In this document: positions 1 through 56,883 of the stretch, piece by piece
Position numbering within the stretch: position 1 is the stretch's first letter
Layout: the number at the start of each line of letters is the position of its first letter
Assembly: GCF_000979455.1 (NCBI RefSeq)
Contig: NZ_JJOY01000036.1
Location: forward strand, 1-56,883
Origin: Methanosarcina sp. 2.H.T.1A.6
Lineage (GTDB): Archaea; Halobacteriota; Methanosarcinia; Methanosarcinales; Methanosarcinaceae
DNA: 56,883 nucleotides
Direction of reading: 5' to 3'
Position numbers and translations under genes: made by a program
The notes under the pieces: model-generated
Databases searched by the model: none
Seen by the model: the letters and a program-made list of their open reading frames with translations, nothing else
What the model was told of the DNA's origin: nothing

Positions 1-43
1 TCCTATCGTTTACCGATTTTCCGTTGCTCCTAATCGGTGATCT

Positions 44-100
44 GGTCAACCAGGGCTTGTTAGACAAGCCCCTGAGTCTTTAGCTCAGGGGTAGTTGACC
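44..100. mobile_element. IS200/IS605-like element end (hairpins)
   Basis: Nested inverted repeats are visible. An outer stem pairs 44-50 with 94-100. One inner stem pairs 53-60 with 64-71 (3-nt loop). Another pairs 69-76 with 84-91 (8 bp, 7-nt loop); these two share bases 69-71, so they are partly alternative. Subterminal hairpins followed by a GGGGTAGTTGACC-like tail are typical of IS200/IS605-family ends that are common in Methanosarcina genomes. No transposase or TnpB lies in the window, so this is either the edge of an element beginning to the left or a solitary remnant. Confidence 0.5.
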
Positions 101-123
101 TTTTTAGTTCTTATAAAGTAACT

Positions 124-963
124 TCATCTTTTTAATTCTATAAAGTACATTATACCTGCCGCGACAGTTGCAAAAATAATCCAGCCTATGTGGGTGTGCA
201 CCAGCATCATTGTTTCCTGCCCATAATAATAAGCAGTTAAATAAAGAACAACAACTCTAAATAAATTTGAGATGTACGCAACCGCCACACAGAACCCAAG
301 CATCTTCAGGGTTTTGTTTACTTCCATGTTTTCAATTCGACTGTACCCAAAGACGATTCCAATTAAGAGGAACATGGAGTACAGGCCTGAACAGGGTCCC
401 CCAATAACTACAATCATTTCTTCAACGCCGCTGACCCTGACAGTTTCAGTAGCGATTACTTCCAGTGGAATTCCTGTCATACCGACCAGCTTCACAGTCG
501 GAAGAAGTATGAAATAATGGTCGAACTTGTGCAGGAAATCAATGTTTAAGAAAGCAAACATAGTATAGAAGATAAGGTACAGTATCACAAAAACAGATGA
601 AATGGACATTCCGAACCTGGAGACTCGTTCAATCTGCGGGTTTTGAAGCTGAGTCCCGATTAAAGAGGCTCCGAAGAATAATGTCATAACATCCAGGGTT
701 CCAAGTTCCCCACCGTTTTTGAAATTATAATAGAGGTCGGCTGCAACTATGAAAGCCCCTATGACAAAATACGTTTTCGATTTTTTCAGCAAGCCGGAAT
801 TCCCCACATGCTTGAAATTAATTCTTGTCAACAAAAGTACAGAAGCAAGAAAGAGGATAACTCCAACAGTAGTGGAGCCTTCACTTACCTCAACTGCCAT
901 TCCTGTAAATAATGCAAGGACCAGTAAAATTAGAACCAGGTTTTTATTTTCTTCGTCCATCAT
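124..963 (-). CDS. archaeosortase/exosortase family membrane protease
   Basis: A polytopic membrane protein of 279 residues with about eight hydrophobic segments. It carries the archaeosortase/exosortase triad: Cys191 in GGPCSGLYS, Arg236 in SNLFRVVV, and His258 (or His256) in HTHIGWIIF. Family members cut C-terminal tripartite sorting signals of exported proteins and attach the protein to a lipid at the cell surface. The GGPCSG motif differs from the ACTG-type motif I associate with archaeosortase A, so an ArtC- or ArtB-like subtype is more likely (inference from memory of the family). It is transcribed divergently from the glycan locus starting at 1337. Start: ATG, with a second ATG one codon later. 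Confidence 0.85.
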   Translation of the reverse strand: MMDEENKNLVLILLVLALFTGMAVEVSEGSTTVGVILFLASVLLLTRINFKHVGNSGLLKKSKTYFVIGAFIVAADLYYNFKNGGELGTLDVMTLFFGASLIGTQLQNPQIERVSRFGMSISSVFVILYLIFYTMFAFLNIDFLHKFDHYFILLPTVKLVGMTGIPLEVIATETVRVSGVEEMIVVIGGPCSGLYSMFLLIGIVFGYSRIENMEVNKTLKMLGFCVAVAYISNLFRVVVLYLTAYYYGQETMMLVHTHIGWIIFATVAAGIMYFIELKR

Positions 964-1336
964 ACCTACTCATCCACATGAATATATAATTTGAGCAATT
1001 TGCTTAAAAACTTTCCTAAAAGTTATAAGCAATCTTCAGGATAACTTTTAAATAAAATTCAAAATAGTAAGGGATATATATTAAAGGCGTGACATTTTAA
1101 GCTAAAAAAATAAATTAGAGGGGAAACCTTCTAACTGATCCTCTGGGATTACAAAAAATTGAAACAAAAATCAATTGAAACTCAAAAAATCTATTATATA
1201 AATATGAATTTTTAATCCGATATGGACTGAAACTACGAAACAAATTACGAAACAAATTACGAAACAAATTAAATTTCAGGCACCGGGAGACAGATTAAAG
1301 ATCATCCCCTTCAGGCCAAAAACGGGGGCGTCAAAG
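964..1336. promoter_or_regulatory. divergent intergenic region
   Basis: This 373-base AT-rich stretch separates the divergent archaeosortase and NodB-like genes and must hold both promoters. AT-rich TATA-like runs lie near 1073-1085 and 1193-1206. Three perfect copies of a 12-base unit sit at 1235-1270. No ORF is credible here. Confidence 0.5.
1235..1270 (+). repeat. 3 x 12-bp tandem repeat
   Basis: Three perfect head-to-tail copies of ACGAAACAAATT, about 65 bases upstream of the NodB-like start. It could be a short slippage repeat or operator-like array; nothing else in the window shares it. Confidence 0.8.
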
Positions 1337-2221
1337 TTGAGGGACTTCACTTTAACAAAGTATGAAAGTTTGCTGCAGGCGATCAAAAAAACAGATTATT
1401 CTACCTGCACGGTATATGATTTTCTTAAAAACAAACCCGTGAAATGCATTATCCTCAGACATGACGTGGACCGTGCGGTTAACCGAAACCTTGAGATGGC
1501 AAAACTTGAACACAGCTACGGAATAAAGTCCACATACTATTTCCGGCATATTGAAGAGACGTTCAAGCCTGATATTATTCTCCAGATGGCAGAAATGGGG
1601 CATGAAATCGGTTTCCATTACGAAGTTATGGATAAGGCAAATGGAGATACGGATAAAGCAATTGAGATTTTCAAAACCGAACTCGAAGACCTCAGGAAAG
1701 TTACCGAAAACGTCACCGAAATAAATACGGTATGCATGCACGGGAACCCCCTCAAACCCTGGTCAAACCGGGACCTGTGGCAGAAGTATGATTTCAGGGA
1801 TTTCGGGCTTGCAGGTGAACCATACCTCTCAATTGATTATAATAAAGTCTTTTACCTTACCGACACAGGAAGGACCTGGGCGGACTTGAAGATCCGGGTC
1901 AAGGACACGATTGACAGGCCCGGAGATATTTCTGGGGACAAATCCGAGGGCAAGTCCGGAAGTAAATCCGAAAGTAAATCCGGGACAAATGCAAAAGCAA
2001 ACCCCAGGGCAATTTCTTCGACTGATGATGTGATCCGCCTGATCCAGAGCGAAAAAGTTTCCCAGATCTGCCTGCTCGTGCACCCCAACAGGTGGTGCGA
2101 AGACTTTGGCGGCTGGACAAAGGAACTGCTGTTCCAGAACGTGAAGAATGTCGGGAAGGCGGGGATTGTGTGGTACAGAAGCAGGACCCAAAAAAAGGAT
2201 ACTATGACTGCGGGGCTTTAA
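1337..2221 (+). CDS. polysaccharide deacetylase-like (NodB-fold) protein
   Basis: 294 residues, TTG start chosen because GGGGGCG lies about 9 bases upstream and no better start precedes the conserved region. RHDVD at residues 41-45 matches the metal-binding first motif of NodB-type deacetylases, and HEIGFHYE at 89-96 resembles the second motif. The likely role is removing acetyl groups from, or otherwise modifying, a surface sugar. Residues 201-216 are a low-complexity Lys/Ser/Gly/Glu insertion encoded by a 12-base tandem repeat. It opens the glycan locus and is followed one base later by the FemAB-like gene, so the two are probably cotranscribed. Catalytic activity is not certain because the later motifs are weak. 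Confidence 0.7.
   Translation: MRDFTLTKYESLLQAIKKTDYSTCTVYDFLKNKPVKCIILRHDVDRAVNRNLEMAKLEHSYGIKSTYYFRHIEETFKPDIILQMAEMGHEIGFHYEVMDKANGDTDKAIEIFKTELEDLRKVTENVTEINTVCMHGNPLKPWSNRDLWQKYDFRDFGLAGEPYLSIDYNKVFYLTDTGRTWADLKIRVKDTIDRPGDISGDKSEGKSGSKSESKSGTNAKANPRAISSTDDVIRLIQSEKVSQICLLVHPNRWCEDFGGWTKELLFQNVKNVGKAGIVWYRSRTQKKDTMTAGL
1937..1984 (+). repeat. 4 x 12-bp imperfect coding repeat
   Basis: Four in-frame 12-base units, consensus roughly RRYAAATCCGRR, encode a Lys-Ser-x-x repeat inside the NodB-like protein. Because the unit is a multiple of three, copy number can change without a frameshift. Confidence 0.85.
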
Positions 2222-2222
2222 A

Positions 2223-3245
2223 GTGATTGAAATTACGGAGTCGATTGACCGGGATAAATGGGACGATTTTGTATTCAATCATCCGGAGGGAAATATTTTC
2301 CAGACCTGTGCAATGGCAGATGTATACAGGTCAACTAAAAACTATGAACCTATTTCGCTTGCTGCAGTTGAGCCCGAAAGCGGAGAGATACTCGCAGTCC
2401 TGCAGGCGGTCATCATAAGAGACGCTCCCGGCTTTGTCGGGTCAATTTCCTCAAGGTCAATCATCAACAACGGGCCTCTTTTTGTTGAAGGCAAAAAAGG
2501 GCTTGAAGCTCTTGAGAAATTGCTCAATTACTACGAGAAATTTCTGCACAACAGAGCAATCTACACCCAGATCCGCAACCTCTGGGACACTGAAAACTCG
2601 AAAGGGATGCTGGAATCTCTGGGATACCAGTACGAGCCCCACTTAAATTACCTGATCGACCTCAACCGCCCTGCTGAAAAGATCTGGGGAGATATCCACA
2701 AACCCCGCAGAAAAGGGATAAACAGAGCTGAAAAAGTAGGAATCCAGGTTAGGAAAATCGAAACGAGAGACGAAATAAAAGACTGCTATAAAGTAATTGA
2801 GGAGACCTATAAAAACGTAAGGCTCCCCCTTGCAGATATCTCTCTCCTTGAAAGCGCCTACGATAAACTTTCCGATAAGAGACTTATAGATTTCTACCTT
2901 GCAACCCTGGAAGGCGAAGTTGTCGGCTCAAGGGTAGTCCTGAAGTATAAGGGCCAGGTACACGACTGGTACGCAGGCTCAAAACAGGAAATAAACTACG
3001 TAAACGAAGCCGTTGTCTGGCATATGCTCTCGGAATACGCAGGCAAAGAAAAAGTATTTGATTTCGGAGGAGCAGGCCATCCCGACAAGCCCTACGGAGT
3101 AAGGGAGTTTAAGAAGCGGTTTGGCGGGGAGGAAGTGAATTATGGGAGATATAAAAAGATCCACAGCAGGGCTAGAGAAGAAATCATGAAATCGGGATTG
3201 AAAGTTTACAAAACTGTTGGGAAATATGTTCACATAGGAATCTGA
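2223..3245 (+). CDS. FemAB/CelD-like aminoacyl or acyl transferase (GNAT fold)
   Basis: 340 residues with a GTG start one base after the upstream stop. The protein has the tandem GNAT layout of the FemAB/'peptidoglycan bridge' family: WDDFVFNHPEGNIFQT near the N-terminus, a central KPRRKGINRAEK segment, and a C-terminal DWYAGSKQEIN ... FDFGGAG signature. In bacteria these enzymes move amino acids from tRNA to cell-wall precursors. Methanosarcina has no murein, so a role in decorating a surface glycan with an amino acid or acyl group is more likely (inference). Its place between a deacetylase-like protein and a sugar aminotransferase supports this. Confidence 0.75.
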   Translation: MIEITESIDRDKWDDFVFNHPEGNIFQTCAMADVYRSTKNYEPISLAAVEPESGEILAVLQAVIIRDAPGFVGSISSRSIINNGPLFVEGKKGLEALEKLLNYYEKFLHNRAIYTQIRNLWDTENSKGMLESLGYQYEPHLNYLIDLNRPAEKIWGDIHKPRRKGINRAEKVGIQVRKIETRDEIKDCYKVIEETYKNVRLPLADISLLESAYDKLSDKRLIDFYLATLEGEVVGSRVVLKYKGQVHDWYAGSKQEINYVNEAVVWHMLSEYAGKEKVFDFGGAGHPDKPYGVREFKKRFGGEEVNYGRYKKIHSRAREEIMKSGLKVYKTVGKYVHIGI

Positions 3246-3297
3246 TTCTTAAAAACAGATGCCAAGTTAGAGACTGAATATTCTAGGGAGTATAAAC

Positions 3298-4494
3298 ATG
3301 AGTTCCATTAAACCTGATCCAATGCTGATTCCACGATTCAACATAGATTATGGTATGAAAGATTTCATAGACTCTCTGACGAACCTTAAAACTAAAGCAG
3401 ATACCTCTCAGTTAACAGAATTGTTTTGCAATTCATCAATTGGGTTTACCAACAGTGGAAGGACTTCCCTTTACGTGATCCTTATGGCCCTGAACCTTCC
3501 GGCAAACTCAAACGTTGGAGTACCACTTTATTGTTGTCCCAGTGTGTTTGATGCCATAATTCAGGCTGGCCACAAACCGTTCTTCCTTGACATAGATTCT
3601 GACAACTATACAGTAAGTCCTGAACATCTTGAAAAGAAAATTGACGACATCGAAGCCGTTATTGCAATACACACTTTCGGAAGGCCTGCAGATCTCGATA
3701 AAATTCAAAAAATTGCAGGTGAAAAGCCAGTTATTGAAGACTGTGCTCACGCCCTTTTAAGCCAATATAAAGGAAAGCTGGCAGGAACGATTGCAACTGC
3801 AGGATTCTTCAGTTTCCGAACTGGAAAGTACATCTCAGCCGGAGAAGGAGGAATGGTAACTACCAGAAATCCGGAGCTTGCAGAAAATGTGAAAAAAGAG
3901 ATACAAAAGCTGCCAGAACCTTCCGGAACCGATGAAATCAAACACACAATAAAAACCTGTGCACGCTCTACATTATATCATAGGCCATGGTTTGGACTGG
4001 TTTCGCTGCCTCTTGGGAGCAGGATTGAAGATAAAGTTGACCTGATGAACAAATACTCTTTCAAAACTGCAAAAATTCGAAATACTGATCTACAGGTTGT
4101 TGCTAAAAAGCTGCAGGATTTTCAGGAGAAAGTGGAACAGCAGAGACAAAATTCTCAATATCTCATTGAATATCTGAAAGGCATGGATCTAAAATTACCT
4201 TTCGAGACTAAAGATACTTACTGCAACTATTACCTTTTCCCGGTACAGGTGAATGAAGAATCCGAAAGGGATAAGGTATGTGAGTCTTTGAGGACAAAGG
4301 GGATCGATACGACTAAACTATTCAGCAAAACACCGGCTATAGCAAGAATAAATTACGGATATAAAGGAGATTGTCCCAATACCGAAAAGGTTGCAGATAG
4401 GATATTGACGATTCCCAATCATTATATGTTGAAAGAAGATGAGCTTAAAAAAGTGTCAGATGCTATGATATCATGTCTTTTGGCAGAAAACTAA
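3298..4494 (+). CDS. DegT/DnrJ/EryC1/StrS-family sugar aminotransferase
   Basis: 398 residues, PLP-dependent fold type I. SGRTSLYVILMAL near residue 46 and VIEDCAHA near 145 are family motifs. FFSFRTGKYISAGEGG contains the Schiff-base lysine, Lys177. Such enzymes transaminate keto-sugar nucleotides to make amino sugars. GGGAG about 8 bases upstream supports the ATG start. Its last 22 bases overlap the acyltransferase gene, so the two probably act in sequence: amination of a sugar, then N-acylation. Confidence 0.85.
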   Translation: MSSIKPDPMLIPRFNIDYGMKDFIDSLTNLKTKADTSQLTELFCNSSIGFTNSGRTSLYVILMALNLPANSNVGVPLYCCPSVFDAIIQAGHKPFFLDIDSDNYTVSPEHLEKKIDDIEAVIAIHTFGRPADLDKIQKIAGEKPVIEDCAHALLSQYKGKLAGTIATAGFFSFRTGKYISAGEGGMVTTRNPELAENVKKEIQKLPEPSGTDEIKHTIKTCARSTLYHRPWFGLVSLPLGSRIEDKVDLMNKYSFKTAKIRNTDLQVVAKKLQDFQEKVEQQRQNSQYLIEYLKGMDLKLPFETKDTYCNYYLFPVQVNEESERDKVCESLRTKGIDTTKLFSKTPAIARINYGYKGDCPNTEKVADRILTIPNHYMLKEDELKKVSDAMISCLLAEN

Positions 4495-4925
4495 CTAAGA
4501 AGATATGCAAAGTATTTGCATCGATAGCTCCAGTAAATGGCCTTAGAATTATGCTACTAAGAGCCTGTAGCTACACCATTGGAAAAAAGGTGTACGTAGG
4601 GGAAAGAGTGATAATAGTTGATAAGTTGTCCGATAAGAACAACCTTGTAATTGGGGACAGAGTTTCTATTGCACCCGGATCAATTTTTGTAACTTCTTCT
4701 GACCCCAATTTTTCAAGAATCAGTCCCTATGTAAAAACCGTAAATGGTAGGATTGTAATCGAAGATGATGCATGGATCGGCGCCGGTGTAATAATATTAC
4801 CCGATATAAAAGTCGGAACCGGAGCTGTGATTGGTGCGGGAGCAGTGGTAACAAAAAACGTCCTACCTTACACGATAGTAGCAGGGGTCCCTGCTAAAAA
4901 AACGGGGGAGGTAAGGGTAAAGTGA
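4473..4925 (+). CDS. hexapeptide-repeat sugar O/N-acyltransferase
   Basis: 150 residues, mostly left-handed beta-helix hexapeptide repeats. IEDDAWIGAGVIILPDIKVGTGAVIGAGAV... runs from about residue 90 and ends with IVAGVPAKK, the usual C-terminal signature of maltose O-acetyltransferase/LbH enzymes. It starts inside the 3' end of the aminotransferase gene and overlaps the next gene by four bases, so translation is coupled. The likely job is acetylating the amino sugar made by the upstream enzyme. Confidence 0.85.
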   Translation: MSFGRKLTKKICKVFASIAPVNGLRIMLLRACSYTIGKKVYVGERVIIVDKLSDKNNLVIGDRVSIAPGSIFVTSSDPNFSRISPYVKTVNGRIVIEDDAWIGAGVIILPDIKVGTGAVIGAGAVVTKNVLPYTIVAGVPAKKTGEVRVK

Positions 4926-5953
4926 AAATTATACTGGATATAGGTCATCCAAAGGACGTAAACGTTTTTCAAAACGTAATATCAGAACTTCAAAACAGGG
5001 GACATGATATCAAAATAGTAGCAAGGGCTAAAGAGAACACAAGACGAATAATAAACGAATGTGGATTAAGTTGTGAGTTCGGCCCCTATTATAAAAGCAT
5101 GGTTGGGAAAGCTTTTGGAGTAATTAGAAACGATATCTGGCTTTACAATATAGCAAAAAAGTTCCAGCCAGACATCTTCATAAGTCCCGGATCCCCCTAT
5201 TCCGCACAGGTAAGTAAGTTACTTGGAAAACCACATTTGGCATTTATAGATACGGAGATTGCAGGACCTGCAATAAAATTAATGCTCCCTTTCACAGACA
5301 GAGTTTACACTTCTACATCGTTCTATCTTGACCTCGGACCAAAACAGGAACGATTTAACGGATATTACGAGTTAGCTTATTTACACCCAAAATATTTCAC
5401 ACCAAAAAAAGAAGTTCTCACGAAATACGGGTTAGATAATGACTACATAATATTGCGCCTGTCGGCTCTATCTTCCCATCATGATATTGGAGCAAGCGGC
5501 TTTTCATTTAAAACAGAAGAAGAGCTAAAAGAATACATCAAAGTACTTGAAGAACACGGAAGAGTAATAATCTCTTCAGAAGTTGCACCCTGGAAAACAA
5601 TAGAAGTTTATCAGTTGAAATTTGAGCCCCGTGAATTACACGACATACTTTTTCATTCCAAACTCTGTATTGGAGAAGGTGCCACGATGGCATCTGAATC
5701 TGCTATTCTGGGAATTCCTTCAATATACGTTTCAAACACAAGACGTGGATATCTTGACGAACTTGAAGAAAAATACGGATTGGCATATACAATCTCAGAT
5801 AGTAAAGTTGCACTGGATAAAGCTACATCTTTACTGAAAAAAAATGAATTAAAGGAAGAATGGTTTTTAATGAGGGAAAAAATGCTGAAAGAAAAGATTG
5901 ATGTTGTTGAATTTATGGTTAATGTGATTGAAAAGAAAGGGAAATCAATCTGA
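4922..5953 (+). CDS. DUF354 family protein (glycosyltransferase-B-like)
   Basis: 343 residues with a GTG start overlapping the upstream stop. MKIILDIGHPKDVNVFQNVI and LQNRGHDIKIVARAKENT match the N-terminus of archaeal DUF354 proteins, which share the fold of UDP-GlcNAc 2-epimerases and GT-B transferases. GEGATMASESAILGIPSIYVS near residue 245 is the C-terminal nucleotide-sugar-like motif. A sugar transfer or epimerisation role in the glycan pathway is likely; the exact reaction cannot be read from the sequence. It ends the first tightly coupled gene group (1337-5953). Confidence 0.8.
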   Translation: MKIILDIGHPKDVNVFQNVISELQNRGHDIKIVARAKENTRRIINECGLSCEFGPYYKSMVGKAFGVIRNDIWLYNIAKKFQPDIFISPGSPYSAQVSKLLGKPHLAFIDTEIAGPAIKLMLPFTDRVYTSTSFYLDLGPKQERFNGYYELAYLHPKYFTPKKEVLTKYGLDNDYIILRLSALSSHHDIGASGFSFKTEEELKEYIKVLEEHGRVIISSEVAPWKTIEVYQLKFEPRELHDILFHSKLCIGEGATMASESAILGIPSIYVSNTRRGYLDELEEKYGLAYTISDSKVALDKATSLLKKNELKEEWFLMREKMLKEKIDVVEFMVNVIEKKGKSI

Positions 5954-6029
5954 ACATTACTTCTATAAAGTAACTAAGTAGTAGTATGTAATTCTTCTAA
6001 TTTCAATATTTTACTTGCAAATATAAAAA

Positions 6030-6060
6030 TATAAATACTTTAAAAGTAGCATACATAAGC
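6030..6060 (+). promoter_or_regulatory. putative archaeal promoter of the wbqC-like operon
   Basis: TATAAATAC at 6030-6038 sits about 35 bases before the ATG at 6073. This fits an archaeal TATA box with a short leader, and GTGGGG just before the ATG could be the ribosome site. The preceding gene ends 119 bases upstream, so a new transcript may begin here. Confidence 0.45.
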
Positions 6061-6072
6061 GCGTGGGGAAAC

Positions 6073-6741
6073 ATGATAGTCGGGATACATCAACCAAATT
6101 ACTTGCCATATCTCGGTTTTTTTGATAAACTGAGGAAATCAGATGTATTCGTTATTTACGATGATGCCCAATTCACCAAAGGGGATTTCCAACACCGTAA
6201 CAGGATAAAAATATATCATGGGTGGAAATGGCTGACTGTTCCGGTTGAAAAGAAACATATTCCCATCAATCAGATAAAAATAAGAGATAAAGTTGAAACA
6301 GAAGGAACAACCTGGCATGAAGCTCACTTAAAAGAAATACACGATAATTACAAAAAAACCCCTTATTATCCAAATTTTGAAAAAGATATTCGCAGGATAT
6401 ATGAGCAGGAATACGATATGCTGATCGATATAAACATAAAGCTAATCGAATTTCTGATGAAATCATTTGATATTGATACTAGGATAGTCTATTCCAGTGA
6501 ATTCGGATTCACTTCCAAGTCGACAGAAAAACTTGTTGATCTTGTAAGCGAAATTGGCGGAGATACCTATCTTTCAGGTCCTATGGGTAAGGATTACCTT
6601 GATCTGCAGCTGTTCGAGAAACAAGACATAGAGGTAATTTTTCAGGAATTCAAACATCCAGCTTATCAGCAACAGTACAATGGATTTGAACCAAACATGT
6701 CGGCTATTGATGCTATGTTCAATACAGGAAGAATTCCATAA
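6073..6741 (+). CDS. WbqC-like family protein
   Basis: 222 residues. The N-terminus MIVGIHQPNYLPYLGFFDKL, then YDDAQFTKGDFQHRNRIK, is diagnostic for the WbqC-like family, which is found in O-antigen and capsule loci. GGDTYLSGPMGKDYL near residue 165 and FQEFKHPAYQQ near 197 also match. The family is thought to assist amino-sugar modification, but its biochemical reaction is not firmly known. Its TGA stop overlaps the ATG of the GNAT gene. Confidence 0.85.
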   Translation: MIVGIHQPNYLPYLGFFDKLRKSDVFVIYDDAQFTKGDFQHRNRIKIYHGWKWLTVPVEKKHIPINQIKIRDKVETEGTTWHEAHLKEIHDNYKKTPYYPNFEKDIRRIYEQEYDMLIDINIKLIEFLMKSFDIDTRIVYSSEFGFTSKSTEKLVDLVSEIGGDTYLSGPMGKDYLDLQLFEKQDIEVIFQEFKHPAYQQQYNGFEPNMSAIDAMFNTGRIP

Positions 6742-7166
6742 TGAGTATTTTGAAACTAACAAAAGGAATGATATCAGAGAGAATCTCAGAGTTCATTGAG
6801 ATTGATAAGGTCATTAATACGGATGAGAAATGGCAATATGATAATTTTATAATTGATCTTGATGGAAAGTGGGATAATAGTTATGTTTTCTTTATTGGTA
6901 GTGAAATTGCTGGATATATTATATGTTCTGTAAAAAATAAAGAAAATTTGCATATACATAGATTTGCTATCAAACAAGAATATCAAAAAATGGGTATTGG
7001 TAGCAAACTAATAAATGAAGTGATCAAAGATGCAGATATATATATAAAATATCTTACATTAAAGGTCTACAAAGACAATCTAATCGCAAAAAGATTTTAT
7101 GAAAAAAATAACTTTCGAAATATATGCTTAATGAATGACAATCACATATATAGGAAGGACCTATGA
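6741..7166 (+). CDS. GNAT-family N-acetyltransferase
   Basis: 141 residues. The acetyl-CoA binding segment FAIKQEYQKMGIGSKLINEV (Q/R-x-x-G-x-G/A type) starts near residue 75, and AKRFYEKNNFR near 115 is the usual C-terminal GNAT signature. It overlaps the WbqC-like gene and the PIG-L gene by a few bases, so it belongs to the same operon. The likely role is N-acylation of an amino-sugar intermediate. Codon use is more AT-rich than in the genes before it. Confidence 0.8.
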   Translation: MSILKLTKGMISERISEFIEIDKVINTDEKWQYDNFIIDLDGKWDNSYVFFIGSEIAGYIICSVKNKENLHIHRFAIKQEYQKMGIGSKLINEVIKDADIYIKYLTLKVYKDNLIAKRFYEKNNFRNICLMNDNHIYRKDL

Positions 7167-7819
7167 CAACCAAAATTCTTGCGATGGGAGCTCATCCGGA
7201 CGATATGGAACTTGAAGCTGGAGGGTCTCTTGCTAAGTTTGCAAAAAGAGGGTGTGACGTATACCTGCTAATTTTAACAGCAGGAGGATATACGGATATA
7301 AATGGAAATACCTATTATGATAAACAATTGAGAGATGAGGCCAAAAAAGCTTCTAAAATATTGGGAATAAAAGATGTTATTTTCCTTGATTATTCTACAA
7401 AAGATCTTCAAGCAAATGGGGACACAATAACTAAGGTAGATTCCATTGTTGACGAATTAAAGCCTGATGTATTTATTTCTCACCATCCCTTTGACTCACA
7501 TCAGGATCACAAAGCTGCAGCAGATATAATGTTTGCAGTTTCTCGCCAGGGAAGGGTAAAGAACGTACTTAGCGGTTCGACACTCCCATATAGACCTAAT
7601 GTATTCGCTTTTAGGCCTCAATTTTTTGTAGATATTACAGAAACTCTTGAAACTAAATTAAAAGCCATACGTGCGTACGAGACACAATACAAAAAATTCG
7701 GCAGTGAAGTACTGATCGAACACGTGAAATCAATGGCAGTACATTATGGATGGGCAATGGGATACAAATACGCTGAATGCTTTGAAGTGATTCGAATGGA
7801 TGACAGCATATGGAGATAA
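7163..7819 (+). CDS. PIG-L/LmbE-family N-deacetylase
   Basis: 218 residues. AMGAHPDDMELEAGG at residues 7-21 contains the zinc motif AHPDD (His11, Asp13, Asp14), and HHPFDSHQDHKAA near residue 110-120 supplies the third zinc ligand region. The family removes acetyl groups from GlcNAc-type substrates. It overlaps both neighbours (4 bases upstream, 10 bases downstream), so it is a core member of the operon. Together with the GNAT and the hexapeptide transferase it suggests that an acetamido sugar is deacetylated and re-acylated differently. Confidence 0.88.
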   Translation: MTTKILAMGAHPDDMELEAGGSLAKFAKRGCDVYLLILTAGGYTDINGNTYYDKQLRDEAKKASKILGIKDVIFLDYSTKDLQANGDTITKVDSIVDELKPDVFISHHPFDSHQDHKAAADIMFAVSRQGRVKNVLSGSTLPYRPNVFAFRPQFFVDITETLETKLKAIRAYETQYKKFGSEVLIEHVKSMAVHYGWAMGYKYAECFEVIRMDDSIWR

Positions 7820-8715
7820 ATAGCTACATACTTGTGACTCCATGCAAGAATGAGGAAAAAAGCCTCCCAAAACTTGCAGAATCTGTACTTACCCAGACAG
7901 TAAAGCCAATAATATGGGTTATTGTTGACGATGGAAGTACAGACAAAACCCCCGATATACTGCAAGATCTGACTTCAAAGCATAAGTGGGTTAAAAACAT
8001 AAGGCTGAATGAAAAGCCCAGAGACCTGGGAATACACGTGTCACATGTTTATCGAACCGGATTTGATTATGCGATCAATTACTGCAAAGAAAATCTCCTT
8101 GAGTACAATTATATTGGTAGTATCGATGCTGATATAATTCTTGAAAATAACTATTTTGATTCGCTAATTATCGAAATGGGAAAAAACCAAAACCTGGGAA
8201 TTTGTAGTGGGCACATAGGAAATATAGTAAATGACAAAATCATCTGGAGTGATTTCAGAGATGATTTACCTTCTGGTGGTGCCAGACTATGGAGAAAAAA
8301 ATGCTTTGAGAATACAGGAGGTTACTTGCTAACCTGTAGTCCTGATAGTGTCTCAAATGTAAAAGCCAAAATTCAGGGATGGGATACCAGACAGTTTGAA
8401 CATATCAAAGCTATATCCACAAGAGCCTACGCTAGTGCAGAAGGGCAGTGGAAAGGATATACAAAACTTGGTGCAAATAATTATTTTATTGGTTACACAC
8501 CAATTCATGTCATACTAAAAGGTATAAAGCTATTGCATAGTAGAAATAAATATTTTAGAAATGGAGTAGGGTTAGCATATATATCTGGATACTTTTCAGA
8601 ATACATCAAGAATGCCCCAAGGATTGATGACCCGGAAGTAATAGGTTATTATAAAAACAACAGACTGAGGGAGATCCTATGCTCAAAAATGAGATTTCAC
8701 AGCGTAAGAAAGTAA
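7810..8715 (+). CDS. family 2 glycosyltransferase
   Basis: 301 residues, GT-A fold. TPCKNEEKSLPKLAESVL at the N-terminus, VDDGSTDKTPD near residue 40 and the metal-binding SIDADIILE near residue 101 are GT2 motifs. The C-terminal half, with SGGARLWRKKCFENTGGY, follows the acceptor-site region of the family. It probably adds one sugar to a lipid-linked glycan on the cytoplasmic face. It overlaps the previous gene by 10 bases and the next by 37. Confidence 0.85.
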   Translation: MEINSYILVTPCKNEEKSLPKLAESVLTQTVKPIIWVIVDDGSTDKTPDILQDLTSKHKWVKNIRLNEKPRDLGIHVSHVYRTGFDYAINYCKENLLEYNYIGSIDADIILENNYFDSLIIEMGKNQNLGICSGHIGNIVNDKIIWSDFRDDLPSGGARLWRKKCFENTGGYLLTCSPDSVSNVKAKIQGWDTRQFEHIKAISTRAYASAEGQWKGYTKLGANNYFIGYTPIHVILKGIKLLHSRNKYFRNGVGLAYISGYFSEYIKNAPRIDDPEVIGYYKNNRLREILCSKMRFHSVRK

Positions 8716-10262
8716 TTTTTTTTATGTTATTGATAATTCTTAATATCATATTAAGAATCCCCTCAATACCTCATGAAATCGGGAACGACTCTTATCAGAT
8801 CCATGCGTTAGCTAATTCAATTTCTGAGTCCGGAACCGCTCGTTGGTGGGTTAATTCCTTATCAGCATTTGGATTATACTCATATTCGTATGCAAGCGCA
8901 GTTCCTTTTTTTCTGTCAGGAATATCTCAACTTTCAAATCTAGATATGGAAAAAGTTATCCTTTTATATTGCATGATTCTGGGAGTTTTTAGCATTTTTA
9001 CTGCTTATTTAATGGCCGGAGCTTTATACGATAATGTTTTATTTAAATACATATTTGCTTTTTTTTTCTCAACGTCTCAAGGTATTTTGCAATTTACTTC
9101 TTTTGACGCAAGTACTAGAGGAATGTTCATGGTCATGTTTCCCCTTATTTTTTACTTCCTATTAAAAGAAGACAGATTATGGAGAAAATCGACTTTTATA
9201 ATAATTTTTTTAGTATATCTTCGTTCGGTTCATAACTTCTCATATTTTGCTCTCCCTCTGATATTTACTATGATTATAATTTATTTGGGGTTGAAGATAA
9301 AAACAATTACAAAAAAGGAAATAAAAATAACTATTAATAGTGAAAAATTGGATCTACTTAAAAAAGTAAACTTCATCCATATATACATTTTTTTACTTTT
9401 ATTCACTATTTTAGCTCCGTTTTTTATGAAATTATTTGTAGTAGGGTCTCGCTATCAGTACCTTATAGTTATCTTTATAACAACTGCACGTTATGTCGGT
9501 CCAGCAATCTTTTTCGCTTTAGGAGGATTGATATATAGTATCTACAAAAAGGAAAAAGGCTCTGATAACTGGTTTATTTTAATTTCCACACTATTTTTTA
9601 TACCCATATCCTATTCAAGTACTTATGGAAAATTTATAATAATTCCATTTGTTATCTTTTTTATAGCCATTGCATTTAAAAATAGTTTATTTATTATCAG
9701 CAGTAAGAAATTAAATACATTATTTATTATATCCATTGTAATGAGCTCAATCCTTTTTTCTAGTTATTATAATCACTATCGTACAGGGGATTCACAACAA
9801 AATTGGTATATGGATGAAAAGACAAATCAATCAGGGATTTGGGCAAGATCATATATTCCCCAAAATTCACATGTATTTACGACTATTGGCTCAATCTGGA
9901 GAATGTTAGCTATTTCAAATGGGCACATTGAATTTCCTTCCTTACCACCTCTTGAACTTGTGTACGGGTTTGTTAATGAAGCTGAAGTTTTGAATAACAC
10001 ATTAGGGAATTCATATACAAGTTTAGATTATTATTTTGAAGGTCCATATTATCAACAAGGTGGGACTTCGAAGCTGGGGGAATATGAATGGGTGATGAAC
10101 TTTGATATTAAAGATAGACGTATACAAAATTTTATTGAAAAATATGATATAAAATATGTTGTGTATGATGTCAGATCAAGAAGAGGAAAAATAATAGGTT
10201 CTGTAGAAGAAAATAATGACTTAATTTATGATGGTGATCGTATAAAAATATGGTCGGTTTAA
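8679..10262 (+). CDS. polytopic membrane protein, possible GT-C-type glycosyltransferase
   Basis: 527 residues, with about ten or more hydrophobic helices through residue 365 and then a soluble C-terminal domain of about 160 residues. EIGNDSYQIHALANSI follows the first helix, in the position where GT-C enzymes carry an acidic first-loop motif. The tail has FTTIGSIWRMLAIS and YDIKYVVYDVRS, as seen in archaeal oligosaccharyl/mannosyltransferase-like proteins. No exact family could be assigned. It overlaps the GT2 gene by 37 bases. Likely substrates are polyprenyl-phosphate sugars on the outer face (inference). Confidence 0.6.
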   Translation: MLKNEISQRKKVIFFMLLIILNIILRIPSIPHEIGNDSYQIHALANSISESGTARWWVNSLSAFGLYSYSYASAVPFFLSGISQLSNLDMEKVILLYCMILGVFSIFTAYLMAGALYDNVLFKYIFAFFFSTSQGILQFTSFDASTRGMFMVMFPLIFYFLLKEDRLWRKSTFIIIFLVYLRSVHNFSYFALPLIFTMIIIYLGLKIKTITKKEIKITINSEKLDLLKKVNFIHIYIFLLLFTILAPFFMKLFVVGSRYQYLIVIFITTARYVGPAIFFALGGLIYSIYKKEKGSDNWFILISTLFFIPISYSSTYGKFIIIPFVIFFIAIAFKNSLFIISSKKLNTLFIISIVMSSILFSSYYNHYRTGDSQQNWYMDEKTNQSGIWARSYIPQNSHVFTTIGSIWRMLAISNGHIEFPSLPPLELVYGFVNEAEVLNNTLGNSYTSLDYYFEGPYYQQGGTSKLGEYEWVMNFDIKDRRIQNFIEKYDIKYVVYDVRSRRGKIIGSVEENNDLIYDGDRIKIWSV

Positions 10263-10275
10263 TATTGAGGCGAAT

Positions 10276-11379
10276 ATGAAAATTCTGATGATTCACGACC
10301 ATTTTCCAAATGAGGAACATGGAATTTATACTCATACTCACCACTTATCTAATGAACTTCTTAAGAGGCATGAAATAGAGCAACTTAATGTTATTACCCC
10401 TATGATGTGCAAAATTGACGGAAAAAAAGATAACTATTTAGATTATCCTTTCTCAAAATATTTTTATCTCCCCCAGCAAATCAAAAAAAAAATTGATGAA
10501 ATAAAACCAGACATAGTTCATATACATGGGACCCATCCACCATATTCGCTTCTACCATTTATTCTTAAAAAAAACTATAAAGTTGTTATAACTCTCCATG
10601 GTATAGTTGCGATCGATTCAAAAAACTCTATAAAAGGAAGACTGTTTCTTAAAAATTACTTATATGGTTTTTTAGAAAAAACTGCTATTAGAAAAGCGGA
10701 TAGACTAATTGCAGTTTCTCCTGCTATAAAAAATATTGTTGAAAAAAAAGGTGCAAATCCTTCTAAAATTTCAGTGATACCTAACGGGATAAACATTAGT
10801 GAGCATGAGAATATAAAAAAGCTGAGAAACTTAAACCATCCTTCTTTATTTTTTATAGGGAGGCTGGTTAAACAGAAAGGTGTAGATATATTAATTAAAT
10901 CACTACCTATAATTCAAGAATCCATTCAAAATATTCACTTATATATAGCGGGTTCTGGTCCCCAATATAAAAAATTGAACATTTTAATTGAGAAATTAAA
11001 TCTGCAAAATAATGTTACTTTTTTAGGATATATAAAAGGAGAAGAGAAAATTTCTTATTATGAATCGATAGATATTTGTGTTATTCCATCTTCGTTTGAA
11101 TCTTTTTCTTTTACTACATTAGAAGCGATGGCATCAGGAAAACCAGTAGTAGCATCGAATGTAGGAGGGATTCCATACCTTGTAGATGATGGTGATACTG
11201 GATTCTTATTTGAGTTCGGGGATTATTGCGAGCTGGCTAAAAAAATAATTGAACTATTAGAAAACAAAAAATTAAGCGAAGAAATGGGAAAATTGGCAAA
11301 GAAGAAGGCAGAACGATTTTCCTGGAGTTCTATAACTGATGAGACAGTAAAATTATACGAAAAAACGTTAAGGGAATGA
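10276..11379 (+). CDS. family 4 glycosyltransferase
   Basis: 367 residues, GT-B fold. DIVHIHGTHPPYSLLPF near residue 80, SVIPNGINI near 170, FFIGRLVKQKGVDILIKSL near 193 and the donor motif ESFSFTTLEAMASGKPVVAS near 275 (the E-x7-E pattern) are all clear. It transfers a sugar from a nucleotide donor with retention of configuration. The gene is very AT-rich, and a 13-base gap separates it from the preceding membrane protein. GAGGCG just upstream supports the ATG. Confidence 0.88.
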   Translation: MKILMIHDHFPNEEHGIYTHTHHLSNELLKRHEIEQLNVITPMMCKIDGKKDNYLDYPFSKYFYLPQQIKKKIDEIKPDIVHIHGTHPPYSLLPFILKKNYKVVITLHGIVAIDSKNSIKGRLFLKNYLYGFLEKTAIRKADRLIAVSPAIKNIVEKKGANPSKISVIPNGINISEHENIKKLRNLNHPSLFFIGRLVKQKGVDILIKSLPIIQESIQNIHLYIAGSGPQYKKLNILIEKLNLQNNVTFLGYIKGEEKISYYESIDICVIPSSFESFSFTTLEAMASGKPVVASNVGGIPYLVDDGDTGFLFEFGDYCELAKKIIELLENKKLSEEMGKLAKKKAERFSWSSITDETVKLYEKTLRE

Positions 11380-11385
11380 GTCTGA

Positions 11386-12513
11386 ATGACAAGTCAATTA
11401 ATCTATTATTATCCATCAAAAGCCGGTGCACCTTCAGCAGTGGGAAGATGTCTATTTAATTCATTAAAAAAAAAGGTGAATAGCGATATTTTAGTTTTTC
11501 TACAAAATAAAAAAGATACTGTTGAAATAGAAAATGAAAAAAAAAATGTAAGAATCATTTCAATAAAAGAACTTGTATATCTTGAAAACGAGATCATTCA
11601 TTTTTCAATGAGTCCACTTATTTATCCCAACAAAAAATTTTTGCTTTATCTTTTGAGCTTATCGAAACGCTCCAAACTGATAATAAACTATCACGGTGAG
11701 ACTCGAACGGAGTTCAAAATAAAGCTAGCAAATCGTGATATGAGTTGTTTATTTAATCTTCCTACTTATGTACTGACCCCACTAATATTGAGAAGTGCTG
11801 ATGTAATAGTTGTAAATTCGTTTGTTATGAAAAAATTATTTGAGTCAAATTATGGTTTAAATAATGTACAAGTGATTCCAAATGGAATCGATGACTTCTG
11901 GCTCAAATCAAAAATGGAAGAAAATATTCAAATTGATTTAAAAGGAGAATTTGGACAAAACACAAATATATTTTATCATGGAAGACTTGCACCTGAAAAA
12001 GGAGTAGATGTTTTACTTAAGGGATTTTGCAATGTCCTAAAAAAATATGAGTCCATGAATAAGATACATCCTATAATGCTTTATATCGCAGGAGAGGGTC
12101 CACAGAGAGAATACCTTAAAATCCTGAGCACAAAGTTAGGAATTGACAAAAATGTGGTTTTTTTAGGAAAGGTACCATTGAACACCTTAAGATCCTATTT
12201 GCAATCTGTAAATGCTGCTATTTATCCATCTGTATACGAACCCTTTTCTCTTGCAGTTCTCGAAGCTTTAAGTTCTGTTAATGGCCCAGTAATGTACTCA
12301 TACAATACAGGTATAAATGATTTTGTTAAAAGAGATGGATATACATTTTATACTTTTGAACCTACTGTAGATGGAATATTTAATGCCATTGAAAGATTGG
12401 TTGAAAAAAAGTATGATATAAATATCCACAATGATCAAAAAAAATTTGCTCGCAATTACAGTTGGGACAACATTGCAGATGAGTATCTAAAAATATATAA
12501 TCAATTTAACTAA
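11386..12513 (+). CDS. family 4 glycosyltransferase
   Basis: 375 residues, a second GT-B enzyme placed six bases after the first. Motifs are VIPNGIDDFW near residue 163, YHGRLAPEKGVDVLLKGF near 197, and EPFSLAVLEALSS near 285, which again gives the E-x7-E donor site. The N-terminus YYPSKAGAPSAVGRCLF has the glycine-rich acceptor loop. Its sequence is clearly different from its neighbour, so the two probably add different sugars rather than being a recent duplication. Confidence 0.87.
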   Translation: MTSQLIYYYPSKAGAPSAVGRCLFNSLKKKVNSDILVFLQNKKDTVEIENEKKNVRIISIKELVYLENEIIHFSMSPLIYPNKKFLLYLLSLSKRSKLIINYHGETRTEFKIKLANRDMSCLFNLPTYVLTPLILRSADVIVVNSFVMKKLFESNYGLNNVQVIPNGIDDFWLKSKMEENIQIDLKGEFGQNTNIFYHGRLAPEKGVDVLLKGFCNVLKKYESMNKIHPIMLYIAGEGPQREYLKILSTKLGIDKNVVFLGKVPLNTLRSYLQSVNAAIYPSVYEPFSLAVLEALSSVNGPVMYSYNTGINDFVKRDGYTFYTFEPTVDGIFNAIERLVEKKYDINIHNDQKKFARNYSWDNIADEYLKIYNQFN

Positions 12514-12536
12514 TTTCATTGGTTGTCAGTATCGTT

Positions 12537-12635
12537 ATGATAAAAAACGACTTTAATGAGACTAATTCTTTGGTAAAACCTAAACATAACGCAAGGGCTC
12601 TAAAATATTGGGAAAAAATATTGGCGAAAAGATAA
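12537..12635 (+). CDS. 32-residue small ORF, possible gene remnant
   Basis: ATG at 12537, TAA at 12633-12635. The peptide is basic and ends ...ALKYWEKILAKR. It has no convincing ribosome site. It lies alone in the 223-base gap between the GT4 gene and the flippase gene and could be the tail of a deleted gene. No family was recognised. Confidence 0.2.
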   Translation: MIKNDFNETNSLVKPKHNARALKYWEKILAKR

Positions 12636-12736
12636 CTTAAGGTTTTAATTTCTGTCTAATGTATTATGGTATTTGATATTTTGTAAATAAGGAAACTTAC
12701 TTTAAGGTATAAATAAATTAAAAATGAGGCGTATTC

Positions 12737-14308
12737 TTGTTAAATGTTAATAGTAAACAACAGAATTTCAGAACTCAATTGCCAAAAAACCTTATTACAA
12801 ACATAGTATCTTTTTTGGTAAGTCTCCTTATTGGAGTATTTTTAGTGCCGTATTATATAGATACTCTTGGAGTAGCAAGTTACGCACTTGTACCTCTTGC
12901 AACTTCTATAACTAATTATGTAAATCTTGTAATTCAATCACTTAACAGTTCGGTATCGAGGTATCTAACTGTTGATTTGCAAAGGGGAGACTTCAATAAA
13001 GCAAATATTATATTCAATACATCCTTATTCGGAATGCTTGGAATCTCTTTGCTGTCTTTACCAGTTATTATAATTGTTTCATATTACACACCTGTTTTCT
13101 TTGAAGTCCCGATAAACCAGAGATATGATGCTTATTTACTTTTTTTGGGGACTATACTTTCTTTTTTGATTTCTACTTTCGGTGGAGTTTTTGGAGTCTC
13201 ATTGTTTGCATACAATCGTCTAGATTTACAAAATATTTTGAGTATTTCTAATCTCTTTATTAAAGTTGGGGTTATTGTTCTATTATTTTCCAACTACACT
13301 CCTATGTTAAGCCACATTGGATTTGCTAACCTCATAGCTTCAATAATTGTTTTTATAGCAACTGTATACTTATCAAAAAAAGTAAACCCCCATTTTAAAG
13401 TAAATCTATCAGACTTTAAAATATCTGAAATAAAAGAAATAGCTAGTACGGGAAATTGGTTGATTATAAATCAGGTTGGAACTCTGTTGTTTTTACAAAT
13501 GGATTTAATTATAGTTAACAAATTATTTGGATCTATTGCTGGGGGAGAGTATGCTGCATTACTAACCTGGAGTAGATTGTTAAGATCAATGGGAGCGGTT
13601 CTGGCTGGGATATTAACACCGGTTATCCTAACTTATTACGCGAGGAGCCAGTTTGATAAAATGATTTCTGTCTCTAAAAGTTCTGTAAAATTCATGGGGC
13701 TTGCAATGGCTCTACCAATTGGTTGCATATGTGGTTTTGCTCCCCAAATTCTTTCTATTTGGATCGGTCCGGAATTTGCAAGACTATCTCCACTTCTCTG
13801 GGTACTCATGGGTCATCTTATTATCAATTTATCTGTACTTCCTCTCTTTCCGATTAATGTATCCTTCAACAAGGTACGTATTCCTGGAATAGTCACTTTA
13901 TTTATGGGGGTGGGAAACTTCTTGCTTGCAATAGTAATTTCATACGTTACAGGATGGGGGTACTATGGAGTAGCGCTCGCAGGAGCTATTATGCTAACAT
14001 TGAAGAATTCATTTTTTACTCCTTGGTATGCAACAAAATTATTACATATCTCTAAATATACTTTCGTAAGTTCAATGATCCCGGGAATCATAGCGATGTT
14101 AACTATTTCAGGGCTTATCGTTCTATTTACTCATTTCGTAAATGTTTCCACTCTAATATCTTTAGTATTCTACTGCATAATTGTTTGTTTTGCATATCTT
14201 ATGGTATTATGGTCCATAGGTCTGAATCAAGTAGAGAAGGAAATGGTTTACTCTTTTATACCAGTTATAATAAAAAGAAGGTTTAAACTTGAAGTTAAAA
14301 GTAATTGA
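12737..14308 (+). CDS. Wzx-type oligosaccharide flippase (MATE/MOP superfamily)
   Basis: 523 residues with about 12-14 membrane helices. The start NLITNIVSFLVSLLIGVFLVPYYIDTLG... and the central GNWLIINQVGTLLFLQMDLIIVNKLFG follow the polysaccharide biosynthesis/flippase family. It would move the lipid-linked glycan across the membrane. The start is TTG at 12737; GAGG about 8 bases upstream supports it, and TATA-like AT-rich sequence just upstream (near 12707) suggests its own promoter after the 223-base gap. Confidence 0.85.
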   Translation: MLNVNSKQQNFRTQLPKNLITNIVSFLVSLLIGVFLVPYYIDTLGVASYALVPLATSITNYVNLVIQSLNSSVSRYLTVDLQRGDFNKANIIFNTSLFGMLGISLLSLPVIIIVSYYTPVFFEVPINQRYDAYLLFLGTILSFLISTFGGVFGVSLFAYNRLDLQNILSISNLFIKVGVIVLLFSNYTPMLSHIGFANLIASIIVFIATVYLSKKVNPHFKVNLSDFKISEIKEIASTGNWLIINQVGTLLFLQMDLIIVNKLFGSIAGGEYAALLTWSRLLRSMGAVLAGILTPVILTYYARSQFDKMISVSKSSVKFMGLAMALPIGCICGFAPQILSIWIGPEFARLSPLLWVLMGHLIINLSVLPLFPINVSFNKVRIPGIVTLFMGVGNFLLAIVISYVTGWGYYGVALAGAIMLTLKNSFFTPWYATKLLHISKYTFVSSMIPGIIAMLTISGLIVLFTHFVNVSTLISLVFYCIIVCFAYLMVLWSIGLNQVEKEMVYSFIPVIIKRRFKLEVKSN

Positions 14309-14524
14309 TAGATGTAGTGATCTTTGCGTAGTTGCTGGATATGTGTTGCATTGCGTCCCACTAAGCCCCATTAATTCAATTAATAATTGTGAAAATATGT
14401 GCCAGCTAAAAAAGAATTGTACAAAAAATGGTTTATGACTTTAAATATGCCTTTTAACAACAGTGGAAAATAAAGCATAGAAGATATGTTGAAGGTATAT
14501 TTTGAAATATGTGGAGGAATAGAA

Positions 14525-15475
14525 ATGTACAAAATCTTTCCTGCTGATGTGACGATTAAACATGGACTAATTATTTACTTTATAAATATAAAATCCAAAA
14601 TGAAAAACATGCTAAGTAAGAAAACTATAAAAAATACATTAAAACTTTTAATCTTCAAAGAAAAACCACTGATAGCATATTGGTGGACTGGAGATGGAGG
14701 ACGTAATTGGGGAGATTCACTTAATCCCTTTCTTATAGAACATTTATCTGGAAAAAAGCCTATATTATCAAAAGAAATAATTAACTTTAAGAATCAAAAT
14801 GTATACAGTGTCGTTGGAAGTATATTAGGAAATTCCTCAACTAAAAATTTAGTGGTATGGGGTTCTGGATTTATATCTTCTACTTCTCTATTTAAAGTAA
14901 AACCTATTAAAATATGTGCTGTTAGAGGACCATTAACAAGAGAGCTGATCATTAATCAAGGAATAGATTGCCCAAAAATATATGGAGATCCTGCGTTATT
15001 ATATCCATTATTTTATAAACCCAATGTTAAAAAAGAATATCGTCTGGGTGTCATACCTCATCATGTAGATCAAAGTAGTGAATTAGTAAATATTTTTAAA
15101 AATAATCCTGATGTTTTAGTTATAAATATATTATCTGGGATAAATGAAGTTGTAGATGATATCTGTAAATGTGAGGTAATCGCATCTAGTTCTTTACATG
15201 GTATTATTGCTGCAGATGCATATGGAATTCCCTCAATATGGATTGAATTCTCAGAAAATGTTGTTGGAAGCGGATTTAAATTCTATGATTACTTTGAATC
15301 AGTCGGAAGAATAAACGAAAGACCTTTTAGAATTACAGAAAATACTATGATTCAGGATATTCACAGCGAATATAAGGATTATAAGATAGACATAGACCTA
15401 GGAAAACTTTTGGATGTATGTCCTTTCTTAAATACGACCGAAGTTGATGGTCTTAAAAAAAGATTGAACAACTAA
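14525..15475 (+). CDS. polysaccharide pyruvyl transferase family protein
   Basis: I chose ATG 14525 over an in-frame ATG at 14486, because GGAGG lies 7 bases before 14525 and the first 13 codons look like leader. That gives 316 residues. NWGDSLNPFLIEHLSG near residue 60, the central VWGSGFISS, and SSSLHGIIAADAYGIPSIWIEF near residue 220 are family motifs. The enzymes transfer pyruvate from phosphoenolpyruvate to form ketal groups on surface sugars. A negatively charged surface glycan is therefore likely. The gene is very AT-rich, like the flippase before it. Confidence 0.82.
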   Translation: MYKIFPADVTIKHGLIIYFINIKSKMKNMLSKKTIKNTLKLLIFKEKPLIAYWWTGDGGRNWGDSLNPFLIEHLSGKKPILSKEIINFKNQNVYSVVGSILGNSSTKNLVVWGSGFISSTSLFKVKPIKICAVRGPLTRELIINQGIDCPKIYGDPALLYPLFYKPNVKKEYRLGVIPHHVDQSSELVNIFKNNPDVLVINILSGINEVVDDICKCEVIASSSLHGIIAADAYGIPSIWIEFSENVVGSGFKFYDYFESVGRINERPFRITENTMIQDIHSEYKDYKIDIDLGKLLDVCPFLNTTEVDGLKKRLNN

Positions 15476-15608
15476 GGTTCGTATTCCCAAAATTATTACC
15501 TGAGTTTGACAGCGTTCACTAATTTGTACTGAATATTAATATCCCGACAATACAGAAGAAAGCATTAATGGCAGGAAAGCATCTTCAGGAAGTTTTGGAG
15601 CAACAAAA

Positions 15609-16535
15609 ATGATTCCTAAGGTATCAGTAGTTATTCCCTTGTATAATAAGGAAGCATATATCAAAAGAGCGTTAGAATCTGTTCTCAGTCAAACTATCCA
15701 GGATTTTGAAATAGTTGTAGTAGATGATGGCTCGACAGATAAAAGTGTTGAAATAGTCAAAGAATTTAAAGATTCTCGAATCCATTTAATTCAACAAATA
15801 AATTCAGGGGTTTCGGCAGCAAGAAATAGGGGAGCTAAGGAAGGAAGATCTGGGTTCATAGCCTTTTTAGATGCTGATGACGAATGGGCACCTAATTTTT
15901 TGGAGATGATGTTGAATCTGATAAAAAAATTTCCATCTGCAGGTTTATACGCTATGAGTTACGTAAACGAATATGGCAATAACGATATATTGAACCAAGA
16001 TACTGAACTAAATCGTTTAATTCCGAAGGAAGGTTTGGTGACTAATTATTTTAAGATAGCTAAAAAAGGATATTATATTTTTTGTTCGTCTAGTGTAGTA
16101 GTGCCAAAGCAAGTGTTTTTGGAATTAGGAGGTTTTAGAGTAGGCTTTTGGTGGGGTGAAGATGTTGATTTATGGGGGCGAATAGCATTGAAATACCCTA
16201 TAGCGTATAATAGAGAAATTGGAGCGATTTATCATCAAGATATTGCCAACAGTGCAGGTAAGAGAAAAGAGCCTGCTGAATCTCATCCTTTTGTAGATTC
16301 GGCACGTAAGTTTTTAATAAGTGGGGATTTTCCAGCAGATATATTGGATGATTTAGAGGAGTACATTGAGTATCAGGAAGTGTTTACTGCTAGACATAAT
16401 ATCCGGTGTGGGGATAAAGGTCTTGCTCTAAAAATTTTGTTTAGGAAAGATACAAAATTAGTTAACAGAAAAAAATTAATACGTTCTATAGTTTCTTCTT
16501 CGATTAAAGATTTAAAAATTCAACTAGTGGATTGA
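15609..16535 (+). CDS. family 2 glycosyltransferase
   Basis: 308 residues, GT-A fold. VVIPLYNKEAYIKRALESVL at the N-terminus, VDDGSTDKSVEI near residue 39 and AFLDADDEW near residue 90 (metal-binding acidic cluster) are standard GT2 motifs; GFWWGEDVDLWGRIAL near residue 180 is the ED-type acceptor motif. It closes the glycan locus. A 133-base gap before it suggests a separate transcript. Confidence 0.86.
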   Translation: MIPKVSVVIPLYNKEAYIKRALESVLSQTIQDFEIVVVDDGSTDKSVEIVKEFKDSRIHLIQQINSGVSAARNRGAKEGRSGFIAFLDADDEWAPNFLEMMLNLIKKFPSAGLYAMSYVNEYGNNDILNQDTELNRLIPKEGLVTNYFKIAKKGYYIFCSSSVVVPKQVFLELGGFRVGFWWGEDVDLWGRIALKYPIAYNREIGAIYHQDIANSAGKRKEPAESHPFVDSARKFLISGDFPADILDDLEEYIEYQEVFTARHNIRCGDKGLALKILFRKDTKLVNRKKLIRSIVSSSIKDLKIQLVD

Positions 16536-17698
16536 TTCCATATATCCTCAATAAACCACGGAAAAATATAACTTACATCATATGGATCCAATACGTGTTT
16601 ATTTGTGTCCTTCTGTGGTTCTTTTAAGAGGAGTTCATTGAACAGCGTTGATTTCAAATTCCAGTTTTATGTCAGTAATTTGGAATCGAAGTACTAGTCC
16701 ATATTTTGGACGTGAATCTAAGTTCCCTATTTGAAACAGCCAAGATCCAAACTTCATTTCGTGTGTTTCCAGTTATGTGAGAAATAATGAGAAATTATAT
16801 CCATTTAAGCAATAATTATTCAATGTTTTAACCTATTATGGGATGGGACAGAGTATCTATTTCCATGTAAATAGAGCAAAATTTGAGGTAGACTTCTGGT
16901 GCAAAATCGATAGTCTTCAGGCAAAAAAATTCTTGACCACATACGCATGAACTTCATTATTATCCTGCTCTCGGCAGGTCGACATTAGGAATTTAAATAT
17001 TTTTACTGATACTGTTTTTTTGAATATTTATAAATATCCCTTCGATCTAAAGCTGGTTAACATGTGGTTCAATCCCCATTTCATATATAATCAACGAACG
17101 TTTTTGCAATAATGTTTAGTATGGAAGAATAAGGTTCTGCTATTGTAAACCAGACGAACAAGTGGAATTATTGAGCATATTTCCATAAACGTTCTCTATA
17201 AAACACTCCTTTTTTAATGGCAACCTGCCGAATCTAGGTTATTATAACTCTCATATTACATATGTTTTGATATCTTTCCCATCTTCAAAAAATAGTTGTT
17301 ATACTACTTCTATAAAATTATGCCCAAAACAAAAAATAGATTCAATCACTTATATCTAGTTTAATTCTCAAAATATATCTAATGTTTTCTTGAGCCTTTA
17401 TCTAACAAAATTAATATTGAGCTGCTAGAGATATGAACACTGATGCAATTGATGAATTGAGATCTGATATCATTGACAAACTTGAATCATGTCTAAAAAC
17501 AATTTATACAGAAGTTAATTTTTTAGTGGAATTGACTAGAAATTAACATCCATTTAAAAAGTTATTTGAACTTAAAAGCCTTGCAAAAAATAGAGACTTT
17601 TTGAGGAAGGTACGCCTTTGCAAGGGTTGTTTGAAAATTATCTCTTTGGCGCTCTCAGGATATGTGCTCATAAATTCATTTTGGGGGGATAATTTACT
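16536..17698. other. 1.16-kb AT-rich intergenic region
   Basis: No full gene is visible. Near 16553-16612 an imperfect inverted pair (CCACGGAAAAA versus TCCTTCTGTGG) resembles dispersed non-coding repeats seen in Methanosarcina. The rest is low-GC with many stops on both strands. A 37-residue ORF at 17433-17546 is the only reading frame of note. The final bases hold the strong GGGGGGAT ribosome site of the beta-helix gene. Confidence 0.5.
17433..17546 (+). CDS. 37-residue small ORF, unknown
   Basis: The ATG at 17433 opens an acidic, helical-looking peptide (starting MNTDAIDELRSDIIDKL). There is only a weak purine-rich stretch upstream (GCTAGAGAT). It could be a small protein or the remnant of a longer gene. 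No family recognised. Confidence 0.2.
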   Translation: MNTDAIDELRSDIIDKLESCLKTIYTEVNFLVELTRN

Positions 17699-20600
17699 GT
17701 GAAAAAAATAAAATTACTAACTTGTTGTTTCATTGCTACCATATTGTTAATAACCATGTCATACTCAGCAAGTGCCGGATATGCAAAATACTATCCATCC
17801 GATAATATGATCAGGGTATATTCTGAACCTAATGGCGTTAATTTTACCTGGTTAGATACTCAAATAAATAACGATAGCCTGTTATTTAATGATGGTGATG
17901 TATGGTATTTAAATTCAACTCTTGATTTGTATCAATCGAAGTTTTACATAAATAATACTGATGTTTCCAAGCTGGTACTCGGTAACAAACCAAATTACGG
18001 TATATTAACTTTTGGACAGTCTTTTTATATAAACAATATTGAAATTACTGGAGGGTCTGAGATTGGAGCATCAGGAAAATTTCATGATCTTTATATACAT
18101 GATGCAGGTGGGATTAGATTAGATGGAATTAAAGAAGACGTGTATAATATAACTATCGTGAATGCGACCAGCGGCTTAAATTTCCGAAATTCAAATGATA
18201 TAAAAATATACAACGTGTCCGTAACTAATACAAAAAAAACTGCTGTATCATGCTATAATTGTGATAATACTGAAGTATACGATGTATATGTAGAGAATGC
18301 TGGAGACTATCTGAATCCTGGAACTGGGTGTTATGCTATGGTATATTGGGGAGGTAGCGAATACTCATCAGCACACGATATATTCGTTAATGGCACAGGA
18401 TGGAGTTCAATAGAAGCAACAGATCCTACGACACATGACATTCAGTTTTACAATATTACTGTATATAATTCTGGTCATAATGGTCTTGACTTGCATGGAG
18501 GTTATAATTACAAAGTAAACAATATGACTGTACACGATTCAGTCAGCAACAATATTCTTTCGGTTGGTAGTACTAATGTTACATTAACAAATATAGCTTC
18601 ATATAACGCTGGAATTGATCGAGGGATATATGTATCAACGAATAATGATAATTTTACTTTAATAAATTATTACTCTGAAAATGCTGGTGAGGCTTTCACT
18701 GGCGGTTATTCCGATGGTATAAAGATTATAAATATGACCTCGAAAAATTGTTCCTATGGGGCACAACTTATATCTTTAAATGGAAGGCCTGTAGGAAACA
18801 TAACTCTAATAGACTCTAATTTTATAAATAGTCAAAGAAAGGATTTATGGATTTCCGAGGCAATCAATTCGAGGTTTATAAACGTTAATTACACAACAAC
18901 ACTATATGGTAATTCAAATGTGGAAGCAGCCTTTTATTATTACTCAGATATCCTTATAAAAAGCAACACTGGGTATTCTATTCCAAATTCAACACTTTCT
19001 TTTACAAATCCATTAAAAGCCAATGTTCAGAGTGTTGATGCCTACGGTGATGATAAATCAACGTTCAGGACAAATTCAAATGGTCAAACAGATCTGCCAG
19101 AGACAGATCGTAAAAATTCCCCTGTACTAGCTGAGAAATACAAAAGCTCAACTGTGACATACAATAACTTATCCTATACCGCCACTATCACCACTCCGGA
19201 AGGTCGCACTGTTTCTCTCTCAGGAATCACTCCTGATTCTTCCTGGTACCGTAAGGACCCAAACGTCCCAACCTACACCATCACGGCAATAATTCCTGAA
19301 GATTCAAAAGGCCCACACCTAACAGGCTTTGCACCAAGCACTGATAACCCGTTCAACCCCGGTGAGAAGAAGAACTTCAGAGTCTGGACAGATGAGCCTC
19401 TGACTGAGATGGAATGGTATGTTGACGGATCGGATTCACCTGTGTCTAAAGGGTCCCTTAATTATGCATGGCCCGTGACAGAAGGAAACCACACAATAAA
19501 ATTCACAGGGTCCAATGCTAATGGCCCTGTCAGCTGGACCTGGCCGCTGGGAGAAAGTTCCGGTGACCAGCCAGGTCAGGACGATGAACTTCCAGCACAG
19601 AATATCGAATTTTCGCCTGCAGATGCCGTACTTACGCGGAACGTTAGCGAGAGTGTTGTTTTCAGTGTAAGTCCGGACATCTTTACAACAAAAGAATGGT
19701 ATGTCAATGGGGAGCGGGTCCTGAATAATATGGCTTCCATGAGCCGGGGCTGGGATAAAGCAGGCACTTATAATGTTACTTTCAGCGGGTTCGGAAGTGG
19801 AGAATCTGTATTACACACCTGGACTGTGGATGTTATTGGAGATACATCGGAACCTCAGAATGTATCGATAACTTCGATAACTCCTGAATATCAGGTTGTC
19901 ACACCTGGCAAGCAGTTTGACCTCAATATAAAGGTTGATCCGGAAACAGCTATAACAGGTGCTCAGCTGAACTTTGTATTCAACAGTTCAATGGTCTCAG
20001 CCAATGTTGCAAAAGAAGGAGACCTCTTCAAGCAGAACGGGGCACAAACTCTTTTCAGCAGTGGGACTATTGATAAAAGTGCAGGTAAAGTCAAAAACAT
20101 TTACGGATTCATCATTGGCACATCAACCGTATCTTCACCCGGTACGATGGCAACAGTTAACCTGACTGCAGGAAACAGTACAGGCATAGCAGAGTTCAGC
20201 CTGTCCAATGTGCTTATCAGTGACGCAAATTCAAAATCAACTCCGTATACCGTTACCAGCTCTACCGTACTGATTGATACTGCTCCGGTAATGAACCCGA
20301 TTTGCTGTCCCAAATCGGTTGATGAAAAGAGCACTCTGACTTTCAAGGTAGGCGCTAAAGATGCAGACGGAAACAGCCTTACTTATTCAGCTTCAGGGCT
20401 TCCTGAGGGGGCAGGCTTCAATACGACATCCGGACTGTTTACCTGGACTCCGGCTGTAGGACAGGCTGGAGTTTATACGTTTACCTTTGAGGTAAGTGAC
20501 GGTTACCTCACGGATTCCAAGAACGTCACGGTAACTGTAAACAGGCTCAATAACCTTCCGGTCATTAATTACTTCGAACCCCTTAACGGAGCATTCTTCA

Positions 20601-21001
20601 GTGAAGGGGAAAAGATCAATATTTCAGTAAACGCATCCGATGCGGACGGACAGGCCCTGAAATACTCTCTAATGATCGACGGAGTGGAGTGCAGCACTGA
20701 CCCGGCTTACGTCTGGGATACGGACTATTCCAGCAGCGGCAACCACACGATATCTCTGGCTGTAAGCGACGGGATAGACGAGGTCAAGGAACAGCACAGC
20801 ATATACATCAACAACTACCACCCACGCTGGGACGTCAACGAAGATGGGATTGTGAACATCCTTGACATAACCATAATTGCTCAGAATTATGGCACCGATA
20901 CCAAAAAGCCGTATCCGCGCTGGGATGTCAACCAGGATGGGGTAGTCAACATCCAGGACCTTACTCTTGCCGGATACTACTTTGGCGAAATAGTAATTTA
21001 A
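17699..21001 (+). CDS. secreted beta-helix protein with cohesin and dockerin modules
   Basis: 1100 residues, GTG start preceded by GGGGGGAT. A signal peptide ends near residue 27 (...SYSASAG). Residues about 100-420 form short Asn/Asp/Thr-rich repeats typical of a right-handed parallel beta-helix, a fold used by polysaccharide-binding or -cleaving proteins. Two Ig/PKD-like modules follow (about 535-715), then a cohesin module (about 719-860, with EGDLFKQNG), a cadherin-like Ig module (about 862-953), a PKD-like module, and a type I dockerin (1041-1100). The dockerin has two calcium loops, DVNEDGIVNILD and DVNQDGVVNIQD. Having cohesin and dockerin in one chain could allow chains to link. The first 1.35 kb are clearly more AT-rich than the rest. 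The catalytic role of the beta-helix is unknown. Confidence 0.85.
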   Translation: MKKIKLLTCCFIATILLITMSYSASAGYAKYYPSDNMIRVYSEPNGVNFTWLDTQINNDSLLFNDGDVWYLNSTLDLYQSKFYINNTDVSKLVLGNKPNYGILTFGQSFYINNIEITGGSEIGASGKFHDLYIHDAGGIRLDGIKEDVYNITIVNATSGLNFRNSNDIKIYNVSVTNTKKTAVSCYNCDNTEVYDVYVENAGDYLNPGTGCYAMVYWGGSEYSSAHDIFVNGTGWSSIEATDPTTHDIQFYNITVYNSGHNGLDLHGGYNYKVNNMTVHDSVSNNILSVGSTNVTLTNIASYNAGIDRGIYVSTNNDNFTLINYYSENAGEAFTGGYSDGIKIINMTSKNCSYGAQLISLNGRPVGNITLIDSNFINSQRKDLWISEAINSRFINVNYTTTLYGNSNVEAAFYYYSDILIKSNTGYSIPNSTLSFTNPLKANVQSVDAYGDDKSTFRTNSNGQTDLPETDRKNSPVLAEKYKSSTVTYNNLSYTATITTPEGRTVSLSGITPDSSWYRKDPNVPTYTITAIIPEDSKGPHLTGFAPSTDNPFNPGEKKNFRVWTDEPLTEMEWYVDGSDSPVSKGSLNYAWPVTEGNHTIKFTGSNANGPVSWTWPLGESSGDQPGQDDELPAQNIEFSPADAVLTRNVSESVVFSVSPDIFTTKEWYVNGERVLNNMASMSRGWDKAGTYNVTFSGFGSGESVLHTWTVDVIGDTSEPQNVSITSITPEYQVVTPGKQFDLNIKVDPETAITGAQLNFVFNSSMVSANVAKEGDLFKQNGAQTLFSSGTIDKSAGKVKNIYGFIIGTSTVSSPGTMATVNLTAGNSTGIAEFSLSNVLISDANSKSTPYTVTSSTVLIDTAPVMNPICCPKSVDEKSTLTFKVGAKDADGNSLTYSASGLPEGAGFNTTSGLFTWTPAVGQAGVYTFTFEVSDGYLTDSKNVTVTVNRLNNLPVINYFEPLNGAFFSEGEKINISVNASDADGQALKYSLMIDGVECSTDPAYVWDTDYSSSGNHTISLAVSDGIDEVKEQHSIYINNYHPRWDVNEDGIVNILDITIIAQNYGTDTKKPYPRWDVNQDGVVNIQDLTLAGYYFGEIVI

Positions 21002-21019
21002 AAAAGATTAAATATATGG

Positions 21020-21039
21020 CGCAGGTGAGAAAACCTGCG
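21020..21039 (+). terminator. 7-bp hairpin after the beta-helix gene
   Basis: CGCAGGT (21020-21026) pairs perfectly with ACCTGCG (21033-21039) around a 6-base loop, 19 bases after the stop codon, and a T-rich run (TTACTTTTTT) follows within 15 bases. It probably ends the transcript. It also covers the codons after an upstream in-frame ATG at 21016, which argues against that ATG being the start of the next gene. Confidence 0.5.
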
Positions 21040-21210
21040 TCAAAGTTACTTTTTTCCTGCACACAACCACTTTTCCGGCAAATAACCATTTCTCTGGCAC
21101 TTAACGCACTTAACTCCTTCTTTTCAGCGCAGAATTACTTTTTCTCGACTTATTATCAATACCGGGTCATAAGAAAGGTTTTTTATAACCCGTCCGGCAG
21201 ACAATATAGA

Positions 21211-21768
21211 GTGCGCGGAAATAGCCGAAAAGGAAGTATCTGGTTAGTTGCAGTAATTGCAGCCCTCACAATTTTCACCTTCACCTTCACCGCTGCCGCC
21301 TCACAGGTAACTCTTCAGCCGTCGTCCAGGGTGATTTCTGCAGGTGATATGGTAACACTGGATGTATTCGTGGTTCCTGACACTGAGATTGCAGGTATGC
21401 AGTTTGACCTGGGGTTTGATGGTTCGGTGCTGCTGGTAACAAATGTAACTGAAGGCGACCTGTTTAAACAAAGCGGCAGGGAGACTTTTTTCAATTCCGG
21501 GCAAGCAGATAATGGAACGCTCAAAAACGTCTATGGATGCGTTCTCGGCAAAGGAGGGATTTCAACTTCAGGCACTTTTGCAACTGTCACACTATCTTCA
21601 AACTCGGATGTAAAAAATACATCGGAAATCTGCCTGAAAAACGTTGTTATAAGCGGTCCTGACGGTAATGCCGTAGAAGCCGAAGTGGTAAATGCCAGCA
21701 TTAAGGTCTTGAAAACAAAAGAACAGGAAAGTTTCCTGAAAAAATTGTTCCGGGACCTGTTTATCTAA
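21211..21768 (+). CDS. secreted single-cohesin protein
   Basis: The reading frame is open from 21016, but I place the start at GTG 21211. That gives 185 residues beginning with a normal signal peptide (VRGNSRKGSIWLVAVIAALT..., cleavage near AAASQ), and the 21016 start would lie in a hairpin. No strong ribosome site is seen, so the start is uncertain. Residues about 32-170 form a cohesin module related to those in both neighbours; the EGDLFKQSG block is shared with the upstream protein. No dockerin, anchor or sorting signal follows, so the protein may be secreted or bound by partners. Confidence 0.7.
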   Translation: MRGNSRKGSIWLVAVIAALTIFTFTFTAAASQVTLQPSSRVISAGDMVTLDVFVVPDTEIAGMQFDLGFDGSVLLVTNVTEGDLFKQSGRETFFNSGQADNGTLKNVYGCVLGKGGISTSGTFATVTLSSNSDVKNTSEICLKNVVISGPDGNAVEAEVVNASIKVLKTKEQESFLKKLFRDLFI

Positions 21769-21799
21769 CCGGATTATCTAACCGGATTATCTGACTGGA
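21761..21799 (+). repeat. 3 x 13-bp tandem repeat over a stop codon
   Basis: Two exact units of TTATCTAACCGGA and a third with two changes. The stop codon of the cohesin gene (21766-21768) lies in the first unit. Confidence 0.8.
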
Positions 21800-22075
21800 C
21801 GGTTAAGCTGGAAAGATGTCCATTTGTGAGTTATTATAACAAGTATTAGTTTTATATTCATATTTTTAAATTCGGCTGCTTCGGAATTCTATTCGTTCCT
21901 GAATACGGACTATTAAGCTCTTTTTCTGAAATAAAAAAGCTGATCTCACCAGATTTGAACATCTCACCAGACTTGAACTTATGACCTTTGGGCAGCAGAT
22001 AGAATTATTACATATTAAAAATATATAGAACTCTGAATTACTAGCTGCTTTTACTAATCGTAATCTTGAGGGAAG
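21769..22075. other. intergenic region between cohesin genes
   Basis: 307 AT-rich bases. Besides the 13-base repeat at the left edge, an 18-base direct duplication with one mismatch (ATCTCACCAGAYTTGAAC) lies at 21943-21978. It presumably contains the promoter of the anchored cohesin gene; no ORF is visible. Confidence 0.5.
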
Positions 22076-23383
22076 GTGAGAATAATCAACCTGCAGAATA
22101 ATAAGTTAAACTTTGCAATATTTTTGGTAATTTCTATCTTTTTGAGCATCGTATTGACAGGTACTGCTTCTGCAGATACAATCGTAAGTATATCCCCGCA
22201 AAAACAGTATCTTGAAGAAAACCAGAGTTTTGCAGTCAATATCTACATTGAACCGGATACCCCCATATCCGGAGCTCAATTTGACTTCACTTTCAATAGT
22301 ACTCTGGCAAATGTCAAAGATGTACAGGAAAAAAATGCATTAAGCCAGACAGGTGCGACTACCATGTTCAATGCGGGCAGCATTGACAACTCACAGGGCA
22401 CTCTTACCGGGGTTTACAGCCTGATCCTGGGAAAGGATACGGCAACCAAACCCGGAACTCTTGCAACGATATATCTCGTTTCAACCGGCAGGTCAGGCTT
22501 ATGCAAACTTCAGCTCTCAAACGTTATCGTAAGCAATTCCAGCGGGAATGCAGTGCCGGTAACAGTTGTAGACGGCAGTGTCTATTTAGAAGATGCGGAA
22601 AGTGCTGATCAGTCAGACAACGGCTCTGAACCCCCGGCAGAAGACACATCCGGCGGAGGGGGAGGAGGTGTCGATAACGGTGAAAATTATGAAAACATTA
22701 AGCTAAAAGAAATCTCCAGGGTATTTGTGAGCAGAGATACAGTGGTCTCTTACCAATATAAAGATGCAGAAAATCCTGTTACGTGTGTAAATTATACCGC
22801 TCTCAGGAATGCGGGTTTTGTAACAGCAAGCATTGAAGTTCTGGAAAATACCTCCTGCCTGGTTTCAGATGAGCCTGAGGGAATAGTGTATAAAAACCTG
22901 AATATATGGGTCGGAAAGAACGGTTATTCAACTGAAGAAAATATAGGAAGTCCGGTAATCAATTTTAGAGTAAGCAAAACCTGGCTGGAAGAAAACCGGA
23001 TTCAGGCATCAACCATTAAACTGAACAGATACCACTTAAATGCCTGGAATCCGCTGCCCACCGTAAAAACGGGAGAAGATTCTGATTATATCTTCTTTGA
23101 ATCGGAAACTCCGGGATTTTCCCCCTTTGCAATAACAGGCCAGAGTTCCCAATTTGCATCCGGCCCGGAAAATCAGGTCCCTGACTCAAAAGAAATCCTG
23201 GCATTAGAACCAGCAGTCGAAGAAAATGCTGAAGCAGCCCTTTCTTCTGAAATGGAATACGAAACCGGCCAGGATGAAGATGCTAAGGAAAACCGGAATT
23301 CTCAGGCACCGGCACCTGGCATATTTGGAACCGGGGTCTTATTCCTGTCTGCACTGATGTTTTTCAAAAGAAATCGAGAGTAA
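22076..23383 (+). CDS. surface-anchored cohesin / PGF-pre-PGF protein
   Basis: 435 residues, GTG start with GAGGGAAG just upstream. A signal peptide ends near residue 34 (TGTASAD). Residues 35-170 are a cohesin module. A Gly-rich linker (near 198-204) leads to a PGF-pre-PGF domain (about 215-360; FRVSKTWLEENRI and ETPGFSPFAITG are typical). After an acidic spacer the chain ends with PAPGIFGTGVLFLSALMFF plus basic residues, a PGF-CTERM-like sorting signal. Such signals are processed by an archaeosortase and lipid-anchored. It therefore looks like the cell-bound end of the cohesin/dockerin set encoded just upstream. Confidence 0.85.
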   Translation: MRIINLQNNKLNFAIFLVISIFLSIVLTGTASADTIVSISPQKQYLEENQSFAVNIYIEPDTPISGAQFDFTFNSTLANVKDVQEKNALSQTGATTMFNAGSIDNSQGTLTGVYSLILGKDTATKPGTLATIYLVSTGRSGLCKLQLSNVIVSNSSGNAVPVTVVDGSVYLEDAESADQSDNGSEPPAEDTSGGGGGGVDNGENYENIKLKEISRVFVSRDTVVSYQYKDAENPVTCVNYTALRNAGFVTASIEVLENTSCLVSDEPEGIVYKNLNIWVGKNGYSTEENIGSPVINFRVSKTWLEENRIQASTIKLNRYHLNAWNPLPTVKTGEDSDYIFFESETPGFSPFAITGQSSQFASGPENQVPDSKEILALEPAVEENAEAALSSEMEYETGQDEDAKENRNSQAPAPGIFGTGVLFLSALMFFKRNRE

Positions 23384-23432
23384 GAAGAAGAGAGGGAGAG
23401 GGCTTAATCTCACCTTTCTATTTTTTAATTAT

Positions 23433-24410
23433 TTACAGCCTTCCCGGAAGTAAAATCCCTATAATGCAAAAAATTGAGGTCAGTAGAAACATCGCATAGG
23501 TTGCCTGCTTTTCATTTAACCTGTGGTAGTAAGGCAGAACCCATTTAAGGGTAAGAGCATTGGGGACTTCGAGAGTGCCGTCTTCCCTGACTTTTCCAAA
23601 CTTGACAGCAGGGTACTTTTTAACCTTCCAGTAGACGTACATTAAGAAATTGACTGTATGCGGTATGAGCATAATGAAGCCGCTTATTATGAAGCCCTGA
23701 ATGACAATTATAGTCCCGATTGTAGCCCCGACCGTAAGCGACCCGACATTTCCCCAGAAGATTCTGGCAGGGTACTGCTCGTAGAGGTAAAACCCGATCG
23801 TGGCTCCTGTAATGGCAATAACGGATATTATATTCTCAACATCGTGAATCAGAACCGATTTTATAATCAGCGAGACCAGAACAATTATAGCTAATCCTGA
23901 AGCAAGCCCGTTATATCCGGAATGCATGTTAACGAGATTTGATGCAACCAGCACATAGGTCGGGACAATGAACTGTAAATAAAGTATTCCGAGTTCCAGA
24001 TCTCCAATGCTTGGGAGGGTAACCGCAGTGTGAGTTGCATACTGAATAAGCGGATAAGAACAGTAATACATGATCAACAGCTTGGACAACCTGCCAATAT
24101 TGATCATATCATCAAGGACGCCAAACAGCCCGAAAAGTGCAATGACAATCATTGCGACATAGTTTGTGGATGTGAACTTGAAAAAGAGGGAGTTCATGGA
24201 AAGGGAAAGCATTGCGATCAACAGAATTAAAGTTCCTCCACGGTCTGCTACCGTCGGCAGGTTCTTCTTGTAAACGTCCTTCGCGACAATCCCATTCTCG
24301 ATCAGCTTCCTGATAAAATAAGGCATGGAGGCTGCAGTTATTATTAGCGGAACAAGGAAATTGCTTGTAAACATAATATTTTGAATGAATGAAGCTGAAC
24401 TGACTATCAT
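23433..24410 (-). CDS. MraY/GPT-type polyprenyl-phosphate sugar-1-phosphate transferase
   Basis: 325 residues with about ten membrane helices. FGLFGVLDDMINIGR holds the Asp-Asp pair, NLVNMHSGYNGLASG is the nucleotide/metal loop in the GPT-like form, and FWGNVGSLTVGA is the later MraY/GPT motif. The family attaches a sugar-phosphate to a dolichyl or undecaprenyl phosphate carrier, the first step of lipid-linked glycan assembly. It could prime the glycan built by the 1337-16535 locus. It is convergent with the anchored cohesin gene, 49 bases away. Confidence 0.85.
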   Translation of the reverse strand: MIVSSASFIQNIMFTSNFLVPLIITAASMPYFIRKLIENGIVAKDVYKKNLPTVADRGGTLILLIAMLSLSMNSLFFKFTSTNYVAMIVIALFGLFGVLDDMINIGRLSKLLIMYYCSYPLIQYATHTAVTLPSIGDLELGILYLQFIVPTYVLVASNLVNMHSGYNGLASGLAIIVLVSLIIKSVLIHDVENIISVIAITGATIGFYLYEQYPARIFWGNVGSLTVGATIGTIIVIQGFIISGFIMLIPHTVNFLMYVYWKVKKYPAVKFGKVREDGTLEVPNALTLKWVLPYYHRLNEKQATYAMFLLTSIFCIIGILLPGRL

Positions 24411-25217
24411 TTTTTACTGACCCTCACCGTTACTGTTCATATTTTTTCTGACGCGAAAACAAAGCTTACATTTAATCCGAAACTTTTTAAGCATAATGAT
24501 TGAAATACTTATCGAAAAATATTTATCAAAAATTATTTCTGGCGCTGGGTAAAGAACTGCGATATAGACTTTTTAGCCCCTTAAAAAGCCTGGAATAACC
24601 TGAGATGCATTTTAAGGTTACAATGTCCAGATAAAGGGTTTTTTAATAGAAAAATCTGAAAATGCCCTTATTAGAGGAAGATTTCAGGTTAAACAACCTT
24701 TAGACTTTTCTCATAATACATATCGTTTTCCATATCCGTAATTATTAGCCTGTTTGCCGGAAAGGCTCAAGATTCACAAGAAACTACCATGTATTTTTCT
24801 GCCAACATATTATATACCAGAATTTCTGCAGACAGCAGAAAACAAGTGTTCAGGATTAAAAGTAAAGATGATCCTGCGATTTGAGGGAAGTTGATTCTGG
24901 AATGGTTAGAGAAACTTAAGGTAAACCTGAGTAATGTTAATATACTTATATTTAATAAATATTTTTATATGTACATAATAATTTTTATTGATTTTTTCCA
25001 TTTTGGCATAAAAAATGGAAAAAGCATTTGCCTCAAATATTCATGTATATAAATATGTCTCTGATCCAGAATCTCCACAAAAAATTGATTTGGAGTCTTA
25101 GTTTGTGGGAGGTATAAACTCGCAAAATAAATCCGAATCATAGTCTAATTTTACTGCAAATCGTTCATTAAAACAAATACTTTAAATCCCGTATATGTCA
25201 TAAACCTTCTAGATAAA
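24411..25217. other. divergent 0.8-kb intergenic region
   Basis: No gene is visible on either strand. AT-rich TATA-like tracts upstream of both flanking genes are plausible promoters. The one strong structure is the 12-bp hairpin at 24993-25023, described separately. Confidence 0.5.
24993..25023. other. 12-bp perfect inverted repeat
   Basis: TTTTTCCATTTT pairs with AAAATGGAAAAA around a 7-base loop. It is far from any stop codon (about 195 bases before the VanZ-like start). It could be the terminator of an unannotated RNA or a recombination relic. Confidence 0.5.
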
Positions 25218-25733
25218 ATGCTAAAACTTGAAAAACCCCGTTTTTTTATTTCAATTACCATCTTATACGCAATTATGGTCTTTTACTTATCAGTCAGTGC
25301 CGGCGTAGGAGATCTCAAACACCTCCTGAAAATGGGTCTTGGTTACCCGATTCAAAATATTCTTCTTGCCAATGACCTGTCTCCAGTGATGGATTTTTTG
25401 CTTGCTTCACTACAAGCGGTTCAGGATGCCTCCATAGACCCTGGGCATGTAGGGATTTACTTTGGGCTCGGGATTTTACTGTATTTTGTGTTTTTAAGTT
25501 CAAAAAACCCTGCACTTGTAAGATATTCAGCAATCTGCGCAATATTCATCGGAACTGCTTACGGGATCCTGAATGAAGTATTCCAGATGTTTCTCTCGTA
25601 CCGTGTTGCGAGCGTAGCAGATGCCTTTTCAAACCTTATAGGGCTTGTACTTGCACAGATTTTTGTAATTTTGTTTGCACTTACGCTAAAGGCAATTTTG
25701 AAAGTAAGAACAAAAGAACTGAATTCTCAGTAA
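25218..25733 (+). CDS. VanZ-like membrane protein
   Basis: 171 residues with four hydrophobic segments. HVGIYFGLGILLYFVFLS and GTAYGILNEVFQMFLSYRVASVADAFSNLIGLVLAQ match the VanZ-like family (conserved His in helix 2-3, E-x-x-Q and D-x-x-x-N later). The function of archaeal members is unknown; bacterial VanZ affects glycopeptide tolerance. It is a single gene convergent with iorBA. Confidence 0.8.
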   Translation: MLKLEKPRFFISITILYAIMVFYLSVSAGVGDLKHLLKMGLGYPIQNILLANDLSPVMDFLLASLQAVQDASIDPGHVGIYFGLGILLYFVFLSSKNPALVRYSAICAIFIGTAYGILNEVFQMFLSYRVASVADAFSNLIGLVLAQIFVILFALTLKAILKVRTKELNSQ

Positions 25734-25824
25734 AAGTTTAAGAATTAAAAGCTCTGAAGCTAAAAAAGAGAGTTAAAGTTCGATAACTTGAAATCCATTA
25801 AAACAGTACCTGAAAAAATAAAAA

Positions 25825-25842
25825 GGAAAGTTTTAGCTTTCC
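25825..25842. terminator. bidirectional hairpin between convergent genes
   Basis: GGAAAG (25825-25830) pairs with CTTTCC (25837-25842). It is flanked by A-rich sequence on the left and sits between the VanZ-like stop (25733) and the iorB stop (25848), so it may end both transcripts. Confidence 0.4.
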
Positions 25843-25847
25843 TCTGT

Positions 25848-26450
25848 TTAGCTTTTCTCTACTTTGTTTCTCCCCATCTCAAAAGCCCTTACATTAATCT
25901 CAACCGTTTTCTGCGGCACGAGGGCTTTAACACTCTCAATCAGAATCTCTTTCGGAATGGGCAGGTAGCCAGAGACTGCCCCGACCATTGCCACGTTCAT
26001 TGCAAGCCTGTTCCCGGCTTCATAAGCCAGTTCGTCCGCATTAAAGGCTTTGACGATATATCTTTCAGAAAGGACGTCAAGGATTTCCTGGACCTCAGGG
26101 TACTTTGCAAGGCCTGAGGTCACGGTTACAGGGATGACTGTCTGAGTGTTTACTATAATTACTCCGCCGTCCTTCAGGAAATCAAGATACCGAACTGCCT
26201 CCATTGGCTCAAGGGCAAGCATGATGTCTGCGCCTTTTTTAGGGATCATTGATCCGAGATCTGAACCCAGCCTTATGTGATTTACAACCGAGCCTCCGCG
26301 CTGCGCCATGCCGTGGGTCTCTGCTGCCCGGATGGGAAGCCCTGAAATGACTGCGGCTTTTCCGATGATGTCCGAAGCAAGGATTGCCCCCTGTCCCCCG
26401 ACTCCCGTGATAAGGAGATCGAGCTTCTTCTCTCCTTTTACCTGACTCAT
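25848..26450 (-). CDS. iorB: indolepyruvate:ferredoxin oxidoreductase, beta subunit
   Basis: 200 residues. ITGVGGQGAILASDIIGKAA near residue 15 and ETHGMAQRGGSVVNHIRLG near residue 42 are the signatures of the gamma/beta-type domain of 2-oxoacid:ferredoxin oxidoreductases. With IorA it oxidises aryl pyruvates, the transamination products of aromatic amino acids, to aryl-acetyl-CoA using ferredoxin, or runs in reverse to make aromatic amino acids from aryl acids. It overlaps iorA by four bases and is translated after it. Confidence 0.93.
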   Translation of the reverse strand: MSQVKGEKKLDLLITGVGGQGAILASDIIGKAAVISGLPIRAAETHGMAQRGGSVVNHIRLGSDLGSMIPKKGADIMLALEPMEAVRYLDFLKDGGVIIVNTQTVIPVTVTSGLAKYPEVQEILDVLSERYIVKAFNADELAYEAGNRLAMNVAMVGAVSGYLPIPKEILIESVKALVPQKTVEINVRAFEMGRNKVEKS

Positions 26451-28249
26451 CTCTTCACCTCCCCGATAGCTTCAAACTTGCAGATCTGCGCGCAGACCCC
26501 ACACCCGCTGCAGAGGGAAGTAATTACAGCGCACTTATTTTCCTCATCAAATTCGATTGCCGGGCAGCCGAACTTGACGCACTGCTTACAGCCTTCACAC
26601 TTTTCAGGGTCGACGATGTACGGGGCCCGCCTGATTCCTGCTCTCTTTCCTGAGATCACACAGGGCTGCCTTGCTATGACTACAGATGTGCCTTCGAAAT
26701 CCTTTGCGGCTTTGAAAGCTTCCTGAATCTCTTCAAGGTTGTAGGGGTCAACAACAGTTACAAATCCGGCTCCCATAGCCCTGCAGAGTTCGGCAAGCGA
26801 GACCTCTACAGTTGGCTCACCGGTAACTGTAAAGCCAACTCCGGGATTTGGCTGGTGCCCGGTCATGGCAGTGATGCGGTTGTCGAGAATGGTGACCGTA
26901 ATATTGGCTTTGTTGAAGACAGCGTTCAGGAGAGAATTCATGCCTGTATGGAAAAAGGTTGAGTCCCCGATAGAACAGCAGATAGGGCGCTTTTCCCCTG
27001 CATGGTAAAGCCCGGAAGCTATGCTGATGCTTGACCCCATGCAGAGTGTGGTCTCAACAGTCCCGCTCTGGATCCCGAGGGTGTAACAGCCGATATCGCT
27101 TGGGTAGATAGCATCCTTTCCAAAGACCTTCCTCATGGAATAGAAGGTTGCTCTGTGAGAACAGCCGGCACAGAGGGCAGGCGGGCGGGGAGCAAGTTCA
27201 AGGGGCATTTTTTCGGTTTCTGGTTCGGCATCCAGATCAAAAGTTCTCTTCAAGGCTTCAAGGAAGGCGCTTATGTCCAGTTCTCCTTCTCGCGGGACAA
27301 AACCACCCGTTTTCCCGAGAATCGAGACCTCAAGCCCGGCTTCCTGTGCAAGCATCCTTACCTGCTCTTCGACAATCGGCTCAAGCTCTTCGAAGATGAG
27401 AATAGTATCAACTGTGTTCAGCAGTTCCAGAATAAGTTTTTTCGGGACAGGATAGGTCCCTATCTTCAGGAAAGAAGCTTCAAGCCCGAGTTCCTGCATG
27501 GCCTCTTTTGCGTATACCGAAGCAATGCCTGCACCTATTACCCCGAACTTTGCATCAGGTATCAGTTCCAGAGAGTTCCAGGGAGATTCTGCAAGCTCAT
27601 CTTCCATTGGCTGCTGGATAGAAAGGATATGAGTATGGCGGGTGCGTGCATTCTTGGGCAGCATGACCCAGCGGTCGAGAAGTTTTTCGAAATGGGGAAC
27701 CGGTTTTTCCACAGGAATTTCCCCGAGCTCGATATCTGATTTACCGTGAGAAATCCGGGTTGTGGGCCTGAAGATTACAGGGATTTCGAACTTTTCCGAA
27801 AACTCAAACGCATATGGAAGCATATCCTTGGCTTCCTGGGGAGTTGAAGGGTCAAAACAGGGCACAAGGGCAAACTGGGCATAGCGCCGTGTATCCTGCT
27901 CGTTCTGGGAGGAATGACAGGAAGGGTCATCAGCCACGATGGCAATAAGCCCGCCTTTTGTCCCTGCATAGGCAAGGGTCATGAAGGGGTCGGCTGCAAC
28001 GTTTAACCCGACGTGTTTCATTGTCACGACAGACCTGACTCCTGCCCAGGCGGCTCCGACTGCCACTTCCATTGCCACCTTTTCATTCACGGACCATTCA
28101 ATATAGTAGTCCCGGTCCTTCCGGGCCGCAAGGGTATCGATGATCTCCGAAGAAGGAGTCCCGGGGTAGCCTGTAGCCACCTGTACGCCGCCTTCCAAAA
28201 GGCCCCGGGCAATTGCCACGTTTCCAAGCATGTACTCGCGTGTAGTCAT
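26447..28249 (-). CDS. iorA: indolepyruvate:ferredoxin oxidoreductase, alpha subunit
   Basis: 600 residues, full length for the family. An N-terminal pyrimidine-binding domain (EGGVQVATGYPGTPSSEIID near residue 19) is followed by the thiamine-diphosphate binding region CSIGDSTFFHTGMNSLLNAV at about 421-440, with a conserved D-N-x-I-T after it. Two 4Fe-4S clusters end the protein: CEGCKQCVKFGCP (near 555) and CSGCGVCAQIC (near 580). It forms the catalytic unit with IorB. A 384-base intergenic region with TATA-like sequence precedes it. Confidence 0.95.
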   Translation of the reverse strand: MTTREYMLGNVAIARGLLEGGVQVATGYPGTPSSEIIDTLAARKDRDYYIEWSVNEKVAMEVAVGAAWAGVRSVVTMKHVGLNVAADPFMTLAYAGTKGGLIAIVADDPSCHSSQNEQDTRRYAQFALVPCFDPSTPQEAKDMLPYAFEFSEKFEIPVIFRPTTRISHGKSDIELGEIPVEKPVPHFEKLLDRWVMLPKNARTRHTHILSIQQPMEDELAESPWNSLELIPDAKFGVIGAGIASVYAKEAMQELGLEASFLKIGTYPVPKKLILELLNTVDTILIFEELEPIVEEQVRMLAQEAGLEVSILGKTGGFVPREGELDISAFLEALKRTFDLDAEPETEKMPLELAPRPPALCAGCSHRATFYSMRKVFGKDAIYPSDIGCYTLGIQSGTVETTLCMGSSISIASGLYHAGEKRPICCSIGDSTFFHTGMNSLLNAVFNKANITVTILDNRITAMTGHQPNPGVGFTVTGEPTVEVSLAELCRAMGAGFVTVVDPYNLEEIQEAFKAAKDFEGTSVVIARQPCVISGKRAGIRRAPYIVDPEKCEGCKQCVKFGCPAIEFDEENKCAVITSLCSGCGVCAQICKFEAIGEVKR

Positions 28250-28633
28250 TTTATGTTCTCCAGCATTTTAATAATGAAAATATAACTCCAACATCCAAAT
28301 ATTTCAAACATTTCAAACATAGTTTTTATCAATAAGTCAATGAATAGAAATTCCGGAAAAGGACAACTCCGACAAACAAAACCTGCTGTCCGTAAACCAC
28401 GTAAAACTTTTGCATTATTCAAATAACACGATCAATAATATACTTTCGGATAATTGTCCAAAATTTTCTCATTCAGGACCGCAGCCCCGGCTAATTGAAG
28501 GCGTTAAAAAATGAAAAAGCCGCAGGGAGATCAAAAATATCCATCAGTTGCCCAAAACCTATGAATCAATGAATGGATCAATGAGTCAATTAATCAATGA
28601 ATGGATCAATGAGTCAATTAATCAATGAATGGA
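28250..28633. other. iorA upstream region
   Basis: 384 bases between the cooC stop and the iorA start, both on the minus strand. It holds the iorA promoter (AT-rich stretch at about 28262-28335). Its right end merges into the 28-base tandem repeat that reaches into the 3' end of cooC. No ORF is visible. Confidence 0.5.
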
Positions 28634-28650
28634 TCAATGAATCAATGAAT
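28571..28650. repeat. 28-bp tandem repeat at the cooC 3' end
   Basis: Two perfect 28-base units (28571-28598, 28599-28626) and a partly matching third. They are built from a smaller ATCAATGA-like motif. The third unit covers the last codons and stop of cooC, so repeat change may have set the C-terminus (SDSLIH). Confidence 0.85.
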
Positions 28651-29452
28651 CGGATTTCCCCCGAAACTCTGCAAGAAACTCTGCAAGCTTTGCAATCTCT
28701 TCCAGCTCAAGGTCGAGTTCTTCGCCTTTCAGGGACGCTTTGAAAAGTTCTCTTTTTGCAGGGATCTCAGCCACGACATTTACGCAATTCACGAAAGCCA
28801 GCATTTCTTCCCTGATATCCGGCTCAACCCTGTTAAGCACAAAATATACTTTACACCCGCACTGTCCTCCAAAATCTTCAAATTTCTTTGAAAGTTTGAG
28901 GGATTCGTAGGAAGGGTCGATAACTACCAGGATCAGGTCAAAGTCCTTATCAACTCCGCGCCCGAAATGTTCCGTGCCGGCTTCAGTGTCAACAATTACT
29001 ACATCGTCTTTTCCGAGGTCGAGGTTTTCGAGAAACTCCCTTGTCAGGACTCCCATAGGGCAGGCACATCCCTCTCCGAAATCATGGATCTTGCCAACAG
29101 CCATCAACCTGAGATTCCCCTTCTTTTCCACAAACTCCGAAGGAAGGTCGGAAAAACTCCACCTTTTCTCAAAGAAGCGAGACTGCTGCTTGCCTGTGCC
29201 AGCCCCCATCTGCGTCAGCCCTCCAAAGGAAGTGGTCTTCGGAGCCTTCTGCCTTTTCTTAAAGTCCTGTTTTCCTCCGAAGTATTCCATGAGGTCTTTT
29301 GGAGCCTCCATGCCGAGCTGGCTGTGCAGCCCATAGTTGGACTCATCGATATCGAGCACCAGGACATTCTTTGTTTTTGCCATCTGCCTTGCAAGGAGAG
29401 CAGAAATTGTGCTTTTTCCGCTTCCGCCTTTCCCGCACACTGCGATTCTCAT
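28634..29452 (-). CDS. cooC: CooC-like nickel-insertion ATPase
   Basis: 272 residues from ATG 29452. An in-frame start six codons earlier (29470) is possible, but TAGGTGA lies correctly before 29452. CGKGGSGKST (residues 6-15) is the deviant Walker A of the MinD/CooC family, and EGCACPMG holds the Cys129-x-Cys131 pair that binds metal in CooC dimers. VIVDTEAGTEHFGRG is the switch/Walker B region. CooC uses ATP to help insert nickel into carbon monoxide dehydrogenase. No CODH gene is in the window, so it acts on a distant partner. Confidence 0.88.
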   Translation of the reverse strand: MRIAVCGKGGSGKSTISALLARQMAKTKNVLVLDIDESNYGLHSQLGMEAPKDLMEYFGGKQDFKKRQKAPKTTSFGGLTQMGAGTGKQQSRFFEKRWSFSDLPSEFVEKKGNLRLMAVGKIHDFGEGCACPMGVLTREFLENLDLGKDDVVIVDTEAGTEHFGRGVDKDFDLILVVIDPSYESLKLSKKFEDFGGQCGCKVYFVLNRVEPDIREEMLAFVNCVNVVAEIPAKRELFKASLKGEELDLELEEIAKLAEFLAEFRGKSDSLIH

Positions 29453-30354
29453 ATCCGGTTCACCTACCACAGTAATTTATCCTGCAGGATTAAAAGCACT
29501 TCCTTTAAGCAATTTCCTGTTCAGGCGGCAAAAGAAAAAAATCTTTCTCCAGGATCAGAGCCTGGATTCTTCGCATAACAGGATAGAAAATGGATCAGAG
29601 GTCAAAAATCGCAGCTGAAAAATCAGAGGCCAAAAGCGGTAGCCAAACAATCAGAATAAAAATCGGGAGGGCAAAGTACTTTTAAAGTGCCTCAGAACTC
29701 ATAAGAAACGGAAATTGAGTGCCTCAAACATCCTATTTTTTTGTAATAGATAATGGTCCAATAGGAGGAATAAATATCTCCAAAAAGCTAAAAATTGACT
29801 CAATCTCTTTGTTACTTTTGTATATTAAAGCTATAGTTTGAATCTTGTTGAGAGAACAATTCAAAGAAAAGATTGCTAGATTATATTCTCATATAAAAGC
29901 CTTAGTTCTAGCAATTAAGGGCTATAGCGCTTGATATTACAGTATATTTTAGGTTAAAGGGTAATATATACTTTTTGTACTGTGAGAAAATAACAGTACA
30001 TTTAGAAATACAAAAACACCGATAAAAAAGCTCTTCCTCTAAATCTTCCGGAAATTATGTGAGTATTTATTTCAACCTTTAAAAATGTGTGAAATTTCAT
30101 AAAGTTTATATTTAGAGTTGTGAAATGTTCATGCTGTATGTATATACACTTTACTTTCAGCGTACTTGCTCTACTTATATAAATCAATAGATCAATTTTT
30201 ATCATAATAATTTATTATTATTATGGGGCAAAAATTCAAAAAAAGCTTATATAATAATGCTTACATGACTCAAAATACGGCCCAGTAACTTCGATTAATA
30301 ATATATACAGTTATGTTCTATATATCATAAGGTTTTCAGGAAAGGAGGACTAAC
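29453..30354. other. 0.9-kb divergent intergenic region
   Basis: AT-rich and without a credible gene. Possible promoter boxes are spread through it (GGTAATATATACTT at about 29961-29972 and several near 30230-30320). A palindrome at 29976-30000 is described separately. A 67-codon frame at 30002-30205 (-) has no ribosome site and is probably noise. The last bases hold AAAGGAGGAC for the next gene. Confidence 0.5.
29976..30000. promoter_or_regulatory. 8-bp inverted repeat next to a TATA-like box
   Basis: TGTACTGT (29976-29983) and ACAGTACA (29993-30000) are exact inverses with a 9-base spacer. They lie just downstream of a TATA-like tract (near 29964-29972). This arrangement suits a dimeric repressor site, but no transcript start is known nearby. 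Confidence 0.35.
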
Positions 30355-30843
30355 GTGTCAAAAGAAGAAATCTTGAGTCGGGTATTAAACATCTTGGATC
30401 TAGAGAAACCCGATATGTCTGAGTTCAATACTCGGCTCAAGTTCCAAAAAATTGTTTATTTATTGCAATCTTCAGGCTTATCTTTGGGTTATGCTTTTAA
30501 TTGGTATGTTAGGGGGCCATATTCTCCAGACTTAACTCAGTCCCTATATAGTATAAATGACTCTCTTTTTGAAAATAGTAAAGGTATAGTATTTAAAGAC
30601 CATGAAGCCATAGCCCATGAATTAAATAAATTTAGGGAGAAGTTGGGGCCAAATGTTGATAATGTAAAATATTTAGAAGTGCTAGCTTCAATGCATTATA
30701 TTTGGAAGGTTACATTCAATGGGCGCGGGGGCAAAGAAAATTTAAAAATAAAGTTGTTACATGCAAAACCAAGTCTAAAAGAATTTGAAAATATAGATCA
30801 ACTAATTGATGAAGCCTACAATGATTTAAAAAATTATAATTGA
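30355..30843 (+). CDS. YwgA/Panacea-like protein
   Basis: 162 residues, GTG start with AAAGGAGGA 6 bases upstream. RLKFQKIVYLLQSSGLSLGY then FNWYVRGPYSPDLTQSLY resembles the Panacea (DUF4065)/YwgA fold: a K-x-x-Y helix, then a hydrophobic strand with a conserved GP. Panacea proteins neutralise partner toxins in several toxin-antitoxin systems; the role of YwgA-type members is not settled. Only 11 bases separate it from the HD-domain gene, so the two are almost certainly an operon. It could be an antitoxin or regulator of the HD protein (inference). Confidence 0.6.
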   Translation: MSKEEILSRVLNILDLEKPDMSEFNTRLKFQKIVYLLQSSGLSLGYAFNWYVRGPYSPDLTQSLYSINDSLFENSKGIVFKDHEAIAHELNKFREKLGPNVDNVKYLEVLASMHYIWKVTFNGRGGKENLKIKLLHAKPSLKEFENIDQLIDEAYNDLKNYN

Positions 30844-30854
30844 AAGTGGTGTAA

Positions 30855-32360
30855 TTGGCCCCAGATAAAATTGATTTTTACACAAATATTTACGACAATG
30901 TTCATGGCTTCATAAAATTGACAAAATTGGAGTGTGAAGTTGTCAATTCACTTTTTTTTCAAAGATTAAGAAATGTTAAGCAATTAGGTTTAATGGATTA
31001 CGTATTTCCTGGTGCTTTGCATAATCGATTCAATCATTCATTAGGAGTACTTCATATTGCCGATAAAATGATTGTGAGTCTTCAGGATAAGGGTTCTTTA
31101 GAAGGAAAACGCAAAGTGATTAGAATGGCTGCATTATTACATGATATTGGCCATTATCCTTTGTCACATCTTATTGAAGGAGTAGTCAAGGAAGATGCGA
31201 AGTCAAAAATAAAAACAACGGACTCCTCTACTACTAATATCTCGCTGGAAACTGATGTAGACGACAAGAGAGATTTAAGCGCTCATGGTATTCATAAGCT
31301 AAATTTTAATCTCCATACTATGAGAAACCCCTCTGGTGATTTTGCTCACCATGAAAGGATAACTTCTCTGGTGATACTAAATACTGAAATTCATGATGTG
31401 TTAAGAAAAGAATTTTCTTCTGAAGATGTTATAGAAATAGTTCAAATCATAGCGGGAACGTACCCTGGGCCTGAAAAGTTAATAATTCATTCTGAATTAG
31501 ATGCCGACAGGTTCGACTATTTACTAAGGGATTCAAAACAGACTGGAGTAATATATGGTTTATTTGAACTTGATCAGATTATAAGATCTCTGGAAATGTA
31601 TGCTCCTGAAGATAATCGAATAGTTGTAGATGCTAAAAGTAGAAAGGCAGTGGAACATTACCTCATGTGCAGATATTTTCTCTATAGTACATCTATTTAC
31701 CACAAAACAACAGTTGGATTCGAAATAATTATACAAAAAATATATGAAGGTTTGATGGAAAGGTCATTTGTCTATTCATATTTTGATCTGATCGACTTTT
31801 TTGAAGATCATGAATCATCAAAAAAATTTCTGGATTATGATGACTCCTACTTTTTTGACATTTTGAAAAAAGTAAATAATCATGAAATTGAATTGGACGA
31901 TAAGGAAGAATATAAAATAAAGAAAGATCTACTATTAAATCTAATTAAAAGAGTTTTGAACCGAGAACCTTTAAAATTGGTAGTAGAGTATCAGCAAATA
32001 ATGAAGAGAACGGATTCAAGCCAAAAATATCTTTTTGAGTCTGCTGTAATCGACAAAATCACTAAAATCGCCGATATTGATCGTCACTGGTATATTACTT
32101 ATAATAAAGATGTATCTATTACTTCAATTGGTCCTTACAGGTCTCTAAGTGACAACATTATATCAGAAGACAAGCAGTACGAAAGTATCAAGATTATAGA
32201 AAATTGGAATAAAGAGGTTAAATATTTAGTTGAAGACCCCAGTTCAATCATAGGAGTGCTTAGCGAATTAAAGTTAAGCATTAAGCGGATATATACTAAA
32301 AACGACTCGTACAAACAAAAAATAAATACGGCTATTAAAGTATATGAAAAGCAAAGATAG
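30855..32360 (+). CDS. HD-domain phosphohydrolase (SAMHD1/YwfO-like)
   Basis: 501 residues, TTG start. The HD-superfamily set is complete: His61 in HNRFNHSLG, His96-Asp97 in ALLHDIGHYPLSH, a later HH in FAHHERITS, and the Asp in SELDADRFDYLLRDS. That combination is typical of dNTP triphosphohydrolase-like and SAMHD1-like proteins. An insert rich in Lys/Thr/Asp (about 115-140) splits the HD region. The C-terminal 200 residues are helical and of unknown function. It is encoded right after the YwgA-like gene, and the pair resembles Bacillus ywgA-ywfO. Cutting nucleotides, perhaps under stress or phage attack, is a plausible role. Confidence 0.78.
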   Translation: MAPDKIDFYTNIYDNVHGFIKLTKLECEVVNSLFFQRLRNVKQLGLMDYVFPGALHNRFNHSLGVLHIADKMIVSLQDKGSLEGKRKVIRMAALLHDIGHYPLSHLIEGVVKEDAKSKIKTTDSSTTNISLETDVDDKRDLSAHGIHKLNFNLHTMRNPSGDFAHHERITSLVILNTEIHDVLRKEFSSEDVIEIVQIIAGTYPGPEKLIIHSELDADRFDYLLRDSKQTGVIYGLFELDQIIRSLEMYAPEDNRIVVDAKSRKAVEHYLMCRYFLYSTSIYHKTTVGFEIIIQKIYEGLMERSFVYSYFDLIDFFEDHESSKKFLDYDDSYFFDILKKVNNHEIELDDKEEYKIKKDLLLNLIKRVLNREPLKLVVEYQQIMKRTDSSQKYLFESAVIDKITKIADIDRHWYITYNKDVSITSIGPYRSLSDNIISEDKQYESIKIIENWNKEVKYLVEDPSSIIGVLSELKLSIKRIYTKNDSYKQKINTAIKVYEKQR

Positions 32361-32771
32361 ATAGAATTTGGCAGTGTGCCTAGTTTTTTAGAATTTGCTG
32401 AGAGTTGAAAATATTATACACTTTATTCTTTTGGTATTTGGTAAGATTACCATATACTGAATAAAAGAAATTACATTAATGTTTCTCTCTGTAGTGCAGG
32501 ATTCTCCATTCCTGAAGCTTCGAATCAATATCTCTTTTTCAGAACATTAAACTTTTGAAAACTGTTTCTTTAGGAAAACGTCCATTTGTCATTGCGGAAA
32601 AGATATAACTCATTTTAATATATTTTCCCTTATGGGTAATACATTTTTCAGAAAATTTTGTAACTTCAGAGAAAAATAAGGAAATATTTAGAAAAACAGA
32701 CCTCTTGAAAAGCTATGGGTTGAGTTTTCAGGAAGCGTCTGAGGGATTCCATCAAGGGAGATACCAAATCC

Positions 32772-32918
32772 TTATAGTAAGCCTCTCAGCCGCTCACCTA
32801 GTGACTTCTGCATGAGCGCTGTCGAGAGGTTAAGAAGAGTGACGAGGGTAGGGGCGGGGATGAAAAGTACCCACCCTATATGAAGGGACATGACGCCTGC
32901 AGAAGCGCCGTACATCAT
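32772..32918 (-). pseudogene. membrane-protein C-terminal fragment (PAP2-like?)
   Basis: A 48-codon frame encodes a hydrophobic segment with SLHIGWVLFI, then a short basic tail. S-L-H-x-G-W is the core of the PAP2 phosphatase family motif and also resembles the last motif of archaeosortases (H-I-G-W). A stop lies 12 codons upstream of the first ATG. The likely reading is the remnant of a membrane enzyme. Confidence 0.35.
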
Positions 32919-33039
32919 AACAGTATAAGTCTCAAAACTATTTGACTATTTTTACAATTATATTCAATAGAGGTTCTGATTTATTTTACCTTGAGAGTCA
33001 TTGCGCCTAATCGCGGCAAGATAAAACACATAGGATTAA

Positions 33040-33303
33040 ACAAACCATGAAGTAAACCCGAATATTGAGGAGAAAAAGGTTCCAAAGCCTGATGAGATAA
33101 TTAGGATTATTGGAGAGGCTCAGGTTAAGATCAATAAAGGGTTGAAAAGGTTGAAGGGAATTTCCTGCAAAGTTGTTTTTTCAGAAGCCCTATTTATCTT
33201 CGTTTTCATTTTGGGTTAGATCGAGAGAAAATTTGAGTGTAATTCTGTTGAGGAAGCTCTACGTATACGCTTATCACCTAAAATAAGCATTCTAGATTCT
33301 TAG
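33040..33303 (+). pseudogene. startless ORF remnant with in-frame amber
   Basis: An 87-codon frame with charged, protein-like content (PNIEEKKVPKPDEIIRIIGE near its start), an in-frame TAG at 33217-33219, and a further 27 codons to a second TAG at 33301. There is no ATG, GTG or TTG before the conserved-looking part. It is most likely a decayed gene. If expressed by fusion to something upstream, the first TAG could be read as pyrrolysine. Confidence 0.3.
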
Positions 33304-33577
33304 TTTACACACTAATTTAGGAGGACCCTAAATAAACGATTTTTCATGAAAGTGTTCTTCGAATAACATGTATATAGATGGAAAATTGCATCGATTTTAG
33401 GCAAATAATGCAAAATTTAAGGTCAAAACATTTGCTACAAAGCCTATAGCCTTTAGGCAAGAAGTCCCTTAATATATTATCAATAGCATCATTGATAAAT
33501 TGTCCACTTTAGAGTTTGTAATTTAAAAAACGCCAACATGGAAAATATTTTTTTGACTCGAGTATAGAGTTTATAAT

Positions 33578-35590
33578 CTATATTTTTTTAATTTCTTCTA
33601 ATATACTTTCGAATTCTTTTTCTTTGGCCGAAATCCATTCTTTAGTGTGCTGAAAAAGTTGAGTTGATTGCTCAATTTTTGGAAAAAATGAGTCCCATTC
33701 TTTTGATTCAGATATCAGTCTATCACAACAACCTAATAATTCTTCTGTTTGGGAAATAAATGTCGTTATGAAAAGGCGTTTGTATACTAATTCACTTTTA
33801 GATATGCTCCTTGAGATATTAATAGTGAAGTTTTTTCCACGGTGAAGCAGATAAGTAACTCTCAAAAGCACATATTTAATTATATACGGCTTAGATCCAT
33901 GATATCCTTCAAAATGATATGACTCATACCAATAATTATTATTTCTTGTCCCTCCAAAAAAAAGCATATTAAATAAAAATTCAAGATCCGAAGGGACAGG
34001 TACAGTGTTTCCCCAACTGGTATCCGAATCTTCTGGCACGGTATAAAACCATAATAACTTCAAATATTTCAGAGAATCTTTATTGTTTTCTCTCCCAACA
34101 AAAATACAATATGAACCAATTACAAGGAATAGTAAATTAATTTTTGAACAAATATAAAAGTCAAATATTTCTTTTTCCAACTCTTTAAATTTTGATTCAT
34201 AGGTACTACATTCTGGATTACTCGGGTTACTCAAAAATACATCGTGTATTTTTTGAAAAATTGATTCATAAGTAATAATATTTGAAAAATTAGTCATTAA
34301 ATCATGTTTGATTAATAACTTTACATCATTCACTTTTGATTCAATGTCACTATCAAAACCAACGAATAATTCATCAAGATTAGATTCTATTGACTCTTTG
34401 AGCCCTTCTATCTCTTGTAGGTAGATTGCGAGACTTATTCCATTAACTTCATCTTTAAATAAATCATAATCGTTTTTATCGATAATGAATTTATTTAGAT
34501 CAAACAATTTTTTTAGAAAAAGATCATACGAATAAAAAATTTTTTTGCTCGGAAATGTTTGAGAACTTGCGATGAAAATGCTAGGGATCTCGAGATACTT
34601 GCTCATGACCATGAACCTGATATCATCAGTAGACCGAAACGCAAATTTGAGTATATTTCCGAATGAATTTAGTATATATTGAAGAGTCCACATACTATTA
34701 TAGGTGGTGAGTTCATGCCTAAACACATTTTGCAATTTATCAATGTAATCTCTTGCAGTGTTCAACTCACATGATTGAATAGATTTTATTGAAACATCAC
34801 CCATTGAGATTGTCCAATTCTCTATTTCTTCAAAATAAGGCAATACCTCGATAATTTCTTCTTTTTCGTAGGATTTTATTCCATAAATGGCGGAATAAAC
34901 TATTAGACTACTTTCGGAGATGTAATCCATTGAGTAAAGAACCACTTCTGCTTTTTCCCCCAAGTTTTTATTTTTGATAAATCCAACATTTGTCAATATA
35001 GTGTCGGACATTATAGAAGAAAAACTAAGAGGATTTATCAGGCTAAAAACAAAATAAAAGTATTTTACAAGATGTGCTAAAGAAATCAAAAAAATTGAAA
35101 TTAAAAATATAGACCAAATATAATTTCCTGTAGAAGAAAGTAATTCGTTTATATAAAGAAATAAAGTTGAAGCTATAACAGTAATAATAAGGCCGAAAAA
35201 GCTGATTTTTGTGTCGATATCTTCAATGTATTTATTTAGAACATAAGGTGTATACTTTTCAGAAATACTAGTTATGCTTATCTGAGATATTGCGAAAACT
35301 ATTGCCAAAATTGTGCTTGAAGAACTCAGAATGAGTCCAATTTTGTCTGGGAGTCCCTTTAAAAAAGAATCGTTATTTTTTAGAAATTCAAAATTAAAAA
35401 GAGGCAAATGATTCGTAAAAAAGGTTATTTGATTCAGTATAATAAAAGAAAACGTTATAGTTATAATTAGAAAAAACAATGTTAAAACAAAAAAGTAGAA
35501 TGGATTTGAGATAAAATTAATAAACTTATCTATGTTTTTATTCATCGTTTCATATATAGGCGCATTCGTGGCTAAAAACTTTTTGTGCAC
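33578..35590 (-). CDS. large membrane protein of unknown function
   Basis: 670 residues from a GTG; an ATG 15 codons later (35545) is equally possible and neither has a good ribosome site. Four hydrophobic helices span about residues 28-190, with STILAIVFAISQISITSISEKYTPYVLN between the second and third, which resembles DUF2254-type membrane proteins. The remaining 480 residues are soluble, helical and acidic, without recognised motifs. Very AT-rich coding. It stands alone between decayed DNA and the DUF262 gene in a defence-like neighbourhood; a membrane effector or sensor is possible, but no function can be claimed. Confidence 0.6.
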   Translation of the reverse strand: MHKKFLATNAPIYETMNKNIDKFINFISNPFYFFVLTLFFLIITITFSFIILNQITFFTNHLPLFNFEFLKNNDSFLKGLPDKIGLILSSSSTILAIVFAISQISITSISEKYTPYVLNKYIEDIDTKISFFGLIITVIASTLFLYINELLSSTGNYIWSIFLISIFLISLAHLVKYFYFVFSLINPLSFSSIMSDTILTNVGFIKNKNLGEKAEVVLYSMDYISESSLIVYSAIYGIKSYEKEEIIEVLPYFEEIENWTISMGDVSIKSIQSCELNTARDYIDKLQNVFRHELTTYNSMWTLQYILNSFGNILKFAFRSTDDIRFMVMSKYLEIPSIFIASSQTFPSKKIFYSYDLFLKKLFDLNKFIIDKNDYDLFKDEVNGISLAIYLQEIEGLKESIESNLDELFVGFDSDIESKVNDVKLLIKHDLMTNFSNIITYESIFQKIHDVFLSNPSNPECSTYESKFKELEKEIFDFYICSKINLLFLVIGSYCIFVGRENNKDSLKYLKLLWFYTVPEDSDTSWGNTVPVPSDLEFLFNMLFFGGTRNNNYWYESYHFEGYHGSKPYIIKYVLLRVTYLLHRGKNFTINISRSISKSELVYKRLFITTFISQTEELLGCCDRLISESKEWDSFFPKIEQSTQLFQHTKEWISAKEKEFESILEEIKKI

Positions 35591-36021
35591 TTATAAAATC
35601 ACAAATATAAATTTATGCTCTCTTTAGGAAGCCAAATCTCGTCAGATATTTGAAGTATCCGATGAACAAACGGATATTACTAAAACTTCCAACGTGTATA
35701 AATCTGATCAGCTTCTCTGTTCGTCCCCTCAAAATTATTTATTTTTCTCTTTCTTAAGCTCATAAGATGTTTTAAAAAAATGTCTATAAAGTTAGAACAC
35801 GTCCTTAGGCTTAAAATAAAAAAGTAAAAGTTAAAAAGATTATCTGATATACCTGAATAGAAAATTCTCAAAAAAATAAAATCAAAGGTAGTCGAACTAA
35901 TCATTATGATATTAATTTGAACACGTACGAGGGTTATAAAGGCCGAAACCGCCGCCTGCTGACAAGTCTTCCTGGGCGTGAGTTTCTTAAGTACGCCTCA
36001 GAATCGTAAGGAGACTGAATT
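35591..36021. other. divergent intergenic region before the DUF262 gene
   Basis: 431 bases. A 74-codon frame on the minus strand (35680-35904) lacks a ribosome site and a family match and is rejected as noise. AAGGAGA at 36008-36014 is the ribosome site of the DUF262 gene. The composition changes to higher GC at about 35930. Confidence 0.5.
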
Positions 36022-37815
36022 ATGAAAACGCAAAAGTATGCTGTTAATCAACACCTAATAGAAACGATTCTTTCCTGGGTAAAATCTGGAGAGGTAGCAA
36101 TTCCTGAAATCCAGAGACCTTTTGTCTGGGATTCAACAAAAGTCAGAGATCTCATGGATTCTCTTTATCAGGGATATCCCATAGGATACCTGATCGCGTG
36201 GCGGAACCCTAATGTCAAACTAAAAGATGGCTCATTCTCTGAAGGAAAGAAGATTCTCATTGATGGGCAGCAACGAGTAACTGCTTTAAGGGCAGCTATT
36301 CTTGGAGAGTATGTAATAAACAAGGATTACAGGCGAGACAAGATCAAAATTGCATTTCAGCCAAAAGAAGAGAAGTTTGAAGTGTTGAACTCTGCTATAC
36401 AGAAAGATAATGCCTGGATACCAGACATATCTCCAATCATTTCAGGAGAGGAAAGCATCTTTAAAACTGTAAAAAATTTCTGTGAGAATAATCCTGAAAC
36501 TGAAGAGGATCACGTCTACGAAAAAATTGAGAATCTGAAGAAAATCACTCAGAAACAGCTTGGTCTGATTGAGCTGGATTCTGATCTGGACATTGAAACT
36601 GTGACTGAGATATTCGTGCGCATAAATTCCAAGGGAGTTGTGCTGAGCCAGGCGGATTTTGCAATGTCTAAGATTGCTGCAAATGAAACTTATAATGGAT
36701 CTACAATCAGGAAAGCGATTGACTATTTCTGTCGTCTGGCGGTGGCTCCAGAGTTTTACAGCCAGATTGTTGAAGTTGATAGCGGATTTGTCTCCACAGA
36801 GTATTTTCGGAAAATGGCCTGGTTAAAGAATGAGAATGATGATCTCTATGATCCGAACTATACGGATTTGCTGAGGGTCGTCTTTACATCTGAATTCCAT
36901 AGGGGGAAACTATAGGATCTTGTCAGTCTGATTTCGGGAAGGAATTTTGAAACGAGGACTTACGAAGAGGAAATTGCTCGCGAATCTTTCAAGAAGCTTG
37001 AAGAAGGTATATATGAATTTATAAACGAGACCAATTTCAAACGCTTTCTGATGATAATCAAATCTGCCGGTTTTATTTCTTCCAGTCTGGTCCGCTCACA
37101 GAACACACTCAATTTTTCATACATATATCTGGCATTGAAAGCAAAGAACTATAACCCCGCTGAGATTGAATCGTATGTACGCAGGTGGTTTACCTTATCT
37201 ATTTTAACGGGAAGGTATTCAAGCTCTCCAGAATCCATGTTTGATTATGACATAAAGAATATTTCAAAAATGGACTTTGGAGAATATCTCAAGAGTGTGG
37301 AAAGTGCGGAACTTTCTGATACCTTCTTTGATATTGCACTGGTACAAAACCTGGATACTTCAGTATCAACAAGTCCATATTTCAATGTATATCTGGCTGC
37401 TCAGGTGAAATTAAACGATAAGGGTCCCCTTTCAAGAGATATAACGGTAAAGGACTTAATCTCTCATAAAGGTGATATCCACCATGTTTTCCCGAAGGAT
37501 TACTTAAAAAATTATGGTTTGTCTAGAGGACAATACAACCAGGTTGCCAATTATGCTTACACGCAGTCCGAAATTAACATTAAAGTAGGTAATAAGGCTC
37601 CTGGCATCTATTTCCACGAATTGAAAGAGCAATGCGATTGTAGAATTTTAAAGTACGGTGGAATCAATGACTTTGAGGTACTTACAGAGAACTTTAAGCA
37701 AAACTGCATTCCTGAAAGCGTTTTTTCAAAGAATATTAAAAATTACGATGAATTTTTAGAACAAAGAAGAGTCTTAATGGCAAAGAAAATAAAGGAGTAT
37801 TATCTCTCTTTGTAA
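36022..37815 (+). CDS. DUF262/DUF1524-like (GmrSD-type) protein with an in-frame UAG
   Basis: Two frames in the same register, 36022-36915 and 37051-37815, are joined by one in-frame TAG at 36913-36915 and an open stretch between. Read through, they give a 597-residue protein with residue 298 encoded by UAG. The N-terminal DUF262 part has [20 protein letters not shown] (26-45) and [12 protein letters not shown] (78-89), the NTPase-like motif of GmrS. The C-terminal part has [16 protein letters not shown] (near 485), a His-Me/HNH-like nuclease motif of the DUF1524/GmrD type. Homology continues across the codon (FHRGKL, stop, [19 protein letters not shown]). In a pyrrolysine-using archaeon this could be translated with Pyl; otherwise it is a nonsense pseudogene. 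GmrSD-type enzymes cut modified phage DNA. AAGGAGA precedes the ATG. Confidence 0.8.
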
Positions 37816-38201
37816 TAAAAAGAATTCATAATGGAATATCAACGAGAGCTGAAGAAGGAGTCAAATTTACTCTTTTTCCATATAAATATCAAAAAATATT
37901 ATATACAGTCTATGTCAATGAATAAGGTCACAGTCAATTAATAGCTTCGATAGGAAATATTTACAATTTGTTCATTTAGCATGAATATCAGACTTTCACG
38001 ACCTTTACTTTTGTGGCTTTGATATTATCTTTTGCCAATATTTCTTTGTGGTTCCTGAGCTCAGTCATAGAACTGATTAAACTGGATGGTCTTGACATAA
38101 TGAATAAAATTCAATACTTAAATTTTACTACTTATTTATTGATGGACTCACGAAATAAACAAATCATTCAAGAGATTGAATCACCCTAAAGGAGATAAAA
38201 C
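37816..38201. promoter_or_regulatory. upstream region of the four-gene defence cassette
   Basis: 386 AT-rich bases with no ORF. A TATA-like AT-rich stretch near 38110-38140 could drive the cassette, and AAAGGAGATAAAAC at 38188-38201 is a clear ribosome site for the DUF499 gene. The jump from AT-rich spacer to GC-richer coding sequence marks the left edge of the cassette. Confidence 0.5.
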
Positions 38202-41200
38202 ATGCTGATAACTGTCCGCGATGCCTGTATCCTCCAACCCAATGCACTGGATATCCGCATAAGTGATCAGATCGAGCAACTAGACGAACTGATCAACACT
38301 GAAGGCGACGGTATGGCGTTTTTCGCCAAAACGCACATTACCCATGGTATGGACACGCTCATACGTGAAGGCATCAAACGACTTGCCGGCAAGTCAAGTA
38401 ATGCCATCTTCCACCTAAAACAGGCAATGGGTGGTGGTAAGACACACCTACTCGTAGGGTTTGGTTTACTCGCAAAGAACCCATCGTTACGTAGCGAAAT
38501 CTGTAGCACGCTCCCACATACAGTTCCACATGTGGGAGATTTTGACATCGCAAAGGTCGCCGCTTTCAATGGTCGAAACAACCCCCCATATTTCTTTTGG
38601 GGGGAAATAGCAACTCAGTTAGGTCGAGCAGACTCTTTTCAAGACTTCTGGGTGGGAGGTCCAAAAGCACCTGACGAAAAGGATTGGTTGCGACTCTTTG
38701 AAGGCAGTGAGCCAATACTGATCTTGCTCGATGAATTGCCACCATATTTCCATTACTTGGACACTCAGAAAGTTGGGAATGGCACAGTAGCCGACATAGC
38801 CACACGTGCCTTCGCTAATATGCTGACTGCAGCAGGCAAGAAATCAAACGTTTGCATCGTCGTCTCGGACCTGGCGGCTTCGTATGAGACTGGTACTAAT
38901 CTCATCAACAGAGCTCTAAATGATGCAAGACAGGAGCTTGGAAGACAAGAGCTAACCATCACACCAGTTGATCTCGCAGGAAATGAGGTATATGAAATAT
39001 TACGCAAGCGCCTTTTCGTCTCAATGCCCGATGGCGACTTAATTGACAGCGTAGCAGAACACTTTGGGCAAGAGCTTACCGAAGCCGGCAAGGCCAAAAT
39101 TGTAAACCGTGGAGCGGAGTCCATTGCCGACGAGATCGCCGAAACATATCCTTTCCACCCATGTCTCAAGAACCTTGTTGCACTCTTCAAAGAGAACGAG
39201 CGTTTCAAGCAGACACGAGGCTTGATGGAACTTGTTTCAAGGCTCTTGAAGTCGGTATGGGAGCGTCCGACAAACGATGTCTTTTTAATTGGTCCGCAAC
39301 ATTTTGACCTTTCCATTGCCGATGTCCGAGAGAAGCTGGCAGAGATTTCGGAAATGCGCGACGTCATTGCTAAAGATCTGTGGGACGCCAACCAATCTGC
39401 TCATGCCCAGGTGATTGACCTGAAATGCAAATCGGACGCCACCAAGCAAGTAGGTGCGTTACTTCTCACTTCCAGTCTCTCGACGGCGGTCAATGCCGTG
39501 AAAGGTCTGACACGTGAAGAGATGGTTGAGTCACTCTCAATGCCTAACCGCAAGCCATCTGAATTTCTGGAGGCTTTCGATCAGCTTGAGGCTGAAGCTT
39601 GGTACCTTCATCACACACCCGAAGGCCGTTTCTACTTTGATCGACAGGAAAATCTAACCAAACTCCTGCAGTCATTGGCCACCGGTGCACCAGAAAACAA
39701 GGTGGACGAGCTCATACGCCATCGGATATCAGAGATGTTCAAACCATCCCGTAAAGCCGCTTATGATGAGGTTCTGCCACTGCCACACCTTGAAGATGTT
39801 ATTGACAAGGTCCGAAGATCAAGAGTGATCTTAGTTGTGAGCCCAGACTCAAAACTGCCGCCTGAAGAGGTGCAGAAGTTTTTCGAGACACTATCACAGA
39901 AAAACAATCTCTGCGTACTTACGGGTGACAAAACGCAAATGGCAAGCGTTGAGAAGACTGCAAGACATGTCTTTGCAGTAGAGAAAGCTGACATTCGTAT
40001 CTCTAAGGGACACCCTCAACGAGAGGAATTGGAAAAGAAACAGCAGCAGTATAGTCAAGACTTCAATTCCACCGTGCTCAGTGTCTTTGACAAAGTAATG
40101 TTTCCGATACACCGACCAGGTAGGATTCCTGAGTTAGCGGTTAAGCCTCTCGACGTGACCCGTGATGTTTCCAAACCTTTCAACGGGGAAGAACAAGTCG
40201 AAAAGACGCTCATTAGTGACCCGAAGAAGCTTTTTCTAGATGTTGAGAAGGATTTCGATATTCTACGCAGTAAAGCTGAAAATTTACTGTGGCCTGAGAA
40301 CCAGACTGAGGCACGCTGGAGCGATATCCTTGATCGTATGACTGAACAGGCTGGATTTCCATGGATATCACCAAAGGAAATCGACAGATTCAAGCAATTC
40401 GCTTTTAGCCAAGGATTATGGGAAGACATTGGAAATGGATATGTCACAAAGTCGCCTAAGAAGAAGAAAACTTCAGTTCAGCCTATTTTGGATACTGATC
40501 CCGACGACATGGGTAAGGTACGTCTGCGCGTGAACACACAGAACACTGGTCCAGCCCCACTTATTTACTATGCCGAGGATTCCATAGCGACTACTCAAAG
40601 TAAACTGCTCACTGACAATCAGCTTGAGACTTCAGCGTTGAGAGTCTCGTTCCTCGTCTTCGATCCTTCTGGTCAGTTCGAAACGGGTGAGCCAACGTTG
40701 TGGGAAAATAAGCTTGTTATCCGCAACGAACTTTTTGAAGAGGGTTCAAAGCGCAAAGTGCGCTTACTTGTTGCACCAAAAGGAAAAATACGTTATACTC
40801 TCGACGGTAGTGAGCCACGTAATGGTACGGAATATACCGAACCGATTGTTATTGGCGATGGTGAAGTCCACATATGGGTTTTCGCTGAAGAGGATGGCAT
40901 TGAAGCACGGGCTAACTTCAGTTTCGCTGCAAAAGGCAAGAAGGGTGTGCAGATAAATGAGACAAAACCTGCCAATCTCATCACGACCAGAAGTCAGAAG
41001 AAGCTTGACTCACGGTCGAAGGCTTTCGAAGGTATCAAAGAGGCAAAAGATAAATCTATTGAATTCGAAGGGGTGACGATCACCATTGGCGAAGGGGCCA
41101 AGAGCATGACTATGACCGTGGGTGAGGTGCGGGTAGACGGCGAGTATATCGATAAGCTGCTCAAGATGGCACTGACTAAGTTCACCACCGACACTGCAGT

Positions 41201-41306
41201 GACTATGACCTTCAAGAAAGCATACTTTACTTCAGGCCATGACCTCAAACTCTTCACCGAAGCTCTTGGTATCGAGCTGCAGGCAGGTGAGGTTGTTCAG
41301 CAATGA
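38202..41306 (+). CDS. anti-phage-associated DUF499 ATPase
   Basis: 1034 residues. Walker A HLKQAMGGGKTHLLVG (71-86) and Walker B PILILLDELPPYF (171-183) are clear and match DUF499 proteins. Near residues 855-915 a module with IRYTLDGSEPRNGTEYTEPI resembles the chitobiase/hexosaminidase C-terminal fold. DUF499 ATPases are found with DUF1156 methyltransferases and large helicases in defence islands. It overlaps DUF3780 by four bases, so the cassette is translationally coupled. Arginine is often CGN rather than AGA/AGG, unlike the 30-36 kb genes, which suggests transfer from another lineage. Confidence 0.85.
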   Translation: MLITVRDACILQPNALDIRISDQIEQLDELINTEGDGMAFFAKTHITHGMDTLIREGIKRLAGKSSNAIFHLKQAMGGGKTHLLVGFGLLAKNPSLRSEICSTLPHTVPHVGDFDIAKVAAFNGRNNPPYFFWGEIATQLGRADSFQDFWVGGPKAPDEKDWLRLFEGSEPILILLDELPPYFHYLDTQKVGNGTVADIATRAFANMLTAAGKKSNVCIVVSDLAASYETGTNLINRALNDARQELGRQELTITPVDLAGNEVYEILRKRLFVSMPDGDLIDSVAEHFGQELTEAGKAKIVNRGAESIADEIAETYPFHPCLKNLVALFKENERFKQTRGLMELVSRLLKSVWERPTNDVFLIGPQHFDLSIADVREKLAEISEMRDVIAKDLWDANQSAHAQVIDLKCKSDATKQVGALLLTSSLSTAVNAVKGLTREEMVESLSMPNRKPSEFLEAFDQLEAEAWYLHHTPEGRFYFDRQENLTKLLQSLATGAPENKVDELIRHRISEMFKPSRKAAYDEVLPLPHLEDVIDKVRRSRVILVVSPDSKLPPEEVQKFFETLSQKNNLCVLTGDKTQMASVEKTARHVFAVEKADIRISKGHPQREELEKKQQQYSQDFNSTVLSVFDKVMFPIHRPGRIPELAVKPLDVTRDVSKPFNGEEQVEKTLISDPKKLFLDVEKDFDILRSKAENLLWPENQTEARWSDILDRMTEQAGFPWISPKEIDRFKQFAFSQGLWEDIGNGYVTKSPKKKKTSVQPILDTDPDDMGKVRLRVNTQNTGPAPLIYYAEDSIATTQSKLLTDNQLETSALRVSFLVFDPSGQFETGEPTLWENKLVIRNELFEEGSKRKVRLLVAPKGKIRYTLDGSEPRNGTEYTEPIVIGDGEVHIWVFAEEDGIEARANFSFAAKGKKGVQINETKPANLITTRSQKKLDSRSKAFEGIKEAKDKSIEFEGVTITIGEGAKSMTMTVGEVRVDGEYIDKLLKMALTKFTTDTAVTMTFKKAYFTSGHDLKLFTEALGIELQAGEVVQQ

Positions 41307-41875
41307 GCGGAAAGATCTCAACTATCGATTTTGGCGCACCTGATGCCTTTGGAGCTCATGTTTTTCGCGTAGAGATTGCTGCCGGGAAAAACGAGCCTGT
41401 TCGCATTATCGAGGACTATGGCTATCAGGGAGGAGAGAACGGTTTGCCCTACGAAGAGCCTCGTGCCATCGTGCCTCGTGCCACCTGGACCGTCATTAGT
41501 GCCACTGCGCGCAGTGACTTCAATGAGAGGCTCAAAGCGCAAAAGCAGGCAACAGGACGCTGGAAAGTCGACAAAACACTGGTAGATCGACTACTTGGTA
41601 AGGAACTATGCGTGCTTGCGTGGGCTTCAGAAAAGGCGACACCAGAACAGCTTCCAATAATCTGTGCCCGATGGGCTGCACTTCGGCCTGAGGAACGCTG
41701 GTGGCTTTTTTCCATGACCGTAGCAGAGGCAGGTCTCCCTGAAGATAGCGATCGCGGATGGCGTAAGGCTCTTTACTTTGCACTTTCCGATGGCGACCGA
41801 ACAACTGATCGAAGCCGCCGTCGAGCCCGTCCCAAGACCGAACAACAAGACATTCATTCATTTTTCTCGGAGTAA
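41303..41875 (+). CDS. anti-phage-associated DUF3780 protein
   Basis: 190 residues, overlapping the DUF499 gene by ATGA. Recognised as DUF3780 mainly by context and by RIIEDYGYQGGENGLPYEEP and RWWLFSMTVAEAG, which fit the family. Its role is unknown; it always appears to travel with DUF499 and DUF1156 genes and is probably a structural or regulatory subunit. The DUF1156 gene starts two bases after its stop. Confidence 0.75.
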   Translation: MSGKISTIDFGAPDAFGAHVFRVEIAAGKNEPVRIIEDYGYQGGENGLPYEEPRAIVPRATWTVISATARSDFNERLKAQKQATGRWKVDKTLVDRLLGKELCVLAWASEKATPEQLPIICARWAALRPEERWWLFSMTVAEAGLPEDSDRGWRKALYFALSDGDRTTDRSRRRARPKTEQQDIHSFFSE

Positions 41876-41877
41876 CT

Positions 41878-44715
41878 ATGAATCCCTCTAAACCTATTGT
41901 TCCGTTTTCACTCAAGGATGCCCCAGCGCTAATAGAGCAAGTACTGCCAGCGCAGCGTTTATCAGCCGAGTCTTATAAGGAGCAGATGGCAGGCAGCGGC
42001 AAAACGCTTACTGCCCTTGGAAGCTACTGGAAAGGACGAAAGCCACTAATTCTTAGTAAAGCGTGTGTTCTTGGCTGTCTATTGCCTGCTACCGACGACC
42101 TTGTAAAGGACCTCGAAATTTTCGAGATGCTAATGGGGATGGACGAAGAATCTTTTGAGAAACGTCTTAAGCTCAAGAAAGGCGAGCATGTGCCAGCTCA
42201 ACCTTACCGCTCGTTAGTAGGTGCTGCCAAGCGTCCAGAAGAGATCTACGATGCGGTCCATACTCATATCTGGCCAAAAGTTAACGCTCACCTAGGCACC
42301 AGCGCGAACTCGTTTCCGGAACTGGTTGAGCAGCTAGGCATTATGCGTTTTAGTCATCGTCCCAAGGTTGCAGATACCTTCTGTGGTTCAGGACAGATTC
42401 CTTTCGAGGCGGCACGGCTGGGCTGTGATGTTTACGCATCTGACTTGAATCCAATCGCATGTATGCTTACCTGGGGTGCGTTTCACATTGTTGGAGGTTC
42501 TTCCGCTGAGAGGAAGAAACTCAAAGAAACACAAAAGGAATTAATAGAACGAGTGAAAAGTGAAATTGACCAATTGGGGATAGAATCAGATGGCACTGGC
42601 TGGCGCGCCAAAACGTTCCTCTATTGTGTAGAAGTGAAGTGTCCTCAGACTGGCTGGACAGTTCCTCTGTTGCCTAGTTTCGTGGTTAGTAAGGGCTACA
42701 AAGTGATTGTCGAGCTAATACCTGATGTGGAACGGAGGCGCTATGATATTGAAATCCATTCCAATGTGAGCGATGCTAAGTTGACCACAGCAGGTGAAGG
42801 TACTGTCCGTACAGATGGGCGCGGCCAAGATCCATATTTGGTACATACTGTGAATGGCATTGAATATCGGACCAAGATCAGTACTCTGCGAGGGGATTAT
42901 TGCAAGGATGGTGGTAGCAATGGCAACCGTCTGCGGCTATGGGAGAAAACCGATTTTATGCCTCATGAGGGAGACCTCTATCAGGAAAGACTCTACGCAG
43001 TTCAGTGGATGCGACCAAAGGCTAAGGGTAGTGGCGAAGAGTACGAATTTCGGTCAGTGACCACCGACGATATTCACCGCGAGCACACTGTGCAAGAGTA
43101 TGTGGCTAAGCACTTCTCTGAATGGCAGGAGAAGGGATTGGTGCCCGATATGCGTATTGAGCCAGGATACAACACTGACCAGCCCATACGTGAGCGTGGC
43201 TGGACTTACTGGCACCACTTGTTTAATCCGCGACAGTTGTTAGTCATTGGATTGATAAACAAGAGCAATAGAGCAGCAGACAAGTTTCTTGCCGCCTCTT
43301 TAGCAGATCTATCAAGCCGCCTTTGTAGATGGAATGGAAGCGGAACAAAAGGTGCTGGAGGGAACACCTCAAATACATTCGATAATCAAGCACTAAACAC
43401 CCTGTTTACCTATGGAAACAGAGGTCTATCAAATTGTTATTCAGTTCTTCAACCGAATCTGAAGCTGTTTCATCTGGATGAGGATATTGAGACAAACATC
43501 GAAGCTGTGTCTGCTGCAAATATCCAATTTCGTGCTGATATGTTCATCACGGACCCACCATATGGTGACGCTGTGAAGTATGAGGAAATCCTCGAATTCT
43601 TCATCGCTTGGCTACGTAAAAACCCGCCATCGGAGTTTGCCAACTGGGTATGGGATAGTCGCCGTGCTCTCGCCATTAAAGGGGAAGATGAAGACTTCCG
43701 CCGTAGCATGGTGTCTGCGTACAAACGAATGGCCGAGTGCATGCCCGATAACGGCATCCAAGTTATCATGTTCACCCACCAGTCTAATTCTATCTGGGCT
43801 GACATGGCGAACATTGTCTGGGCGTCGGGTCTACAGGTAACAGCTGCTTGGTACGTTGCGACTGAAACCGAAAGTGCCTTGCGCGACGGAAGATACGTCA
43901 AGGGCACCGTATTGCTCGTGGTACGTAAGCGAATGGGGTCACTGCGTACTACTCGTGACGACCTTGCATGGGATATCAAGGACGAGGTTGAGAGTCAGGT
44001 TGCAACTCTGACCGGCCTGAACCAGCAGGTCAAGCATCGTTACCGTGAAGAGAACCTTTTCGGTGACGCTGACATTCAGATGGCAGGCTACGCCGCTGCT
44101 TTGCGTGTACTCACTCAGTACTCGGTCATAGACGGTAAGGAAATGGCAATTGAGGCCATCCGCCCAAGGGTGAAAGGACAACAGACATTCATTGATGAGC
44201 TCATCGGATTCGCAGTCGACCTTGCCAACCAATCACTTGTACCTCAAGGCATCAATAAAGCGCACTGGGAAAAGCTCAAACCTGCGGAGAGGTTCTACTT
44301 GAAACTCTTGGAACTAGAAAGCCAGGGTGTTAAGACTCTTGACAATTACCAGAACTTTGCCAAGGCATTCAAAGTTGTTGATTTTAAGCCGCTAATGGCC
44401 AGCCAGAAAGCCAACTCATCATGTCTCAAGAGCGCGGTCGAGCTGGGACGTACCGAAATGAATGATACATCCCAAATGGGGAATACACCGCTTAGGGCAG
44501 TACTTTATGCTATAATGGAACTTACCAAAGGAATGGATGGCTCAGATGTATTGGCACATCTTGGCTTCAACGTCGAAGGTTTCTATGATCCCACTGTTCG
44601 AGAGTTGATAGTCGATCTGGCCGAATACATTGCTGGCAAACTCACAGAAATGCGCCCCGAAGAAGCAAGTGCAGCCCGTGTACTGCGTGAGCTGATTAAG
44701 AACCAGAAGATGTGA
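41878..44715 (+). CDS. anti-phage-associated DUF1156 DNA methyltransferase
   Basis: 945 residues. SAM-binding motif VADTFCGSGQIPFEAARLGC lies near residue 163 and is followed by DVYASDLNPIA. The catalytic motif TDPPYGDAVKYEEI lies near residue 557; DPPY indicates N6-adenine or N4-cytosine methylation. The order of motifs (SAM site before catalytic site, far apart) and the N-terminal DUF1156 segment match this family. In such cassettes the methylase is thought to mark host DNA. A short ribosome gap (two bases) shows tight coupling to the gene before. Confidence 0.88.
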   Translation: MNPSKPIVPFSLKDAPALIEQVLPAQRLSAESYKEQMAGSGKTLTALGSYWKGRKPLILSKACVLGCLLPATDDLVKDLEIFEMLMGMDEESFEKRLKLKKGEHVPAQPYRSLVGAAKRPEEIYDAVHTHIWPKVNAHLGTSANSFPELVEQLGIMRFSHRPKVADTFCGSGQIPFEAARLGCDVYASDLNPIACMLTWGAFHIVGGSSAERKKLKETQKELIERVKSEIDQLGIESDGTGWRAKTFLYCVEVKCPQTGWTVPLLPSFVVSKGYKVIVELIPDVERRRYDIEIHSNVSDAKLTTAGEGTVRTDGRGQDPYLVHTVNGIEYRTKISTLRGDYCKDGGSNGNRLRLWEKTDFMPHEGDLYQERLYAVQWMRPKAKGSGEEYEFRSVTTDDIHREHTVQEYVAKHFSEWQEKGLVPDMRIEPGYNTDQPIRERGWTYWHHLFNPRQLLVIGLINKSNRAADKFLAASLADLSSRLCRWNGSGTKGAGGNTSNTFDNQALNTLFTYGNRGLSNCYSVLQPNLKLFHLDEDIETNIEAVSAANIQFRADMFITDPPYGDAVKYEEILEFFIAWLRKNPPSEFANWVWDSRRALAIKGEDEDFRRSMVSAYKRMAECMPDNGIQVIMFTHQSNSIWADMANIVWASGLQVTAAWYVATETESALRDGRYVKGTVLLVVRKRMGSLRTTRDDLAWDIKDEVESQVATLTGLNQQVKHRYREENLFGDADIQMAGYAAALRVLTQYSVIDGKEMAIEAIRPRVKGQQTFIDELIGFAVDLANQSLVPQGINKAHWEKLKPAERFYLKLLELESQGVKTLDNYQNFAKAFKVVDFKPLMASQKANSSCLKSAVELGRTEMNDTSQMGNTPLRAVLYAIMELTKGMDGSDVLAHLGFNVEGFYDPTVRELIVDLAEYIAGKLTEMRPEEASAARVLRELIKNQKM

Positions 44716-44725
44716 GGTTACCCAC

Positions 44726-47446
44726 ATGAGTGAGATCCGCCGTTTCTCCTCCAGACTCCACCGTCTTGACAAAGTATTTTTGGCTGAAAAATTGCGTGAT
44801 GCTACCTCTTACCGTCGTATAGCTGGCTACTTCCGTAGCTCGATCTTTGAGCTCGTGGGAGAGGAGATAGCCGCAATCCCCGACGTGCGCATAGTCTGCA
44901 ATAGCGAGCTGGATGCTGCTGATATTAGTATATCCCAAGCAGCGAGGGAGGCTGCACTTAAGGAACGATGGAACGATGTACCAGTGGAAGTAGACGCACT
45001 TCTGCAACGCGATCGCTACCGCAAGCTCTACGAATTACTCTCCCGGAGAAACGAACGCGGTGAACCAACTGTTCAGATAAGAGTTGTACCCAAGGATAAA
45101 GTATTCCTGCACGGCAAGGCAGGTGTGATCGAAGGACCATGGGGCAAGACTGCTTTTCTCGGTTCCATCAACGAGACAAAAAGCGCATTTACAGCCAATT
45201 ATGAGATTCTCTGGGAAGACCCATCGCCCGAGGGCGTGAAATGGGTCGACGAGGAATTTGAGGCTCTATGGAAGGAAGCGTACCTTTTGCCAGATGCTAT
45301 TGTCACTGAGATCAAACGACGGGCTGACAGGATCGAAGTAAGTTTTAGTGAAGTCGATGCAGCCGATGTGCCTGCGGCGGTGCTTGTAGAATCGCCTATT
45401 TACCGGGGAGGGGAGCAGCTTCAGCCCTGGCAGCGGTCCTTCGTGACAAAGTTTCTCGAACATCGCGAGATCTATGGAAAGGTACGCCTTCTCCTTGCGG
45501 ATGAGGTAGGTCTTGGCAAGACTTTATCCCTTGCTGCCAGCGCTCTAGTGTCTGTTGTACTAGATGATGGAGCGGTGCTAATCCTATGCCCCTCAACCCT
45601 TACTTTTCAGTGGCAAACTGAGCTAAAAGACCACCTTGGCATCCCGAGCGCTGTCTGGCATTCAGGCAAAAAAGTATGGATTGATCCGGATGGTCACATG
45701 ATTCGTACCCGCGGTACCGAGGATATCGGACACTGCCCATATCGTGTGGCGCTGGTCTCAACTGGTCTCATCTTCCATGCTTCTCCAGAGTGCGAAATTC
45801 TGCTCGGTCGAAATTATGGAACCGTCATCCTCGATGAAGCTCACAAGGCACGCCGTCGTGGTGGATTAGGCGAGAGGAAGGGTGAACCCAATAATCTGCT
45901 TGATTTCATGCTGAAGATTGGATCACGTACGAAGCACCTGCTACTTGGCACTGCCACTCCTATCCAGATAGATGTTCGTGAGTTATGGGACTTAATGCAT
46001 ATTCTGAACTCTGGAGCAGATTTTGTTCTTGGGCGCGGAAACCTTAGCATTTGGAGTAACTTCGAACGCTCACTTCCTTACGTAAAGGGTGAAACCAACC
46101 CGGTCGATGTAAAGGAGGTTTGGGAGCTTGTTCGCAATCCTTTGCCTCCTGGGTATGAACATGAAATCTTTGCAGACCTGCGAATGCTACTTGACATTGC
46201 AGACAAAAGTTTCTTTAGCGATAGGGGTTTTGGCTCTCTCGGATATACTCCCCAGTTGCGTCTCGAGAGCATTCTTGACGGTGAATTCTTCAAGAGTTAC
46301 AATCCCATTGTCCGTCATACAGTCCTCCGCAAGCGTCAAACACTCGAAGAACGCGGTTTGATTGAAAAGGTACGTGTCGATGTACACCCTGATCCCAACG
46401 TCTCATCTGACTTCTATAGAGGGCAGAGCTTTGTTGGTTTAGGTTTGCTGACTAATCATCCATTCAACCTAGCTTATGAGGCAGTTGAGCGATTCACCGA
46501 GCTTTTGGGTAGCCGTACTAAATCTGCTGGTTTTATGAGATCACTATTGCTACAACGCATCTGCTCAAGCTTTGCATCTGGTCGTAGTACTGCCAAAAGG
46601 ATGCTTGAGCGAGAACTTCTGGATGATGAAGAAGATGTTACTCAACTCGACAAAGCTCTGGATGGATTGACCCCAGAAGAGGCTAAATGTCTAAGGACTA
46701 TAGTGGAGGAACTTTCACGACCTGAAGCCCACGACCCAAAATTAAAAGCTATCAGGTACTTCCTTACTACTCATAAGATTGAACAAAAGACATGGCTCGA
46801 ACATGGATGTATTATATTCAGTCAATACTATGACACCTCACGCTGGGTTGGCGAAGAGCTGGCAAGAGACTTAAGTGGGGAAGTCGTTGCAGTGTACGCA
46901 GGTGCGGGTAAAAGCGGACTCTTTAGAGGTGGAGAGTTCGTATCTGTAGAACGAGAGGAAATCAAAAGGGCGGTGAAAAACCGCGAGATTCGACTCTTAG
47001 TCGCAACAGATGCTGCTTGCGAGGGTCTTAATTTACAGACCCTCGGTACTCTCATTAATATCGACTTGCCATGGAATCCGTCGCGCCTTGAACAACGGCT
47101 TGGACGCATCAAACGCTTTGGCCAATCAAGACGCAGTGTTGATATGCTGAATCTCGTCTACCACGACACACGCGATGAAAGGGTCTACCAGGTTATATCT
47201 CGCCGAATGAAGGATAAATATGACATTTTTGGAGGACTTCCTGACACTATCGACGATAGTTGGATTGATAGCGAGGAGAAACTTGAGGAGATGATAAACC
47301 TGTACATCCATCTCCGGCAAAAAACGCGAAATGTCTTTGAACTCCGGTATGAGGGAGCCATTGATCCTGATCAGAACCGCTGGGAGTCGTGTGCAAAAGT
47401 TTTCGGGCGGCGTGACGTCATAGAAAAACTCTCTGAGCCATGGTGA
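44726..47446 (+). CDS. helicase with N-terminal phospholipase D-like domain
   Basis: 906 residues. An N-terminal PLD-like part has VFLHGKAGVI with GSINETKSAF near residues 125-155 (the H-x-K and G-S-x-N half of an HKD site). The SNF2-type helicase core follows: LLADEVGLGKTLSLAASALV near residue 255, VILDEAHKARR near 367, LLLGTATPIQ near 408, and the C-terminal VATDAACEGLNLQTLG ... NPSRLEQRLGRIKRFGQSR (760-800, motifs V-VI). The combination with DUF499 ATPase and DUF1156 methylase fits a helicase-methylase-ATPase (Hma) type defence locus. GAGG precedes the ATG. Confidence 0.88.
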   Translation: MSEIRRFSSRLHRLDKVFLAEKLRDATSYRRIAGYFRSSIFELVGEEIAAIPDVRIVCNSELDAADISISQAAREAALKERWNDVPVEVDALLQRDRYRKLYELLSRRNERGEPTVQIRVVPKDKVFLHGKAGVIEGPWGKTAFLGSINETKSAFTANYEILWEDPSPEGVKWVDEEFEALWKEAYLLPDAIVTEIKRRADRIEVSFSEVDAADVPAAVLVESPIYRGGEQLQPWQRSFVTKFLEHREIYGKVRLLLADEVGLGKTLSLAASALVSVVLDDGAVLILCPSTLTFQWQTELKDHLGIPSAVWHSGKKVWIDPDGHMIRTRGTEDIGHCPYRVALVSTGLIFHASPECEILLGRNYGTVILDEAHKARRRGGLGERKGEPNNLLDFMLKIGSRTKHLLLGTATPIQIDVRELWDLMHILNSGADFVLGRGNLSIWSNFERSLPYVKGETNPVDVKEVWELVRNPLPPGYEHEIFADLRMLLDIADKSFFSDRGFGSLGYTPQLRLESILDGEFFKSYNPIVRHTVLRKRQTLEERGLIEKVRVDVHPDPNVSSDFYRGQSFVGLGLLTNHPFNLAYEAVERFTELLGSRTKSAGFMRSLLLQRICSSFASGRSTAKRMLERELLDDEEDVTQLDKALDGLTPEEAKCLRTIVEELSRPEAHDPKLKAIRYFLTTHKIEQKTWLEHGCIIFSQYYDTSRWVGEELARDLSGEVVAVYAGAGKSGLFRGGEFVSVEREEIKRAVKNREIRLLVATDAACEGLNLQTLGTLINIDLPWNPSRLEQRLGRIKRFGQSRRSVDMLNLVYHDTRDERVYQVISRRMKDKYDIFGGLPDTIDDSWIDSEEKLEEMINLYIHLRQKTRNVFELRYEGAIDPDQNRWESCAKVFGRRDVIEKLSEPW

Positions 47447-47628
47447 TAAATGAATAAGGAAACGAATATACCTTTATTTTCGTAGTTAAGATACATGCAA
47501 GAGCCGTTTAACTATTCTCATTGATTCCTTCGATAACTGCATTCTAAGCCCTTTCAGATGCACGGTAAGTCTTCCGCGCTGTTTCGGCCAGGGCTCAGTT
47601 ACACTTGGCCTGCTTGAAGATCTTGAAC

Positions 47629-47919
47629 TCATTCTGTAGTCTCGTAAACTTCTTTTTTCCACATCTCATATAATCGTCTTTTCTCTTCCGCTTCCTTTGC
47701 AAGCTTCAATAATTCCTCTGTCTTCCCTGCCTCAAGCATGGAGACCACAAGAAAAGCTGGAATAGAAGGGAATCCACCTTCATTCAGGTAGTGCCCCAGA
47801 GTGAAAGAGTTTTCCTCAAGTAATCGATTTACTATTTCGGAGTTTGGAAAGACATGTTTTACTGCTTCCCCGAACCCAATGGAGTAAATTAAAGGTTCTT
47901 GTCTCTTACGGGTTTCCAT
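47629..47919 (-). CDS. small hypothetical protein
   Basis: 96 residues, ATG with GAGG eight bases upstream. The N-terminal half is mixed, and the C-terminal half is a charged helix (AEEAEEKRRLYEMWKKEVYE type). No family was recognised. It lies 182 bases after the helicase stop, on the opposite strand, and upstream of a recombinase gene on the same strand. It may be an accessory gene of that recombinase or a regulator. Confidence 0.6.
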   Translation of the reverse strand: METRKRQEPLIYSIGFGEAVKHVFPNSEIVNRLLEENSFTLGHYLNEGGFPSIPAFLVVSMLEAGKTEELLKLAKEAEEKRRLYEMWKKEVYETTE

Positions 47920-48029
47920 AGATTAGCCTCTTCTCTGTTCTAAAGTATAGTGCAACAGATCCCACTTTCGAAAAAGAAGTAATTAAAGGAATTTATAGAG
48001 GTATTCTTTGTTGACTTTTGCTTAAAGTC

Positions 48030-48152
48030 CTACTCCACTGTCCTGAAGATTGCAGGTTTTCCAGGCCAGATATTTTTAACTAAGCCCTATGTGATCAGTT
48101 CAACCTCTGCGCCCTCTGCTTCGTATATCCTGATGCCCTCCCTCAAGTCTTG
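48030..48152 (-). pseudogene. short coding remnant with in-frame ambers
   Basis: The minus strand reads DLREGIRIYEAEGAEVELIT then TAG (48087-48089), then GLVKNIWPGKPAIFRTVE to another TAG (48030-48032). The text looks protein-like, but no start exists (TGA just upstream). It overlaps the last codons of the recombinase. Probably a truncated gene left by insertion. Confidence 0.3.
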
Positions 48153-48760
48153 TCATTTCTTAGAATCCCCCATTCCATTAACCTTTTTTTGATTTGATCC
48201 ATCTCCAGATCCGTAAAACTTAGTCCTTGATAATGATAAAGAGATGTCTCCGGATCATGACCTTGTCTCTGATAAACTTTAAAAGGCGGCACTCCTGAGC
48301 TCAGCATCCACGATTCGATGCTTTTTCTTGTGGTTTTAGCTGAGATTCCAAACGGATTAAAATCAGTTTTAACGGCCCATCTTTTAAGGTTCTGGTTCCA
48401 AGTGTCAATATCTGGAGGAGCAGGCCCATTGAAAAACTGATCAAGGATATAGGGAAGAGTAGAAGGTAGCAAATCTACTGTCCTTTCCTTTGCTTTCCTC
48501 TTTGCCTTCTTCTGTGCCTCTTCATTAAGTCGGATCTGGTTTCGATTCTCAGAATACCACTCAGGATGGTCATGTAGTCTTTGAATTTCGGCATACCTCA
48601 TCCCGGTTATTGTGGATAATTCAAAAATGGCTTTGTGTTTCTTTTTTGGGATCGATGCCTTAAATCTATCATATTCTGAAGGGACAAAGACACGAATTCC
48701 ATTTACATAAATGGCTTCCTTGTCCCTGGTAAATCCTGAAACTGGATACTTTTCTTTCAC
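48143..48760 (-). CDS. tyrosine recombinase/integrase-like protein (SSV-type catalytic domain)
   Basis: 205 residues from a GTG with no ribosome site. TGMRYAEIQRL near residue 57 supplies the first catalytic Arg. KTTRKSIESWML near residue 145 is a K-x-x-R box (H-x-x-R in most bacterial enzymes), and QGHDPETSLYHYQ near residue 165 gives the later His and the candidate nucleophile Tyr. The K-x-x-R form is typical of archaeal SSV-type integrases. Its N-terminal core-binding domain is short, so it may be truncated. It probably marks an integrated element or its decay; no tRNA att site is visible. Confidence 0.7.
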   Translation of the reverse strand: MKEKYPVSGFTRDKEAIYVNGIRVFVPSEYDRFKASIPKKKHKAIFELSTITGMRYAEIQRLHDHPEWYSENRNQIRLNEEAQKKAKRKAKERTVDLLPSTLPYILDQFFNGPAPPDIDTWNQNLKRWAVKTDFNPFGISAKTTRKSIESWMLSSGVPPFKVYQRQGHDPETSLYHYQGLSFTDLEMDQIKKRLMEWGILRNDKT

Positions 48761-48853
48761 AACATACTATACAGTTGTTTTCCTAAAAGTACTTTATTAT
48801 TGATTGAATATGATTCTCTTCAAGGATCATCCGTTGAGATAAAGAGCAAAATG

Positions 48854-48886
48854 CAGTAGTTTTATATGAAAACTACTGGATTTTTT
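48854..48886 (+). terminator. 10-bp hairpin followed by T-run
   Basis: CAGTAGTTTT (48854-48863) pairs perfectly with AAAACTACTG (48869-48878) around a 5-base loop, then six T at 48881-48886. On the plus strand this has the form of an intrinsic terminator, but no plus-strand gene lies just upstream. On the minus strand it follows the SEC-C gene by about 125 bases. Confidence 0.45.
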
Positions 48887-49003
48887 AGCATTCAAAAACA
48901 CGATCAAAGTTTGAAAAAAGATAGGAAAGTGCTAACCTCTTTTAATTCAAAAGTCACCCTTTTGCACATTATACGCTGTTGCCAACAGAGGTTTCAGAAT
49001 AGC

Positions 49004-52000
49004 TTAGGACTCCTGCATAGACAAAATTTCATCCAATGAACTCAATCCATTTCTTACCAACTGGCTGTATGCGATAAAAGGTAGAGGCATGGCTCGAATA
49101 TAAGGAGCCGGAATTTCATTCGATACAATAAACAAAGAATCAACTAAAAATAATTCATTTTTTAATCCATAAGCTCTAATTAAAACATCAACATTAGCTT
49201 TAACCCATTCATGTCTCTTAATGTGTTTTTTAGTCCAGGAGTTATCTTCTTCATTATCCCCAATTAATCTTTCAATCTCATTTGCAATTTCTTGTGGATT
49301 TCTCCCGTAATTTAGGTCTTTACATTCAACTAATAATATCCTCTTACTCTTTTCGTCAATTACAAGCACATCAATATCTCCCAGATCAATCTCCGCATTT
49401 AACTTTTTCCCAGGTTTGATCGGAACCTCATGATCTACTTTGCAACTCGTATTATCTATGAACCATTGTTCTACCTTTTGTCTGAATCTCTTACCTTTCT
49501 CATTTATAATGGTTCCAATTAATGATTTCATTCCCTCAGGAGTATTCTCGTTGATGTGATATCGACCTGTCCTTACAAGTCCTATTAAATTAATACATGC
49601 TTCTTCTACATGACAAGGTCCCCAGAATACTAACGGATTCTCTTCGACTTTTGGTCCAATAACAAGAGGACGTCGTATATATGAAAGTCTTCGGTTATAT
49701 TTCCAAGGCCATATATCATTATATTCAAATCCTGCTGGTGGTTTTTCCCATTTTTTTCTTGGGAACTGAGAAAATAATTCTATTGCTTGCTCAATAGTTT
49801 CATCATCCCACATTAGGATCTCCTTCAGTTTTAATTTCATATCAGATAGATGGAGAGAAGGAGCTGCAACTTCCTGTTCAAATCCAATATCCATAAGAAA
49901 ATGGTAGAAATCTATTATTTGAGATAGGGATAATCCAAACTCTGCCTTAAAAGCCGCCTCATATATAGGATCAATATCAGTTTTTTCCTCTTGGTTTAAA
50001 ATGAAATTACTTTTGAAACTAGAGATTGAGTGCTCTAAGTGTTCTAAAATCTTGTTTTTCATGAAAGGATTGTAAACCTTATCAAATGCTTCTTTATCAA
50101 CACCTATCCGACCTGATTCAAGAATTGAAAGCTCATGGTCAATTATTTTGGTATGAATGTGATCGCTAATCATTGACCAGTTGATAAGACGGTCGGTGAT
50201 TGCAAGCAGCATATCAAAATCTGCTACACTTAGCTCCTTATTACCTTTTGGAGGTTCGGCAGAAACAATTTCTATGAGAGTCCTTAGAGACAATGCAGTA
50301 GAAGTAATTACTTGTGTTTCTTCTAGTTCCTCAGCTACTTTTAATGGAACTCCTGTAAAGCATTCAATAGTTGTAGCAGTAGTAAGATCTTTTAAAGCTT
50401 TATAATGTGAAAGCGCTTCATTATAAGTAATAAATCGCTTAATAAGAGATTCCCAAGAATACATATGAATGATTGATTTTAACCTTGCATAATAAATGTC
50501 AACGATTTTTTCGCATAGCTTTTCCTTTTCAATTTTAGATTCAATCACTTTACCCACAGGATATTTTTGCTTATCTAGTTCATTTACCAACTCATCCATC
50601 TGCTCTTGAACGTCATGTTTTTGAAGCTTACGAACCATAGGAACATAACGATCGTCTAAACGCACACTATAAGAAGTGTCTACCGTGAATATTTTTTTCT
50701 TGTTCCCAAACGGTGCATGAATATCAAGAAAACGCTTAATTTCTGCTATATCTAAAGTATTATGTAAATTTTTACTTTCCAACAATTTCCCAAATGTTTG
50801 CATTAATGATTCAAGCATTAACCGCTCACCAAGATTATCATGGCGTTGTAAAAAAGGTTCGATCTCTATTGGAATTGTAAATTTTATAGAAGAATCACTA
50901 ACCTTCCAATTAAAAGATAAGGAAGATGAATCTGTATTTATTTTAGATTTCTTTATATTTACCCATTTTTCAGGCTCTCCAAAAGAGAAAATTATAGTGA
51001 TAGGAGTGCGTCCTAAAGGTGAAAGATGCTCTTTAAGGCCTGGAGTTAATTGCCATAACCAATATGAAAATGTTTCAGTAAACTCTAAATTAGTTTTATT
51101 AAGTTTAGGGAAACATTTTGTAATTTCCAATGTAGGCCCAACCCATATTGGTTGCAGATAACCTTCTATCAGTTGATAAGAAAACCTTCCAAAAGAATAC
51201 TCAGGAACATAAATAGGAATATTTGATTCTAGATATCTTCTTACTACAACAATAAAGTTATCTGAGCTACTTGTCAAAGAGGCATGTTTGTCCCACATAT
51301 GTTTAACTTTTATTTTTAAATTCAGACCATAACCTGGGAGTAAATACAGATGAGTAGGTTTTTTCCTATCATCTAGGTAAAATGAATGATTATGTTCATA
51401 GTAAAGAGAAAATTTATCCAGGAAAGTTGAAAAGGGTGAAAAGTTATATTTTTTTTCTGCTCTTGCATACTTCCAAAGTGCCAAACTATCAAGATCACCA
51501 AGTTTACTAACAACTTCCAAATCTTCAATAGAGATAGGTAAAGTTTGATTCCCTTGTGAGTGAATAGCAATTTGGGCCGGTCTTCCAATTCTTCCAAAAA
51601 TCTTAATCACAAAAATATCATTATTTAAAAAATTATTTATCTTTTTTAAATATTGATTGATTAATTTATCACGAGAAAAGATATCTTGAGAGAGGACTGC
51701 AGGTTTCCATTCCTCATAAGGATCTTCTGCTGAATATCCATCGCCGTTGTCTACAGTTAATTGAACGTAAACAAGCTTATCAGAATCTATCCTAAAGACT
51801 TGCTCTTTGATTGGTAAATTATCTTTCAGAGAAGGTAAATCAATATTTAGAGGTTTGAAATGCATTAATCTGAAATATTCTTGAGCATTTTTCCACAAAA
51901 CATTTTTGTATTTTTCTGCAAGAACTTTAACTGCGTTGTATCTATAAGCTGCGACCCATATAAAATGGCGCAAACAAGAAACAATTGAACCTGGATGAGT

Positions 52001-52840
52001 TACAACTATCTTATCTTCGATCTCAACTAAAGGGCGTAAAATAAGAGGATTATTTGTTACTGAAGGATTGGCAAAGACATAATCTCCAGCTGGAATTTTA
52101 AAAGGAGTCAAAGATTCGTTTGTCAAGCCATGCTTAATAAGTAATTCATCTACTTCTTTTTTAGTAAACACCACAGAAGAAGTAAGTTTCTGGATTTGAC
52201 TTTCATCAGTTGATACAATATCAGTTCTCCATGTGTCGGGACTTGTCATATTTCGGAAGTGGCCTGCGCGTTTTGCAATCTCATTACTTAATATTAGTAG
52301 GGATAATGCACTCGGCCAAACAGCCAGAATAAAATCAATAGGAAAGTCACTTTCACTTAGGTGGATGGATTCTAAAAGAGCAGAGAGGATGTATGTTTCC
52401 TCAGTAACACCAGGATATATAACATAGTTTCCACCATAGACAACGATATTTTCAGTAAAAAGGCTTTCAGGAGGATCTTCTAAAATCCCAATATCTCCAT
52501 CTGTAGGTAGATATTTATTAAGAATATCTCTTAAATGAATTGGATCTATGGATAACTCACCTTCACTTTGTAGAGAGCACGCAATTTGTATGGCCATTTC
52601 TAAACGGATAGTGTGAGATTGGTTTTCAGGAAGGATCTGAAGACCAGAGAGCATTGGTATTAGCTCAGATGGACTATACTTTCTGAACTCTTCTTTTAAT
52701 AGATCAAGTTCAGGTAATGGTTTTTTTGAAGAAAGGTTCAGATTTTTAGACAAACAACAATGTTTATATTTCCTACCACTTCCACAAGGACAGGAATCGT
52801 TTCTTCCTATCTTTTTTAAATTTCTATTTCTTTTTGCCAT
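49004..52840 (-). CDS. large SEC-C protein with C-terminal PD-(D/E)XK-like nuclease domain
   Basis: 1278 residues from ATG 52840 (MAKRNRNLKKIGRNDSCP). The frame stays open to 52930, but those 30 residues look like non-coding AT-rich DNA; no strong ribosome site is seen for either start. GRNDSCPCGSGRKYKHCC (about 12-29) is a zinc-binding SEC-C motif. About 1100 residues without a recognised domain follow, mostly helical. Near residues 1135-1180, VDHEVPIKPGKKLNAEIDLGDIDVLVIDE then ILLVECKDL gives the E...D-x-D...E-C-K layout of a PD-(D/E)XK nuclease. SEC-C domains joined to nucleases occur in defence genes, so an anti-phage effector is plausible. It is a single-gene unit. Confidence 0.7.
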   Translation of the reverse strand: MAKRNRNLKKIGRNDSCPCGSGRKYKHCCLSKNLNLSSKKPLPELDLLKEEFRKYSPSELIPMLSGLQILPENQSHTIRLEMAIQIACSLQSEGELSIDPIHLRDILNKYLPTDGDIGILEDPPESLFTENIVVYGGNYVIYPGVTEETYILSALLESIHLSESDFPIDFILAVWPSALSLLILSNEIAKRAGHFRNMTSPDTWRTDIVSTDESQIQKLTSSVVFTKKEVDELLIKHGLTNESLTPFKIPAGDYVFANPSVTNNPLILRPLVEIEDKIVVTHPGSIVSCLRHFIWVAAYRYNAVKVLAEKYKNVLWKNAQEYFRLMHFKPLNIDLPSLKDNLPIKEQVFRIDSDKLVYVQLTVDNGDGYSAEDPYEEWKPAVLSQDIFSRDKLINQYLKKINNFLNNDIFVIKIFGRIGRPAQIAIHSQGNQTLPISIEDLEVVSKLGDLDSLALWKYARAEKKYNFSPFSTFLDKFSLYYEHNHSFYLDDRKKPTHLYLLPGYGLNLKIKVKHMWDKHASLTSSSDNFIVVVRRYLESNIPIYVPEYSFGRFSYQLIEGYLQPIWVGPTLEITKCFPKLNKTNLEFTETFSYWLWQLTPGLKEHLSPLGRTPITIIFSFGEPEKWVNIKKSKINTDSSSLSFNWKVSDSSIKFTIPIEIEPFLQRHDNLGERLMLESLMQTFGKLLESKNLHNTLDIAEIKRFLDIHAPFGNKKKIFTVDTSYSVRLDDRYVPMVRKLQKHDVQEQMDELVNELDKQKYPVGKVIESKIEKEKLCEKIVDIYYARLKSIIHMYSWESLIKRFITYNEALSHYKALKDLTTATTIECFTGVPLKVAEELEETQVITSTALSLRTLIEIVSAEPPKGNKELSVADFDMLLAITDRLINWSMISDHIHTKIIDHELSILESGRIGVDKEAFDKVYNPFMKNKILEHLEHSISSFKSNFILNQEEKTDIDPIYEAAFKAEFGLSLSQIIDFYHFLMDIGFEQEVAAPSLHLSDMKLKLKEILMWDDETIEQAIELFSQFPRKKWEKPPAGFEYNDIWPWKYNRRLSYIRRPLVIGPKVEENPLVFWGPCHVEEACINLIGLVRTGRYHINENTPEGMKSLIGTIINEKGKRFRQKVEQWFIDNTSCKVDHEVPIKPGKKLNAEIDLGDIDVLVIDEKSKRILLVECKDLNYGRNPQEIANEIERLIGDNEEDNSWTKKHIKRHEWVKANVDVLIRAYGLKNELFLVDSLFIVSNEIPAPYIRAMPLPFIAYSQLVRNGLSSLDEILSMQES

Positions 52841-52930
52841 ACCGATCACGTGAAAATATACTCCTGAAACTTCAAAACTTAAGATTAATTGGTTATATAT
52901 AAAGAATATATTGAAGTAAGAAGCTATCAA

Positions 52931-53237
52931 AGAAGAAGTTATCGAATTTTCCTTTTGTGTGTGATTAAAGCACAGTTTATTTTAACTTCACTATTTAGAT
53001 CCGACCTTCCGCAGATGTTTTCAAAAAAATAACATTTTTCTTGATATCGTTTTTGGAGAATTATTCAAAAATCTGCAGTTATTATCTCAACTGAAACTTC
53101 GGGAAATGGCTGCTGAAATCTTTGAATGAAGGCAAAAGGTCGAAAATTTTGGAGAATTTCAAAAATAGGTATTTGAGTAACTAGAGCGGTTTTCAGAAAA
53201 ACGATAGCAGGAAAAATTATGAAAAATGAACGGACAT
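52931..53237. other. short spacer before the intron
   Basis: About 300 bases with frequent stops on both strands; nothing recognisable. The minus-strand promoter of the SEC-C gene should lie in the left part. Confidence 0.5.
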
Positions 53238-53278
53238 GTCGGGTAAGTAGGGAGGATTACTCCTCCTTTCTCCCCTAG

Positions 53279-53312
53279 GAACCGTACTTGAAAGTTTCCC
53301 TTCATACGGCTC
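53279..53312 (-). ncRNA. group II intron domain V
   Basis: A 34-base hairpin starting GAGCCGTATG and ending AAGTACGGTTC on the minus strand. The length, the AGC-type/GAGCC-GGTTC closing stem and the internal bulge match the most conserved, catalytic domain of group II introns. Confidence 0.85.
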
Positions 53313-53343
53313 GAGTGTTTTCAAACCTTTTCTGTATCAGGCA

Positions 53344-53613
53344 TCAGTTATTTTGCATAACTGATTTTGTGATTCTGGATAACAGCTCACTGACATGACT
53401 GTCTGTAAGCCTCTCACCTATCGGTGTCTTTGAGTATCTTACATTCGTGAGTTTGTTTCCATTCACACAAGAAAACACCATCAGTAAGTCTGCATCCTTT
53501 CGGATCAAGGCAAAGTTTGAACCTCTATCCAATCCATTACAGATTGACATTCGCTTTTTACTGAATCCTCTACCCTCAATGCCTTCGTCATCCCTCGCGG
53601 GAGTCCTACCCAT
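53344..53613 (-). CDS. 89-codon frame inside the intron
   Basis: The frame is open, starting MGRTPARDDEGIEGRGFSKK, but it has no reverse transcriptase, maturase or HNH motif and lies where domain IV is expected. It may be the remnant of intron-encoded sequence or structural RNA that happens to be open. I would not treat it as an expressed gene. Confidence 0.25.
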   Translation of the reverse strand: MGRTPARDDEGIEGRGFSKKRMSICNGLDRGSNFALIRKDADLLMVFSCVNGNKLTNVRYSKTPIGERLTDSHVSELLSRITKSVMQNN

Positions 53614-54059
53614 TATGGGAGCATTTAGGGCTTACCAAGTTCTATACTACAAATAATGTGAATACCTTAGAAGCCATCTATAAACCGAGAATCATTTGTC
53701 CATTTGCCATAATGTCCGCAGACCCATTATAGCCCGATTCTGTACCTTTTGGTTAAGCGCGTCAACCTGCTTTCGCTTATTCCACTTCACGATTCTTACG
53801 ATGGTTCACTTTACGTTCTTCATAGTATTCTTATCCTAACCAATTATCAAAGTCAGGCTCCTTGATTTCTTGATATTGTCATGTGAGCTCCACACACAAA
53901 CGTTACCATTTATGCATGTCACAGTAGGATTACCTCAAATAGAAGAGGTAGCGTAATGGCGCGATTCATAGTATAGCTTCTTGTCGCACCTGCGGAAAGT
54001 GGGTTAGATGGTTTGCAGTGATTTTTCACTTAAATCATCAAATTATACTCTTAAAGTAA

Positions 54060-54082
54060 GAGTCTTTTTAATTTTTTCTGGT
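54060..54082. repeat. IS left terminal inverted repeat
   Basis: 23 bases that match 55627-55649 inverted without mismatch. Confidence 0.85.
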
Positions 54083-54270
54083 TCTTCTCCAATTTTAAAA
54101 AAACAATGGAATTTCACCCAAATCCCTTAACATTTTTCCTCATTTTGGAAAAATCGCTCCACTAATATCTAAATTTTGTACATCAATTTCTTATTTTTGC
54201 CATAATTATTCGATAGCTACCGCTGTAAAGCTGCAGATTAAAACTGAAAGTTTCCATTTACTCTTTACTT

Positions 54271-55557
54271 TTATCCATACTGGAATCTTGCCCTCATTAA
54301 GGGTGAGAATCCTTTCCATTTACCAGTACTGAAACACCGTTTGTTGAAATAAGTAAATAAATTGTAACAAAAATTAGTTAGACCACTATTGGTTTTAAAT
54401 GATCTTGCTTTGTCTACGATATCACCTATCAAAGAAAATATCTGTTCCATTGTATTATCTGTCTCAGGTGTAAACCCTTTTTTCAAGAAGCTTACATTTT
54501 TCTTGAAAATCTCTTCTGCATAAGAAATCGCTTTCTGAGACGCTTTTGAAAGTTCCAGATTAGAGTCGAATTCTCGTATCTTTTGAATACATACAACAGC
54601 ACTGATGACCGTATCAGAACGTATCAACTGACATATTTCATTGGACACAACCTTATCATTATCTGGAATATCTTCAATAGAGTTGAATTCTTCATAATAC
54701 CTCTTGCTAACGTTTTTTAATTGATGAAACACACAAAAGGAGTGAGCTACTTCAGGGAAGACACTCTTTACAGCTCCAATGATTGCTTTATCTTCATCAG
54801 AAACAATCTTTTGTATTTTGCCTTCAGGAAATCGGTTTTTTATTCGTCTGAAAAGAGGAATCAGAGCTTCAATTGTTGGTAATCTGTCAGTTACCTCAAA
54901 ATCCAAAACTACCTTTTCTTTAGTAGCAATAACGTAAACAGATTGATATCGCATTTTTTTCCATTCTTTTTCTGTAAGCTTTCTTCCAATCAATTCTTCA
55001 AGTCTCTTTTTCCATCCTTTTTTGATCCAATCCCCATCAACATACAATGTTTCATCAAAGCCAACCTTTTGATCTAAAAGTTCTTGCTTTGAAAGTTCTG
55101 CATGTTTCTGTTCATATAACCATAATGAAGTTGCACAAGGAGCTCTTCCACAGAAGGCTGTCAAGCCTTATGTATATGTTTCCCCAATTTGCCGAGAATT
55201 GTGTAGACTGCATCGTCCATCACATCTAACATTCATTTGTTTATCATAATATTCAGAACTGTAATTTGCAGAACCAGGAACACCAATAATCTGATCATGA
55301 AAAGGTTTCTTACAAACAGGACAAAACCAGTATGTAACATTGCGAGCTATAGTGCCGTGACTTGATAAAATAAAACGAGTGTAGTGAGAGTTCACATGTA
55401 ACTTATTGCCACAATCAGCACAATGAGTAGGAGATAATACGGAAAACATAGGATAGTATCGATTTCCAACCAAAACTTTTGGCAAAGGAATCATTATTTT
55501 ACCGTCAACTACCGTTTTTATCATTGACTTATCTATTGCGACATTTCCTTTTCCCAT
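54271..55557 (-). pseudogene. IS transposase split by an in-frame ochre codon
   Basis: Two frames in one register: codons 1-129 from ATG 55557, a TAA at 55168-55170, then 299 more codons to 54271. The N-terminal part has two CxxC pairs (CADCGNKL and CPVCKKPF), a zinc-ribbon. The C-terminal part is a DDE domain of the MULE/IS256-like kind: DETLYVDGDW (first Asp), KIVSDEDKAIIGAVKSVFPE with SFCVFHQLKNV (second Asp and the CxxH), and later Glu. The exact IS family is uncertain. The stop is ochre, not amber, so pyrrolysine cannot rescue it; the element is probably immobile unless helped in trans. Confidence 0.8.
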
Positions 55558-55626
55558 AAATAGAAAATTTATCTCAATATAATTAAAATATTACTGTTTT
55601 GCATGAGTTATGGAGAAAATATGAAG

Positions 55627-55649
55627 ACCAGAAAAAATTAAAAAGACTC
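55627..55649. repeat. IS right terminal inverted repeat
   Basis: The inverse of 54060-54082. The transposase start (55557) lies 70 bases inside it. Confidence 0.85.
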
Positions 55650-56368
55650 ATATATCGAAATTATTGAGCTCTTACTCTCGGCTTTTTAGAGCTATTTTTA
55701 GAGCACCTGAAAAATTACCTGCTGCCCTAGATATATGCAGCCATGAGCCTAATACAAAGCCTGTATTTACATTATAGACTTCAATCCAGAGAAACGAATA
55801 CTTCAGGTAAAAATATCAAAGATTCAAAACCTGTTTTCAAGAGTTCCACAGGCTACAAAGGAAACATACTCTTACAAAATCCTCTTAATTTGTCCTTTAA
55901 CCGGCTCTGTAGAAATCCTCTAAGTTCTATTTTTCCCAAAATAGATATAAAAATAAAATTGTAAAAATGCAGTAATTTACGAGAAAGATTATATTATGAA
56001 CTGGAAACCCCTGCATGGAAAGGACAGAAGAATTATACCTCCACCTCCACTGATTACTCTGGAAGTAAAGGAAGGATCTACCGAAGCAGAGATTTATAGA
56101 TCTAATAACTCTTTTTTCTTTGCTTCAAATTCTTCTTGAGTAATTATGCCATCATCATATTGAAATTCTAACAGCTTATGTTAGAAAAAACTCTCCTGCT
56201 AAAGGGGAATTAAAAGGAATTAGATAGCATATTACTATCTTTGATTTTCTTTTTATTCTATTGTATCATTAGAAAAGATTTTTTGCAACGGAACCCAAAT
56301 ATCTAGTGTACTTTTTTCCGGAATTATGTTCATTTTGAATTTTTTACAAGATATTTATAAGCATTTTA
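55650..56368. other. inter-IS spacer with gene debris
   Basis: The stretch between the first IS and the small membrane gene. A SHOCT fragment (56094-56180, minus) is the only recognisable coding trace. Plus-strand frames at 55743-55964 and 55996-56139 are low complexity or overlap that fragment and are not accepted. Confidence 0.5.
56094..56180 (-). pseudogene. SHOCT-domain C-terminal fragment
   Basis: The minus strand reads KLLEFQYDDGIITQEEFEAK then KKELLDL and a TAA. L-x-x-L...D-G-I-I-T-x-E-E-F-E-x-K-K is the SHOCT domain signature (short C-terminal domain of oligomerising membrane proteins). A TAA two codons upstream shows that the rest of the gene is gone. Confidence 0.7.
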
Positions 56369-56596
56369 TTAATCGGTCTGTATTGACGCACTTCTATGAA
56401 AAAGTTTTGAAATTCGAAAGCATATAAAGCTTAAAAGCCCCATAAATACTATCAAAAAGCCCATACCACCCTCACCATCTAAACAGGGAGGAATTGCAGC
56501 TAAGACTATAATGAAGAAAAGAACTGATAAAAGTTTAAAGATTAAGTAAAATGGTTGACTTAGCCACACAATGAAATCAGATGATATATTACTCAT
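56369..56596 (-). CDS. small two-helix membrane protein
   Basis: 75 residues. AGGAAG eight bases before the ATG supports translation. Two hydrophobic segments (about 15-36 and 44-62) are joined by a short loop with PPCLDGEGG. No family recognised. It lies between the two IS copies, downstream of nothing on its own strand, and close to the SHOCT fragment; the two could once have been one gene region, since SHOCT domains often follow membrane segments. Confidence 0.6.
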   Translation of the reverse strand: MSNISSDFIVWLSQPFYLIFKLLSVLFFIIVLAAIPPCLDGEGGMGFLIVFMGLLSFICFRISKLFHRSASIQTD

Positions 56597-56728
56597 TGTA
56601 TATACTTCCTGAATGACAATTATACTGTACTGCTATATAATATAAATGATATTTTGAAAATATATCGTTGTTTTCGCTTTAATTGTACATTAAATTCGAT
56701 AAAAAGATCAAATGTGGTCTAAAAATAT

Positions 56729-56883
56729 GAGTCTTTTTAATTTTTTCTGGTTCTTCTCCAATTTTAAAAAAACAATGGAATTTCACCCAAATCTCTTAAC
56801 ATTTTTCCTCATTTTGGAAAAATCGCTCCACTAATATCTAAATTTTGTACATCAATTTCTTATTTTTGCCATAATTATTCGAT
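56729..56883 (-). mobile_element. left end of a second IS copy (truncated by window)
   Basis: 155 bases identical to 54060-54214 apart from one change, in the same orientation. It runs off the window, so the rest of the copy must lie to the right. It begins exactly at the same terminal G as the first copy, so this is a true element end. Confidence 0.9.

What the first reader, a model, noticed from the sequence alone, without database searches (positions are those of the whole stretch)
53238..53989. Compact group II intron lacking its reverse transcriptase
The 5' GTGCGAC end, a 34-base domain V and a terminal domain VI hairpin are present, but only about 750 bases lie between the ends and no RT motif is found. 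Such a deleted intron can splice or move only with a helper protein from a full-length relative. Its open 89-codon frame may be a leftover. It lies 70 bases from the left end of the IS, a hint that mobile elements stack here.
Basis: partly seen in the sequence, partly recalled or inferred. Interest (0 to 1): 0.6.

Follow-up and report, generated by a model that had tools for sequence, protein, structure and literature searches.

The report
Mosaic protein-less group II intron
This is a real 752-base self-splicing-type intron that has lost its helper gene; it sits inside the end repeat of a tiny transposon in a Methanosarcina-type archaeon, and its target-finding half and catalytic half come from two different intron families, which suggests how such parasites can change targets.

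Summary
A complete ORF-less group II intron occupies exactly 53238-53989, on the minus strand (Rfam D1-D4 67.7 bits, D5/D6 63.5 bits; fold z = -4.7). The genome is Methanosarcina-like.

(1) The intron sits precisely 14 nt inside the terminal inverted repeat of a 251-bp MITE (53001-54003, 6-bp target duplication TTAGAT). Eight aligned copies of this MITE elsewhere in the genome are empty.
(2) EBS1 and EBS2 pair with that site, and they co-vary with the sites of related introns, the signature of RNA-guided retrohoming.
(3) The intron is a mosaic. Domain I (1-~345) belongs to IEP-encoding introns that target the same MITE repeats. From ~400 to the end it belongs to a separate ORF-less lineage with other targets. 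Trees of the two parts conflict at 100/100 and 99-100/97-100 support; no shuffle of 20,000 matches the split.
(4) No intact IEP was found in this genome, only a decayed fragment. The last ~40 codons of the 89-codon frame are a remnant of the IEP start.

ORF-less Methanosarcina introns, trans-mobilisation, and homing into IS inverted repeats are known. The domain-I swap in an apparently orphan intron is the new part. Splicing and mobility were not tested.

The parts
53238..53989 (-). Complete ORF-less group II intron, 752 nt
   Evidence: Rfam hits; boundaries from empty-site alignment and relatives
53642..53976 (-). Domain I (intron nt 14-348); 5' module shared at 92-97% in most windows with IEP-encoding introns that use the same target
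   Evidence: RNAalifold/MFE fold; sliding identity
53715..53721 (-). EBS1 CUGCGGA in a terminal loop of domain I
   Evidence: Pairs with IBS1 UCCGCAG; co-variation
53782..53787 (-). EBS2 AAGUGG
   Evidence: Pairs with IBS2 CCACUU; co-variation
53588..53645 (-). Crossover zone between the two modules (intron nt 345-402; best split near nt 369, at the D1/D2 border or in D2)
   Evidence: Site pattern and permutation
53572..53631 (-). Domain II (intron nt 359-418)
   Evidence: Fold
53315..53479 (-). Domain IV, ORF-deleted (approx. intron nt 511-675)
   Evidence: Fold; two deletions relative to IEP-bearing introns
53350..53466 (-). Remnant of the IEP N-terminus (residues 50-88 of the 89-codon ORF 53613-53344)
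   Evidence: BLASTP to the L163 IEP, E 2e-4; alignment
53279..53312 (-). Domain V, 34 nt, AGC triad, GAAA loop, bulge AA instead of the commoner AC
   Evidence: Rfam alignment; bulge counts
53241..53275 (-). Domain VI; candidate branch-point A at 53244
   Evidence: Rfam alignment, fold
53990..53996 (-). IBS1 TCCGCAG (5' exon)
   Evidence: Sequence
53997..54002 (-). IBS2 CCACTT (5' exon)
   Evidence: Sequence
53001..54003 (.). MITE (251 bp without the intron) with terminal inverted repeats; the intron occupies the right-hand repeat
   Evidence: Alignment with 8 empty copies in the same genome; ~14 copies
52995..53000 (+). Left 6-bp target-site duplication TTAGAT of the MITE
   Evidence: Sequence
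54004..54009 (+). Right 6-bp target-site duplication TTAGAT of the MITE
   Evidence: Sequence

Best explanation
It is a non-autonomous, site-specific group II intron. In a past host that supplied an IEP in trans, its excised RNA paired through EBS1/EBS2 with a motif in the terminal inverted repeat of an IS1634-like MITE, reverse-spliced into that DNA strand and was copied by the helper RT. The lineage arose by recombination: an ORF-less intron (source of domains II/III-VI, including the ORF-deleted domain IV) acquired the domain I of an IEP-encoding intron, and with it the MITE target. In the present genome it is probably an orphan, since only a decayed IEP fragment was found; it may still be a splicing-capable ribozyme. 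Shown by sequence: identity, boundaries, precise insertion into the MITE, EBS/IBS co-variation, mosaic structure. Inferred: retrohoming as the mechanism, the trans-acting helper, the direction of the recombination, and present inactivity.
For: Rfam and fold. Empty MITE copies and precise insertion with 6-bp TSD. The same target in IEP-bearing relatives, with TSDs at the MITE ends. EBS1/IBS1 co-variation: CUGCGG with CCGCAG, CUGCCG with CGGCAG; in other lineages GGCAUGA with TCATGCC and ACUGCCGC with GCGGCAGT. Related ORF-less copies at 90-92% in G076, G077 and G102. Mosaic: 1-400 is 84-86% to IEP-type vs 64-67% to the other ORF-less type, 401-752 is 60-62% vs 90-94%; split 78:1 then 8:74, 0 of 20,000 permutations, similar split in four members; tree conflict 100/100 vs 99/97 and 100/100. 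No intact IEP in the genome.
Against: No expression, splicing or mobility data. The genome is a 54-contig assembly, so a repeated IEP-bearing copy could be missing from it. The domain V bulge is AA rather than the commoner AC (AC 102, AA 10, AT 9 among hits of a domain V pattern scan), which might weaken catalysis. The two intron-bearing MITE copies in G076 could have moved by transposase rather than by homing.
Confidence: 0.83

Rival explanations
1. Simple deletion derivative: the ORF was lost from the same MITE-targeting IEP-bearing intron, and the 3' half merely evolved fast.
For: Domain I and the target are shared with IEP-bearing introns. Independent internal deletions do occur, e.g. L168.
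Against: The 3' half is 90-94% identical to a different ORF-less lineage whose 5' half is only 64-67% identical. The change is abrupt at nt 345-402, and trees of the two parts conflict with high support.
Confidence: 0.07
2. The reverse recombination: the MITE-targeting ORF-less clade is ancestral, and the IEP-bearing introns and/or the other ORF-less lineage are the recombinants.
For: Direction cannot be read from identity alone; divergences of the two halves are similar.
Against: It needs two separate events at the same point instead of one. The other ORF-less lineage groups with G005_L029 in the 5' tree (100/98), as expected of an unmixed line, though the 3' trees do not confirm that pairing.
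Confidence: 0.1
3. Copies spread mainly as cargo of the MITE (transposase-driven), not by retrohoming of the intron.
For: G076 has two MITE+intron copies, 99.4% identical over 1020 bp, with different TSDs (TTATAT, AAATAT).
Against: Intron-free MITEs of the same subfamily in G076 are already 95-98% alike, so homing explains it as well. EBS/IBS co-variation with different MITE subfamilies points to RNA-guided insertion. The TIR is split 14 nt from its end.
Confidence: 0.1
4. An inert relic: the ribozyme has decayed and the intron neither splices nor moves in any host.
For: No helper found in the genome; domain V bulge C to A; a second, truncated copy is present.
Against: Complete domains with intact AGC triad and branch site; perfect EBS/IBS pairing; the same AA bulge in several related copies.
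Confidence: 0.3

Closest known systems
ORF-less group II introns of Methanosarcina (Dai & Zimmerly 2003, cited through PMC4424553 and PMC8919778; paper not held)
   Same: Same genus or family of archaea, ORF-less, related IEP-bearing introns, nested mobile elements. G075 (5,751,492 bp, the size of M. acetivorans C2A from my own knowledge) carries 755-nt ORF-less introns that match the 3' half here.
   Different: Those are described as homing into group II intron ORFs; this one homes into a MITE inverted repeat, carries a different domain I, and was found without an intact IEP in its genome.
T. elongatus ORF-less introns TeI3 (PMC2882425)
   Same: ORF loss in domain IV with ORF remnants plus a second small deletion; diverged EBS/IBS families; mobilised in trans by driver IEPs; one family sits in an IS.
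   Different: All in one genome with many helpers; divergence into target families, with no domain-I replacement reported in the passages read.
RmInt1/RmInt2 of Sinorhizobium (PMC5894124)
   Same: Homing into insertion sequences; [quoted passage not shown]
   Different: Class D, bacterial, IEP-encoding.
C.te.I1 of Clostridium tetani (PMC4424553)
   Same: ORF-less intron in a genome without a related IEP.
   Different: Self-splicing and alternative splicing shown there; unrelated intron in a surface-layer protein gene.

Membership tests
Group II intron | Domain V (34 nt, AGC triad, GNRA loop) followed by domain VI with a bulged A | tested here: met
   RF00029, 63.5 bits
Group II intron | 5' GUGYG and 3' AY ends with a domain I-IV fold | tested here: met
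   GUGCGAC...GAC; RF02012 67.7 bits; fold
Group II intron | EBS/IBS pairing with flanking exons | tested here: met
   7-bp EBS1/IBS1 and 6-bp EBS2/IBS2, with co-variation
Group II intron | Self-splicing or IEP-aided splicing | not testable with these tools
   Needs RT-PCR or in vitro transcription
ORF-less (non-autonomous) group II intron | No IEP inside the intron | tested here: met
   Pfam 0 families; RVT_1 absent from the locus
ORF-less (non-autonomous) group II intron | Related IEP in the same genome that can act in trans | tested here: not met
   Only a decayed 178-residue match (63%) and a retron RT in the 54-contig assembly. Usual but not strictly defining (C.te.I1 lacks it), and an assembly gap is possible
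MITE (IS1634-like) | Short, no ORF, terminal inverted repeats, target-site duplication, multiple copies | tested here: met
   251 bp; TIR CCCACTTTCCGCAGATGTC; 5-6-bp TSD in 7 of 9 aligned copies; ~14 copies
MITE (IS1634-like) | Same TIRs as an autonomous IS1634 element | tested here: inconclusive
   An IS1634-family transposase (NF033559, 385 bits) in G076 is flanked by CCGACTTTCCGCAGATC. This genome holds only transposase fragments

The most novel reading that the evidence does not exclude
Replacement of domain I by recombination is a natural, recurrent route by which non-autonomous group II introns acquire new DNA targets: the target-recognition and catalytic/IEP-binding halves behave as exchangeable modules, letting ORF-less introns follow whichever repeat and helper are present.
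Probability: 0.35. Interest if true: 0.6.

Novelty: new variant of a known kind. Interest (0 to 1): 0.42.

Why it matters
How group II introns change targets and persist without their own protein bears on how self-splicing introns could become dispersed introns served by a common, trans-acting machinery, as in eukaryotes. Here the chimeric ORF-less intron, relatives of both parents, the target and its empty copies are all in hand, so exchange of the targeting domain can be tested directly.

Tried and rejected
One ancient ORF loss shared by all Methanosarcinaceae ORF-less introns: the same two segments of the IEP start are missing at nearly the same places in four genera, but a single clade is disfavoured (p-AU 0.019). 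I therefore keep only the 8-row Methanosarcina 3' module (100/100) as one lineage. Orthologous empty locus in another species: the flank is not conserved in 30 congeneric genomes. Helper in the own genome: the C54 RT is a retron St85-type RT and C35 is a decayed IEP. The primary papers on Methanosarcina ORF-less introns were not held. Structure prediction was not used, since there is no protein of interest.

Full report
What is there. The element at 53238-53989 reads on the minus strand and is a complete group II intron of 752 nt. It begins GUGCGAC and ends with a domain VI carrying a bulged A seven bases from the end. cmscan finds the domain I-IV signature and domains V/VI far above curated thresholds. 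The RNA folds 4.7 SD better than shuffles, and an alignment-based fold gives a closed domain I (nt 14-348) with EBS1 in a terminal loop. No RT lies within the intron.

Where it sits. Joined flanks match about 14 places in the same genome. Eight empty copies align end to end with the joined flanks. They define a 251-bp element with inverted repeats CCCACTTTCCGCAGATGTC / GACATCTGCGGAAGGTCGG; 7 of the 9 aligned copies have a 5-6-bp target-site duplication, in the window TTAGAT at 52995-53000 and 54004-54009. This is a MITE. A full IS with an IS1634-family transposase in G076 has a similar end, CCGACTTTCCGCAGATC; this genome keeps only fragments of such a transposase. The intron is inserted precisely 14 nt inside one end repeat, with no loss or gain of target sequence.

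How it found the site. EBS1 CUGCGGA and EBS2 AAGUGG pair with UCCGCAG and CCACUU. In relatives whose MITE repeat reads CGGCAG, EBS1 reads CUGCCG; where IBS2 reads TGACTT, EBS2 reads AAGUCA. More distant ORF-less introns at quite different sites also match theirs (GGCAUGA with TCATGCC; ACUGCCGC with GCGGCAGT). Some pairings are imperfect, for example EBS2 of L159 and L008. That pattern is the signature of insertion by RNA-DNA pairing. IEP-bearing relatives L163 and L159 sit in the same MITE repeats with intact TSDs.

Where the intron came from. In 54 of 112 Methanosarcinaceae genomes there is related sequence. The closest full copies (90-92%) are also ORF-less, about 750 nt, in G076, G077 and G102, with unrelated outer flanks at MITE-type sites. 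Comparison with IEP-bearing introns of the same target (L161-L163) and with an ORF-less lineage of other targets (L157, L158, L014, L015) shows a clean mosaic. Positions 1-345 follow the former (85-98% in windows), positions from about 400 follow the latter (85-98%). At sites that distinguish the two, the window intron reads 78:1 before the split and 8:74 after it; three other members give the same picture, and no permutation of 20,000 matches. Trees of the two parts conflict with strong support. The border is the domain I/II junction or domain II. The simplest reading is one recombination that gave an ORF-less intron a new targeting domain. Both parental types coexist today in, for example, G075 (L157/L158 and L164). 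Gene conversion between intron copies has been reported in Enterobacteriales (PMC3522654), but I found no report of a domain-I swap in the literature held.

The ORF. Residues 50-88 of the 89-codon frame align with residues 1-56 of the L163 IEP, with a 16-residue gap where these ORF-less introns lack the same segment. The rest of the frame overlaps domains II and III and has no protein match.

Helper. The genome holds two RT genes: a decayed group II IEP matching residues 174-351 only (C35), and a retron-type RT (C54). G076 likewise shows only a truncated IEP with a stop. A review states that bacterial ORF-less introns nearly always share a genome with a related IEP, with C.te.I1 as the exception (PMC4424553). 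If the assembly is complete at such repeats, this is another orphan. Mobility in trans of ORF-less introns is established for T. elongatus (PMC2882425).

Known and new. ORF-less Methanosarcina introns and homing into IS inverted repeats (RmInt2 in ISRm17, PMC5894124) are known. New here, as far as the held literature shows, are the mosaic origin with transfer of target specificity and the MITE repeat as a shared homing site for IEP-bearing and ORF-less archaeal introns. Present activity remains untested.

Noticed in passing
window 54049-54214, 55627-55653, 56718-56883: IS ends: a 26-nt inverted pair (54057 / 55652) around a transposase split in two frames (55557-55168 and 55164-54271; MULE, weak IS256 match), plus a 98% identical 166-nt direct repeat at the right edge of the window. 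Probably a broken IS and part of a second copy.
   Followed up: partly
L002 (G000:C51:233911-234091): A second, truncated copy: the 5' 181 nt of a related intron (82%), also behind a CCTACTTTCCCCAG target.
   Followed up: partly
L154 (G076:C2): Two MITE+intron units with different 6-bp TSDs, 99.4% identical over 1020 bp: either joint transposition or two homing events.
   Followed up: partly
L017, L018, L019 (G110, G111, G107): ORF-less introns of another genus inserted at GC-rich CCGCCTGCGGCAG-like palindromes, with EBS1 matching each site; the nature of these repeats is unknown.
   Followed up: no
L159, L164: IEP-bearing introns whose ORF is split near residue 251 by a second intron (twintron), the pattern described for M. 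acetivorans.
   Followed up: no
L005 (G000:C54): Retron St85-type reverse transcriptase with a C-terminal extension, 502 aa.
   Followed up: no
window 49004-52930: 1308-aa protein with a SEC-C motif and otherwise no Pfam match, next to the MITE.
   Followed up: no
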